Below, piece by piece: positions 1-64,000 of a stretch of DNA of 64,000 nt. The stretch's first letter is position 1; every line of letters starts with the position of its first letter. Source of the stretch: Utricularia gibba (lineage: Eukaryota; Streptophyta; Magnoliopsida; Lamiales; Lentibulariaceae). Both the position numbers and the translations under genes were made by a program. The stretch spans positions 3,534,001 to 3,598,000 of the forward strand of contig CM007991.1 of assembly GCA_002189035.1 (NCBI GenBank), read 5' to 3'. The notes under the pieces were generated by a model. That model had not been told where the DNA came from. It was given only the letters and a program-made list of their open reading frames with translations, and searched no databases.

Positions 1-698
1 TAAGCAAGCAATGGAGATTGAATTTGTTTGGTTCACACAGGTCCTTGCTTCCAACTTGTTTTCCTTGATCTGGAACGTGATTCTCTCCTACAAAGCACAC
101 AAAGACGTTCTTGTGAAGTAGCAGCAGCCTCCTGTTTCTATATTTTTCCTGCATCAAATATTCAATTGTTCTATTTGCTTCACTCTTTCTTATGCTCTCA
201 TTCGACCCTGTCGGTCTGTGATTCTGTCAAATGGAGCCGGAGAAAGGCAGTGGCTTCTCAATGGCTCTTCAATCACATATACCGATTCTGTAACATCGGC
301 TGAATCCGACAGGCAATGTCACCGGCCGGTGGTATTTTTGGAGGTTGAGTCTGACGGCCAATGTCACCGGCCGGGGTGCTTTCAGAGGCAGGACCAGATT
401 GTTGCACATTCCTTGATCTTGAGGATTAAGTAGTCAGCTAGAGTGACTACCACGCTGTGGCTCCTAATATTCTAGTCAGCTTACAATATAAATAGGACTA
501 CTGTGTGTCTACAGAAAAGGTGTACAAGTGGCCGGTGAGAGTGAGCATGAGCATTTAAGGTTCAAAACTGCAGCATGAGCATTCCGAATTCGAATAAGCA
601 TATAAAGAGCATTCAGTTTAACAGCATAGTTTTGGAGGCAACTTGAAATCATCACATAAGAGAGAAGATGGAACCAGGGTACAATCACTGGACGTTCA
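1..698. other. Left-edge spacer, no gene resolved
   Basis: I see no convincing gene here. Short open frames exist on the plus strand, but none shows a recognisable domain or splice-supported continuation. A two-copy 45-bp tandem repeat lies at 301-390. The part next to 698 is probably the 3' untranslated region of the proteasome gene on the minus strand. Confidence 0.5.
301..390. repeat. Two-copy 45-bp tandem repeat
   Basis: Units 301-345 and 346-390 share the core caatgtcaccggccgg and matching flanks. The period of 45 is a multiple of three, so an open plus-strand frame carries the similar peptides ESDRQCHRP and ESDGQCHRP. No known protein is recognised. Confidence 0.6.
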
Positions 699-2937
699 TC
701 ACATGTAGAGCCCTTCAGGGACTCCCTCTTTCTTCTTGAACATGACCTTGTCTTTAGCCTTCTTGAAATCAGGATGAGTGACCTAATGACACGTGCAGGT
801 TGGATTCAAACACGTTAAGCTAAAGTTTCATACCACAATAGCTTAGAAATCTTTAAACCACTCGTAAAAAAGTAGATTTAATGCAAACGCATAATGGGAA
901 TGCCTTCAAAACTTATTATATAAAATCCCTCTGCAATGGCAGGTATATGATTTTCTGAACATGAAACGCACAGTCCACACCCGGATTTATGTTGAAAAGA
1001 GCACTCCAACATACGACACATAGATACTTTGCAATTTGAAGATGCATATAGTCAAGAGAGGTAGTTGCGTACCTTCATACGTCGCTCTCTTAAAGCAAGC
1101 AGACCTGCTTCAGTGCATATGGCCTTGATATCAGCTCCAGAAAACTCATCCTTTGTCATAACAAATTCTTCCAGATTTACGTCATCCGCTAATGTCATCC
1201 GTGACGTGTGTATCTAGGCATCCAAGAAAAAACTCAGCTACTAGTGACATCAGAAATAAAGCTCTGTCAAAAATCATGCAGTGTGTACCTGGAAAATGCG
1301 CCTCCTTGTTTTTATGTCAGGAAGAGGAAATTCAATTTTTCGGTCTATTCTACCAGGACGAAGGAGAGCAGGATCAAGACTCTCGATTTTGTTTGTAGCA
1401 AGAATTACTTTCACATCCCCTCTTGAATCAAAGCCATCTAACTGATTAAGCAGTTCCAACATAGTCCTTTGAATTTCTCTTTCACCACCTGAATGGGCAT
1501 CATACCTGAAGAAACAGATGCCAACAAGTCATAAAATAAATATTTACAATGGCAATAGAATCTAAAATGAATTACCTTTTTGTACCAACTGCATCAATTT
1601 CATCAATAAAGACGATTGACGGTGATAGGTCATCAGCAACTCTAAACAGCTCTCTAACTAATTTCGGACCATCTCCCAAATACTTCTGAATCAATTCACT
1701 TCCAACAACACGCAAGAATGTTGCTGATGTAGAGTTAGCCACTGCCTAAACAGTTCAAGGACAATTATACTTCACACACGATGATGAGAGCCAAAATACG
1801 AAATCAGGGAGAAAAAAATAGTTTCAACCGCATACCTTTGCAAGTAAAGTTTTCCCAGTTCCCGGCTCCCCATAAAGAATGACACCCTTCGGGGTTTAAT
1901 GCCAATATCCTCATACAACTCAGGATGTGTTAATGGCAGTTCAACTGCCTCCTTGATCTCCTGGATCTGAGCATCAAGACCACCGATATCAGCATACGAC
2001 TCCAACGGAGCTTTCTCAACTTTCATGACAGAAACCATGGGATCAACTTCATCTTGCAGTAGCCCAACAACAGAAAGCACCTAAAACGAGCAAGTTACAA
2101 AATGACAGACATCAGTTAACAATTGCAACAATCTCAAGCCACTAAAAATTACGAGAAACCCCATAGAAACAGTATCACCAACTTATTCAGCTATAGCCTT
2201 TGACATGATATTAAGCCAATTGAGGTCACCTACTCAATGAGGAGACTACCATAAGTAATGATTGAATTTACACATAAGTAAGAAATTATCATAAAAAAGA
2301 CAATAAATTTGAAAAGTGTTCCCATACTCAAAGGCAATACCTAAAATCTATCGGAAATAGCTTTGAGATTTCCAATGACCACTATCAGGAGCATCAAACG
2401 AGGCTAGAATGCCAAACTCCATGTGAAAACCTAATTTATTCAAACAATTGAAGGACACACCTTATTGTGCATAAGAATAGAGCATCCAGGTTCAAGTTGA
2501 TCCTTGTCCACAAATGACAAAATTCCGACATAGTACTCCGGCCCAACAGAAGATGAAACAATCGCATGATTCTCATCAATCAACTCTTCCAAATTGCCCA
2601 CACTCATCGGTGAGCCACGTAAATCATCGACCTTGGACCGATCCTCCTCCGTCTTCTCCTCCTGTGGCTTCAACCTCTCCTGATTCGTAACAAACTCTTC
2701 TTCCATAAGCAAATAGTCCTTTATTCTTTCTAGCTTCAAAAGACGAAGCTTGCACTTCGTCAGCGGCGTCACCGTAGGTATCCGAGCCGCAGCCTCGGGA
2801 CCCTTCTGCTTTCGCTGCTTCCGGCCAACTCGCGCTGGCGGCGCCGCCGGCTCAAATTTCTTCTCCTTCTTATCTCCGTCATTCTTCCGATCTCCTTGAT
2901 TCTGGCGGTTCAGCCCTCCCGGAGTTCCCTGACCCAT
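699..2937 (-). CDS. RPT2: 26S proteasome regulatory ATPase subunit 4 (RPT2), six exons, one-base frame break
   Basis: This is a base-ring AAA+ ATPase of the 19S proteasome particle, which unfolds ubiquitinated substrates and opens the 20S gate. Exons: 2461-2937, 1836-2080, 1576-1745, 1289-1505, 1073-1213, 699-782. The ATG at 2937 gives MGQG, the myristoylation context known for Rpt2; an in-frame TTG further upstream is not a start. Visible features are the OB/coiled-coil N-terminus, the Walker B segment (VFIDEID) in exon 3, the arginine-finger region ([10 protein letters not shown]) in exon 4, and a C-terminal LYM that fits the HbYX gate-opening motif. Exon 2 is 245 bases, one short of the 246 required. 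Frame is lost just before Walker A, at a run of four G (1891-1894 on the plus strand). With one more base the protein is 444 residues, the family length. Identity is certain; whether the break is real or a sequencing error is open. Confidence 0.93.
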
Positions 2938-3185
2938 TTTCTCCTTTCTTTCTCCCGACTTGTTTCTCAAGCAAAAGTGAAACTCAAACGAAAGAACGCG
3001 TTCTTATGGGCGGATGCCCACGGGCAAACCAGAATGGGCTTTTTATGGCCCAATAGGCCCATATCCTTTGAACGAAAACTACGCCATCACCCCGAAATTT
3101 GCAGTTCATCTTCATCTCCTGTACAAGATAGCATAATCTTCTATGTAAATCTGCAAAGTTTGTACGGTAGAACAATCGAAATACA
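2938..3185. promoter_or_regulatory. Compact divergent promoter with GGCCCA elements
   Basis: This lies between the RPT2 start on the minus strand and a presumed plus-strand unit. It contains TGGGCT at 3035-3040 and GGCCCA at 3048-3053 and 3056-3061. These are site II type elements, typical of plant housekeeping promoters and bound by TCP proteins. The function is inferred from motif and position. Confidence 0.5.
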
Positions 3186-4398
3186 AATGCCTGATGTGTT
3201 TGATACCATAGTAAGTCAACGCGATCTCTATTTTTGTTTTGTTTTAGCTATTATCTTTTCTCAGTCTTGCTTTTGTGTGAATTTCGTCTCGTTTCGTTTC
3301 GTATTCTGGGTCGCCCTGGGATTTGCTCTCTTCCCTGTTTAAAGAAACACAATTTTTAGCATATTGATGAGCTTTCCTTGAATTTTAATGGGTTCGTGTC
3401 TGTTGTTGAATTGTTGTATCCAATGCGGTGTCTAACCAGTGATGCCTTGTTCAAGGTCGGAGCCTTTGGATGAAGATAAAGTTTGCACGAGTGCGGGTAT
3501 GTCCTGTTATTGTTTTGGGGTGAGTGTGATGTTATACACGCGCCAAAGCAGTGGAGATTTGGCAAGTTCCTGGTTGATATTGAAAAATCTGGCTTCTTTG
3601 GGTAAGCATTCTAGCGGTTGCTAGTTTGCTATTGATCTTCCTGTTTCCGTCTCCCTCATGCTTTTGTGGGTTGGCTTCTTCAAGATTGCAACTTCTTTTG
3701 ACTTTCTTCATACACTATCCTCCTATTAGATTTGCTTTTGGAGACGAATGATGGCAAACCATGTTATGTGGACGAGCAGGTCCCAACTGCAGTCTCTTGG
3801 TAGGTTCTTTTCATGTTGGATATATTTCTCATTCTTGTTTCACGGGGACCTTTCTCCTGGATGCAATTTTGCAACCAGACTCCCTCAAAGAAGAATGCCT
3901 TCATGTGTGTATGGTTCTACGTTGTGGATGCTACAGACAACCAGCTTATAACTGATCTAGTGCCTTTGCTAATCCTCTTGCAGCCTCATAATACGAAATC
4001 CGTAGTATCATAAAGAAGAAGAACTGCAAAGAGTCATCCGCCAGTGCAGCCATGGACCAATTCTCCGTTAATGCAACTGAATCAGAGCAATGCTCTCTAA
4101 ATACTTAATAAGGAATCTCCAGGATCTGGAACAAGCCATGGAAGATGAATCAGTCCGGCATCTGGCTCAAAAGGTTACACAACTTTACTCACCCTTCCTT
4201 GCACAGCAGCACATTTGTCATGAATAGGAAGAGTACTTACAGTCAGTACATCCCATCCCCTTTAATGTCAGATCTTGGACGCTGTTGGTACTTGAGGCTT
4301 CTTCTCGAGTTATGACCATGTGCTTCCTACTCCATACAGTTCACTCTGTGCCACCTCACATGTACGGTGCTCTTCTTTACCTATAACCCCACCGGGTC

Positions 4399-4431
4399 GG
4401 GGTCTGGGTCCGGGTCCGGGTCCGGGTCCGG
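4399..4431. repeat. GGGTCC-type hexamer microsatellite
   Basis: About five tandem copies of a GGGTCC/GGGTCT-like hexamer. The apparent Gly-Pro-rich open frames on both strands here are a by-product of this repeat. Confidence 0.8.
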
Positions 4432-4480
4432 CGTGTTTGACCCAGAAGAATATGCAGGCAGAGCTGATCAGGCAGGATAA

Positions 4481-4503
4481 GCCAGCCAGCCAGCCAGCCA
4501 GCC
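4481..4503. repeat. (CCAG)n tetranucleotide microsatellite
   Basis: Five to six tandem CCAG units. Confidence 0.85.
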
Positions 4504-4620
4504 TCTTGAACACATTTACTGCTTCAACTTTTGGACAGTTTACATTGCTCAGGTGTCACGTGACATGTGGTTACTAACTGACCACTTGACTTGACTCAGT
4601 GTAATGTCGTTACGGGCCCT

Positions 4621-5241
4621 TGGGCCATCTCGTACGGATTGAATTGGCCCACCTTGATGACATGCTAATCCCTCATTTAAGTGTTCCTCTGTTTGGGTCT
4701 GGTCCACCAATGCTCTTCTTGCAAAGTGAGATAGCGCCTAGGGGCTAGGGGTAAACTTGGACTTTCATTCAAAATATATTTTCATAAATATTAAATATTT
4801 TTTTATAATTTTGAAACTTGAATATTAAACTGATTGAAACCTGAAGTGTTTTTCTTCTAATTTTGTATTATTTAAAAATACCAATTTCTAATTGCTTAAA
4901 AAAAGATATTATCTGTTTTACAATTTCAATAATACTTGTTTACCTGGTAATTTTATTTATTTATTTTCTTGGGAAATAAAGTATTATTTATTGTATATAT
5001 ATAAAAAAGGGCAAGTTGCAAAATTAAAAAAGATGGAAGGGGTGACACAGTGACAGAATATGGGTGTGGATGCGAGGCGTTGGAGCCCACCACCCATGTG
5101 CGTTCCTTTCTGTCTCCACCAGCCCCGCTGCTCCTTGTGCTCCTCTTCAATCAATCATTGCTCCCCCGCCCCCTTTCGCTTCCCAGTCTCTTCTCTTCTA
5201 TTTTCTCCTCCTCTTCGCGGCTTCCCCGGCCCCGCACCGCC
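4621..5241. other. AT-rich spacer and leader of the TCP gene
   Basis: AT-rich sequence without an open frame of interest. A TATATATAAAAA stretch at about 4994-5006 sits about 240 bases upstream of the TCP start codon and could be its TATA box. A pyrimidine-rich leader follows. Confidence 0.45.
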
Positions 5242-5964
5242 ATGTCGACGTCCCCTTCCGATGGGCCACACGGCGGGGCTGGACCCACAATCCCATCAAC
5301 AGCCAATAAGAAGCCACCTGCAAAAGACAGGCACAGCAAAGTCGACGGGCGCGGCCGCCGTATCCGTATGCCTATTATCTGCGCCGCCAGGGTGTTTCAG
5401 CTCACCAGAGAACTTGGCCATAAGTCGGATGGCCAGACAATCGAGTGGCTGCTCCGTCAGGCGGAGCCCTCCATTATTGCGGCCACCGGGACTGGCACTA
5501 CTCCGGCCACTTTCTCCACTGTGTCCCCTTCTTCTACCTCGGATAACAATAAGCCGCTTTCCCATTCGCCCGCTCCATTCCTTCTAGGAAAACGCCTCCG
5601 CCCCGAGGACCACGAGGACCAGGAGCTCTCCAAAGACGACGTCAACGCCCCTCCTTCCTCTTCCCCTGCTCTTGGCCCTGCAGCAGGCTTCTGGGCTTTG
5701 CCCGCGCGCCCCGATTTCGGCCAAGTTTGGAGCTTTGCGCCGCACCCGGAAATGGTGGTTAATAATGCCTCTCATCTCACACACCCATCTTCATTGAGAT
5801 TCTTGCAGCAGCAGCAGCAGCCGTTAACGTTGAACGAGGCCTCCGCTGCGAGAGTAGGCAACTATCTACCAATTGCTCAAGTACAGGGGCACCACCTCAA
5901 TTTACTCGCTTCCCTCTCCGGCGGGACGCCGCAGTCCTCGGAACAACGAAGAGGCACAGATTGA
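5242..5964 (+). CDS. Class I TCP transcription factor (TCP7/TCP21-like)
   Basis: A single-exon gene encoding 240 residues, a plant-specific transcription factor that regulates growth and clock genes by binding GCCCR-type sites. I chose the ATG at 5242 because the frame upstream of it is pyrimidine-rich leader and the TCP domain begins soon after. The bHLH-like TCP domain spans about residues 31-95: a basic part ([17 protein letters not shown]), helix I ([13 protein letters not shown]) and helix II ([22 protein letters not shown]). The shorter basic region without the class II insertion places it in class I (PCF). The C-terminal [19 protein letters not shown] block is typical of the TCP7/TCP21 group. 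A run of Gln (CAG repeats near 5805) lies before it. Length and frame are intact. The assignment to class is firm, but the exact orthologue is not. Confidence 0.95.
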
Positions 5965-6709
5965 TTGAAATCGAGCATCACCCACCCCTCCATTCGATCT
6001 CCACTGTTAATACCAATCCCACAATGGATGGAACAACAATCTGTCTACCTCAAATCGTGCTGCGTTTTTGCTGTTCTGGTTTGTTTTGTTTAGGACAATC
6101 CCTGTTCCCTGATCCCTCTCCCCTTGTTAGACGGGATTGCTGCTTGCTTCTCCTTCTGAGTTTGTGCTTTCGTTGTTCTGGTCTCGGTGAAACGATCGAG
6201 ATCCAGATGCAGTTGTCGTCTGTAGAGTCAGAGTGTTGCTTGAGGTATTGGAATCTGTTAGACAATAAATGAAATTGCTTCCCATCGCCGAATCAGTCTT
6301 CTTCTTCTCGAACACAGCCACAAGCTTCAGTCTTTGGATAATCCTCCTGCATCACTTCGCCTCCATTTTCATTTTGAAAAAAAAAAAGTAATTTTATTAT
6401 CAAATATGTATAATTTTTAATGTAAAATTGGGATTTTATTTCATATTTTAAAATTTATTTTGATTCTAAAATTGATGAATAAAAATGAATCTTTAGGACG
6501 CTGAACTCAATGAATGAAGCGAGGAAAGGAGGGCTTTTTTCTTGATTCTTTGGCAGCCATTTGATGTCGCGCTCGATTGCTTCTTTTTCTTGTATAGCTA
6601 AATTCTTGTCGATGTAGGACCAGAAAGCTCGAGTTCAAGATTTGTATTGGGATTCTTGATTCGTTGTGATTCCATCGTTTTGTCGATTGGGGGGATAGAA
6701 AATTAAGGA
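5965..6709. other. Spacer: TCP 3' UTR and FyPP leader
   Basis: Holds the TCP 3' untranslated region, an AT-rich patch around 6380-6480 and the 5' leader of the phosphatase gene. No further gene is seen. Confidence 0.6.
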
Positions 6710-9422
6710 ATGGATTTGGACCAGTGGATCACTAAGGTGAAAGAGGGCGAGCATCTGTCTGAAGACGAGCTTCAGCTTCTCTGCGAATACGTATCTACTT
6801 GTTCTTCTTATCTTTTGCTATTTCACTCTACGTAATCGCTGGGCTGCTCTTCTACCAATTTCTGTAAAGCATATATTTTCCTGATAGTTGATGCATTTTA
6901 GTCGTTCGGGAGATTTTGACTTGACCTTTATTTCTGTTACTTGGGACTTTCCCTTCAATATTATGGGTTTTCGTGACTTGTACAATGAGCTGTGGTTGGA
7001 TTTTTAGGAAACTGATCAGTTGAGATGGGAAGACGTTTTAGATGGGTTTAGCGTATTTTTCATCTTTTCTTTTAATAAAAAAAGCCGATGCCAGAGAAAC
7101 GTTTTTTTTTTTTTTTGCAATACTCAAAAAAAACTTGAGTTAGCTCTTTCTTGAAATGTTGGATTTTTAGGAAACTGATATAATTTATTGTGTTAGCTCT
7201 TTCTTGAAATGATGAATCTTGTTCAAGAATGGCCACATAACACATCTATGGCTTCAGCTGAGTTTGTTGCTCCAAGCATGTCCAACCATCACGTTGCTCA
7301 TATTTAGTGTGGAATGCCTAGTACAGCTTTTAGAAGTACTCAAATCTAGTTGAATCCTGATTTTTCAGGTAAAGGAGATTTTGATTGAGGAGTCTAATGT
7401 CCAGCCCGTCAATAGTCCTGTCACAGTCTGTGGAGATATACATGGCCAATTTCACGATTTAATAAAACTTTTTCATACGGGAGGCCATGTCCCAGAGACA
7501 AATTACATTTTCATGGTACATTGTATTTGAATTGTTTTTTTTTTTCGTTTTATTTACACTTCTCCTGACATCTCTCTATTACCCCTGATTATATGGCATC
7601 TTCCAGGGGATTTTGTTGATCGTGGTTATAATAGTTTGGAAGTTTTCACAATCCTTTTGCTTCTCAAGGCAAGGTGTGTACATTTTCTAAATATTCGTTG
7701 ATAGTGTGTAAGTGTATGTTCTGCTCAGCAAATCAGCTTTTATACATATTTGAAAAATATTTTCGTAGCTCCATATTTTGTAGAAATCGAAGTCATTTTA
7801 GTTACTGGATATTGGAAAAATTTGCTCCTGTTATTTGATCATTGTGGGCCGCTTTTGGCAGAAGAAAAAATTCCCATCTGGCTGTTGTTAAAACAACTCA
7901 AATGATGTTTCTAGCTTCTCTTCCTTTTCTAAATCATGGTTCTTTCCTATGCACCCAGATATCCCGCTAACATAACACTCCTACGAGGGAATCATGAAAG
8001 TCGGCAATTGACGCAGGTGAAAATAGATGTTAACATAAATGTCCTTCCTGATAATCAAGATTGGCATGTTTTAATTTTTATGCCATGTCATTTGATCACT
8101 TATGAAGTAGGAGTTTGACTTTACAATTTGTCATTTTAATTAAAAAAACATTCCTTGGAGGTATTTTTTCCATTCATCCTGAGCCAAATCATCTGATGGT
8201 GAATATTCATGTCCTGTTGATGTTTTTTTGCTGACAGGTTTATGGATTTTATGACGAATGTCAAAGAAAGTATGGCAATGCTAATGCCTGGCGATATTGC
8301 ACTGATGTGTTTGACTATCTGACACTGTCAGCAATTATTGATGGAACAGTAAGCGTTTTACTTTTGTTGCAACACTTATTGTTTAATTTTTCCTCCCTAC
8401 CAAAACTGTGTTTCAGATTATTTATTATCTATTTTTTTTAGATTTTTTTATCCTGCTTTCACTTTATAATATTTCCTCTTTCAGTAGTAAATAACTAGGG
8501 TTTTCTTTTCTTAGGTCTTATGTGTGCATGGTGGCCTATCCCCTGATGTTAGAACTATTGATCAGGTTAGACTGTGACCTTTCCACATTTTTTTGTACGT
8601 GACGTGATTACACAATTTTAGGGGTTGATTTATATTGAAGATATTAATATCGTCAGATCAGAGTCATTGAAAGAAATTGTGAGATCCCCCATGAAGGACC
8701 GTTTTGTGACTTAATGTGGAGTGATCCTGAAGACATAGAGACTTGGGCTGTCAGTCCTCGAGGTGCTGGGTGGCTTTTTGGGTCCAGAGTTACATCTGAG
8801 GTGAGTCATCCGTGGTGGGTGTGGCTAGTGGCTGTTTTCTATATTTACTTAACATGTCCAGTTTTTTGTCAATTTCTCTGCGGAGTAAAAGTATCAATAT
8901 CGGTTTTTCCAGTTCAATCATATAAACAAACTTGACCTTGTTTGTCGGGCACATCAACTTGTGCAAGAAGGTCTAAAGTACATGTTTCAAGATAAGGGGC
9001 TCGTTACTGTGAGTTTCTGTTTCATCGAATGATTTGTATATTATCTCTAGAACAGCTGTCTGTTTTTCCCTTTTCTCATTTATGGTTCTGCAGGTCTGGT
9101 CAGCACCGAATTATTGCTATCGATGTGGGAATGTGGCATCAATTCTAAGCTTCAATGAGCATATGGTATGCTACAGGAATCCTTGGTTATCTTAAAACTA
9201 CTCTGAACTATCTCCCTTGGCCCTGATGGGTGCTTGGTCTTGTTTTTTTTTATTGTGATATTGTGAATATCGTGGTATTGATATATCCTTGTTATTCTAC
9301 ATCGCATTCATCTTAGATGTTTTCTGATGTATTCCCAGGAAAGATCAGTGAAGTTCTTCACAGAGACTGAGGAGAATAACCAGATGAGGGGACCTAGAAC
9401 CGGAGTTCCATACTTCCTTTGA
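6710..9422 (+). CDS. FYPP: PP6-type serine/threonine phosphatase catalytic subunit (FyPP), ten exons, one-base frame break
   Basis: Catalytic subunit of the plant PP6 (phytochrome-associated) phosphatase, which dephosphorylates phytochromes, PIN auxin carriers and ABA-pathway proteins. Exons: 6710-6790, 7369-7515, 7607-7673, 7959-8016, 8238-8348, 8515-8565, 8657-8800, 8913-9008, 9094-9165, 9339-9422. The PPP metal-binding signatures are all visible: [30 protein letters not shown] and [11 protein letters not shown]. The C-terminus ends GVPYFL, as in FyPP. Adding exon lengths gives 911 bases, one short of 912 (303 residues plus stop, the exact family length). The missing base falls at the start of exon 3: only three G follow the acceptor AG where the Gly-Asp codons need four. 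Everything else is canonical, so an assembly error at this homopolymer is the simplest explanation. Confidence 0.94.
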
Positions 9423-10078
9423 TTGATATCCACCATTCCAGAACACATTTGACCATCTGTAGTGCCTCTGAATCAAGGGTGTAGAAAGATTGTTTTGGAT
9501 GAAGTAATGCTTAGCTAAATGTTCCCGCCTCTTGGTTACTGCTTAATTTCATTGTTGTCAGTGTTTATATACGTATCAGGTGGAGCTTTATATCTGTTGA
9601 CCGTTGCAACCATGGTGTTTTTTATTCAGAATCATTCCCAGCATGCTTGGGGTGCTATGATTATATTTGTTGATTCTCTGGTTTTTGTTCGAGCTTGTGA
9701 TGCCATGTAGCACATCTGTAGTAAGGCTATGGTGGTTTCTAGGCGTGTGCTGTGTATGTTCTTTATCCACTATCGATTGTGGGTAAATACCAAGGTAAAG
9801 AATCTCTGTAGCTGCATGTTTACATTTCCATGATCAGACATACAGACATATAGCTGAATTGTGTAAGGAAAAACCCGTCTTTGAAAACATAAACCTCGTA
9901 CAAAGACTAGTTGATGTGCTGTGAAGTAAGAACTATGCAAAATTCAAAAAAAAAAAAAGAGAAGAATATGTTTTGATGCTGCCCATGCTTATTCTTCAAG
10001 GTGTATGAATAGTGTACTGACAAACGAGGGTGTCTTTCTTCAACGGTTCTTGCTGTCATGAGATGATCAACTTCCACA
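9423..10078. other. Tail-to-tail spacer of FyPP and myosin XI
   Basis: Contains the 3' untranslated regions of the convergent phosphatase (+) and myosin (-) genes. An A-tract lies near 9946-9958. No further gene is seen. Confidence 0.6.
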
Positions 10079-13000
10079 TCAATTGGCTTGCGGCAGCAGA
10101 AAACTAAATCCCGAATTCTCACGGATGAGAGGGGGTGGATCGATGTCTGAAATATCAATCCGGTCCATTGATTTCGAAAGGTCATCTACAGAGAACGGTA
10201 TGCTGCAATACAAAAATTTAGATCGGGACACCTTAGAGAATAGAAAGGCAATCAGTAAGGATATTGTCCAACCTTGAATCATCGTCCAACAAGAAAGAAC
10301 TACTGACAGCATTGTTTGAATCCTCGGTCATCAAGATTCTCATATTGGATATTACCTGTTGATGGCGAGGTGTATGATGAATTGGAAGCTGAAGGAAACA
10401 TGGAGACAATCTTGCATGAGTAACAAGGGCTTACATCAGGAGATAAGCTATGTGTCCCATATTTGTCGTCCCAGTACATTGTGCTGATTCTATACAGCTG
10501 CTGGATACTTAGAACCTTTTAAAACCGTAAAAAGAAAATCAGATCAAATACATGATTAATCAAAGATTGTCTCCTAGAGATTAAGAATTTGGAAGTAACT
10601 GCTTACTGGGCAAAGGTCGTGACTGATTTCATCCAGAGTTTTCTTTGGCTTCTGATGGATAACCTGTTAGATGTTATTCGGAAACAGTGGGATTTAACGT
10701 AATCACTGGTTATATTTCAAGAGATTAATAGACAAACAAAAGTACCAGAAATCCGATAGCCTGCCTTATATGCTTGAGCTCATCCCAAGCAGTACCTGCA
10801 TACTGGATCCAGCTTCTGGTTAAGCAATGTAAATCGATGAAGAGAATGCTCTTAAATCCTATCTAGCATCCCACAGAAAATGATTTTGATGTGCTAGAAA
10901 AGTTACCTCATCAGTAGCCTTATAACACCAGTGTTCCAGCTCGGCCAACCCAGCCTTCACATATTCACCATTACTGAATGAGCAGCATTCCCGTCTAAGT
11001 AGGAGACTGAAAAGACAAGGTTCTAATTATGGATTATTATATGAAAAAGAAAGTGTAAAGTGACATTTAAACGGCCAAGTTCTGATTTTCGACTGATCTC
11101 TAGAATGGATGTGGACGTCAGCCCTTCTGGGGGGTTTTAGATGCGGGTAGATAGGCACCAGGAAGCATAAAGGTTAGTGTACAAACCTGTTGAATAACTG
11201 CACATTGATGAATGAGAATATTTGGGTGAATACCTTCCGAACCAGAAATGGGGGTACCTGACAACAGTTGAATGCTTGCTTTCATTACTCAATGATTGGT
11301 ATAATGAATGCCCCAGAGAGACTAGAAATGCTTTCTTACATGGTTGGTTTTTAGAACATTCAGGAAATTCACTAAACTCTTTACAATTCCTTGCCAGTGA
11401 GCTATCAAAATTTCCTGGGCAGCAGCATTTGCTAGAGTGCGGGCTGTCCCTCTGATTAAGTTAGCCCGGGATATTCTTGGTGCCTGCGCTGATAAATACA
11501 ATTTTAAGGCTTGTAAAAATGTGTGTAGAAAATACTAGCATTTACTACAAGCATTTTGTGATACCTGGATACATTGTCCGAGCACGGGAGAAATATCTTT
11601 CTTCAAGTTGTCCCGTATCATTCCATAAATTTTCTCTACATAAGCAGTGAGTTGTTGCTTGAACAACAGTGCAGGGTATTTGGCATCTACTTGGGATATA
11701 TTACTAGCAGAATCATCTGTCAGCAATGATAGATTGACTTCCTGAGGTGCACTTCGGAAACTCTAGGAGAAAGAAGATAAAATTATTACGTTCCCCAATA
11801 AAAGTTGAAAAGGAAAGCAAACATGACATTTACTTTTTCTACCTGAGTCATTCTCCCAAAAAGAGTTGCCGATGGAGATCGTCGATGTTGTGGAGCAGCC
11901 CCTGCACCCCCACCAGCTTTGAGAGTGCGTTGCAGTAGTAACAACAAGGTTGATGCGTTTGACAACCAATATGCCAAGAGATCAATCTTGTCACCACCAT
12001 TCTTCAGTTCAAAAGAGCAGCCACATTAAGGTGGCGGCAACATAAACAAGAATGATAAGAAAAATAGATTCAGGATTCCTTACCTCGATAGCATTGCCAA
12101 TTGCTTGTATCATGCGGTCAAAAATGCTTGTCCTTTCAACCTCAAATGAATGCCAATGCCTGAGACATTTATATATTATGCATGCAGCAACGGGTCTACC
12201 TCTGGAGAAGCCCAAGTGCTGAGCAATGCATCGTATAAGTAAATCATGGTACTCTTGTTGCTTGTCATTGAGTGTCTTCTGAGGTCTATCTTCCATATCT
12301 GATTGATCTCGTGTTTTCAAAGAAGAACTGCGGAAATCCTGCTTACCAACATGTTAGGATTGCAGGAAGATCGAATATAAGAAATATTGATTTTCTCATA
12401 GTACTGATACTTACAGCGTTGGATTTTGCACTTTCAGCTCTCTGATACATTGAATTAAGAAAAGCTCCAATCAATGTGCAAATAAGAAATCCGAGTTAGA
12501 AGAAATCAAGATCACATGGTTTTTGCACTTACTTGCATGATTGATCTTGAGCTTCTTGAGAGCAACTTGTTATTCTGTGCCATGGCCAGTGCTTGTTGAC
12601 GAAGAACTTTATTTTCTGATTCTACATTTGTTATCTTGTCTTCTACCCTATCTCCAGTAAAACAAATTCAATGAGCCAATAATGCTGTGTACCGGTTTAA
12701 ATAACGAACCAAGAAGAAAACCAAAAAAAAAAAAAAAAAAAAAAAAACACACACTCACAGATGTTGATGTAAATTACATGTAGAATATAACCCACCTGCT
12801 CAATGACTCCTGAAGTTGATTAACCTTTTTTTCAGTTTCTTCCAACTTCTGACTCTTTGCTTCACTTGCTTCTTGAATTTCAGCACATCTGCTTTCAGCA
12901 TCATCAGCTCGTTGTGTCTCGGAATGCAGCTTGTCCTAGAAATAGCAACAAAGGGGAGGGGAATATTTTGTGACTCATGCAAGATCCTTTGAAGTATCAT

Positions 13001-16000
13001 AACTAGCATTATTACCTTTAAATTTTCCAATTCTGCAGTAAGAGCTTCAATCTTGGCAGTATCCTCCACAGGAACGGGAGTTTCTTTGACTATTGCAGAA
13101 GCTTCTTCTATAGCTTTTTGAGCTGCCTCTCGTTCCTTGAGAAGCTGAGCATTTGTTTCATCCACTTTGCTTTGCATAGCTTCCAATGCTTGCTGTAACT
13201 TCATCATCTCCTGAGTCTTAGCTTCCTCCAAGTCACCCTGCGTACAAGAATTCTCCATTAGTTCGGGTTTCACCTTAAGATCTAAAGAGTGCAGGTTTCA
13301 CCAATGAAGTTGGTGTTATGATGGGAAACTATTCAACTAACAGGATCCGAATGTATATGAGGTGCTGTGCATCAAAGTTAAACAAAAATTCCTTTACAAG
13401 AGTTTTAAGAACTATAATTACCCTTCTCCTCTTTTCAAGCTGTAGCCGCAATGTGAGATCTTCAACCTGCTTTTCAAGCTTGTCCTTAGCTTCTTTAAGC
13501 GCACCAGTTTCCCGTGCAGCCTGAATAGTATTATAGTAGATAAAGGGTATAAAACTCGAAAAGAAAACTCAACTTTGTAGCAGTGTAAATAACCAACGCT
13601 TACCATTTTCAGTTTTCTAAGCTCTTTCCTCCCCACTCTTCCCCTCCATCTGCATTGTGTTACAATGGTTGCCCTTATGAGTCTCTTGAAATACAAATAT
13701 TCTCGATGACCACGCCATCTTGCCTGAGAATAAATAGAATTTCCCCCACCACGAGTCAGAATGCACCCATTTCTAACAGAAAATTTTTGGCCAAGCAACG
13801 AAAACTGCTTTGTCACCTGTATAACAGTAGCTGCCTTACTTCGCTTTTTATGACTGAAAGCACAACGGGCAGCCATCGCACGCATCCCTGCTTGTATTAA
13901 TATAACTGATGACTTAAGTCTAGAGTAGTTCCTCCGGGCCACATGTCCTCTGTGTTTGGTCTGAATTTTAAGAGAAGCCGCCTCCCTTTTTAGTTTAGTG
14001 AAAATTTTGAAAGCAAGCCTTCCTGGAATCAAAGGTGTATATGTGAGAAAACAAAAAACATCTCACACTTCATTTTATTTCTTCGAAAAACATTAAGTAC
14101 CTCTGCACACAGATTGCATAGATACTGCTGCCTTGTGCAAGGCAAAAAAGTTTTTCCTCGCAATGTGAGTTTTGATTTTTCTTTGAATAGTCTTTGCTGC
14201 ATTACTCAGTTTTAGAGCTCTTCGAGCATCTAAATCGGCCATCTGGCCAGCTCTCAGAAATACCTTTGTTTTCCCTATCTGTATATGGTGTAGTAGCGTA
14301 CGGATTATGATAGTGCAAGCACAGAAAAAAAAAAATTCATCTAGACTTGAGAATTGAAATGGCCAGTGAACCTGAGCCCCAGCAAGAGCCATCTTCTCCA
14401 AAAGCTTTTTGCAGGCAGCCTTTTCATCATTGCTGAAAGTTTAAAGAATTTATAAGTCAGTTAAGCATTAACTTATTAACAACAAGCAAATGTTCTGGAA
14501 CCTACTTTCCTTCCATGAGCTCCGGAGCAAGAATTCCAAATCGATTAAGAAATTCATAAAATGTTTTCCGGGTGGGATAACCAGCACAACTAATCCTAAT
14601 TGCTTCCAAAACACCCTGCCACAATTATAACAGGAGTTTCTTATTTATAGGACTTTCCAAAAGGTTATTAGCCCTTAAAGGGCTCAAACTAATATAAGAG
14701 AGGAAAAAAGAGCTTCAGCACTTACACCACACCGTAGTTGCTGGAGAATATTGGTATTCTCAAAAATAGAAGGCTTCAGAAGGTTATTAGGCTTGACACA
14801 TCTAATGTAGTGAGGCTCTGTAGAATTTAGTGTTTCCATCAGTTGTTGGAGTTGAGTCTGTATGAATAAGCTAAAAGATCAGCTTTCACCCTTTGGAATG
14901 AACGGCATGAATACCCCCGAAGCAGGAAAGTTGATGAGAGGAAAGCCAAAGTGCCTACCTTAAAGCGTGAACCTATTGATGAGAATTTCGAAGACTTGTT
15001 TGTCTTTGTGGTTTCTTCTGCAACAGGAGGAAAAAGTCCTGCCACAAACGAGCATTTGGAAGTGGAAAGCAGGTCTTGGTGTTCAGGGACAACATAATCC
15101 TTGTTTTTATCCAAAAATTGGTCAGACTGATACTGGACCTGAACAGCGCAAACCAGGTCATTTGACATGAAATCTCAGGAGTAAGAAAATAAATACATTG
15201 CATTACCTCTCCAGCATAATGACCGATGGTGAAATCAGTACGCGAAAGCTTTGGTTTGATGAAGCGCTTGTGGGATTTAAATGTCTGATACAGCTTATTG
15301 GAAAAAGTCTCATGCGTGGACTTCGGAAACATACTGCAAAAACAACATATAAACATAAAAGATGCTGCTGCTCAGAACTAAAAACCAAATATCATGCCTC
15401 ATCAAGAATAAAAGCTCACCATGCTTCATCAAGAAGAGCGATGATTCCTCCAGGCTTCTGCAGGAAGAAATTGAAAGAAGCAATGCATGAATTCATAACT
15501 CATTCCACTAGGAAAAGGTAACAAACACTAAACAAAAGAGTTAAATAATAGACCTTTTCAATAAGATCAAGGACATCTTGGTTATCAACAAATTCTATGT
15601 AGCTCCAATCAATTTCCTCTTTTGTGTATTCTTCTTGCTCCATCTTGAAAACATGCTGAAAGAGAAAATCTCAGAATTTCAGCACCCAATATCTGGAATA
15701 TGCTAAGCATGCTGAAACATTCTGATACCTGATTAAAATGTTGTTGTAGCTTCTCATTGGTAAAATTAATACAGAACTGTTCAAAACTAATCAAAAATCA
15801 AATTTAGTTTAAGCTAACAGCAGTTAAAGCTACGGTTTGATTTTGATTGAAAGCACTTTGAATTAGTGTTACCTGTTAGTCTTGAAGCTTTCAAAACCAT
15901 AAATATCAAGAACACCAATAAGACATTTAGAATTTGAATCCTGCCCGATTGATACGTTTATTTTGTCAACCAACCTGCACATTTTTGCTGCCTTGTATCA

Positions 16001-18234
16001 AGAATGGCATGAGATCTGGAAAATAAAAAGTCAATGGAAACTGATACCAATCAAACAAACGAGAGTATGTTGTCTTTGCTAAGCCATCCCTACTGACTGT
16101 GGCACCATCAGGATCAAGACTCCTCTTGATGACTTCTTCTGGAGTGACCATCACACGCTTCAACAGAGCATCTTCCAGGGCATTTGCGTCACACCTAAAA
16201 GATATCACAGGAATAGAGATGCTATTTCAACAAAATTCAGTACAATTTTTATAGTAGTATGAAAATTATACATGAGAAGCTCTGCTGTGGTTTGAAGATG
16301 GAATTTTGATTTGTCATCTTTGAGGACAGAGGAATCAATTTCTTGTCCCTTTGCAAATTGGATGTTACCAAGATGGAGAATAGCGGCCACCACTCGGAAA
16401 ATTGCCTCCTGGAGACCGGGGAACAATGACTGACTACATGGAGAATGTGTTTGTGACAAAACCGAAGGAATATTTTAACGTTACCTGCTCCTTTTGACTT
16501 ATTCCAACAACATCCATTGCCCGCCGAGTTGCCAAGTAATCATGAGCCTCATTCACACCAACAAGTTCAATACAGTTGGACTGGTTAAGGTAATGGAATG
16601 TTTTCGGGTGTCCAAGTTTGTACTTGTCAATTTCCTGGAATGACATACAAATAAGTTTTAAAATTCCAGTGCTATGAATTTTAAAAAATAAAATAAGTTC
16701 TGCATGAAACCAGAGATGAGGAAATTGACCTCTTGTGGAGCTGCACAAAGAAGGTAGAAACAGTGGTAATTGCGCTCTGGGTCTGAAATCTGGCACACAC
16801 GAGATCTCTCAAGAAGATATGTTCTAATGGCTGCCCCTGATATTCGTCCATGCTTGTCAAACTGAATCTCAACAAATTTACCGAAGCGGCTGTGCCAACA
16901 GAAAGAAAAGTTTTAAAAAAATTAAAATAAAATGTATACCGCCTTCACAGCTTGTTGACTAGTAGCTTCATAAAGCTAACTTAGGGCACCAATGTTCACC
17001 TTGAGTTATTATTTCTGACAGTTTTTGCATTACCAAAAGCCTCGAGTACTGGATTTGACTGCATTGAGACGCATAGAATACTCAGAATTTATAGCTATGT
17101 ATATGGACTTATACGCACATGAAAGAACGACACATTTTACCTCAAGAACTTGTTGTTCTACTGTGCGCCCTTCGGTTCCTTTCCTGCCGCCAAGATAAGC
17201 CAGGTATTGCATCAGCATCTTAGTAGTTTCCGTCTTACCAGCACCACTCTCTCCACTAACCAGTATTGAATTACTTTTTCCCTCATTTACCATTGCCCTG
17301 ATACAATGTATCAATATCATTGCTTGAATTTTCTAAAACTATAAAATCCCATCACGAATTATTCAGTCATACCTGAAGGCAATATCTGCTATTGCAAACA
17401 CATGGGGGCTTAACTCTCCAAAAGGCACTCCTTTGTATTGTTCCATCATGTGCAAATTATACAGGTGAGGCAGCCTTTGAAATGGATTGATGGCAATAAG
17501 AATGCTTCCTGTATAAGTCTGAACAAATGGATAAATGTCATGTTAGTATCATCGACTGCTATTTGAGCCTCCTCCCCCTAAATATTTCGACACCATTTTC
17601 TCACATAAATCTCATTCAGCTGATATCTGGTGGACAAATTCTGCAGGACACCAGGTTCATGCAAATAAGACAGTTTTGTCATATCATCGACTCCTCCGGC
17701 AGGTGCATCCTCATCCTTGGGATATACACTTGCCAATTTAGCAACAACCTGGTGAGGTACAAGAAGATGATGGAGTGTCATATATTGCTTAGCCATTTTT
17801 CAGTTAGTTTGGAAAACAACTTGCCTTCTTGCCATTTGTTGTTTGCACTTCAACTTCCTGTCCATCTATCCTCGTCACAAGTCCATCAACCCAGGCAATA
17901 TCTGGATCTTCAATCCAAACATGAGAACCTACAACGAAATTTACTTGGGTGGCCTGCATTTAAATTTTGATATACATTTTCCAGTGTCAGAGAGCATATA
18001 AAAAAGTATCCCAAGAAAACGAGTGCACATTGAACTCTAAAATCACAGGCATCATCTGAACACATCCAACCCAAAACACAAACTCGCTATCATCAACTGT
18101 GAGCGGCTCCCTCAGTAGATGTTCTGCATCAAAAATGGTATAATACTACACTACATTGATCATGATCCCAGAATTTCAGCTCCCAAAAACGTTTCACTAT
18201 ATACGAATACATGGACACATCAAATACTCACCAT
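10079..18234 (-). CDS. Class XI myosin heavy chain, complete 38-exon gene
   Basis: An actin-based motor driving organelle movement and cytoplasmic streaming in plants. I joined 38 exons in consistent phase (4578 bases, 1525 residues), and every junction checks. Exon 1 contributes only the ATG (18232-18234); exon 2 is 17825-17953 and the last is 10079-10202. The motor head carries the P-loop GESGAGKT (about residue 156), switch I NNNSSRFGK (about 209) and switch [10 protein letters not shown] (about 434). IQ motifs follow at about 740-880, a coiled coil at about 880-1070, and the globular DIL cargo-binding tail at about 1090-1480 ([30 protein letters not shown]). The C-terminus GFSFLLP is characteristic of plant myosin XI. 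The intron after exon 2 has a GC donor (AAG|GCAAGT). The upstream flank is shared with the divergent kinase gene. Confidence 0.96.
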
Positions 18235-18961
18235 CCTAATTCCAAAAACATGAAGTTCCCAACATATCCGCCAAAGAAAACAAGGAACATTCACTTATTC
18301 TGTCCCATCACCGAACCGGATCATCAAAGACCAAAAACAAAAACGTCCGAAGAAAATCCCAGAAAAAGAGGATTCGCCAATGTCTGAAACCCGGATAACG
18401 GTCTCTTTCTGGATCCCCTGAGTAACTCTTGGAACTCGAAAATGGAAATGCGAGTAATGGGAATGGATTTGTGGAGGAGAACGACATCCTTCGATCCCTA
18501 CGCTGTCGGAGTTGAACCCTTCCCTTCCTTGGGACAGCGGACTAGGAGAGAATGTGCGAAATGCGAAAACAATTTATATGTTGCCCATGGAGTGTATTTA
18601 TTATTATCATTATTATTATTAATTATTTTATTTCTTCCTTAAAATAAAACCGTTACCGTTGGGGCCCATAAGAAAGCCCATGGGTTTCCCATAGGGCCAG
18701 GCCCAAATCTTGTCAGCCCCGAATACTTCATCATGCTTTTGCGTTTCAGTTGGCCGGAAAAATAGCTCCTCTCTTCTTCATTCCCTGGCTAGGCGTATTT
18801 GTGTTTGTGTTCTTTCTGCGGGCATCAAGGATAGAACCTATTTGCGGGTTCTCATCCGATGGGGAGAGATTGAAGATTCGCGAACCAGGGGAGCAGCATT
18901 TTCAGCCTGAAAACTGTTTCTGGTGATTCTTTTTCAGCTTGAAAACGTTCAGGCGCAAAGG
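18235..18961. promoter_or_regulatory. Divergent promoter of myosin XI and PBS1-like kinase
   Basis: This lies between two head-to-head genes and holds both leaders. A cluster of GGGCCC, GCCCAT, GGGCC and GGCCCA elements occurs at 18662-18706, consistent with site II elements. The myosin side (18235 to about 18450) is probably its 5' UTR and first-intron border. Confidence 0.5.
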
Positions 18962-20516
18962 ATGAGTTGTTTCTCATGCTTCTCCTCCAAGCGGAAGACG
19001 TCGAGGCATGGCGTCCGGGATAAAGCTGTACCTCAAGAGCCGTCTCCGCCGCCGTGTCCGCAACCCCGAGGTTCATCTACGCAGCAGCACCATCCCACTG
19101 GTAAAAGGGATCCCTTTAATTTCTTAATCACGTTCGTTTCTGGGCCTGATAACCTTCACCCCTTTTTAGAACATCCGGGGACGAGTGGCAAGCCCCTTGA
19201 AAAAGAAAACAATAACAACATTGCTGCTCAGACATTCACCTTCAGGGAGTTAGCATCCGCGACCAGGAATTTCCGGCCAGAATATCTCCTCGGAGAGGGT
19301 GGATTCGGCCGAGTTTACAAGGGCCGTCTCAGTAAAACAGATCAGGTTACCTGTCTGAATCTTAACCATTACATTGGAATTGATCATAAAACCAGGCATC
19401 ATTTTTTCACCGTCTCCAGACAGTGGCCGTGAAGCAATTAGACCGAAATGGCGTGCAAGGAAATCGAGAATTCCTCGTAGAAGTACTGATGCTTAGCCTC
19501 CTGCATCATCAACATCTTGTAAACCTGATCGGATATTGCGCCGATGGAGATCAACGCCTCTTGGTTTACGAATACATGCCTCTGGGATCTCTCGAGGATC
19601 ACCTTCTAGGTAAATCAATCATACTTCTCGTTAACTACTACATCCCTGTCTTGACATTTGCACATTTTTACGCCATCTTCAGACCTACCGCCAAACCAGG
19701 CTCCTTTACCATGGTTCACAAGGATGAAGATCGCCCTCCATGCCGCCAAGGGGCTGGAGTACTTGCACGATAAAGCGAATCCTCCGGTCATCTATCGCGA
19801 CCTGAAGTCTTCAAACATCTTACTTGACAGAGAATACAATGCCAAGCTATCAGATTTTGGGCTAGCAAAGTTGGGGCCAGTCGGAGATAAATCATATGTA
19901 TCAACCAGAGTAATGGGTACATATGGCTACTGTGCTCCTGAGTACCAACGAACAGGGCAACTCACCATGAAGTCAGATGTTTATAGCTTCGGTGTTGTTC
20001 TCCTGGAGTTGATCACCGGGAGGCGGGCCATCGACACCAGACTCGACCCTGAACAACAGAACCTGGTTGCATGGGTAAAAGAAAACAAAAGCAACAGCTA
20101 GTTGAGTTACCTGCTCTACTCCACTCTTCTGATAATGTCATCATCACCAGGCTGATCCAATTTTCAAGGACCCCAGCAGACTCCAGGAGCTATCCGATCC
20201 ACAACTCAAGTCCCAATTCCCAAAGAAGAGTTTCAATCAAGCAGTTGCTGTAGCAGCAATGTGTCTGCAAGAGGATGCTTCTGTTCGGCCTCTGATAAGT
20301 GACGTTGTTACAGCGCTGAGTATGCTTCCAGAGGAGCAGCCTGAAACAGGCCTCACACGGTCAGCCTCAACACCAGCATTTTCAGTGATGGAGAACCCTG
20401 AGACCCACAACGACACAACAGCCATGGAACGACAGAAGGCTGTCGCCGAAGCTATGGCATGGGGCGCCCACTCGAGGAGCAACAGCGTGCGCAGGAACCA
20501 AGTGAGGAAGTGTTGA
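18962..20516 (+). CDS. Receptor-like cytoplasmic kinase, PBS1-like (RLCK VII)
   Basis: A Ser/Thr kinase of the PBS1/PBL family, which relays signals from cell-surface receptors at the plasma membrane. Exons: 18962-19345, 19420-19609, 19683-20074, 20151-20516 (443 residues). An optional in-frame intron at 19101-19169 (69 bases, GT...AG) would shorten it to 420. Kinase motifs are complete: [49 protein letters not shown] and [13 protein letters not shown]. It has the Arg-Asp (RD) active site. The start MSCFSCF retains two cysteines suitable for palmitoylation, but Ser replaces the Gly usual at position 2 in this family, so classical N-myristoylation is not possible from this ATG. The activation segment reads [10 protein letters not shown] where the family usually has PEYAMTGQLT. 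Frame is intact. Confidence 0.94.
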
Positions 20517-20578
20517 GTTTGGAGAGTGTAATCTGAATATAAGTGAATTTTGAATTTAATGACAAATATCAGCCACTT

Positions 20579-20651
20579 GGGGATGTAGCTCAGATGGTAG
20601 AGCGCTCGCTTAGCATGCGAGAGGTACGGGGATCGATACCCCGCATCTCCA
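20579..20651 (+). tRNA. trnA-AGC: tRNA-Ala (anticodon AGC)
   Basis: A nuclear tRNA that folds completely. The acceptor stem GGGGATG pairs with CATCTCC with one G-T pair, followed by discriminator A at 20651. The anticodon stem CTCGC/GCGAG encloses the loop TTAGCAT with anticodon AGC at 20612-20614. The T arm CGGGG/CCCCG encloses ATCGATA. There is no intron. It lies only 62 bases after the kinase stop codon, probably inside that gene's 3' UTR, in the same orientation. Confidence 0.96.
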
Positions 20652-20671
20652 AAGCTCTTCACGGTTTAGTG

Positions 20672-20676
20672 TTTTT
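20672..20676 (+). terminator. Pol III T5 terminator of tRNA-Ala
   Basis: Five T residues 20 bases after the tRNA 3' end, the standard RNA polymerase III termination signal. Confidence 0.7.
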
Positions 20677-20890
20677 GCTTATTCATCATTTACTTTTAAG
20701 GCCAGCATGCCCATTTCATCTAGTAAAAATTACTGTTGTGGTGGGTCATTTAATTTGTTCATGGTAAAAAGGTAACCGCAAAAGGGTAAAGATAATACAA
20801 CCAATCCTAATGATATGAAATGGGCGGTTCAATTGTGGACATTCCGCCATCCTCTGGCTTCATAGCTCAGAGGGACCACCATTCCTCTCA

Positions 20891-22263
20891 TCAGAGTCCT
20901 GCAGCATCACCATGTTCGATATTATGGTTTAAAGGCTCCAAATCCTCATCAGCCTCATTTCTCTCTGCTACTGTTGTTGCATCAAGCTTATCATTGTCTG
21001 GGATTTCATGGGGTTGCACAGCAGACATCACATCATTCTCACGAATTAAGTTATCATTATCCTCTGGTTCCACACGGCTTTCGATTTCGTTGTCTGAGTC
21101 ATTGTATAATGTGCTCTCAATCTCGCCTCTCTTCTCTTTTTGCTCCAGGCATTGCATTCTCCTTCTCAAGTCCTCAAACTCCCTCTCCATTAAGAACAGT
21201 CTTTCCTTCAAGATCAAGTTCTCCTCCTCCAGTTGTGCAATATGGCTATCATGGTCATCTACCCGGTTCTCTAATACATAATGCTGATCCAGAACAGAAG
21301 GGTTGTTCTTGGTTGGGTCGTAGATCATCTCAAACCGGCTCAAGTCATGGTCGAACCTCCGGGTCACTTCCACATGCCCCTCTCCATCGCTTTCACTAGA
21401 ACTTCCTCCATCTTCTTCTTCATCCTCATTAGTCTCCATTTCATGTCCCTGTGGTCTCAACCTAATAAACCCTTTCATTGATCCATATCCATCAACTCCC
21501 CATTCTTCCTTTGCCATGTCCACTACAACCTCTCGAGACGGGGAGAAAATAGGTGTGGGAATGATAGCAGGTGTCATTGGAGAAGGAGAAACCAATGGCG
21601 CAATACCCCCACTCTTCTTCGCCCTGATTATGAAGGAAGTAGTATTCCGAGGAGCAAAGGGTGCAGACATGTCATCACCAAGACGATAATTACTATTCCC
21701 ACCCATGCCCATATTAACAACACCACTTTTATTGAACTTCTTCTTCTGGAAGTATCTCCCTGTCTTCAACCTGTTATGATGCTGCAATTCACTTAGAGAT
21801 GGAGGCTGATAGCTAGTGATTTCCGGATTTCCCAAACCACCGACTTCCATCATGTTTACATTTCCAGGAAGGGATCCAGCCATTAGCGCTTTCAGCTGAT
21901 CATTTCTCCTTTTCTCTGTAAGATTACTACTCTTCTTCCCCTTCCAGTTATTCCTTGGCCCCAAAGACTTCTTGAAACCTGTCAAAGATGGTTTCACACC
22001 CCCAACTGCAGATTTGCTGCTTTGAAATTGTGATGGAGGCGGCCATACGCCATAGGATCGATTCATCGGAGGCATCTGCACGTCCTAAACAATAAGAATA
22101 CACAACTACAGAATACTTTGAAGGAAATTGATCAATTTTTTGGATTCTAGGGGACCACCTGAGGTTGAGGTTGAGTCATCTGGTTCATGCTCATCAAATT
22201 GTGGTTCATGTTCATTAATGGCTGCTGCTGCTGTTGGTTCATCATCACTCCCTGCTCTATCAT
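20891..22263 (-). CDS. Uncharacterised plant protein: Gln/Met-rich N-terminus, acidic region, coiled coil
   Basis: I do not recognise a named family. Two exons in phase: 22159-22263 (start ATG, 35 residues, poly-Gln and Met/Asn-rich) and 20891-22084, giving 432 residues. The exon 1 donor is weak (GTGGTC). The N-terminal half is basic with KKS, RGNNWKGKK-type and EKRRNDQLKAL patches that could be nuclear localisation signals. A Ser/Pro-rich block (APLVSPSPMTPAIIPTPIFS) and a hydrophilic MKGFIRLR motif follow. Next is an acidic Glu/Asp/Ser stretch, then a likely coiled coil (QLEEENLILKERLFLMEREFEDLRRR) and an acidic C-terminal tail. The layout suggests a nuclear scaffold or RNA-associated protein, which is inference only. 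It converges on the tRNA gene. The long plus-strand frames here are antisense shadows. Confidence 0.8.
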
Positions 22264-23049
22264 CTCACTCCTACACTGAAAAAATAAGAACAAATTAGAT
22301 TGCACAATTCTGAAAATTGAAATGAAACAGCGTACCAGCTTCAGGATTCAAAATCTTCAAATCGCACCCCAAGAACACGTAAATACACGCACCTCAGACC
22401 ACAGAAGGAGAAATTTCACACATAAATCACTTCGAAGAGCTGAGAATTCAAGATGGAAGCAAGAAGAATCTCAAAGAACAACACGGTCCAGGCGAGTTCA
22501 ATCCGTCGACCAAACTCTCCCTAGTTTCGTTATGGTTAACCGCCCCGAGAAGCGGGCGCTAGGGCAGCTATATAGCCCAGATGTCCGGGTCCGGGTCGGC
22601 TTGGTAGACAAAAGGGGCGAACCTATTCAAAATTACAGATTTTAATTTATTTAGTTTTAAAAACAAAATATCACTCTTTTGTTTCATGTATTTGGGATTA
22701 AATATAACATTATTTTAAATATATATTTATAAAACTCACAATTTTAATTTTTACCATAATTACAAATAAATTAATTAAATATATTATTAATTAAATTATC
22801 ATATTAAACAGAAGATATATATACTCCATGCCAGATATTTGTGAATTTAATTAAATATTTTGATTTTCCAAAACTTAGATATTTATTTTCATAATAAATA
22901 TAAAGACGAACGTTTGAGGAACCCCCAAAGCTCACTTCGGCATCATTATTGGTAATAGATGACAACTCCTTCCAGAGTTCATATGGCGTGGACAAGATAA
23001 GGCGGCAGAGCAGAGGCGCGGCGGCTCCGGTGGGTTTAGCGGCGGCGCC
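22264..23049. other. Spacer with leader of the uncharacterised gene and FAD2 3' UTR
   Basis: The right part of the uncharacterised gene's leader is followed by an AT-rich stretch (22640-22890) and the FAD2 3' untranslated region. No additional gene is seen. Confidence 0.6.
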
Positions 23050-24198
23050 TCAGAATTCGTTCTTGTACCAGTACACGCCCTTGCTCGGGGAATGCTCCTC
23101 CTTCTCCACGTACAGGCATTCTCTGGCCTCCCTCCAAAGCGCCTTGTGGACGGGGGTGGGATCAAGCTTGTAGTAAGAGCCAAGGACCGGCTTGATGGCC
23201 CTGGTGGCCTCCATGGCATGGTAATGGGGCATCGTGGAGAAGAGGTGATGCGCCACATGTGTGTCTGTGATGTTGTGGAACACCTTGTTCAGCACCCCGT
23301 AGTCCCGATCCACGGTGGCGAGAGCTCCCCGGAGCCAATCCCACTCGGAGGAATCGTAGTGGGGGAGGGCCGGATGGGTGTGCTGCAGGTAGGTGATGAG
23401 GACGAGGAAGCCATTGACGACGAGCAGGGGAGCTCCATAGATGCAGAAGAGCCAGAGGAAGCCATTGGAGATAGCAGCACGGTAGAGGGTGAATACAGCA
23501 GCAAGAAGGCCTGCATCGGAGAGGAAGATCTGAAGCCGCTCCCGGTCGTTGTATATAGGGCCGTAAGGGTCGAAATGGCAGGCGAAACGATCATACGGCC
23601 GACCGGAGACATTGAACGCCAGATAGAGTGGCCATCCGAGAGTGAGCTGGATGACAAGGCCGAGAAGACGGCCTGGTGGATTGTTCATATACTTGGAGAA
23701 CCAGGAGATGTCTGACTTGGGCTTTGGGACAAACACCTCGTCTCTCTCGAGGGATCCGGTGTTGGAGTGGTGGCGCCGGTGGCTGTATTTCCAGGAGAAG
23801 TAGGGAACAAGGAGGGAAGAATGGAGGATGAGGCCGACAGTGTCATCAACCCACTGATAGTCACTAAAAGCATGGTGGCCACACTCATGAGCAATCACCC
23901 AAACTCCGGTGCAGACACAGCCTTGAACAGCCCAATAAACTGGCCAGGCGATGTAGATGTAAGGAGCAGGAAGCAGATGAATGTAGGTCACTGCAATGTA
24001 GTAGAGAGCAGCTACTATAACAAGATCATGAACCACATAGGAGAAGGATCTGATGAGTGATCTCTGAAAGCAGTGGGGTGGGATGGCTTTCTTAATGTCT
24101 CCCAGAGTGAATGCTGGCTTATCAACAGGTGCTTTCTGCAGGGCATTCTTCTTCAGTTCATCTTCTGAAGATAGAGCCACGCGTCCACCAGCGCCCAT
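23050..24198 (-). CDS. FAD2: Delta-12 oleate desaturase, endoplasmic reticulum (FAD2)
   Basis: Converts oleate to linoleate on phosphatidylcholine in the ER membrane, using cytochrome b5 as electron donor. The coding sequence is uninterrupted, as usual for FAD2, and encodes 382 residues. The start is the ATG at 24198 (MGAGGR, the classic FAD2 N-terminus); an in-frame TTG further upstream should not be used. The three di-iron histidine boxes are present: HECGHH, HRRHH and HVAHH. Several hydrophobic segments fit four transmembrane passes. The C-terminal YWYKNEF is an aromatic-rich ER retrieval signal of the type YNNKL, here ending in Glu-Phe. All family landmarks are intact, so it should be active. 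A long plus-strand frame across 23092-23715 is its antisense shadow. Confidence 0.97.
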
Positions 24199-24962
24199 CT
24201 CCACTTGCTGCCCCTCGCCCAATTCAGCTAGCTTGTGAACAGAAGCACACAGTTTTTAACAACACCAAACAGAATCTTTGCATCAATTAAAAATGACACA
24301 GGATTAAAAGCTTCACAGTCAATCACTCAATTACAAAAAGAGAAGGATTCTTTTATCCAGAAGAAAACTACACCAGTCAAGATACAAACTTTGGGCACCT
24401 CTACGCGTGCTCATAAAGTCCAGAGGAATCGACATCAATAAGGGATGCTGATTCCTCCAGATTCGCACCTCAAAAAGGAGTTCTTTTCCGAACTTTGGAA
24501 TAAAGTCATAAACCGCTGCATGGTAATTTCAAACGGCTGTGAAAATTCCCAGTAACAGGAATATAAAGAAGAATCTATCCATGGAGATCCTAGAGTATTT
24601 AGCCCTACATGCAACCCCTGAAGCGGAAAAAACTGAAATCCGAATCGTGGGTCTTGAATGGAAACATTTTCAGACTACAGGCATTCATCCTATGAACACG
24701 AATTCAACATGCAGATGATAAAGCAATTAGAGATTCAGGAACTCTTCAGATCTACTAATCTCGTAACAATGTAGCGCCCAAAAAATAGAAAATATGAAGC
24801 AGTTTCTGTAGAGACTATCAAGAAAGCACCTGTTGGGAAAAATAGACAGCAAACAAACAACAATGCAACGGGTGGGGGATCGGCGAAAAAGTGAAGTGGC
24901 GTTACCGGCCAAGAGCTGAGAGAGCCTCAAAGAAGAGGGAGGGGGAAAGGGAATCCATACCC
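24199..24962 (-). other. FAD2 5' UTR with probable leader intron
   Basis: FAD2 genes typically carry one large intron in the 5' UTR. Here a donor-like GTATGG lies at about 24957-24962 after TTTAAAGG, and an acceptor-like CACAAG precedes the ATG by about 30 bases. No open frame of interest lies between them. The intron is inferred and not proven. Confidence 0.45.
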
Positions 24963-25523
24963 TTTAAAGAAACCAGCCACGGATCTCCTCACGTGACGCA
25001 GAGGCCCTTGGCCCAGCCGCGACAACGAAGCTGAGTCCAATAAACGAATTTGATATAATTTTCACTTTTTGTATGGTGACGGAGAAGAAGACATAGCATT
25101 ACGTCGTGGCAGATCCTCCTCCACCGCCATAACCGCCCGCACCTCTCCCAACTTCCATTGGCAGCACGCTTGCATTTATGTTGGTGGCCGGAAGTGAAAG
25201 ATGCAGCGATCCACCCCGTCTTCTTCACATGCATTACTGAAGCATTGATGGAGGCCAGCCCGAATCCCTAACTCATGCGGAACCCAAAATGGGTAGGGCG
25301 AAATCCACAAGGAAGAGTCGAGGAATGATTAAGGAGACGTTTATTCCGTGTCCGAATTCTAAAACTCAAGAAACTTCTCCATAACTCAAAGAAGAAAGCT
25401 CGCATTTTCTACTGATTGTCTTGCAGATTATAGTTGAAGATGATCGAACCTTTTTGTCTTGTTTCAAGGATGTAATCTAAAAGGAAGCAACTTGGGTAGA
25501 TTACAAGTGAAAAGGAATCGTCA
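24963..25523. other. FAD2 promoter region and C3H gene 3' UTR
   Basis: Upstream region of FAD2 and probable 3' untranslated region of the CCCH gene. No gene is seen. Confidence 0.5.
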
Positions 25524-27204
25524 TCAGAAACCACCAAGCCGACGCAATTCCTCTGCACCATGAGCAAAGTGGCACCTCTCAGCAAAGGTGCAAGATCCTT
25601 TCGCGAAATTCTCGCACAGCTTTGTCTTGAAATTGCTGCTACCTACACCCGCTGATGGGTTCTTCAATCCTCCTAATCCCATGGACGGTGTACTACTGAC
25701 GCTCATGATCAGCTCCTGAACCATCTGGCTAGCTTCTTTGATCTGATCAAATGAGCCCTCCAGCTCGATGTTCCGGGAATTTGGGTCTGTACCGTGGTCT
25801 CTTACTGAAAGCCTGACACCGGTTAACCTGCATATTTGCTTTGAGTTCACCCCGCCCTTGCCAATCACAGCTCCGGCCAGTGAGGCATCAATGCTGATGG
25901 TGGCGGTGGCAGAGGCTCCAAAGCCTGCTGCGCCTTTATTTGGATCTCTGGCTGCAAATCTCCCAAGGAAACCACGAGCATCTTCGTGCACGGGGATGCT
26001 TGGCTTCCCAAGTTCCTCCTCACCATGTGCAAAATGGCACTTGTCCCCAAACTTGCAACCTTCTGGTGTGCCAAATCTGTTGCACAAGCGTGTCTTCACA
26101 GCTGGTGGGCAAGACAGATCTTGAAAGGGTGGTGCTCCTACAGAATTTCGATGAGGCACTTGAAGGGCAGGGTTACTGCCAAGCAGTTGAGTAACTGCTT
26201 TGAGACCACCAGGCACATAATGCAAGAAGTGGCATCCCTCCCCAAAAGGGCAGCCAGAAATACTGCAGGCACATAACACATGCACGATATGTTACAAGTT
26301 TACGGAAAAAGAGCCTAAAATGTTCGAAATTTAGTGCCTCAGAAAGACAAACCTAAAAGACATGATAGCTCAATAACAGTAGACCCAAATATAATCAACT
26401 TAGGAATGACTAAAATCCAAATTGATCTTCTCAGAAATCCATTCAAATCAATCATGGGTAATTCACTCTTCGAACCTCAGTGCCTTGCTAAAATCAATGT
26501 CAAACACCCGGTAAAAAAGCAAAAGCCGTCATTATCACATTGGAAGGGTCTACTGTGTAACAAACTCTGATTCCAACCTATTAGTAGTACAGATGTTTGA
26601 TACAAGTCATACCATAATCTTCATCCCACTTTTCTGCCATTAGCAAACATCAACTTGCTACTGATTTTTAGATGAGTTAAGATTAGAACCTGAAAAACTT
26701 TGTGCATGGCTTCGATTTGCTTCCTATACCACTTGTAAAGGACTCCATTTCTGTTGCAGAAAATTAATAATCTTCCTCAGTTTCTATTATTTTGAGCCGT
26801 TAACCTGAGCTAAATAAATTTGTCATCTTATCATGATTATTCGTTTTCAACCGTTTTTTCATCTCAGAAATCTTGCTTACAGGATATCGTCGCTCATTAT
26901 AAATCACAAGTGACAAAGATACATAAATTTACATAGAACTATGAACTCCGAACAAAAAAAGATTAAAAACCAAAAGAAAACACCAACAAAACATAATCAG
27001 CTTCATAAAGGAGTAAAGCGGCAACAGTTTTTGCATCCAGCAAAGAACCATTTTTGTCCCAAAAAACGACCTAATCCTTCGAATAAAAGGCGTATATAAA
27101 ACAAAAATGCAGTGAAAATAACCTGGCTTCGGTCTCTTGACACCACCATCTCCATTGAGCTCACTATCGTCCCTAGTTCGCTTTTTCTCCACGCCGAACT
27201 CCAT
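25524..27204 (-). CDS. CCCH zinc-finger and KH-domain RNA-binding protein (C3H14/C3H52-like)
   Basis: A predicted nuclear/cytoplasmic RNA-binding protein of the plant tandem CCCH-KH group. Exons: 27123-27204, 26690-26750, 25524-26262 (293 residues). Three zinc fingers are visible: CX8CX5CX3H split over exons 2 and 3 (C..GCPFGEGCHFLH), CX8CX5CX3H (CNRFGTPEGCKFGDKCHFAH) and a C-terminal CX7CX5CX3H (CENFAKGSCTFAERCHFAH). Between fingers two and three is a KH domain with the GKGG loop (ISIDASLAGAVIGKGG) and a matching C-terminal helix. The first exon is basic (MEFGVEKKRTRDD). All phases agree. The order ZnF-ZnF-KH-ZnF matches Arabidopsis C3H14 and C3H52, and the length is slightly shorter. The upstream flank has TGGGCC elements near 27400 and 27431. 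Confidence 0.95.
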
Positions 27205-28707
27205 AGAAACAAAAAAAAGGAAAAAAAAAAACCTTCCTGCTCCAATCCAACAACACAACTCCTAAACCCAGAAAGCCACCAAGGAAGAACCGGTAACGCC
27301 GCAGAGTAGAAGAAACGGCCGGGAAGATATACAAAACAGAAGCCCTAGAACCTCCGCGTTACCCAAAGACGAATTTACTATTTGCCGCTTGGGCTTCCCT
27401 GGGCCTCTATTGGACTTCAATAAAGGATGTTGGGCCCACCGCCAGTCAATTCCAAATCCAGATTCCATCGAGTCCCAAAATCATCATCTTGGGCTTGGCT
27501 AATATTGGGCGGATGACAATGTGTTTTAATTTGCTAATTACTGAATAGTAATGTTAATAATTTATATAAAAATTAGTAATTTAAAAAATTATGATAACAT
27601 TTCATAATAATTTATTTAATAAATATTATTTATTACGTATTTAATAAAAAAATTATACTTATATTGATATACAATACTACTGAAATATTATAATAAATAT
27701 TTGAATTGAAATTTTTTGAGATAGAAAGAGAAAATTGTATTTTATTATCATCCTATCAACTAAATTAATCTGATAAATAGGTTTGTATTTCAAAATAAAA
27801 ATTTGTCTGAATATCTAATCCAACAACATTTTAACATCATACTAAGTGAACCCTTAATCCCGTTTAACATCTTTTAATTATATGAAAAATTCCAAGTTTT
27901 TATGAATAAAAAGATGAGGTAGGGCTGGACCAATGAATTGGAGCCACGTGCCAAGAGGATCAAAAACACCATTTCCACAACTTTTTATTGTGAGGAATGA
28001 GTTCCAAAGGAATTTCCATGCCCTCTATTTGACATTCAAGTTTAGGGGAAGAAACTATGGGTGCAAGGAGCCCTTCACTTTATGTTATACAACACATTTT
28101 AATCATATCTTGATAAGATTTATTATTCAATACTTTATATTAAGTTTTACTAATAAGTTTATTATTTAATTGTTAAATCATGATGAAAATTCATCTCCCA
28201 CATAAATTTAATTAATATCATTATTCAAAAAACACAATTATACTTCAAACACGATTAAAGAGTGATTGCTTTTTGGGAATATTTTTTAATTATAATGTTT
28301 TGTGTCAAATATATAATAATTAATATTTTTTAATAATATTCTTTATTATATTTATTTATTTATTTATTAAAACCAATGTAAAAATTTAAATTTTCTACAT
28401 TTCAATTATACCACCTTATAAACCAAGCACAGAGGTTTTCAAAGCGTTGACCTTATCATTTGACCCTTTTTAATTTAAAGTGTCCACGTGGTTAACCAAT
28501 AAATTAATTTTATTTTAAATAGAATATCCCGTATTTTTTTAACAAAAAAAAAAAACTGATTTAACTTCAATGAGTTTTTCACTAGGAACAAGAGGGGTAG
28601 GGTGCAGGTGTGTTCTTCAGTACATTTGATTGCACACACAAGCACTGCCATCCCTCACAGTGATGAGTCTTGGGGGTGGGGAAGGTGAACCCTCCCTCCA
28701 GGCGTCC
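27205..28707. other. AT-rich spacer with C3H promoter elements
   Basis: The first 300 bases are the C3H promoter with TGGGCC at 27400-27405 and TGGGCCC at 27431-27437. The rest is very AT-rich, with TTTA repeats near 28350-28365. No gene is supported; a 78-codon plus-strand frame at 27933 looks random. Confidence 0.6.
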
Positions 28708-29793
28708 TCAACTCCGGTAGCTTATCCTGGCCGAGCAGGAACACTTGTCGCGATCTTCACACAGGGACTGCGTGGAGAAAAGATGAGAAACCGATACAGA
28801 GAAGCCACTTTTGAGAAGGGGGAAGGAGGGAAGACGTACCTTAACTTGGGTTTGAAGATCCTTGATGTAGTCTACAGCCAGTTCCAGCATATCGCAGGTG
28901 TTGGTTTGCTGATACAGGATACAGTTTTGGAGGGTTGGATTCATGTGCAGAAATGGTTTAGCAGAAGAGTGAATGATTTGAGTGCGTGTGTGTGTACCTT
29001 GTCCATGTTGGGGACGAGCTCTTGCAGTTTCCTCATCCTCTCGCTGATCTTCGTTCGCCTGACTCTCTCTGCGATGCTTCGTGGGTGGGTCGCGCAGCCC
29101 CTTCTTGCTCGTATCTTGCACGGGACTGAATCTTGCAGCAGCTTTTCGAATGATTCTTTGGGAAAACTCAGGTGACGGGGTAAAGTCCCGGATTCACTTC
29201 CCTGCTACAAGATTCAATCTTTTTAGCGGATCCCGGAAAGTAAAAACACTAAGAATGGATGGATAACCGCGGACCTGATTGTCATCGTCTAAGAATCCAT
29301 TGAGAAAATCGTCTGATAACAGCAACGAATTCGAATTCGAATCTTCCCAAGAAAAGCGGTTGCCCCCTGTTCCTGTAGGGAAGGTTCCGATCCCTCTCAA
29401 ATGCCCCAGCTCTGTGGAGAGGCAAGAACTCAGTCTGCTTCATGATCAACAGAGAAAAAGGATGGATTTGGGGTTACCGTTTTCCAGGTTAATATCCGCC
29501 AACAGTCCCGCCGGCGAACTGCTATAGCGGATGAGACCAGAGGAGCCGCTCCCACTGCTCTCAACCTCGCTGCCCCAGAACGAATTCTCTCGAGGAATCA
29601 TCTGCGGAAGCGGCGGCTCCGTCTTTCGCGGAGGCGGCGGAGCGAACAACTCTGCTAAATCATCTGATTCATAGGGAGAATCCTTCCGGGGACTCCCTAA
29701 AAGGCTCACAAGATACGAACTTGGAGCAGAGCAGTAGCGCGTCAAACCAGAGGAACCCATCTGGGCACTTCGCTGATTCTCGTTGTTCATCAT
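28708..29793 (-). CDS. bHLH transcription factor (bHLH122/128/129/130, FBH-like)
   Basis: A basic helix-loop-helix factor of the group whose members activate CONSTANS (FBH proteins) or act in guard cells (AKS). Exons: 29478-29793, 29275-29411, 28998-29201, 28840-28908, 28708-28767 (261 residues). The ATG at 29793 is chosen; an upstream TTG is not a start. The N-terminus has the family repeats [13 protein letters not shown] and [16 protein letters not shown]. The bHLH lies in exons 3-4: basic region [19 protein letters not shown], helix 1 and loop [10 protein letters not shown], helix 2 [21 protein letters not shown]. The block [17 protein letters not shown] just before it is diagnostic for this subgroup, as is the C-terminal CSCS. 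All phases agree and no defects are seen. Confidence 0.95.
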
Positions 29794-30469
29794 CAATGGA
29801 ACACAGGAAGAAGAAGAAGAGATGATGGATGAATCAGACTGAAACCACTTCAGTCACAAACAGAAACGTGAAGGAGCAAAAAAGTGGAGACAGCAATCAC
29901 CATAGCTTAGCTTAAAATGGATGGGTTCTGTGCATCTGCGATAACATCACAGGAATTAAAAAAAAAAGGAAAAAAAACAGAATTAAAGAAGAAGATATGA
30001 CTGTGTCAGAACGTTTTTATGAAGCGACAACACACACCCGCCAAAAAAAAAACATATTTTTTTTTACAAATATAACAGTTTTTCCAGAACACTTCTTTAA
30101 AAAGAATAATTGTGATATTATTTTAATATTTCACCAAATTGAATACAGGGCGACGTGGCGCGCTGTCCACCCCACATTTCTCGGATATGAATGAATATTC
30201 ATCCTGATTTTCTACCATGAAAAATAAAATAAAACAAATTAATTTTAGAAAAATATGTTGGATAAATAGATTCATTTCAATCTATTTATAGAAAGAGATT
30301 TGAGCCAGATACGATGGTCGGTGTGTCTTTGGGCAAGCCCAGGTTCATTCGACAGTGACTTTTACATTTTATTTATTTATTTTTATTCCAAACATAAAAT
30401 GTGTTAGAAAATACATATATTTGTGGAGGGGTTGGAAATGTATATAATAGTTATAAAAGTTTAATGAAG
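29794..30469. other. AT-rich spacer upstream of the bHLH gene
   Basis: Contains the bHLH leader and promoter on the left and AT-rich sequence up to about 30460. No gene is seen. Confidence 0.55.
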
Positions 30470-30600
30470 TGGGCCGGCCTCCTGAGTTAGGATAAGATGT
30501 CCGGCCCATTCTCTGGGCCCACTATGCTGCGGAGGTGTGCACGCGTCGCGTCGATGGCGTCGGTATATAAAGGTGTCGTGACACGTCACCGGACTTTAAC
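30470..30600 (+). promoter_or_regulatory. Promoter-like cluster (TGGGCC, TATA, ACGT box) without an obvious gene
   Basis: TGGGCC at 30470-30475, GGCCCA at 30503-30508 and TGGGCCC at 30514-30520 are followed by TATATAAAG at 30564-30572 and a TGACACGTCA box at 30579-30588. Order and spacing resemble a plus-strand Pol II promoter. No recognised gene follows before the convergent glycosidase. Motif evidence only. Confidence 0.35.
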
Positions 30601-30892
30601 GGAAAGCGTTCAGAGCTGTCGGGCCCCTAATTTGGATCTGTCGACGCCAGATCTCGGGCTCGATTCCGGCGTCCATGGGCGTCGTGAGATTTCTTGGGGC
30701 ATTGAATTTGATCAGAAAGCGTTGATCGGGGCGATCCCACAGTCGCCATTGGGCTCCGATAGAGTGAATCTAAGCAAAAATGGTCTCCCCGGTGGCATTC
30801 CGGACTTGTTCACGGCGGGGGAGAAATTCCGACGCAGCGTTCATCGGTTACTTGGACCACTTGTATGGAAATTGATAGGAAGACAGATCTAA
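30497..30892 (+). CDS. Possible small ORF, 131 codons, no recognised family
   Basis: A GC-richer open frame (ATG 30497; alternative ATG 30554) ends at 30892, 37 bases short of the convergent glycosidase stop codon. It has no domain that I recognise and low-complexity composition. The TATA-like element lies inside the frame, so if the promoter is real the translated part would have to start later. It may be a non-coding first exon, a decayed gene end or chance. Confidence 0.2.
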   Translation: MSGPFSGPTMLRRCARVASMASVYKGVVTRHRTLTESVQSCRAPNLDLSTPDLGLDSGVHGRREISWGIEFDQKALIGAIPQSPLGSDRVNLSKNGLPGGIPDLFTAGEKFRRSVHRLLGPLVWKLIGRQI

Positions 30893-30929
30893 ACGGCTTC
30901 ATTGGATTTGTATTCGTTCTTCAAAAGAT

Positions 30930-33900
30930 CTAAGAAGTAATGTTGAAATATACAGTGTAGGACTGATCAGTCAGGCTTAGGAGGGGGACGAGAACGAAGT
31001 TTCTCTGCATTCCTCTTGCCATAAAACTGATGGGGTGGTACTCCGCGAACCCTTTTCCGAAATCAAAACTCGCTGCCTTTTTGGATTCCTTGTCGCCCGC
31101 TTCCGCGATGCATTTCAATATGATTGTTGTTCCGTTGTTTTCGCTGTCGGTGGAAAAGTAGCAGCCTTTTTTATCAGCGGCCTCCAGCGAAACCCTTCCC
31201 TTCTGTCCGTCGATGCTATCTACCAATTCGAAAAGGGTGCCCTTTCCGGAACTTGTTTCTGGGTTTGCGATTTCTAGTTGATTGCCTTCCCCCAGATGAC
31301 TGACGGCGAGGCCCGGTAAATTGAATGGCTCTAATTGCACTTTTCGTCCGATTGGGCTATTGGGTTCCGTGAAATTCAATTGCTTTATGTCTTGCACGAT
31401 GAGCCTAAACGTGGCGGCAATGGCGGGATTGGTTTCGGGCTCAGGCAGGGTTTCCATTGTTAACTTGCCGCCGGAGTTTGTGAGGAAGAGATTGGAATTG
31501 GTGCGTGGTTGCGCTAGGGAGATCAATTGGGAGTTGAGTTCGCGAGGGATTGGAATGATCCAATCTGAAAATGAGGTGGCTGAGACTGCGTTTATGTCCC
31601 AATCGCCATCCGTCAGGCCAGCAAGAAGATAGGAGCCGTAGAGTAATGCATGGAGAGAAGCATACTCAGGGCGATCATCTGGGAAAAGGTAACCATCAAG
31701 AATTTCTTAAGCTATGGCTCAAATGAATGAAGCTACTCTTCCCGCATCAATGAATCCAAGAACTCACCTTTGATCGCCTCTGTTCTCAAGCTAATGGGAA
31801 ATTCCAACGACAGTTTGTCTTCCGGAACCCATTTCCTTGTCAGTTGAAGCGAGCTTCCTGCAACATGATGACGAGTCACGTTGTTTTTGGATTCTAGGAA
31901 TCGCGATCATATTTGAAACTCGAAATTTACCGGGTGATGGTAATGGCAGATCCTGGCCATTCAAGGTTGCTTTGGCGCCAGGGGACGCTGCCCAAATCGG
32001 TACACGAAAATTTACTGTTGCCTCCCTTGTCTCTGCTTTCTGTTGGTCATAAAAGATATATCTTGATCTTGGTAAACGTGAAGGGGAGATCTGAAAGAAC
32101 GAACCTCCATCCGGCTGAACGTGAAGGTGACAAGCAGACGAGGATTCCATGAAACCGAGGGATCAACATGCTGTGCAATTACCATGTTCCCTCCTCTCCA
32201 TTTGATGGTACTGCTGATGTACTGGATGATGTAGAGTGCAGGAACAGGCCCCTGTTCTTCAAAGTAGATCGAATCACCCAATTTCGAGAATGATTCCACC
32301 GCTGGTTCATATGCACATCAGAGTATCTAAATTTCTGCATGCTCAGTAGGTAACTTGCTCTCTGTAATTTTTTTTCAGACATACCAGTGCCATAGCAGCA
32401 CCAAAATGACTCAAATTTGGTTCCCCATTTGTGGTAGCTTACAGCCTTGGAGCTTCCAGGAGCAAGAGGAAGCTGGTAGAGTGTCACCCCTGGCTCTGTT
32501 CCCCGTTGAATGCTTAATATTCCATTCGTCAAAGCTCTCTCATAGTAATCAGCATAAGCCATCCCTTTTGTCCAGCGAAAAAGGTTCCTGGAAACCTGCA
32601 GTAGTTCATATGGAGTCAATCTCTATCATTCTTAAGTAGCTGAAAATGCTTTCAGAAAACCTTCAGCATGTTGTAAGTTGTGCAAGTTTCTTCATTCTCG
32701 GATCCTAAAGTATCAGCCAGATGCTTTGGCTCCGTCCTACATAGGATCTTCACTTTTTCAGAAGGTGATCAGGAGCATATACTTGTTGAGGTTTTCCCTA
32801 CCAGAATTCGCCCCTGGATGTTCCTCCTGTGGCGTATGAATGAGAGGAGTTAACTATTTCCATGAAGAATTCCCCAATTTCCTGGTGATGGTAGGCGCAG
32901 CAGCCAGCTCAGAACATGATATACTGTTGGATTGAAGTTGAAGAGATGAATGCAACCTTATACAGATGTTCCCCGGTGATTTCATACCGCCGTTGCGATC
33001 CGATAACAATCGGAATGTGGCTGTTGGCGTGGAAACCAGATAGCTCGTCGGTCTACACGGAAACACGAGAAATGCTTACACTAAGGATTGAGGAGTGTAC
33101 ATGAACAGGGAGATACCTTAAGAGCAAGCATTCCAAGAAAGCAGGGCTTGTCAAAGAGATGAGCCAATACCAAGTGCTTTTCATCTCCCTGTGAGGTCAC
33201 ATGCATACAACACTATATGATCAGTTTCAAGCTCAAGAGAAGGAGAGGTGAAAGAGTTGAGTTCTGCACCGTTATACTATACAGCCTGTAGAGGACATCG
33301 TTCATTCCTCCAAACTCTTCATTCAGGGTGTCCCAGTGCCTTTCAATGGAGTATCTGCTTATGACATTCTGCACGCGTGCGTAGAAGTAATCGACCATCC
33401 ATGTCACCATCTTTAGAGCTCCCTGGTTTCCGGCGAGGGTGTACTGGTCAATCAGGCCGGTCATGATCTGAAGAATGCTTCAGGTTACTGATCAGGAACT
33501 TGAGTTTGATATAGATGGAGTAGCATCTTGCCTTATGAACTGTATAGTATGGAGCCCAGACTGGCGTTAAAGCTTCCAGGCGATCGAAGAAATCGGAGGG
33601 GAAGGCGGAGAGATAACCTGTTCCAATCTTCTTCTGGCATTCAGATAAAGCTGAGACAACTGCATCCATCTTCTTCTTCAGGATGTTATTGTGAGTGCTA
33701 GCCCACATCATCGCTGTGGCGCTCATGTAATGGCCTTGAGAAGAAGGTACTTTTTAGAAAAACAGAGCAGAAACGAATTCCAAGTATGTGAAGGAAGCAA
33801 ACAAACAAACAAACAAACCAACGAAATGGCCGCGGAGTTCAATTTCCGGCCCCTCCCAGCCGCCATACGGCTCGGAGGGAGCTTCCAGGCCTGCGTTCTT

Positions 33901-34296
33901 CCTGAAACTCCACACCAGTCTGTCAACATCGAGCATCAAGAGGTACTCCAAGTTGGTATTCTGAGCACGACTGTGCATTGAATTGGGCTCCAATCTCACA
34001 TCATGGAGTGATATCTCTTTGAGCAGCCCACTTACAGGTGAGAACAGAAAAGAGTTCTTGATCTTCCTGTACACCATCGCCCAGCTCTGATCACTCTTAT
34101 CTTTCAGATTCTTCCTGGGAAGCAGATCCCTCCAAGTGGAATCTTCAGAAGGCGTTAGATGGTAATGTGACTGGGAATTAATCTCCCCTTTGAAAGTGTG
34201 ATCCGCCGTGAAAGTATTACTGCACTGTTTACACAACACAGATCTCCATATCAGGGATGAAGAGGCAAGCATCAAGAGCATTGCCCAAGATCCCAT
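30930..34296 (-). CDS. DUF1680 / GH127-type beta-L-arabinofuranosidase-like protein
   Basis: A secreted glycosidase-like protein of the DUF1680 family, whose bacterial members remove beta-L-arabinofuranose; the plant substrate is not established. Exons: 33819-34296, 33532-33734, 33270-33467, 33117-33188, 32957-33052, 32802-32881, 32661-32736, 32385-32595, 32105-32301, 31931-32039, 31768-31857, 30930-31678 (852 residues). The ATG at 34296 gives a clear signal peptide (MGSWAMLLMLASSSLIW). Conserved blocks are LLMLDVDRLVWSFR, YGGWEGP, GGMNDVLYRLY, HIPIVIGSQRRYEITG, ENEETCTTYNMLK, MAYADYYERALTNG and FWCCYGT. The Cys-rich WCCYGT segment and the Glu before TCTTYN match the proposed catalytic Cys/Glu of GH127. 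A C-terminal beta-rich domain follows. Intron 2 has a GC donor (AAG|GCAAGA). Exon 9 begins Ala-Val-Glu where relatives have Gly-Ile-Glu. All phases agree. Confidence 0.93.
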
Positions 34297-35561
34297 TTTT
34301 CTTGAGTGGGAACACACACCTCACGAGCCCCAGCTAAATCCTTTGTGAATCCAAACCACCAACTCTGGATTGAAACAAGACAAAAACCAGTAATGATAAA
34401 AAGCAAGAGAGAGACCAGCCGCGCGCGCGACAAGACAAACAAAGCTTTCTTAACTGGAACAACTCTTTTTTACTTACTTCCTTCGATTCTTACCGCAGTA
34501 ACAAAAGTGTTACTGGTTCGGCCGGAGTTGGTTCGGCCTTCTCTTTCAAGCGGGCCAGGATTCCCAGCATTCCGATGGGCACATGGAGAAGAGAATGCCA
34601 ACAGCGAATCCATGTTCCATGATGAACACGTCACTCAGCCTTTTTCATTTTTAAGTAATATCCCACTCATTTATTAAATTTTACCAAATATATTGAAACT
34701 GACTTTTATTATTATATATTTATTTTTAATAAATCATGTTTATATTGAAAAAGCACATGGTCTCAACTCTCAACTGTCACGGGTCCATTTCTATAGCAAT
34801 AATTGTGTAGGCTAATTAGGGTCACATGGGGGTAGCCTCACCAATAAAAGTTAGATGGCATAATTAATTAATTAATTTCAATTATCCAAATTTAATTGCG
34901 TGGTTTATTTTGAAAAATGATTATATTCAGTAATAATATTTTATTTATGTATGCGATATAAAAATTTATGAATGGTTATTTTTTAAACACCTATCGTGTT
35001 TCAATGATTGTGGTGCTTTGTTTGGTCGAATGAATTCCACAAACTAAAAGCTTAAGACAACTGAAATAAGACCAATTGAAGCCCGAAAGTTGAGAAAATT
35101 TCAGATTTCGGATTAAACCGAAAAGCCGAAATTTTGAAGGGATAGATCAAAAGTTATAGAAAATAATGAGAATTTTTATTTATATCATTTAGGTAGTGTT
35201 TGATTGATGGGAATTGCATAAAATGAGTTTAATTTGATTTGATTTAAATAAAAATAATATAGTGGAATTAAAAAAAACCCGTGTAATCTGGGATATATTT
35301 AAAACTATCAAGTAAATATACTATGATTTATAATTACATTTTTAGATATAGTTGACATTAAAATTTGTTTTGAATAAAAAGTATCTGAAATTTCGTGAAA
35401 TTTGAGCAAAATAAAAAAGATTAATTGGAGGAGGCAAAGCTTCTTGCATTTTGGCAACAGACGTGGAGTCTCAAGATCTGGGAGTTAAAAAAATGGATCA
35501 CGATGCTGGGAGATCCGGAAACCAGAGAGTTAAAGAGAACCAAGCACAAGCAGGGTAATGT
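34297..35561. other. Spacer upstream of the glycosidase and downstream of the AP2 gene
   Basis: The glycosidase leader and promoter are on the left. AT-rich sequence without coding signal runs from 34640 to about 35450. No gene is seen. Confidence 0.6.
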
Positions 35562-37547
35562 TCAATGATTCCAAAAGGGGAAGATCTGAGGATTGGATCC
35601 ATTCACCGTGTCCGTGTCCGGCCACCCGGTGAAATGCGTCCCGTCGGCGGTGTCCATTTGCTGATCGTAGTCCACTTTCACGAGCGGCACCTCCGCCGCC
35701 GACACGGATCCTCCGGCATCCACCCAGTTTCCCAAGAAACCCGCATTGGTATCCATCAAGGCAGTAGCTGAGGAAGGAGAAGAAGAGGAAGAAGCCCCCA
35801 TGTTCATCAACCCATGCAGCAAGGCCGGGCTGCTGTGGAAGTACTGCGGTGGAAAATAGGCTGCATTCATGCTGTATGTTGACGGACATGGCTGCTGGTG
35901 CAGCTGCAGCTGTGTCTCCATATAGTTATGGTAGTTGCTGTACGGTTCTTGACTGTAGTATGGGTGAGGAATGAGCGGCGGAGCCTGCACGCCGTACTGC
36001 CCAAGTGACAGCATTTCTTCCCGTATCCTCGACGACTCGGCTTCTTTCAACCGCTTCGCCGCGCCACCACCGATCGGGAGGGTGCTGCTCTCGAGGATAG
36101 CTTTGACGTCGTAGCGGCTCATGTCGAAGTTCGTTACGGCGTTGAGCCCCCGGAACTTGATCGCTGCCACGTCGTACGCCTCCGCCGCTTCTTCCTCCGT
36201 GCCTGGTGCAGTTCAAGACATGCTGGTTTAGTGAAAATGTAATGAAGAAAATGGGATAAGGTGCTTTGTAGGTACTAAATGTTCCCAGGTAGAGATCCTT
36301 GTTTCCTGCAACACGCCCAATTCTTGCTTGCCACCTTCCATGCTGATGGTGTCTGATACACAGAGGCAACCCAAAGAGCAAATAAATACACAGAACACCA
36401 TGAAGTTAAACACTTTCAGGTGGCTTCACCTGGTTACTCCACGGTACATTGATGCTCCTCTAGAAAAGCCTGTACTTTTCCTGATAACAGAAGGAAACCA
36501 TTAGGACAAGTTAATGCAGTTTTATACTGTTCATCATCCTGGTTAAAGAAGGTGATCAACCTTCGAATAGATGCTACGAACTCCTGCCTAGTCATGTGTT
36601 TCATTTCTTCGATTTCCTTTTCATAGTTGCTTATCTGCACACGCAACCATTCATTAGAAGAAGATAAGAAAACTGGGGTCTGATTCCAGAAGAGAAGTAT
36701 CCCTACGTTGAAATTTGTTGTTGTAGAAGTTCCCCAGTACTTGAGTGCAGCCAAGTCATAAGCCCTGGCAGCCTTCTCCTCCTTATCATATCCACCTAAA
36801 TACACTGCACCGCGCCTACTGTTTCTCAGACAAACAAAACAAGAAAAGATATGTGATTCTGATTAGAGAAAGGAGTGACCTTGACGGCCTTTCCTAGACT
36901 GGCCTTCGCGTCTGCAACTGTTATCCCACAAATGGGCTTCGTACCTTCCTGTCCATCTGTGCCTGCTTTGACAAAAATGGCTTCCATTATTCAGTTTGTA
37001 ACTAGCTAAACAAACTATAATTGAGATATATAAGACAAGAAGCAGTATTCTTACTTGGTTACACCTCTGTATATCGAAGTTCTTTGGCCGAAGGTATCAA
37101 GGGTTCCCACTCTTCTGGGAGCCTCCACAACTGGACCGGTTTTCGTGCTATCGGTCTCAGTCGATGAGTCCTCGGTGCCCATCCCGAGTGTCAATTGCTG
37201 CATGTTGCTGGCTTTCGATGCAGCAAGCGTGTGATCCATGGAGCTGCTGGAAAACAAGTAGTCCCCAGCTCCCGTTTGGCCTTGAATTTGGGTATAGGGA
37301 AAGAACTCGGAGTCGTTTTCTGGTTTACTTAGCCCCAAGAAATCTGATGCCTTTGTAACTTGTTTCCCCTTCGCCACACTCATCTCAGCATATGCTGTGA
37401 GTTTCACAACAAAACTGTAGTAACAAACAGACGCACATATGTGGTACTAACAAAGTACTAACCTTGATCTTGAAATGGGGTTTCATTGATTAATCTTGAT
37501 GAAGAAGAAGAAGCACCAAATGCAGGGAACCAGTTGTTGGAATTCAT
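35562..37547 (-). CDS. AINTEGUMENTA-like / PLETHORA-type double-AP2 transcription factor
   Basis: A euANT-group AP2 factor that controls meristem identity and organ growth. Exons: 37463-37547, 37055-37394, 36880-36962, 36707-36804, 36561-36634, 36430-36480, 36276-36352, 35562-36202 (482 residues). The first AP2 repeat runs from [22 protein letters not shown] through [28 protein letters not shown] linker ([23 protein letters not shown]) and a second repeat ([45 protein letters not shown]) follow. The C-terminal [13 protein letters not shown] and [12 protein letters not shown] point to the AIL5/6/7-BBM clade. The end of repeat one reads [10 protein letters not shown] where relatives have WGPTTTTNFP. 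The start codon lies inside a 45-bp tandem duplication. The 9-base micro-exon encoding VYL is contiguous with the next exon. Frame is intact. Confidence 0.95.
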
Positions 37548-37603
37548 GGTCTCCCCTTCACCAAATGCAGAGAACCAGTTATCAGAATCCAGTCAAGAGA
37601 CCC
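37514..37603. repeat. 45-bp tandem duplication spanning the AP2 gene start codon
   Basis: Units 37514-37558 and 37559-37603 share caccaaatgcag and gaaccagtt with the same spacing. On the minus strand the downstream copy encodes the protein start (SNNWFPAFG) and the leader copy would encode SDNWFSAFG in the same frame. An upstream ATG at 37607 is in frame but meets a TGA after four codons. Confidence 0.75.
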
Positions 37604-40475
37604 CCATACTGCAAGAAGAGGGAGAGAAGAACCCTTGAGTGAGTTAGTAAAAGAAGAGAAGTTGGAGTACTGTATTGCAAAAGCGTGAGCATATCAAAGA
37701 GAAATCCGACAACATCAGATGGAAACACCCAAAAGACTGTCGGGTCCCAAGATAAAGAAAAGAAAAAACAAGGGTTTCACACGTAGAGAAATGAGAATGA
37801 AAAGGAGTTGTGTTGACCAAGGAATCAAAAACACACACAGTGAGTCAGTATCCCTTCAAAAGATTACTAGCAGTTTCGTGTTTGTTGTCTTGTGCACAGT
37901 ACTTGTCTCTCTAACACCACCCCATTCATTAACTCTCAGCAAACTTGTTTCCTACCACAACACTTTTGCTTCTGCCCGCCATCTTCAACCAGTAACTAAA
38001 ACATCGGGAACCACGATTTACGTTCTCATTTTGAGATTTAAAAGTAGACACAGAGAGATAAGGCCAGAGTTCAGTACGAGCAACGAAATGGGATGATGAA
38101 ACATCTGATCAAAACCCTAGAAAGCAATCTGGGGTTTGGAGGAAGAGCAACAACTCTGAAAAAACAAAGCAAGTTTTTAGGAATTACTCTGCTTCTTCTT
38201 TCGCTTCAATGGAGAAGCCCTTGCTTTGGCAGTACAATGAAATGGTGCCTTGTTTCGTATTCATCTATAACCTTGAAAATTGTGAAGTGGGGGGGGGATT
38301 TGGGGGAACTTGGTAAGTCGAAATGGTGACTTTTCCTCGTTTTTTTCCCATGGTTCATTGAATGCAGATCACTTTTCACAGAGGGACGCGCCGGTTGCGG
38401 CATCCTGCTTCCTTCTGCTGCCTTCACAAACCCTAAAAATTGCAACGAACGTCTGCTGATCCAACACGTAATTAATAACATTAACACCCGATTAATGAGA
38501 TTTACCATGGGATCCATCATCTGAATACTAATCATTCCCAAGGTGGCACCATTTACTCCTCAGGTTTACCACGCTGTGAAATTTCCTTTTACCTCTCCAA
38601 ATCACATTGCTACCTTGTTGCAAACATGCTCAAAGGTAATTCGAAACCAGTTAAAAAGACATCCCTAGAACATATGATTCATTTTTACAATGTTCGTTTT
38701 CGATACGATATTTTCTTAATTGTCATGATTTACACCGTTCACAATATTATTTCAAAGTACGTTTCGAGTCTATCACATTGAGCCATTAAAAGCCGTTCAT
38801 CTTTTTAATAAAATTATACGTTGATCTTTTGCATCTTTTTAAGTAAAGAATAAGTGTTTTTAAATTTTTTATTTTTGAAGTATAATTTTTCGTCTTTGGT
38901 AACCAAAACTGTTTTTGGAATATTTATAAATCTAAGAATCTATATGATACAATTCGTCTTTCAAAAAAAAAAAAAATCAAAAATTGCTTGATTATTAAAA
39001 ACGTGTAATTTATAGTCAAAACAGTGTGAATTTAGAAACTCAAAAGATTCACGGATTTTGAATAAACAAGCATTTAAACCCAAACAATATTATCATCAAA
39101 TAACATGTTGGGCCATAGGCCCATTTTGTGAACCGTAATGCGATCGGCCCAATTTATTCGCATTCATTCGAATTTTGATATGATTTTCCGATGCACCGTC
39201 ATCTCGACAATGCAAACAACTACCACTTGTGTTGTTCTAAGGTTCAAATGAAGCCATTTATCAATTGGAGGAACTGTGTTTTATGCTTCCTTTTATATAA
39301 TATCATGTTTGATAGATATATTTATGTATATAAATATTTTACATGTTGAAAATTATGTTTGTTTAATAGACATGTTATCTAATATATGACTCCGGATATA
39401 TTTATAAAACTGTTATATCACATGAAATTTCTTAATTAAAACATTGTTTTGGAAATTTTTTGAAATATATTTATATTTTTTAAAGAGTAAAAATAATTCT
39501 ATTTTAAAATAATATTAATTGTAAAAATAATTCTATCAAAAATATTTTTTAAATTATACTGCAAAAATTGTTTTTGGAAAAGTAAAAAGTAATTTACTTT
39601 TAATTCTTATTTCTAATTTTTTAAAATAATTTTAAAAAAAATAAAAATAAATTCCAAAATTTTTTCAGAATAATGCTTAAGTCAATATATATTCTTCAAT
39701 CTTGCTTCTTGAAATTTGTTAATAAAATAGAGGATGAATATTTTTAATTTATTAAAAATATAAATAACTCTAAATTTCTATATTTTTCTAATGAAATTAA
39801 TCCATGTTTGATAATAAACTAATCCAACACCTTTGCTCTTGGAAAAACTTTTCATTTTCAAAAACCAATTTCTATTTCATTAAATAATTTTATAAAAATG
39901 ATTTTTGAGAAATAGAATCAAACAACCCTATTTATAGATTATTTTTTCAGAAATTAAACATGATACAAACAAATCCTAAGTTTTTAATATTTTTATGTAT
40001 ATCATATATATATCACATATAATAATAAGCAAATATATTTGTAAAAATATTGGAAAATGTTTTTTTTTTTTTTTTTTTTTTTTTTGCAGTGTGATGTAAT
40101 GTTATGTTTATTACATAGACATTTTAAAAAAAAGTAATTTGGGTGAGGCGTACATCCATCCATCCATCAAGTGCTTGACATTTCAACTCCATACTTGTAC
40201 AAAAATAGCAGTCCTCTCATATTTCAATCAAGAAATCTGCTTTTCTTCTTTCCCATTTCTGTGCTTGGGAGTGCAGCAGCAGCAGCTCCAACTCTCCAGC
40301 TCCCTCCAACCTATTTATGCGTTGCTCTCCTCTGTCTGGGCAACTTCTTGATTGTTTTCAGAAGGAAACCCTAGAGGGAGGGAGGAGGAGAAGCAGGGGA
40401 TGGATCAGCGGAGAGTGAGTTGAGGGTTTTGTGAGGGAGATCTGGAAGATTTGTCTGTGTTTGGTGGATGCTGGA
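37604..40475. other. Long AT-rich intergenic region between AP2 and ALOG genes
   Basis: About 2.9 kb without a supported gene. It includes the AP2 promoter, a long AT-rich core (38650-40050), a TGGGCC/GGCCCA cluster at about 39112-39150 and a T26 tract at 40060-40085. The segment from 40250 to 40475 is probably the ALOG leader. Confidence 0.6.
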
Positions 40476-41049
40476 ATGGATCCGTCCTCCTTCCCGGATG
40501 TGGAGAGCTCCAACTCGGAGAACAGTAGCATCAAGACCGGTGGGGCGGGGGCGGAGCTTCCTCGTCCAGCGGCGGCGGGGCCTCAACGCTCAGCCGCTAC
40601 GAGAATCAGAAGCGGCGTGACTGGAACACCTTCGGGCAGTATCTGAAGAATCACCGCCCCCACTTTCACTCAACCGCTGCAGCGGCGCACACGTGCTGGA
40701 ATTCCTCCGGTACTTGGATCAGTTCGGGAAGACCAAGGTTCACACACAAGTTTGCCCCTTCTACGGCCACCCCACTCCCCCGGCCCCATGCCCGTGCCCT
40801 CTCCGCCAAGCTTGGGGGAGCCTCGACGCGCTAATCGGCAGGCTACGCGCCGCCTACGAGGAGAACGGCGGTAAACCGGAGACTAACCCTTTTGGCGCTA
40901 GGGCTGTAAGGTTATATCTCCGTGAGGTGAGGGATTTGCAGTCCAAGGCCCGCGGCATCAGCTACGAGAAGAAGAAAAGGAAGCGGCCACCTCCGCCGCC
41001 GGTGTCTCAATCCGATGCCCCGCCGCCACCGCCAACGGGTGAGATTTGA
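40476..41049 (+). CDS. ALOG-domain (LIGHT-DEPENDENT SHORT HYPOCOTYLS) protein with two one-base frame breaks
   Basis: A plant nuclear factor of the LSH/G1/TAW1 family that controls organ boundaries and meristem maturation. Starting from the ATG at 40476, an acidic Ser-rich N-terminus ([18 protein letters not shown]) runs into the G-rich tract at 40542-40550, where frame is lost. The ALOG domain begins in another frame ([19 protein letters not shown]), shifts again in the C run at 40657-40661, and continues cleanly ([62 protein letters not shown]) to a basic and proline-rich tail. Two added bases would give about 191 residues, a normal LSH length. The zinc-ribbon-like segment ([15 protein letters not shown]) has the usual Cys residues. 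There is no intron. The conserved sequence on both sides of each break argues for sequence errors, but a recent pseudogene cannot be excluded. Confidence 0.85.
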
Positions 41050-42099
41050 TGATCATCGTCATGCTCACGTGAGCCGAGTGTCTGTATCTCAACTTATCTT
41101 CCTCCCCACTTGCAAGATTTCTTGTGTTCAGAGCTCATGGATTCAAGCTTCCCTTATTCTCAGTACTAAATTCCAACATTTTTTTTTTTTCTAAATGTTT
41201 CAGAGACGTACGCACCTATCAAGAACACGCGAGAACTACTCCGCTGGTGCGCAGTGCAGTGCACGCACGTTAACTACATAAAAAGCAAATTCAATCCCGT
41301 GAATTAATGGGATTATCCTTTTTTAATTAATGAAATTATTTTTCAGTAATTATCAACAGAATTACCACAAGAAGAAATTTTATTTATTTATTAATCCTTA
41401 TTTTTAAAGCACTAAAAAAGAAATTCTCTTTTATTATGGATGAAATATTTTTGTTTTTTTTTGGGGGTGGTGGGGGTGGCGATTAACCGGTGAATGAAGC
41501 AACAAAAAAGGGCCGTACTGGAGGAATGCCCACCCGGTCAATCTGATGAGACGGGTGGGGCCCAACGACCCGGACCCGATCCGAAGAAGGCGTAAGGTCT
41601 CACGTGCGAGCCTGGCGCACATGTCGGGGGCGACCCCACTTACATCCCGCCTTTCACCGGAGTGGGCCATCCCTCAGTAGTTTCACACAGTACCTGGGAA
41701 GAAAGAATGCAAGTTTAATAATTAATTAGCCATAAACAGTTAGCAATGGATTTTATTTAAAAAAAAATTAAAGCATTTGTTATTTTATTTAATTATTAAT
41801 ATTACTCAAAAACTAGTTTTCGAGAATCATAATTAATCAAAAACTTATTTTTACAAGTTAATTGTCCCATCCAATAACTATGCTGCAAGATTTAGCATAA
41901 CCCGGAGATCGAACCGCCTATCGGCCCGACCGTCAGACCGGGTTACTGAAGAATCAGAGCTTCGGAGCACTATCCAGTGGGTTACTTGGTGCCATGTCAA
42001 AACTCTTGGAAGTACATCACAAGCGAAGATGCAATGTAATACAACCAGTGAAGTGCAATAGAGGAACTGGGGGAATGCATGGAACTAAGCGATGATGAT
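41050..42099. other. Spacer between ALOG and RPL23
   Basis: ALOG 3' UTR, AT-rich patches (41300-41450 and 41700-41860) and a GC-richer block (41460-41690) without a credible frame. The right end is probably the RPL23 3' UTR. No gene is seen. Confidence 0.55.
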
Positions 42100-43014
<915 letters not shown>

Positions 43015-43095
43015 TTTCGCTGACCGTCTTCCTCCCCAAATCCAACAGAAAAACTGACATAAATGGCGGTCAAGTGCATTATATAGCAATTCACA

Positions 43096-43125
43096 TGGGC
43101 TAGGGTTTTCCCTCAATTGAGCCCA
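43096..43125 (-). promoter_or_regulatory. Telo-box with flanking site II elements (RPL23 promoter)
   Basis: The complement of AAACCCTA lies at 43101-43108, with TGGGCT at 43096-43101 and AGCCCA at 43120-43125, about 85-110 bases upstream of the RPL23 ATG. Telo-box plus site II is the known arrangement in plant ribosomal protein promoters. Confidence 0.7.
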
Positions 43126-43397
43126 AACTACACAGACGCGTGTGTTTCAGCCCACAACAATACCATACGAATTACGTCAATAATATAATAATATTATATA
43201 TATATATATATATATAAGGTATTTCATACCAGTCTTTACATGGTATGAAAACTGAGAATGAGTGAAGACTGCTTAAATGCAGTATCAGCTTCTAAGTCTT
43301 TGGGAAGTTTGAAGCCAAAAAAATGATGAGCCAGTGGTCATCTTCGGCAAGTTCTTGATCCTGGTTAAAGGGGAAGCAACTGTTCAGCATCATCCAG

Positions 43398-46300
43398 TTA
43401 GTTGCTCATTTGAGATATTGAATGACTGTTCTTACTAGTTCGCTTTATGCTCCGGCAGAACTTGCTGCCACATTGGCACTGGAAAGCCTTGATCGGGTGC
43501 TCGTGGTCATCAAAATCGATGCCGTAATCCTGTAAGTTGAAGAAGCTTTCGCAGGGTGAGGAAGATGAATAGGAAGGAAGTTGACAGGTTTTGAAACAGA
43601 GAGAGTGGAGTTAGCTACCCAAGTGAGCTCTTCCTTGGCTTTCACTTTTCTGGTAGTGAAGAAGGCCAGCTAGCAGTTGCAAAAAAAGAAGTCTTAGCTT
43701 CACCGGAAAACTTGAGTTGCAGAAGAAGAGGAGGCAATCATGGCTTACATGGTAGTAGTGATGATCCGGACCCTCCACTTCAACGGGTATCTCCACCAAG
43801 TTTGAGTCGTAACATCTGATTCAAAACGTGGGAAAAGTGGTCAGGAGGAGTGCTTGAAAATGTCCCCAGCGGGTGGCATGATTATGTACCTGTGATTGAT
43901 AAACCTTGCCACATTTCCGTAGTATGTAGCATCCAAACAAAGAGCTTCTTCATCTTTCAGAACACCTTCTACACACCAATCTGCATCAAGAAGCACAGGG
44001 TATGAATGTTTCTCCCCCTGTTGGCGCCGTGATACACGTTCAAATAGCTCTGCATTTGTTAAAACTTCTCCAACATATTCACACACAAATGCACCCTTTG
44101 GCAGGTCTTCCAGGGTGCGAAGACCCCAGCCTTTTCCTTCAGGAGTCATGAATACCTTAAGACAAATCATCCACAGTTTAGAAGCAAAGTTTCCAAGAGC
44201 CTGTGCTGTTAGGTTGTATATGAAGAAGTACCTGTAAATTGTGAGTGATTCCTCTCTGCACTACCCGGTTGCCACACTGTTTGCCACACCCACATTTCCG
44301 CCAACATTCTTTTATGAACTTCCTTACCAAATGCCCCTTGCAAGGATTCATGGTATCCTCGCACTTTGATCTCTCCAGAGGGCATTCCTTGCAGTAAAAC
44401 TGGGAGTGCTTCTTTGGATCCCGATTCATGGAAATGGACTCTTTAAGAAACTTGTCCTTAACAACACCATCAAGTGTGTACGCAAACTCACCTCCACTTT
44501 CAGCTGCACATGCACAAGGAAGCGATGGCAACAGACAATCCCCAGAACATGAAGCACAACAGTTATCGTCTCCAATTCGAGCCAGACAAAAATTAACATA
44601 TGCTTTTTCAAAAACTTCACTTTGGGGTATGTAGCAGAAGGATGGTGGCAACTCATTGTTCACTTCATTCACTATTGTAATCACAACCTTCTCCTGTCCT
44701 TTGGCGATATCAGAGATGCTACTCAATGGCCGACTACCTTCACGGGTAGCTTGGGGATTCTCGGTACACTCCAAAGTCGGCACTTTCAAGTCTTCGATGG
44801 ATATCTTTTGGCCACTTTCATTCTTCGCTACCTCAGAATTGACGTCCATGCTACTGGAAACTTGCTTGCACTTCCCATGAGGTAGCTCAGCCGCTGATGG
44901 AGAAGTAGAGCCATTCAAACGAGTATGACATGGACTGGGCGATCCATGGGAGTCAACAGCAGAACATTTTTTCATTGACCCATTCGCCTGAATCACATTT
45001 GAAGGTTTTGGTGACCCACTATTACAGCTACTTCTTAGCTTCGGAGGATCCCCTTGTATTTTCTTTTCTTGAACACCTGTGGCAGAACATATGTTCATTG
45101 TCTCATTGCTTGTGGAGCTCTTTACTTTAAGTGATAAACTGGGAGATGGCTCAACCTTAGTGTCTTTAAGGGTCACAGCGAGAGATGAACTACCTGGTGC
45201 TCGTCTCCTCTGCGTTGATGGCTCCGTAGGAGTATTCGATCCTTTAGCTCTTTCTCTAAGCGTCATTTTTGATCGGCCATCGTGTCGTTCTCTGATGATG
45301 TCACTAGGTTGGCCAGCATCAGAATTCTTCACTACGACTGAGGTTTTAGGAGAGTCATTTTGTCTCCCCTTCACCTTAGAAATCAAGTGTCCGGAGATTT
45401 CAGGGAGATTCATTACTCCATTTTCCGTATGTCCCTTTGTTGCCTCTGCAACATTACAAGACTCGTCTAGTTTTGAGAGAGTAGACTTTGGTTGAACATC
45501 CGGTGCTTCATTTATCCCAATAACTGAGGTCGTGAGCTTTCTGCCATGACGAGTTTTAGAAGATGAGATCCGACTATCATGAGATACCTCAGCCGCCGAT
45601 TGAGAGCTAGAGATATTCAAATTACTATAATGTGAACCAGAGAATTCTTGAGCGCCCCTGGCAGAAGATCTTTTCATTGATCCATTGGACTGAATCACAT
45701 CTGAAGGTTTTCTTGATCCACTATTAGAACTCCTTCCTAACTCTGCAGCATGCCTCTGCATTTTCATTTCTTGACCATTGGTGGCAGAAGATTTGTTCAA
45801 TGTCTCACTGCTTGTAGAGCTCTTTCCTTTAGGTGAGGAACTGGGAGGTGGATCAACCTTAGTGTCTTTAAGGGACACAGAGGGAGATGAACTCTCAGGT
45901 GCTCTCCTCTTCCTCACTGATGGCACCTGAGGATCAATCGATCCTGTAGCTCTTTCTCTAAGAGTCATACTAAATATCGCATTGTGTTGTTTTCTTCTGA
46001 CGGCACAAGGATGACCGGCATCCGAATCCTTCTCTAAAACGGAGGTTCTTGGAGGGGCAGATTGTGTTCCTTTCACTGTCTTATTTTCCCCATGCCCCCT
46101 CATCGCCCCAACAACGTCACAAGACCTTTCTAGTTTTGAGAGAGAAGGCTTTGGGACTGCATTTGCTTCTCCATTTAGTACAACAACTGAATTCCTGAGC
46201 TTTCTGCCACCAGACGTTTTAGAACCTGAAGCCTGGTCATCATCATGCTGCCCTGAACGTGATCTTTTCACCGGCCGTTGATCTGATTGAGCTTCTCCAT

Positions 46301-46611
46301 GCAAAGAATCCTCGCCCTATAAAGGAATGTGCCAAATTATCCACGGTCAGAAAAAGGGAAAGTATCCTACATTCAAATGTCTACATCGGAAGAGAAATGC
46401 AGAAGAGCACAATCATGCAAATATATACTCCTGGTTCATCTCTCTCAAATACAGCATCAGCAAGTACTCTATAATTTTCATCTTCTATAAGCTCCCAGTT
46501 TCTATCACAAGACATCAGCAAACTCGGCTTCACCTTGCCCTTAGGAATTCCAAGAGCGCATATTGTCGGAAAGGCGCTTGCAGACCTCACCCTCTTCTCC
46601 TTCTTCGCCAC
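43398..46611 (-). CDS. SUVR-type histone-lysine N-methyltransferase (WIYLD, pre-SET, SET, post-SET)
   Basis: A chromatin lysine methyltransferase of the SUVR1/2/4 group. Exons, right to left: WIYLD exon ending at 46429, then 44232-46316, 43890-44155, 43749-43815, 43619-43669, 43398-43529. The WIYLD domain ([33 protein letters not shown]) is recognisable but slightly short, and no ATG is in frame at its start: the frame opens at a GTG at 46611 with a TGA upstream, so the true start is unresolved (missed first exon or a sequence error). The large exon carries a tandem duplication of 220-230 codons and the pre-SET Cys cluster ([38 protein letters not shown]). SET motifs follow: [37 protein letters not shown]. 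The post-[11 protein letters not shown] completes the zinc site. About 920 residues, catalytic motifs intact. Confidence 0.92.
44865..45560 (-). repeat. SUVR intragenic tandem repeat, unit 2
   Basis: Coding repeat directly following unit 1. Shared anchors are [56 protein letters not shown] and SAAE..H. It carries an extra insert of about 16-20 residues ([16 protein letters not shown]). Confidence 0.8.
45561..46223 (-). repeat. SUVR intragenic tandem repeat, unit 1
   Basis: Coding repeat with the anchors [65 protein letters not shown] and QSAAEVSH in the same order as unit 2. It is Ser- and Lys-rich and probably disordered. Confidence 0.8.
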
Positions 46612-47275
46612 CCCGCCTGACTTTACCGTAAATTCAAAGCCTCATGTTCGCCTGAAAATCATACGATAACCAAAAAACAGCAGCACAACAAACATCATTA
46701 TGCAACTGTTTAACAAGGATATGAAGACTCGAGTGCGTACACAAGATGACACCTTTTCAAATTCGAAGTGGATATCGATTACCAGATCAACATACACAGG
46801 ATGCAGTTGGCAGACGCAGTGCTCAATCTTCTTGAGCATTCTTGAGTGGAGTGAAGAGAGCGCTGCATGAAGCCGAAAGCGTCAAGTGTTAAAATAGAGC
46901 AACGCTTGGTTGTCCATAGGGGACCCAACTTCAGGGAAGTTCTAGGGTTCCTCCTGTTGCCACTTGCGGCAGAAGTGATTCGGAGTCGGAATTGGAAAGG
47001 GAGGAGACATGCCACGTCATCCACAAAAAGCCGTAACCGTTTTTCTTTTCTCGTCAATTAATATACGAATATTCTTCCCTTTCTCGCTTATTTCAGAACC
47101 AGAAAAGGGAAGAGTCAATGGCGTCGCGGGAAGAAGAGCGGACGCCGCGGATTTGATGAAAATGCGTGATGTGTAAGTTGACCGATTGCAACGTACCTGG
47201 GATCTAGCTGTTTTTTGGATCTCTTTCTGGGTGAAAAAGCATCCGCCATTCGGTCGGCAGGAGGAGGAGGAGAAA
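46612..47275. other. Divergent region between SUVR and VPS62 genes
   Basis: Contains both leaders. On the SUVR side there is an acceptor-like TTTTCAG near 46648-46656 and then an ATG that stops after three codons, suggesting a spliced 5' UTR. No independent gene is seen. Confidence 0.5.
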
Positions 47276-49238
47276 ATGTTTGGATGTGAATGTGCCTTTT
47301 GGAAGAGAGTTACCGACGTTGCAAACAGCGAACCCGAACGTTTCTCCCTGCCCGCCCCAATTCCGAGATGGCCAAAAGGTATCAGTGGGCTTCTATTGTG
47401 TTCGCTTGGGTTGGTGAATCGCAATCGGAGGGATTTTTCAAAATTTGTGTCTTGCATCGGCATCGAAGTTTTTTTGGCAACTGGGTGGTGACTTATTTGA
47501 TGTTCAACTAATGCTGAATTGGCTGTGAAAATGCACCAGATAGGCTTGTTGATCTTGAGTTTTGCTCTCTGTTTTAGATAGTAACTGTTGGCTATGTTCA
47601 AGTTGAATGAAATTGACGTTTTTGTTTTGGTTTAATGAATGTGACGTAGGCGCTGGATTTGCTACTAAAGTAATCAAGCTTGGAGAACTAGAAGTATGCC
47701 AGGTAACTGAGTTTGAGCTCATTTGGAGCAGCAATTCCTCAGCAAAAAAGAAACATTGTGTGGGTTTCTACAAGCCAGTTGGAATACCTCCAGGATTTCA
47801 CTCTCTTGGTTATTACTGCCAGTCTCATAAAAAGCCTTTACGAGGGTTTGTTGTTGTAGCTCGTGAAGCAGCTACCACTCGCAAAGAAGATCATACGGGC
47901 AGGCCATCTCTCTCGAATCCAGTTGATTATGCGTTAGTGTGGAGTTCTGATGATGGGGGTGATGAAAGTTTCAACGAGAGAAGTTACTTCTGGTTGCCCC
48001 AGCCACCAGCGGGTTATAAGGCTTTGGGATTTGTGGTGACCAAATATTCTGAGAAGCCGGATCTCGAACAGGTGAAATGTGTTCGTGCTGATCTAACTGA
48101 AGTATGTGAAGGATATAGCTTGATCACAAAAATGTATTCGAAGCGTTCAACTTTGCCTCTAATGGTTTTCAATACTCGACCTGCCTTTAGAGGAATGTAC
48201 GAGAGGGGTGTTTCTGTTGGAAGCTTCTATTGCAGTTCCTCTCAGTTAGATAATGAAATAGAGATTGGTTGTCTAAAGAATTTGGATCCAAATTTAGAAG
48301 CAATGCCGAATGAGGATCAAATCCATGCACTTGTACAACACTATGGACCTACTCTGTTTCTTCATCCTGATGAGGTTTATCTCCCATCTTCAGTTTCTTG
48401 GTTCTTTGAAAATGGAGCACTCTTGTGCAGTGACGAGAACTCTAAGGGGCAGGTTATTCATCCTGATGGCTCCAATCTTCCCACAGGAGGGACAAATGAT
48501 GGTAGTTATTGGATCAGTTTACCATCTGATGATAAGAAAGTTAACATCAAGCATGGGAACTTGGAAAGCGCTAAACTCTACCTGCACATTAAACCAGCTT
48601 TGGGTGGTACATTTACAGATGTCGTTTTCTGGATATTCTGCCCTTTTAATGGACCAGGAACATTGAAGGTGGGTGTGGTTAACCTGGCTCTAGGGAAAGT
48701 TGGTCAGCATGTTGGTGACTGGGAACACTTCACACTCAGGATAAGCAACTTCACCGGAGAATTATGGGAGGTGTATTTCTCACAGCACAGCGGAGGTAAC
48801 TGGGTTGATGCGTGTGACTTAGAATTTGTCAGTGGATGTAACAAACCCATAGTGTATTCATCAAAAAATGGGCATGCTAGCTTTCCTCATCCTGGAAGTT
48901 ACCTTCAGGGATTAGAAAAGATTGGTATTGGAGTAACGAACGATACTGCTAGCAGTGACAAGTATGTTGACTCAAGCGCCCAATATGAGATCGTTGCAGC
49001 TGAATATCTTCGAGATGTTATTAGGGAACCATGCTGGCTGCAGTATATGAGGAAATGGGGGCCAACTGTGGAATACAACTCAAGAGCAGAGTTGGATAAG
49101 ATCATCACAATTCTACCCCCATTGATCAGGAACTCATTGGAAGGTGTTTTGAATAAGTTACCATTGGAATTGTATGGCGAAGAGGGACCAACTGGACCCA
49201 AGGAGAAGAACAACTGGATAGGGGATGAGCGCTGGTAG
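47276..49238 (+). CDS. VPS62-like protein (DUF946)
   Basis: A member of the plant DUF946 / vacuolar protein sorting 62-like family; molecular function is not established. Exons: 47276-47378 and 47650-49238 (563 residues). The small first exon (MFGCECAFWKRV..PERFSLPAPIPRWP) matches the family N-terminus and splices in phase to GAGFATKVIKLGELEVCQVTEFELIW, so the ATG inside the intron near 47608 is not the start. Family landmarks are GFYKPVGIPPGFHSLGYYCQ, DYALVWSSDD, YFWLPQPPAGYKALGF, ALVQHYGPTLFLHPDE, YWISLPSDD, VGDWEHFTLRISNFTGEL, YFSQHSGG and SKNGHASFPHPGSYLQG. The C-terminus carries a hydrophilic GEEGPTGPKEKNNW tail. Frame is intact over 1.6 kb. Confidence 0.94.
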
Positions 49239-49661
49239 TCCGGCTTGAATCAGGAGTCCATTTGAGGACTTCATAAAAATGCATGGAAGTCATTGCTTCA
49301 GAATAAATCTGCAATGAATATCAAGTGATAACCGAACTGCATAACAAGTGAATTTCAGCATCAACTTCAGACATGGAATTGTTGATGCCCTGTGGCACTC
49401 ACCCGGAGCAGCCAGTATCCATGGAAGTTTATCATCATGGACGATGATACAGGCATGATCTTGCCATGAGCAATATGATCCTAGTGAAGCGGTGTATAAT
49501 AGAGTAGTGAGATTAGAGTTATTTGTGGTTGGGATTGAAAAGAAACTCTCCCCAACTGTGTCTGATACAAGTCTTCTAAATGTAGATTACACAAGAAAGA
49601 GAAGAGACAAGTCAACTTCAGCTTTTCAAGCTCAAAGCAATGTTCCCTTTCTCTCCTACTG
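49239..49661. other. Tail-to-tail spacer of VPS62 and ZTP29 genes
   Basis: 3' untranslated regions of two convergent genes. No other gene is seen. Confidence 0.6.
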
Positions 49662-51719
49662 CTAGAAGCTTATCTCTGCTGGTAAGCTGCTCTGTAGAAA
49701 ATGCAGGCTGAAAAACAAAAACGAGTTGGTTGCATTTTTTTTCTATACCCAATAATATGATCTATAAATAGCTCTCTGAAGATTCCCTCTTCCGAGTACC
49801 TTGCAGACATGAAAGCCATTCCGAAGAAGACAGCTTTAACTGCTTGCCTTTGTCCGGAATAATCAAATGCAAGTGGTAGCATTTCGTGCAATGTTAGAAA
49901 TGCCATAACACCACCAACTGCAAACAGCCATATATCTCAGTGTTATATGTATGACACGATAAGCAGCAGTCCCCAGAGGACACAGGAACCGAACCTGAAC
50001 CAAGAAGCCCTTCCATGATTTCAGGGCTTATGCTCCTTGGGAAAAGATAAGCTGCAAGGTCAAGTGTGCAGTTATCATCAACTCCATTCTTATTAGCATC
50101 CAATCCACCATACAGAAGAGAAGAGGTTCCCACCTACAATGATCACACCCATCGGCTCGGCAAACCCTGTTAGAGTTGCTACCTTGAAGGCCTGCCATTT
50201 GCTGAAACCAAATGAAGATACTTCCATTGTTAGGCGAGTACAGTTTTTGCAACCAGCATATCAGTACATTGCATCTTCCACTTGTCAAAGTAAAGCTTGT
50301 TCTTCAACACTCACATTCAAAAGATATACCTTTGTGTGGCAAAATAAATGGAAGAGCAACTGCAACCCCCTGTAAATAAAACCATGCAATGCTTCTTCAA
50401 ACTCCAATTCCATGTAGAATGCAGCAGCCATCTGAGACGAAGGAAAAGGTACCTCAGGAATATTGTGCAAGGCGATGGCTAGCGCCAGGTTCAGACCAAC
50501 GCGCAGATCCTGAGAGAGATCAGAATATACATGTAAAGATAAGGCTTGTAGAGCACTTGGGCTGGCTACACTGCAGTAAGAAATTGTCCTGAGATGGATT
50601 GAGCTTAATGTGATAAAGAAGTGCTAAGGAGGTTGCTACCTTGAGTGACCCCAGAAACACAGCCATTCCTTCTGGGAAATTATGCAAACTTATACCTGAA
50701 AGAGGACGATGGATACGGTATAAATATAGAAATCATACCCATATCTACAGATGACTTGCAGTAAGTGATGATCAGTGCAGAGCTACTGAAACAGGCTACA
50801 AGTGATGATACAGGTATTGACCAATAGCAGTGATGACTCCACTAAGGAACACTTGACGCCGATGCTTCTTCATAACATCCTTGCCGCCATCATCATCTCC
50901 ACTCTGTTAAAAACTTCAATATTTAATGAAGAAGAAGGATGACTATAAGTTGAGAAGGATTAAAACAAAACCTTTATGTTCGAAAGAGGGCCAAGATTTG
51001 GTTCAGGGATGAAGTGAGAGATTAAGGCAAAGAAAACTACACCTGCAAAAAACTGATGAACCAATAAAAAGAATTATCACAGGTAACAGAGAGTAAAACA
51101 TGTAGCATAGAACTCACAGCAACTTACCCATAGGTTCGCCTTCAAGAATCCAATGGAATTTATTGCGTTATGTGCCAAGTCAAAGAAAGATATGCTCAGC
51201 ATAAGCCCAGAAGCAAATCCCTGAGAGAACCATTGAACAAAAGAAGCAACTATTACAAGTCAAGGGAAAATAAAAAACCAGCTACAAGCCTACTAAACAA
51301 ACAAAAAAACATTTTTTAATTTGGAAATGAAAACAATTCATACCTGTAAAATGCCAAGCATCTTTAAATTTGGAGCCTTATAGGCGACCACAAAAAGTGC
51401 TCCTGAAAGCATGTTAGTTTGTATTGAAAACAAGAATTTGAAACCATATTTACAGTCTAATTTAAGTGGGAAGATGACGCAATAATAATCATGATAAGGA
51501 TGAACGACTCAGACAATATCTTCGGATTCAGAGACTGCAGTCAAGTAGATGCATATGAATAATACAGTAGAATCAATAGCCATGCCGTTCAGCAAGACAA
51601 AAAATCTTTTTTTAAGGCAAGAACCCATATTGCGAACTCGACTCACCAACAGAAGTACTGAGGCCGCCAAGTAGAGAAAGCGCGAAAGCCACCGCAACCT
51701 GGGAATCAATTAAACCCAT
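49662..51719 (-). CDS. ZTP29: ZIP-family zinc transporter ZTP29-like, twelve exons, one-base frame break
   Basis: An ER-located ZIP metal transporter related to ZTP29, involved in zinc homeostasis. Exons: 51647-51719, 51344-51402, 51128-51220, 50972-51052, 50822-50903, 50640-50695, 50453-50509, 50330-50369, 50134-50201, 49995-50051, 49800-49917, 49662-49707. Membrane segments include VAVAFALSLLGGLSTSVGALFVVA and GLMLSISFFDLAHNAI. The ZIP metal-site helices are HNFPEGMAVFLGS and ALAIALHNIPEGVAVALP. The variable loop holds KKHRRQ. Total length is 830 bases, one short of 831, which would give 276 residues as in ZTP29. The missing base is in exon 8, just after the VAVALP motif (about 50343-50352): the family reads on as Tyr-Phe-Ala-Thr, but the frame shifts and the next exon (KWQAFKVATLTGFAEPMG) no longer matches phase. 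Confidence 0.92.
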
Positions 51720-52925
51720 TTCCTGCGAGTTGAATAAACCCTGGAGGCAACCCAGGGAGTATATATAAAACGGAAAAGGGGAACGATCATAATCATAAAC
51801 GAACAAACGCTCTCGCTGTACTGCAAGCAGGATGAGAAGAGAATGGGAATACGGTTCTTCAGCGCCCCAGTCGCTGTCCTAGATGCATCTTAAATATGCG
51901 ATTTACCTTTTCAGGATTATTCACCAATGAGTCTGATGAAGCAACGAATATACAATCGAGGAAAGAAACAAAAGCGGAAGCTCTTTCCCGAGCATTTGCT
52001 TTTGATCCATTCAAAGCTTTTCGCTTTCGCTCAAATTCGGTCAACTGGGGTTATGAATCTTTACATGGTGTTTTCTGGAGATGGGTTTGGCAACATTCGT
52101 ACATTTGGAAGTCGACGAAACCACTTCCCCCATAGAACCACTACCAAGCATCATTTAATGTCATTGGAAAGAGAATCCAGCTTCCCTTGCCCACAACACT
52201 CAGTTTAACGTTACAGGGGAGCAAATTTTCAGAGGCACACACGATATTACATCAAGGAGATGGGAGAAAAAAGTAGAATGCTGTGAAATTGGTTACCTTT
52301 ACATGCAAATGGTTCTGAGAGTTGAGCATGCATTACAAGTAACTGTTGGTGCATTATGTTTCTCAACATACTTCGCACGTTCACAGTTATACCTGCATTA
52401 CTTGTCTCAAGATACGACTTTCGATCATTTTTGACAAACTTGTGCTGAAAAACCAGTTCTAAAACATGGAGATTATCAATTTAGCAGTCAGTGTAATGAC
52501 CCTGATAAGTACATATGTGTTGCAAGTGAGGCCTCTAGCTAATGAGACATGAAATTACTCCATGACTCATGTGATTCACACAATCACACACCAGCAACTT
52601 TAGCAAGATGAAAGTATGAATCTTGTTGCTAGCAGAAACTAAAGCCACAGCCCAGGAATCAGATAAGCAATAAAGAAAGGTTAGACATATGCTAATCATA
52701 AGATCATAGAGACAAAGATGCAAACAAGGCATTTATTCATTCACCAGTAACCTCAACTTCAATTTGTTCTCGGGGAAGCAACAAAAGTTTCTAGGCAAAA
52801 ATCCTCTCCTAGACTCTTCCCATGCTAATACCCAAAAAATGTATGTCTAATGAAATCCTTTGCCAGTAACATTAGCAAACAAGCCAACACAATAAAAAAT
52901 TTCCCAGCTATGGAAGATTGGGAGA
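51720..52925. other. Spacer between ZTP29 promoter and CcmE 3' end
   Basis: Promoter and leader of the zinc transporter on the left, probable CcmE 3' UTR on the right. A 79-codon plus-strand frame at 51896 has no recognisable content. No gene is supported. Confidence 0.55.
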
Positions 52926-53743
52926 TTACTCTTTGGTCTGTCCAAGGTTAATACTTGCAATGGCATCAACCGCCCCAGCTTCCCTTGTCTTCTTTTCTTC
53001 CTCGATCAATTTTTTATTCTTCTCAATTGCAGCCGCCACCTCCGCCGGCATGTATTTCTCGTCGTGCTTAGCCAAAACTTCCGTTGCTGCAAAATAGCAG
53101 CCTAAATTTCTTGCCTTTTCGGTAACCTCCAATTTGCTACTGCTCCCTAGTGACGCCTCATCCTTCTTCCTGATCTCCTCATCAACCGGCTTAACAAAAC
53201 CTTCCACCACCACAGAGTGCCCCTCGCGAAAGAGATCGGGCAGACTTCCTGTATACTTAACTAAAATATCGGTGACCAAATCGGTGATCACGAACTGGGT
53301 TTCGGGGACAAGGGAACATGGACTACACTATTCTCGAGAACAAGTCCACCTAGGCGAAACTTGGCCTTCGAAGGATTGGAGTTGTATTTCTCCAGAGCAT
53401 CGGTAGGGGTTATATAGAAGACTAACTGATCCTGGAATTGGTTAAGAACGATAACAATGAACCCTGCGATGCAGCTGAAGGATAGGGCGTAGCCCCAAAG
53501 GCGCCGAGTTTGTAGCTGACGAGCACGGGCGCCGATGTCGACCTTCTTCGTGCCGTTGCGAGTTGACAAAAAGCGATATTGGAAAAAGCGGGGGCCAGGG
53601 TTAGGATTTCCGAGTCTAGGGTACCGGTGAGAGCTGAAGAAAGGGGGCAAGGGATTAGGATGATTAACACTACGAGTGGAAACTAAGACGGCGGCGCCGC
53701 GGCGGATATGGGAAAGGAGGCGGGAGGAGATTCGGGAAGCCAT
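52926..53743 (-). CDS. CCME: Mitochondrial cytochrome c maturation protein CcmE, one-base frame break
   Basis: The haem chaperone of the mitochondrial cytochrome c maturation (CCM) system, anchored in the inner membrane. It is a single exon with ATG at 53743. The Arg/Ser-rich N-terminus ([19 protein letters not shown]) is a mitochondrial presequence. A transmembrane helix follows ([21 protein letters not shown]), then [58 protein letters not shown] and [17 protein letters not shown]. The haem-binding His is the one in [10 protein letters not shown], and HDEKYMP provides the conserved Tyr. Length is 818, one base short of a multiple of three; the break is in a run of four G at 53304-53307, between the N-terminal and soluble domains. 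With one base it would be 272 residues. A truncated 5' copy lies just upstream. Confidence 0.92.
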
Positions 53744-53848
53744 TGAAGAGGCTCGGTCGGAAAGCACAAAACTTTCTCAATGCCCTATATATGTATATAT
53801 TCCTTTTAGAAGGTAAAATACACTTTTCATGGGTAAAAAGGAGGCGTG

Positions 53849-54063
53849 AGGGTGAGGGTTTCCAAGTCTACGGTACCGGTGAAAGCTGAAGAAAGCGGGC
53901 AAGGAGTGGTAGCCATGACGGCGGCGCCACGGTGAGATGGGATAGGAGCCGAGATTAGGGAAGCCAATGATGACGCTCGGTAACCAAAGATAGCTCGATC
54001 GGAAAGCCACCCTCGTGACAAAACTTTCTCAATGCCCTATCCATATGTTAGGTAAAATACACA
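53849..54063 (-). pseudogene. Truncated tandem copy of the CcmE 5' region
   Basis: A direct repeat of CcmE sequence about 53603-53822 covering upstream sequence and roughly the first 45 codons. Shared stretches include ggtaccggtga, agctgaagaaag, gacggcggcgcc, gggaagcca, tcggaaagc, the run acaaaactttctcaatgccc and ggtaaaatacac. The position matching the CcmE ATG is TTG here (SSLASLIS against SSMASRIS), so the start is lost. No sequence for the transmembrane or haem-binding domain is present. Confidence 0.85.
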
Positions 54064-54675
54064 TTCCAGTACATCACTCACATTACGCCGATTGGAATCC
54101 TTGATTTACTCCTGTAATCTTAACAACGTAAATCAGGAGAAGCTTTGCTTGCGACAGAAATTCATCTTTTTGTAGTGCTGGTTTTTGCTTTCACTTCCAT
54201 GGATGATTTATCTCGTTGCATGAGTACCGTGGCTGTTTTTTTCGAGTTACAGTTCGGGGAAGCTAGGGGAAAGTAACTTCTGACTGGCGTGAGGGAAAGG
54301 GTAGTTTCTCCGAATCCAAGCTTCCATCTTTTGGGATCGGTAAAGGTATGATTTAGACCCTTACCAAAGATTGTTCGTTCCCTTATGGGTATGCAATGGT
54401 AGCTACTCTTGCTGCTGCAGTTATACTTTGGTATTTCTCATCGTTGTAATGAACTGATTGTCACTGTGTGTTATGGTGTGGTGAATCTGCTTCGTTTCTT
54501 CAAGCTTAGATGGGCTTATTCTTCTTTCCCATATTTTTCTGCTCAGTTTTGATGTAACTGTTTTCTGCAAACTTATGTAGGTTGGAAAGGTTCCAAGAGC
54601 TTGGAATTTGAAGTTTTTATTTCCCGGTAGTATCTTCCTGTTGAAGGTGTTTTCCTTATCTCTGCACCAGCAAGA
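54064..54675 (+). other. Promoter and spliced leader of the WD40 gene
   Basis: No coding frame of interest. A donor-like AAAG|GTATGA at 54345/54346 and an acceptor-like TTATGTAG ending at 54580 suggest a 5' UTR intron before the ATG at 54676. This is inferred from splice consensus only. Confidence 0.45.
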
Positions 54676-55755
54676 ATGAGCAAGGGACGGCCTCCTGGTC
54701 CTGTGTCGGTTCTAAGAGGTCACAGGGCTTCAGTTACAGATGTTTCCTTTCATCCCACTAGAAGCATGTTGTTCACGGGTTCAGCGGATGGTGAGCTGCG
54801 TATTTGGGATACCCTGCAGCATCGGACGATCGCAGCTTCCTGGCTGCATAGTGCTGCTCATGGCATTATGGCTGTTGCTGCTGATGGAGAAACTGGAGTT
54901 ATCAGTCAAGGAAGAGATGGAACAGTCAGATACTGGGATATTGGCCAAGGTGGATTCTCCAGAAGTCCATTGGCTACAATCAAAACCAATTCCTACCACT
55001 TCTGCAAGCTTTCTATTCTGAACAAGCAGCACGCTGTGCTTCAGCCAGAAGAAACAGTAAGCGGGGATAAGCTTCAATGCTCTGAGGAATCGAAAGGAAA
55101 TACATACATTGCTGTTGCTGGAGAGGATTTATCAGCGATTGAAGTTTGGGATGTGGGTAGAGTCCAAAAGTTGGCACAGTTACCTTCCCAGAAAGCAAGA
55201 GGAATGTGCATGTCTATTAAAGCATTTTTACCTGCACAACATGAAGGTTTTATGAATATTATTTCTGGCCATGAGGATGGATCCATGCTTTGGTGGGATG
55301 TGAGGAATCCAGGCTTGCCATTGACATGTTTGAAGTTTCACAGTGAGCCAGTTCTAAGCTTGTCCGTGGACAGCATCTGTAAGGGAGGGGTTTCTGCATC
55401 TGCTGACAGTAAAATTGCAGTATTTACGTTGGACCCTCCATCAGGCGCCTGTGTTATCAAGAAGGAAATCACTCTGGAGCGTCCTGGGGTGGCTGGAACT
55501 TCAATCCGACCAGATGATCGGATTTTTGCAACTGCTGGTTGGGATCACAGGGTGAGGATATACGGCTACCGCAAAGTAAACGCGTTGGCTATCTTGAACT
55601 ACCACCAGGCAACGTGCAACGCAGTATCTTTCGCTCCAAACAACAGGATGTTGGCTTCATGTTCAGAAGACCACACTGTGGCATTGTGGGAAATATATCC
55701 ACCAACTCAGAAGTTCATGGGTTCCATTGCTGCTCCATCTGTGCAACAGCATTGA
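54676..55755 (+). CDS. DSE1: WD40-repeat protein DSE1/TANMEI-like
   Basis: A WD40 protein corresponding to Arabidopsis DECREASED SIZE EXCLUSION LIMIT 1 (TANMEI), needed for embryo development and plasmodesmatal transport, and related to animal GNB1L. It is a single exon of 359 residues. The start MSKGRPPGPVSVLRGHRASVTDVSFHP is the family N-terminus, directly entering the first WD repeat (LRIWDT). Further repeats end in YWDIGQ, IEVWDVG, LWWDVRN, RVRIYGY and VALWEIYPP. HEDGSMLWWD and ATAGWDHRVRIYGYRK are strongly conserved blocks in this group. Frame is intact with no truncation. Confidence 0.93.
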   Translation: MSKGRPPGPVSVLRGHRASVTDVSFHPTRSMLFTGSADGELRIWDTLQHRTIAASWLHSAAHGIMAVAADGETGVISQGRDGTVRYWDIGQGGFSRSPLATIKTNSYHFCKLSILNKQHAVLQPEETVSGDKLQCSEESKGNTYIAVAGEDLSAIEVWDVGRVQKLAQLPSQKARGMCMSIKAFLPAQHEGFMNIISGHEDGSMLWWDVRNPGLPLTCLKFHSEPVLSLSVDSICKGGVSASADSKIAVFTLDPPSGACVIKKEITLERPGVAGTSIRPDDRIFATAGWDHRVRIYGYRKVNALAILNYHQATCNAVSFAPNNRMLASCSEDHTVALWEIYPPTQKFMGSIAAPSVQQH

Positions 55756-56342
55756 AGAGGGACGTTGAACTCTTCAGATCAGGCAGTTTTGAGAAGCGGT
55801 CAAGAATGACATGGTAAGGAGTATAAACAATTAACTAGCTCATGAAACTATGAAGTTGGAATCTTTGTTTACTGGGATGTTGCTCTATATTTCAGGCATT
55901 TGTTTGCCGATGTATCGAGGGGATCTGGGCTGTGGACAGGCTGCAGAGGCTGGGGATCTCCCATTACTTTCACACCGAGATTGATGCAGCGAGTTTCTTC
56001 AAGTCCATCCCCAGATATTGGAATCAAGCCCACTCTTTATTCAACTTGACATCGGAAAAAAATGTAAAGCAAGAACCTTGGAAACATTAGGCTTTCCGGG
56101 ATGCAGCACATCAATGACCTAGAGCAGTCGAAGAAATCACCAGAATGTAAAGGGGAGCAAAAATGGAAGAGCAAAAGGAGGCGACTTTCTATAAAAGAAC
56201 ACGTTGGATCATACAAATTGCTTTGTCGACAGGAGGCGATTTGTCATAAACTTCCCCTGATAGCAAAGTGGTTATCTAATACAAGAAAAGAGGAGTTCCT
56301 CTTAATCTTCAGAAGCAAACAAGTGCAAAAAGTGGACCTTTT
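55756..56342. other. DSE1 3' UTR with possible intron; bL12m 3' end
   Basis: A possible 3' UTR intron runs from GTAAGG at 55814 to TTTCAG ending at 55895. No coding content is recognised. The right part is probably the bL12m 3' UTR. Confidence 0.4.
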
Positions 56343-56909
56343 CTATTCCATAACTGCAACCCCTCCAACAAGCTTGATCTTCTCAATTATGGTATTCGCC
56401 TCCTCTTTAGTAACCTGCTGCTTGAGTATAACAGGTACTTTCTCCACCAAGTCCTTGGCTTCCTTCAATCCCAGATCAGTGAATGAACGGATTTCCTTTA
56501 TAACCTTTAGTTTTGCACCTGCATCATACTTCTCCAACTTCACATCAAATGTGGTTTTCTCAACCTTCTTTTCTTCAGCCTTAGCAGGAACACCCTGCTG
56601 TGCACCAAGATCAACTCCTTCGACGTCAATGGACTCGAGCTTCGGATGCATTACCCTGTCTCTCAGAGCTGGTCCGATTTGCATTCGCTCATCGGCAGGG
56701 AGGGAAGCGATTCTCTCAGCGAGCTGTATTATCTTGTCGGAAGGTGGAGGTCTTGGCCCATATGGATCATAAAAATCAGGGTATCTATACTTGATTGGCT
56801 TTGTATTCGGATCCCTTGGAACATAATCATGTTGGAAAAACCGATACTGGGAAAGGCTGCTTCTTTTGCTAGCAATGCGAGCAATTTGATACAGAGAACC
56901 AACTTTCAT
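56343..56909 (-). CDS. Mitochondrial ribosomal protein bL12m (L7/L12)
   Basis: The mitochondrial large-subunit stalk protein that recruits translation factors. It is a single coding exon of 188 residues starting at ATG 56909 ([18 protein letters not shown]); the frame extends further upstream only through non-ATG codons. The N-terminus is Arg/Ser-rich, fitting a mitochondrial targeting peptide, followed by the plant-specific [23 protein letters not shown]. The L12 N-terminal dimerisation part lies around [19 protein letters not shown]. The hinge is Lys/Glu/Ala-rich. The C-terminal globular domain reads [43 protein letters not shown] and [18 protein letters not shown]. All fits the mitochondrial L12 family. 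The 5' UTR probably continues to about 57230 with an intron. Confidence 0.94.
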
Positions 56910-57588
56910 TATCTTGTTCTTCTGTTCTTCTATGAAAACAAGAAGCCTCTGATCTTCCTCCACTACAAACGGAGGAAATGAACGGCGTCAGCAAATTCAA
57001 AACGCAAACAGAAAAATCCACAATTTCCCAGAAATAAGAAAGATGAAAACATCGACAGCGGATTTGACAAAACCAATTCCATCGGATACAAACCATTCAT
57101 CCAGAAAATAGCTACCAACAGAAAATTAAAAAATCAGAAGAACCGAATCTTGAAGAACCATTCAGCGGCGAGTAAAATGAATGACCACTCACCAGTAGCC
57201 AAGCACGCAAACGATGAACGCCGGCCGCGGCGGAGAATCAGAAACAGACCCAAGCTCAGAGGGGTAGACGGCGGGTCTACGGTTTAGTGCCAAAAAAATC
57301 AGTAATTGGGCCTAACCTTAAGAAGCCCAGGTAGAGTAGTATGCATCACGAGACCCATTTTGAGCCCAAATTTGATAGCTACCTACCAAAATATCTTTCA
57401 TTATATCTCGAACCTTCTTACGGCGCATGGTTTCCATTCCATTCCCAGATATTTTTCTCTTGGCGATCGCATCGAAGCGATGAGATACAAGTTGCTGCGC
57501 CCACAGCATAGCGCTCGCCGTTTCGATTCATCATTGGCGCCCTGAATCGTCGGCCGTAGGGGGAAGGGTTTGAGGATGCGGAGGTCAT
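56910..57588. promoter_or_regulatory. Divergent promoter of bL12m and J-protein genes
   Basis: Leaders of two head-to-head genes with TGGGCC at 57307-57312 and AGCCCA-type elements near 57324 and 57362-57368 between them. The bL12m leader likely contains an intron. Confidence 0.5.
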
Positions 57589-58442
57589 ATGGATCGGCAG
57601 GGGGAGTCCGACGTGTCTCCGTGCTACTATTCTGTTCTAGGAATTCGTAAAGACGCCTCCGTTGCTCAAGTTCGGTCGGCTTACCGGAAACTCGCCATGG
57701 TGAGTATTGCTTTCGTCTTCTCAAATCGATCTGTGCTTTGCTTCCGTGTTAATCGTTGAAACTGGATGGGCGGTTCTTTGATTTTGTTCAGAAATGGCAT
57801 CCTGACCGGTGGGCTAAGAACCAATCAGCTGCGGGAGAGGCCAAGCGCCGCTTTCAGAAAATCCAGGAAGCCTACTCAGGTCCTTGATTAGAAATGAATA
57901 AACAATAAGAAAGAGACAAAGAAATTAACTAATAAAAAATTCTCCCTCGTGTGATTAGTGTTGTCCGACCAAGGGAAGAGATCAATGTATGATGCCGGGT
58001 TTCTCGATCTCCTCGAGGAAGATGAGGTTCGTGTGTTCACGCGCCCCCCATAATGTCCAGTTGATCTGCTCTTTTCGTCCCTTCATTAGAGTAGTTGTGA
58101 ATTTGGGTGGTTGTTCAGGGAATGGGCGATTTCTTGCACGACCTGATGAATATGATGGATGAACAGAAGAGTGGAGGTGGCCATGTCGGTGAAACGATTC
58201 TTCTTCGTTTTCCTCTCCCCAGTGGCTGGTTACATTCCCTCCCTTGCTTAACGTTATTGTTTTGTGTTTCGCAGAGGGAGGAAAGCTTAGAGGATCTGCA
58301 GAAGAGTTTCGTGGAACTGTTCGGCGATGATCTGGCCAACATGATGCAGCACCACCACGACCCAACGGCGTGGAGGAGCAGAGAGGAGGGCGGCAGTGCA
58401 CGAGTCACCCCCATCCGCAAGGGCAAGGACTCCCGCCCCTGA
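57589..58442 (+). CDS. Small J-domain (DnaJ) protein
   Basis: A type III J-protein that would stimulate an Hsp70 partner. Exons: 57589-57699, 57792-57879, 57959-58026, 58119-58184, 58275-58442 (166 residues). The J domain occupies about residues 12-80: [36 protein letters not shown] with the essential HPD tripeptide, and [25 protein letters not shown]. There is no Gly/Phe-rich or zinc-finger region. The C-terminal part ([36 protein letters not shown]) resembles Arabidopsis At1g56300-type proteins. The exon 4 donor (GTCGGT) is weak but is the only one that keeps phase. A His/Arg/Lys-rich tail ends the protein. Frame is intact. Confidence 0.9.
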
Positions 58443-58686
58443 TAATCTAAGCCTGCCCGCTGTCCAGCCAAACCCCCAAGCACTGGTTCGACCATTGAAT
58501 ACTTGATCTCCTTGATTTTACTGTTGACAAACTAGTTGAAACCAAACTCTATTCTGGAATTAAGAAGGATTTGAAGTTATGCCGTGTCTGAAAGAGTACA
58601 AACTACAAAGATGACTGAACTTCCATGTTGTAGGGGCTTTACTCAGCTGCGATTGAATGTAAAATCTCATGGTTTTTGGAAAACCG

Positions 58687-60964
58687 CTACTGGCTGGAAT
58701 AGGAAACGAATGCTGAGAGGATGTTCTTCTTTAAGGTGAACTCATCAGCCTTTGCAGGGTTGATAGACTGCACCATTCCAACACTAGCATCAGTAGCAGT
58801 AAAGATGACAGATACCAAGGTTGATTCCCCACTCACCTTAGCAAGCAAGCGCCCTAAACGCTCAACCTCAGTTTTAGCATAACCTGAGCCCTTGTCCAAA
58901 CTGCCCTTCGCAGCTTTAACATATATCTTGCCGTATCTGCAGAACATCCAGCATTTAAACAGAATCCCACATGAACTGCATTGTAGGAGACCTACCTTGA
59001 CGCAGAGCCCTCCAGGTTATCTGCTTCCTGCTCCAAACGTTTGAATACAGCTTGTTTCTCCTCGGCTCCGGTAGAGGTGACAAATTCCTTGACTAAGTTA
59101 TCAAGGGTGCCAACGATCCCAGCCTAGAATCAAAGAAGTAGAGTAATTTTTAACATTGGTAAGAATGAAGAGGATGAAAGTATGCAACTTTTGAGGTGGT
59201 GCACCTTGGATGTCAACTGGCCCTTTGAATCGCGGCTGGTTCCACATTTTTCATTGATGAAGGAGACAAAGTCATCTAAATCTCTGCCGCCATCGTAATC
59301 CTCACCATCCTTGTTGTTCTTTGGGAAGAATTTCAGCGTTGGAAATCCACTCACACCGTATCTGCTCAAAAGAATGTAGTTTAGCTGTAGCATGCATAGA
59401 CTGGCTTCTTAATGGAAGATGGAAGGATGTGCAGTGCGGATCTTACTTCTCAGCGAGATCCCTGTGCTTGTCAGCATCAATATTTGCGATGACCACCTCT
59501 TCGTCCTGCTTGAATACTGTTGCCACTTTTTCATAAGTCTACATTTACGAAGAGTGGCAAGATCAGCAAACAGAAGCCTCAATCACATAAGGTGAAAACT
59601 GGATAATCAATGAGTTGACACTGCACTCACAGGAGCAAGGCTCTTGCAGTGACCGCACCTGGAAAGCAAAGGAGCAAGTTAAGTGTAAGGATTATACAAT
59701 AGTCATGGTCTTCTAATAATCATATAGTAGATTAAAAAACCTCAAATCACTACGCATAATCTTACCAAGGAGCATAGAACTCAACAAGGACATCCTTTTT
59801 CTGATCAAGCACAATCTCATTGAAGTTATCAGGGGTAAGAACAAGAACATTTGATGGTATAGCTGCAATTTTCACATTGGTCCCTGAAACAGAAAACAAA
59901 TGGGTCATTCCCGCTTCCAGCTCACAAGTATCTATTACTTTTAACAGAATGAATTTAACTTATTGCAGTTATGAGTTCAGAGAACACTCCAACCTGCTTC
60001 ACCGTTGACAAAATCAGCAAGGGCTTCGACAGTTCTTGCACCCTCATATCTAATTAAATTAAAATCATATCACAATTTTATAAGGTGGGAACTGCAACCT
60101 AGTAGATGACTCGTTCAAAGTGAAGGTCGTTGAATAAAACTCACTTTTTCGGCTCCAGGGATCCCTTAGGAAACCACTGGATAGTAGGATATCCAGAAAC
60201 CCCGTACTTACTGCAAAGGCTCTTATGCTCGTCACAGTCAACCTATCACAGGATCAAGTATATCATGACCATAGAAGCTTTTTGATGCCTAAACATTACC
60301 CAAACCACACTATTTAATTTGAATTCCTAAAGGAATTACACCACAGAGTCCAGAACATCGATAAAAAAACAAATCACAGGCCTCTACAAACAAGAAAAGG
60401 AAGCAAATTGTGACACATAATCTGATGGTTCACTTAAGAAAGATGAAGCATAAAACAAACACCAAAAATGAATTTGAACACTAAAAACCATAAGAATCTT
60501 GCCTTGGCAATCAAAACAGACTTTGCCTTCTTGAAACTTGCACCTAACTTTTCATACTCCGGGGCAAGCTTTTTACAATGCCCACACCTATTCACGAAAA
60601 AAAAAAAAAGAACATGAGTTTCTCCAATTCTAATAAAAGAACATGAACATCTAAAATGCTTCCTCATATCTATCATCACCAGAAATCATAAAAAAAAAAA
60701 AAAAAAAAATTCTTTCTGTCAAGTAGCATCGGAAGCTCCCTGAACCCGGAATCATAATTTAACCTAAGGAAATCAAAAAAGAAGAGCTTGGGAAGTCTGA
60801 TCTCCGTACCAGGGAGCATAGAACTCAACAAGTGCATCCTGATCTTGGCCCACCTGTTTCTCGAAATTCTCCTCGGTTAACACCACTACATCATCCGCCA
60901 ACACCGAAGCAACCAACAGCGACGTAAAGATTACAAAGAGGAGACAGATCCTTGATCCGGTCAT
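58687..60964 (-). CDS. PDIL2-1: Protein disulfide isomerase-like 2-1 (two thioredoxin domains, ERp29-like C-domain)
   Basis: An ER-lumen thiol oxidoreductase that forms and rearranges disulfides. Exons: 60810-60964, 60503-60587, 60145-60242, 59994-60049, 59766-59883, 59631-59658, 59447-59538, 59205-59361, 58996-59123, 58687-58936 (388 residues). The signal peptide is [25 protein letters not shown]; upstream non-ATG codons are excluded. Each thioredoxin domain has the CGHC active site, once after VEFYAPW in exons 1-2 and again in exons 5-6, with cis-proline regions GVSGYPT and GVSGFPT. The C-terminal all-helical D domain ([38 protein letters not shown]) marks subgroup PDIL2-1/UNE5. No KDEL is present, as known for this subgroup. 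Intron 2 has a GC donor (AAG|GCAAGA). Frame is complete. Confidence 0.95.
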
Positions 60965-62417
60965 TCTCAAATTCCCAAAATTTTGCCCAAAAATATCTAT
61001 ACACAACGACTTCAGGTTCTCCTTCCCTTTGGGAGCTGCGTCTTCAAACTCGTAGACAAATGCTTGGTTTAAGCGCATAAATCGTACTTTATATGCGCGT
61101 TGAATCAGTCTCGCATAGTTCTGTCACAAGGGCGTCGTTCACCCAATCAGAAAAACACACGTGTACTCCGTTTTATTATTTATGATAAATGATAAATTAC
61201 ACAAAAACCATTTTAATTTAATAAAAAAACACATCAACAGACAGTAAGATTGGTGTACCATCCAAAGTTATTCAATTTCAATTCTAAAAAATTTAACGTA
61301 ACCTATATCACGAACAATTCATATTCTAAAACGATTTAATCATTATTTTTTAAATAATATTTAAAAAAAACAGATCAGATACCATATATAGAGTTTTTTC
61401 CAGTACCATACCATCATCATCAATGCATCAAATTCTATCATACTTTCCAAAATAAATGTTTTTGGATGCTTATTTTGTTATAGTGGTGATCAAAGATAAA
61501 AATTATCCTAAAATAAACAATCAAAGTTTATATTGATTATATCCAAGATTGGGTTTTCCTATTCAAACAGCTACTTGTTTAAATTTTTATTAAAATTATT
61601 TTGAAATGATTTTTTCAAAAATGAAAGTTATGTATTAATAGTCTTCTAAAGTTACTTTGTTTAATTTTTGAGTATTCGAATTTCTATTAAAAACAAAAAT
61701 TCAAATTTTATGATTAATTTTAAAAATTATTAAATAGTTATTTTAATGATTAAATAAGATATTACTTAGGAAAATTATATTATTCAATTATTATTATTCT
61801 CAAAATATATTTACATCATAATATTGAATTATGTAATAATTTAATATACAAAAAATTTTTAACGTATGATTTATTTTATTAAATTTTATAGTATAATTTT
61901 GTATTATTTCACAAAACAATTTTACAATATCAAAATCAATTGTATTCACATAATCTCAAAATTAATTATATTATACATAATCTAAATCATACCTTTATAT
62001 CGCAGACCCATGGAATGCAATTTTGATTATTTTTTTAATATTTTTAAAATTGTAAAATAAATATTTGTGTATAATAATAATTTATATTAATTTGTTGAAA
62101 CGATGAATGCCTCCCCCTCACCACCTCTGTGCATTCCCGTACCACCCATCAAAACTTCGGCGTCGTTAATCGCCGCCGCGATCTCGTTTTGCAGGCGCAA
62201 CGCAACTTCGTTTCGTTAACCGGCGATTTGGTGTTTGATTTTAGGGTTTTTCTTTGAAAACAACTACTGTCGCTCTGGGGCTTTTTTTTGTTTTTTCAAT
62301 TGTGAGGGGATTGAATGAAGACGGTTTGGGAAAGGTTGGGGATAAAGATGACAAGAAGAGAATGGGTAGTTCAAAGAGGGGAAGATTGATCAAGGAGGGG
62401 AGGGTTCAGCGTTCGGC
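60965..62417. other. AT-rich intergenic region
   Basis: PDI leader and promoter on the right-strand side, then about 900 bases of very AT-rich sequence without coding signal (61150-62100), then the leader of the coiled-coil gene. A 71-codon frame at 62254 overlaps that leader and is not convincing. Confidence 0.6.
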
Positions 62418-64000
62418 ATGGGGATACGGGAGAGTGACGGCGATGAAACTGAGCGGCGGAGGTATTTGACTTCTAAACTGAGGGAGATTGCCATGAAGGA
62501 GGAGCGTTTGAAGTTAGATGCTGAAGAAGCTGATAAGAGGGAGAAGAAATTAGCAATGGTTATAGGTACATTGGATGGGCGAATAAACGCTGTTGAGGAG
62601 AGGGAGAAAGCTCTTGAATTGGCTTTGCGTAAAAATATTGAAAACTTGAGTCTGAAGGAGCAGCAACTGGACATGAAAGCAGAGATCTTTGCTTTGGAGG
62701 TGAAAAAGGCTGAGGAGAGGATTCTAAAGCAGTTCGAGAAGGAGAAAGAGGAATTGCATTTTTTCCTTGAGGAGGGTTTGAAAGACTTGGGTCTGAAAAA
62801 GGAGACATTTTGGAACAGGGTGGAGGAATTAACTGATAAGGTTAAACAGGTGCAAATGGTAAATGAAAGGCAGAAATCAGGGCATGGGAGTTCTGTGAAG
62901 AGGCCGAGAATGGCTGAGAATCAAGTCAAGCATCGGAAAGTGGCTGCAGAAGGGAGACTGATGGTGAGTAAGACACAGTTTCAAAAGGAGAAAGAGGAGT
63001 TTGGTTTCTTCCTTGGGGAGAATATGAAGAAGTTGACTTTAAAAGAGGAGCTGTTTTATAACAAGGTGGGGGATTTAACTGATAAGCTTCAACAGGTGCA
63101 AAGCGTATTTGAAAAGCAGAGGATATTAAGTGAGAACAGTATGAAGAGGCTGGAGCTTGCTGAGGATAAAGTTGAGGTTCTGAAGGTGGTTGTAGAAAGG
63201 AGATTTATGACGGTTGAGTCACAACAGAACACAAGTTTCCAATCTCTATATGAGGTTTTGAGGGAAGCTGAAATGATCAAGGAATCAGCAGAGAAGAAGC
63301 TTGAGGAGTTTGAGAAGATGAAGCAACAATTTGATGCTTATCAGGAGGGAGTGAGAGGACTGGAATTGAAGAAACTGCACCTTGTTGCAATGTATAAGGA
63401 TTTCAATGGTAAGTTGATTGACAAAGAAGGGGCGGTCAATCAGCTCATCGACACCTTGAATTTGAAACTGATTAACGTAGAGGGAATATGGAAATCAGTT
63501 CAAGACACCTGTGAAAGGAACAGACTGAAGGAGACTGAACTTAGCACATTAAGAGATTGGGTTGAGAAGAAAATGGAGGAGGCAGATTCTAAACAAGCGG
63601 AGTTGAAGGAGAGGGAGAAGTTAATCATGTTGAAAGAAGATTCATTGATGGTCAAAGAAAAACATCTCATAATGAAGGGAATGGCTCTGATGACTCAGCA
63701 GAGGGATCTTGAAAGGAGGCAGGGAGAAGTTGATAAAGCTAAAGAACAAAATGAACAAATGTCAGCACTTCTGGAATGGAGGGAGAAGAATCTGAACTCT
63801 GTAAAAGAATTTACGCGCAAGTGTTTCCTTGAGCATCGTGCAATGAAGAAAGAACTGGTTGCTGAAAGAAAAGCTCTAGAGAAACGTGCTTTTGAACTGC
63901 AACACAAAGGAATGAACAGAAATACAGATGACTCTGGGGCTGAAAATTCAATGGTGTCCATGGATGAGGAAACAATGCAAATGCTGTTGGACAACCCCAA
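62418..64000 (+). CDS. Long coiled-coil protein, partial (runs off the right edge); possibly FRIGIDA-like
   Basis: An uninterrupted frame of 527 codons from the ATG at 62418 to the window end, with no stop and no intron seen. Composition is almost wholly Glu/Lys/Leu heptad-like coiled coil (REIAMKEERLKLDAEEADKREKK, EREKALELALRK). It contains an internal tandem repeat of about 83 residues: EKEKEELHFFLEEGLKDLGL..EELTDKVKQVQ and QKEKEEFGFFLGENMKKLTL..GDLTDKLQQVQ. Near the edge the helix breaks into SGAENSMVSMDEETMQMLLDNP. That transition resembles the entry into the FRIGIDA domain of FRL5-type proteins, but the diagnostic part lies outside the window, so the family is only a suggestion. A KRPRM patch near residue 164 could be a nuclear signal. 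Confidence 0.75.
   Translation, partial: MGIRESDGDETERRRYLTSKLREIAMKEERLKLDAEEADKREKKLAMVIGTLDGRINAVEEREKALELALRKNIENLSLKEQQLDMKAEIFALEVKKAEERILKQFEKEKEELHFFLEEGLKDLGLKKETFWNRVEELTDKVKQVQMVNERQKSGHGSSVKRPRMAENQVKHRKVAAEGRLMVSKTQFQKEKEEFGFFLGENMKKLTLKEELFYNKVGDLTDKLQQVQSVFEKQRILSENSMKRLELAEDKVEVLKVVVERRFMTVESQQNTSFQSLYEVLREAEMIKESAEKKLEEFEKMKQQFDAYQEGVRGLELKKLHLVAMYKDFNGKLIDKEGAVNQLIDTLNLKLINVEGIWKSVQDTCERNRLKETELSTLRDWVEKKMEEADSKQAELKEREKLIMLKEDSLMVKEKHLIMKGMALMTQQRDLERRQGEVDKAKEQNEQMSALLEWREKNLNSVKEFTRKCFLEHRAMKKELVAERKALEKRAFELQHKGMNRNTDDSGAENSMVSMDEETMQMLLDNP

Follow-up and report, generated by a model that had tools for sequence, protein, structure and literature searches.

Organization of the locus

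The window (the whole stretch of 64,000 nucleotides of Utricularia gibba DNA that was analysed) contains on its minus strand a SUVR1/2/4-type gene with the domain order WIYLD, pre-SET and SET. The gene model was built by homology with two paralogues and comprises six coding exons, the splice sites of which were set in the same way. Specifically, an exon for the ubiquitin-binding WIYLD domain (46429-46611; identified by Pfam, gene model and paralogue alignment) is followed by a large exon of 2085 nt (44232-46316; an open frame of 712 codons with a Pfam Pre-SET match), which encodes the linker and then the pre-SET region. Further downstream on the minus strand lie a SET exon supported by Pfam and by the gene model (43890-44155) and, all three placed by the gene model, a SET exon that completes the catalytic NHxC motif (43749-43815; NHR/CYDSN), another SET exon (43619-43669), and the last coding exon (43398-43529), which encodes DYGIDF and the post-SET-like CQCGSKFC. 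The spliced model has 928 codons including the stop and no internal stops.

The WIYLD domain scored 47 bits against a Pfam cut-off of 27 (91.5 and 65.2 bits in the paralogues), and the pre-SET (PF05033, 38.7 bits) and SET (PF00856, 44.1 bits) domains follow in this order, both above cut-off. No SRA/YDG domain was matched by Pfam in the scanned exons of the gene, and the catalytic motif is present as NHRC in the spliced model; its H and C are the residues named for SUVR2 (PMC4260354). The gene thus resembles the SUVR1/2/4 group (V-6) of plant Su(var)3-9 SET proteins (PMC3063831, PMC4260354) in the order of WIYLD, pre-SET and SET, the lack of an SRA match, the NHxC motif, and the long linker. 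It differs from this group in that its linker is doubled and lacks a mid-linker segment common to the other SUVR genes of the genome, and in that its WIYLD domain is diverged and lacks a start ATG at the expected place. In the alignment to the paralogues, WIYLD has a 3-residue gap; moreover, GTG stands where the protein of the paralogue C317 has its first Met, and no in-frame ATG precedes WIYLD in positions 46429-46641 of the minus strand, the first one lying inside the domain, leaving the N-terminus uncertain. A further WIYLD match, in two pieces and with no adjoining pre-SET match, was found elsewhere in the genome (C1:589010-589255; L025) and may represent a fragment or a WIYLD protein in its own right.

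The duplicated linker

Two adjacent, in-frame units with sharp edges lie inside the 2085-nt exon, as delimited by DNA and protein self-alignment: unit 1, the N-terminal copy of 221 codons (45579-46241, minus strand), and unit 2, the C-terminal copy of 234 codons (44877-45578, minus strand), which includes a 13-codon stretch absent from unit 1. At the DNA level, direct copies of 300 nt (77% identity, spacing 702 nt) and 147 nt (72% identity, spacing 663 nt) were detected. The local protein score of unit versus unit was 494, compared with 55.8 ± 8.6 (maximum 88) in 500 shuffles, and the blastp E value was ~4e-62. Over 221 aligned codons, 52.5% of the residues are identical and 26% of the bases differ, with a single in-frame gap of 13 codons; with this many differing sites, an assembly artefact was rejected. 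We conclude that the observed duplication is real. The original prediction of a tandem duplication inside the SUVR gene, made from motifs shared in order, is therefore borne out by the DNA-level copies and the protein score, its unit lengths of 220-230 codons agree with those measured, the four motifs that it quoted (TLRERA.GS, SLKDTKV.P.PS, KSSTS.ET, and VIQ.NGSMK) are all present, and its placement between WIYLD and pre-SET matches the Pfam domains. Its coordinates (44865-46223) indicated the right region, with ends that deviate by 12 and 18 bases from the refined limits of 44877-46241.

As a measure of internal-repeat strength, we surveyed 34 distinct reading frames of at least 180 codons from the window and from the SET-gene loci of the same genome. 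The SUVR frame was by far the strongest (z = 56), the next unrelated frame reaching z = 13. Tandem Repeats Finder, for which the longest period was 500, does not report the duplication because of this 500-base limit. At the junction between the units (45576-45581, minus strand; junction alignment), a 4-bp CATG is a possible microhomology, and CATG occurs at three places, i.e. the start of unit 1, the junction, and the end of unit 2. This pattern would fit a duplication by short homology and is only suggestive, because the divergence of the units weakens it.

Both units have a composition of the disordered type in a charge-hydropathy analysis, as anticipated in the original prediction, while the catalytic part is classed as folded, and the net charge of the units is positive (+14 and +13). 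Comparison with solved structures gave no match to the linker, the matches being confined to the pre-SET region; an AlphaFold2 single-sequence model was poor (mean pLDDT of 35), with low values in the pre-SET region as well. Long internal exons coding for disordered regions tend toward more tandem repeats, including in A. thaliana and O. sativa (PMC12457776). The SUVR exon resembles these cases in being a long internal exon with disordered-type composition and an in-frame copy, and differs from them in having a single large unit of ~220 codons that is already at 52% identity. Taken alone, the duplication is an event of an ordinary kind.

Separately, a 543-codon frame on the plus strand (62370-63998), which has no Pfam match, is open to the end of the window and has a self-similarity score of 186 (z = 13).

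Paralogues and the age of the duplication

In the 100 Mb of the genome examined (516 contigs), three genes combine WIYLD, pre-SET and SET: the window gene, C317 (L023), and C213 (L024). In C317, the first linker exon has a single alignment, with unit 2 (E ~5e-9), and sequence further along the linker likewise has one, with unit 1 (E ~1e-7). When the end of the C317 mid-linker exon was compared with the two units in the same C-terminal test, the match to unit 1 was significant while that to unit 2 was not; collinearity of the C-terminal parts of the units with C317 is, on these alignments, only partly supported. No second copy of the linker was found in the C317 locus or elsewhere in the genome, and the short linker of C213 has no detectable relation to the units. 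Within this genome, the duplication is therefore special to the window gene and absent from the two other genes with WIYLD, pre-SET and SET.

The synonymous divergence between the units (dS 0.36; 0.25-0.48) is lower than that between the window gene and C317 over pre-SET and SET (dS 1.07; 0.80-1.53). The duplication is therefore later than the split of the window gene from C317, its closest paralogue, and would fall at roughly a third of the divergence of that split if rates are alike. Because dS varies from 0.17 to 0.76 in sliding windows along the units, partial gene conversion between them is possible, which could make them seem younger than they are. These data also bear on the idea of an ancient duplication, general to angiosperm SUVR proteins, that has been lost or blurred in the two paralogues. 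The fast divergence of linkers is compatible with such blurring; nevertheless, with a unit dS of about one third of the gene-split value, one copy in C317, and none in C213, we regard this scenario as very unlikely.

The mid-linker segment is common to C317 and C213 (score 74, p 0.0002) and has a folded-type composition in C213. A search of the window gene that took in its introns and read three frames found neither the segment nor a relic of it. In a three-way alignment, the segment corresponds to a gap inside both units, and the simplest reading of this gap is that the segment was probably lost from the window gene before the duplication.

The linker of C317 has likewise been enlarged by tandem copies, in a protein with the same domain order: it contains a ~46-codon repeat in four copies and a 51-codon repeat in two (L023:2645-3201 and 3228-3533), the last of which extends into the beginning of the conserved stretch that precedes pre-SET. 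Unlike in the window gene, it is another segment that has been copied in C317, where the ancestral linker and the mid-linker segment are still single. Because other sequence is involved, linker growth was independent in the two genes.

Selection and interpretation

Between the units, dN/dS is 0.88 (0.63-1.32), compared with 0.16 (0.10-0.22) between the window gene and C317 over pre-SET and SET. Thus, the units evolve almost neutrally, and the catalytic region is strongly constrained. As the value for the units comes from one pair and has a lower bound of 0.63, part of the linker may be under weak constraint. Residues identical between the units show no clustering (the longest run was 7, p 0.70; neighbouring identities gave p 0.28 and the densest windows p 0.71-0.79), and the motifs noted originally are therefore leftovers of a uniform divergence to 52% identity; selection on these motifs, which we considered, gained no support from the clustering test. 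A neutral simulation predicted 5-9 stop codons, with a probability of less than 0.01 of having none. The units contain no stops, demonstrating that the reading frame has been maintained, and this is explained by the need to read through the linker to the constrained SET domain downstream.

We consider it probable that the locus records a neutral intragenic tandem doubling of the disordered linker between WIYLD and pre-SET in a SUVR1/2/4-type gene, giving a longer flexible tether. In the suggested order of events, an ancestral linker such as that of C317 would first have lost its mid-linker segment, and the fused remnant would then have been copied head to tail within one long exon, in a single event of ~660-700 bp and perhaps via the 4-bp CATG match. 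Subsequently, the need for read-through to the SET domain would have preserved the frame, with almost free drift of the residues in the linker. The duplication is predicted to lengthen the flexible tether and to add little or no binding function. The original prediction had offered a change in partner binding or in spacing. The former is not upheld, given the dN/dS of the units and the lack of motif clusters among conserved residues; the latter follows from the longer linker, and any effect of the altered spacing is putative.

A selected gain of binding was nevertheless weighed, in which a binding module (e.g. the basic cluster RKRRAP or the SLKDTKVEP stretch) was doubled, raised the valency for chromatin partners, and was kept by selection. 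Both units are in frame and still positively charged, and LKDTKV and DAGxP are similar between the units and partly in C317, which speaks for this proposal. Because the downstream SET domain alone accounts for frame retention, and given the near-neutral dN/dS and a longest identical run of only 7 residues with no excess of clustering, we find it unlikely. The accessible portion of the work on Arabidopsis SUVR2 describes methyltransferase activity as not detected, silencing that tolerated mutated WIYLD and SET residues, and self-interaction that required the pre-SET and SET domains (PMC4260354). Because these WIYLD and SET residues are dispensable and self-interaction proceeds via pre-SET and SET, the linker is assigned no partner in that portion of the study.

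Two broader proposals concern the gene as a whole. If the gene were decaying, the duplication would be debris in a dying locus; the replacement of the start ATG by GTG, the diverged WIYLD domain, and the missing mid-linker segment point in this direction. Against this, the 928-codon model has no internal stops, its splice sites are consistent, the catalytic motif is present and the catalytic dN/dS is 0.16, and the window gene is nearer to C213 than C317 is (66% versus 56%), making decay highly improbable to us. Alternatively, the whole SUVR protein may have been remodelled, with the mid-linker domain lost, the ubiquitin-binding WIYLD domain eroding, a doubled tether to a conserved SET core, and altered silencing as a result; for U. 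gibba, a published study reports that DNA methylation is reduced and DCL3 truncated (PMC8333044). We hold such remodelling to be distinctly unlikely.

Returning to neutral doubling of the linker, the locus shows internal tandem duplication to be a way in which SUVR linkers lengthen. That two paralogues of a very compact genome have each undergone it independently argues for a loose constraint on linker length. Should the loss of the mid-linker segment and the erosion of WIYLD hold up, the gene would be a natural test of which SUVR parts are dispensable. In literature searches whose reach mostly excluded subscription papers, no paper was found that mentions SUVR together with Utricularia, nor did the WIYLD papers searched yield a description of such a duplication.

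Two further observations concern the paralogues. One repeat copy in C317 (L023:2786-2925) has 140 rather than 141 bases and shifts the frame between two long open frames; either a mistake in the assembly or a genuine break in the frame could account for this. In C213, WIYLD through pre-SET lies in one unbroken open frame (L024:656-1966), whereas introns interrupt this part of the two other SUVR genes, which suggests intron loss in the C213 gene.
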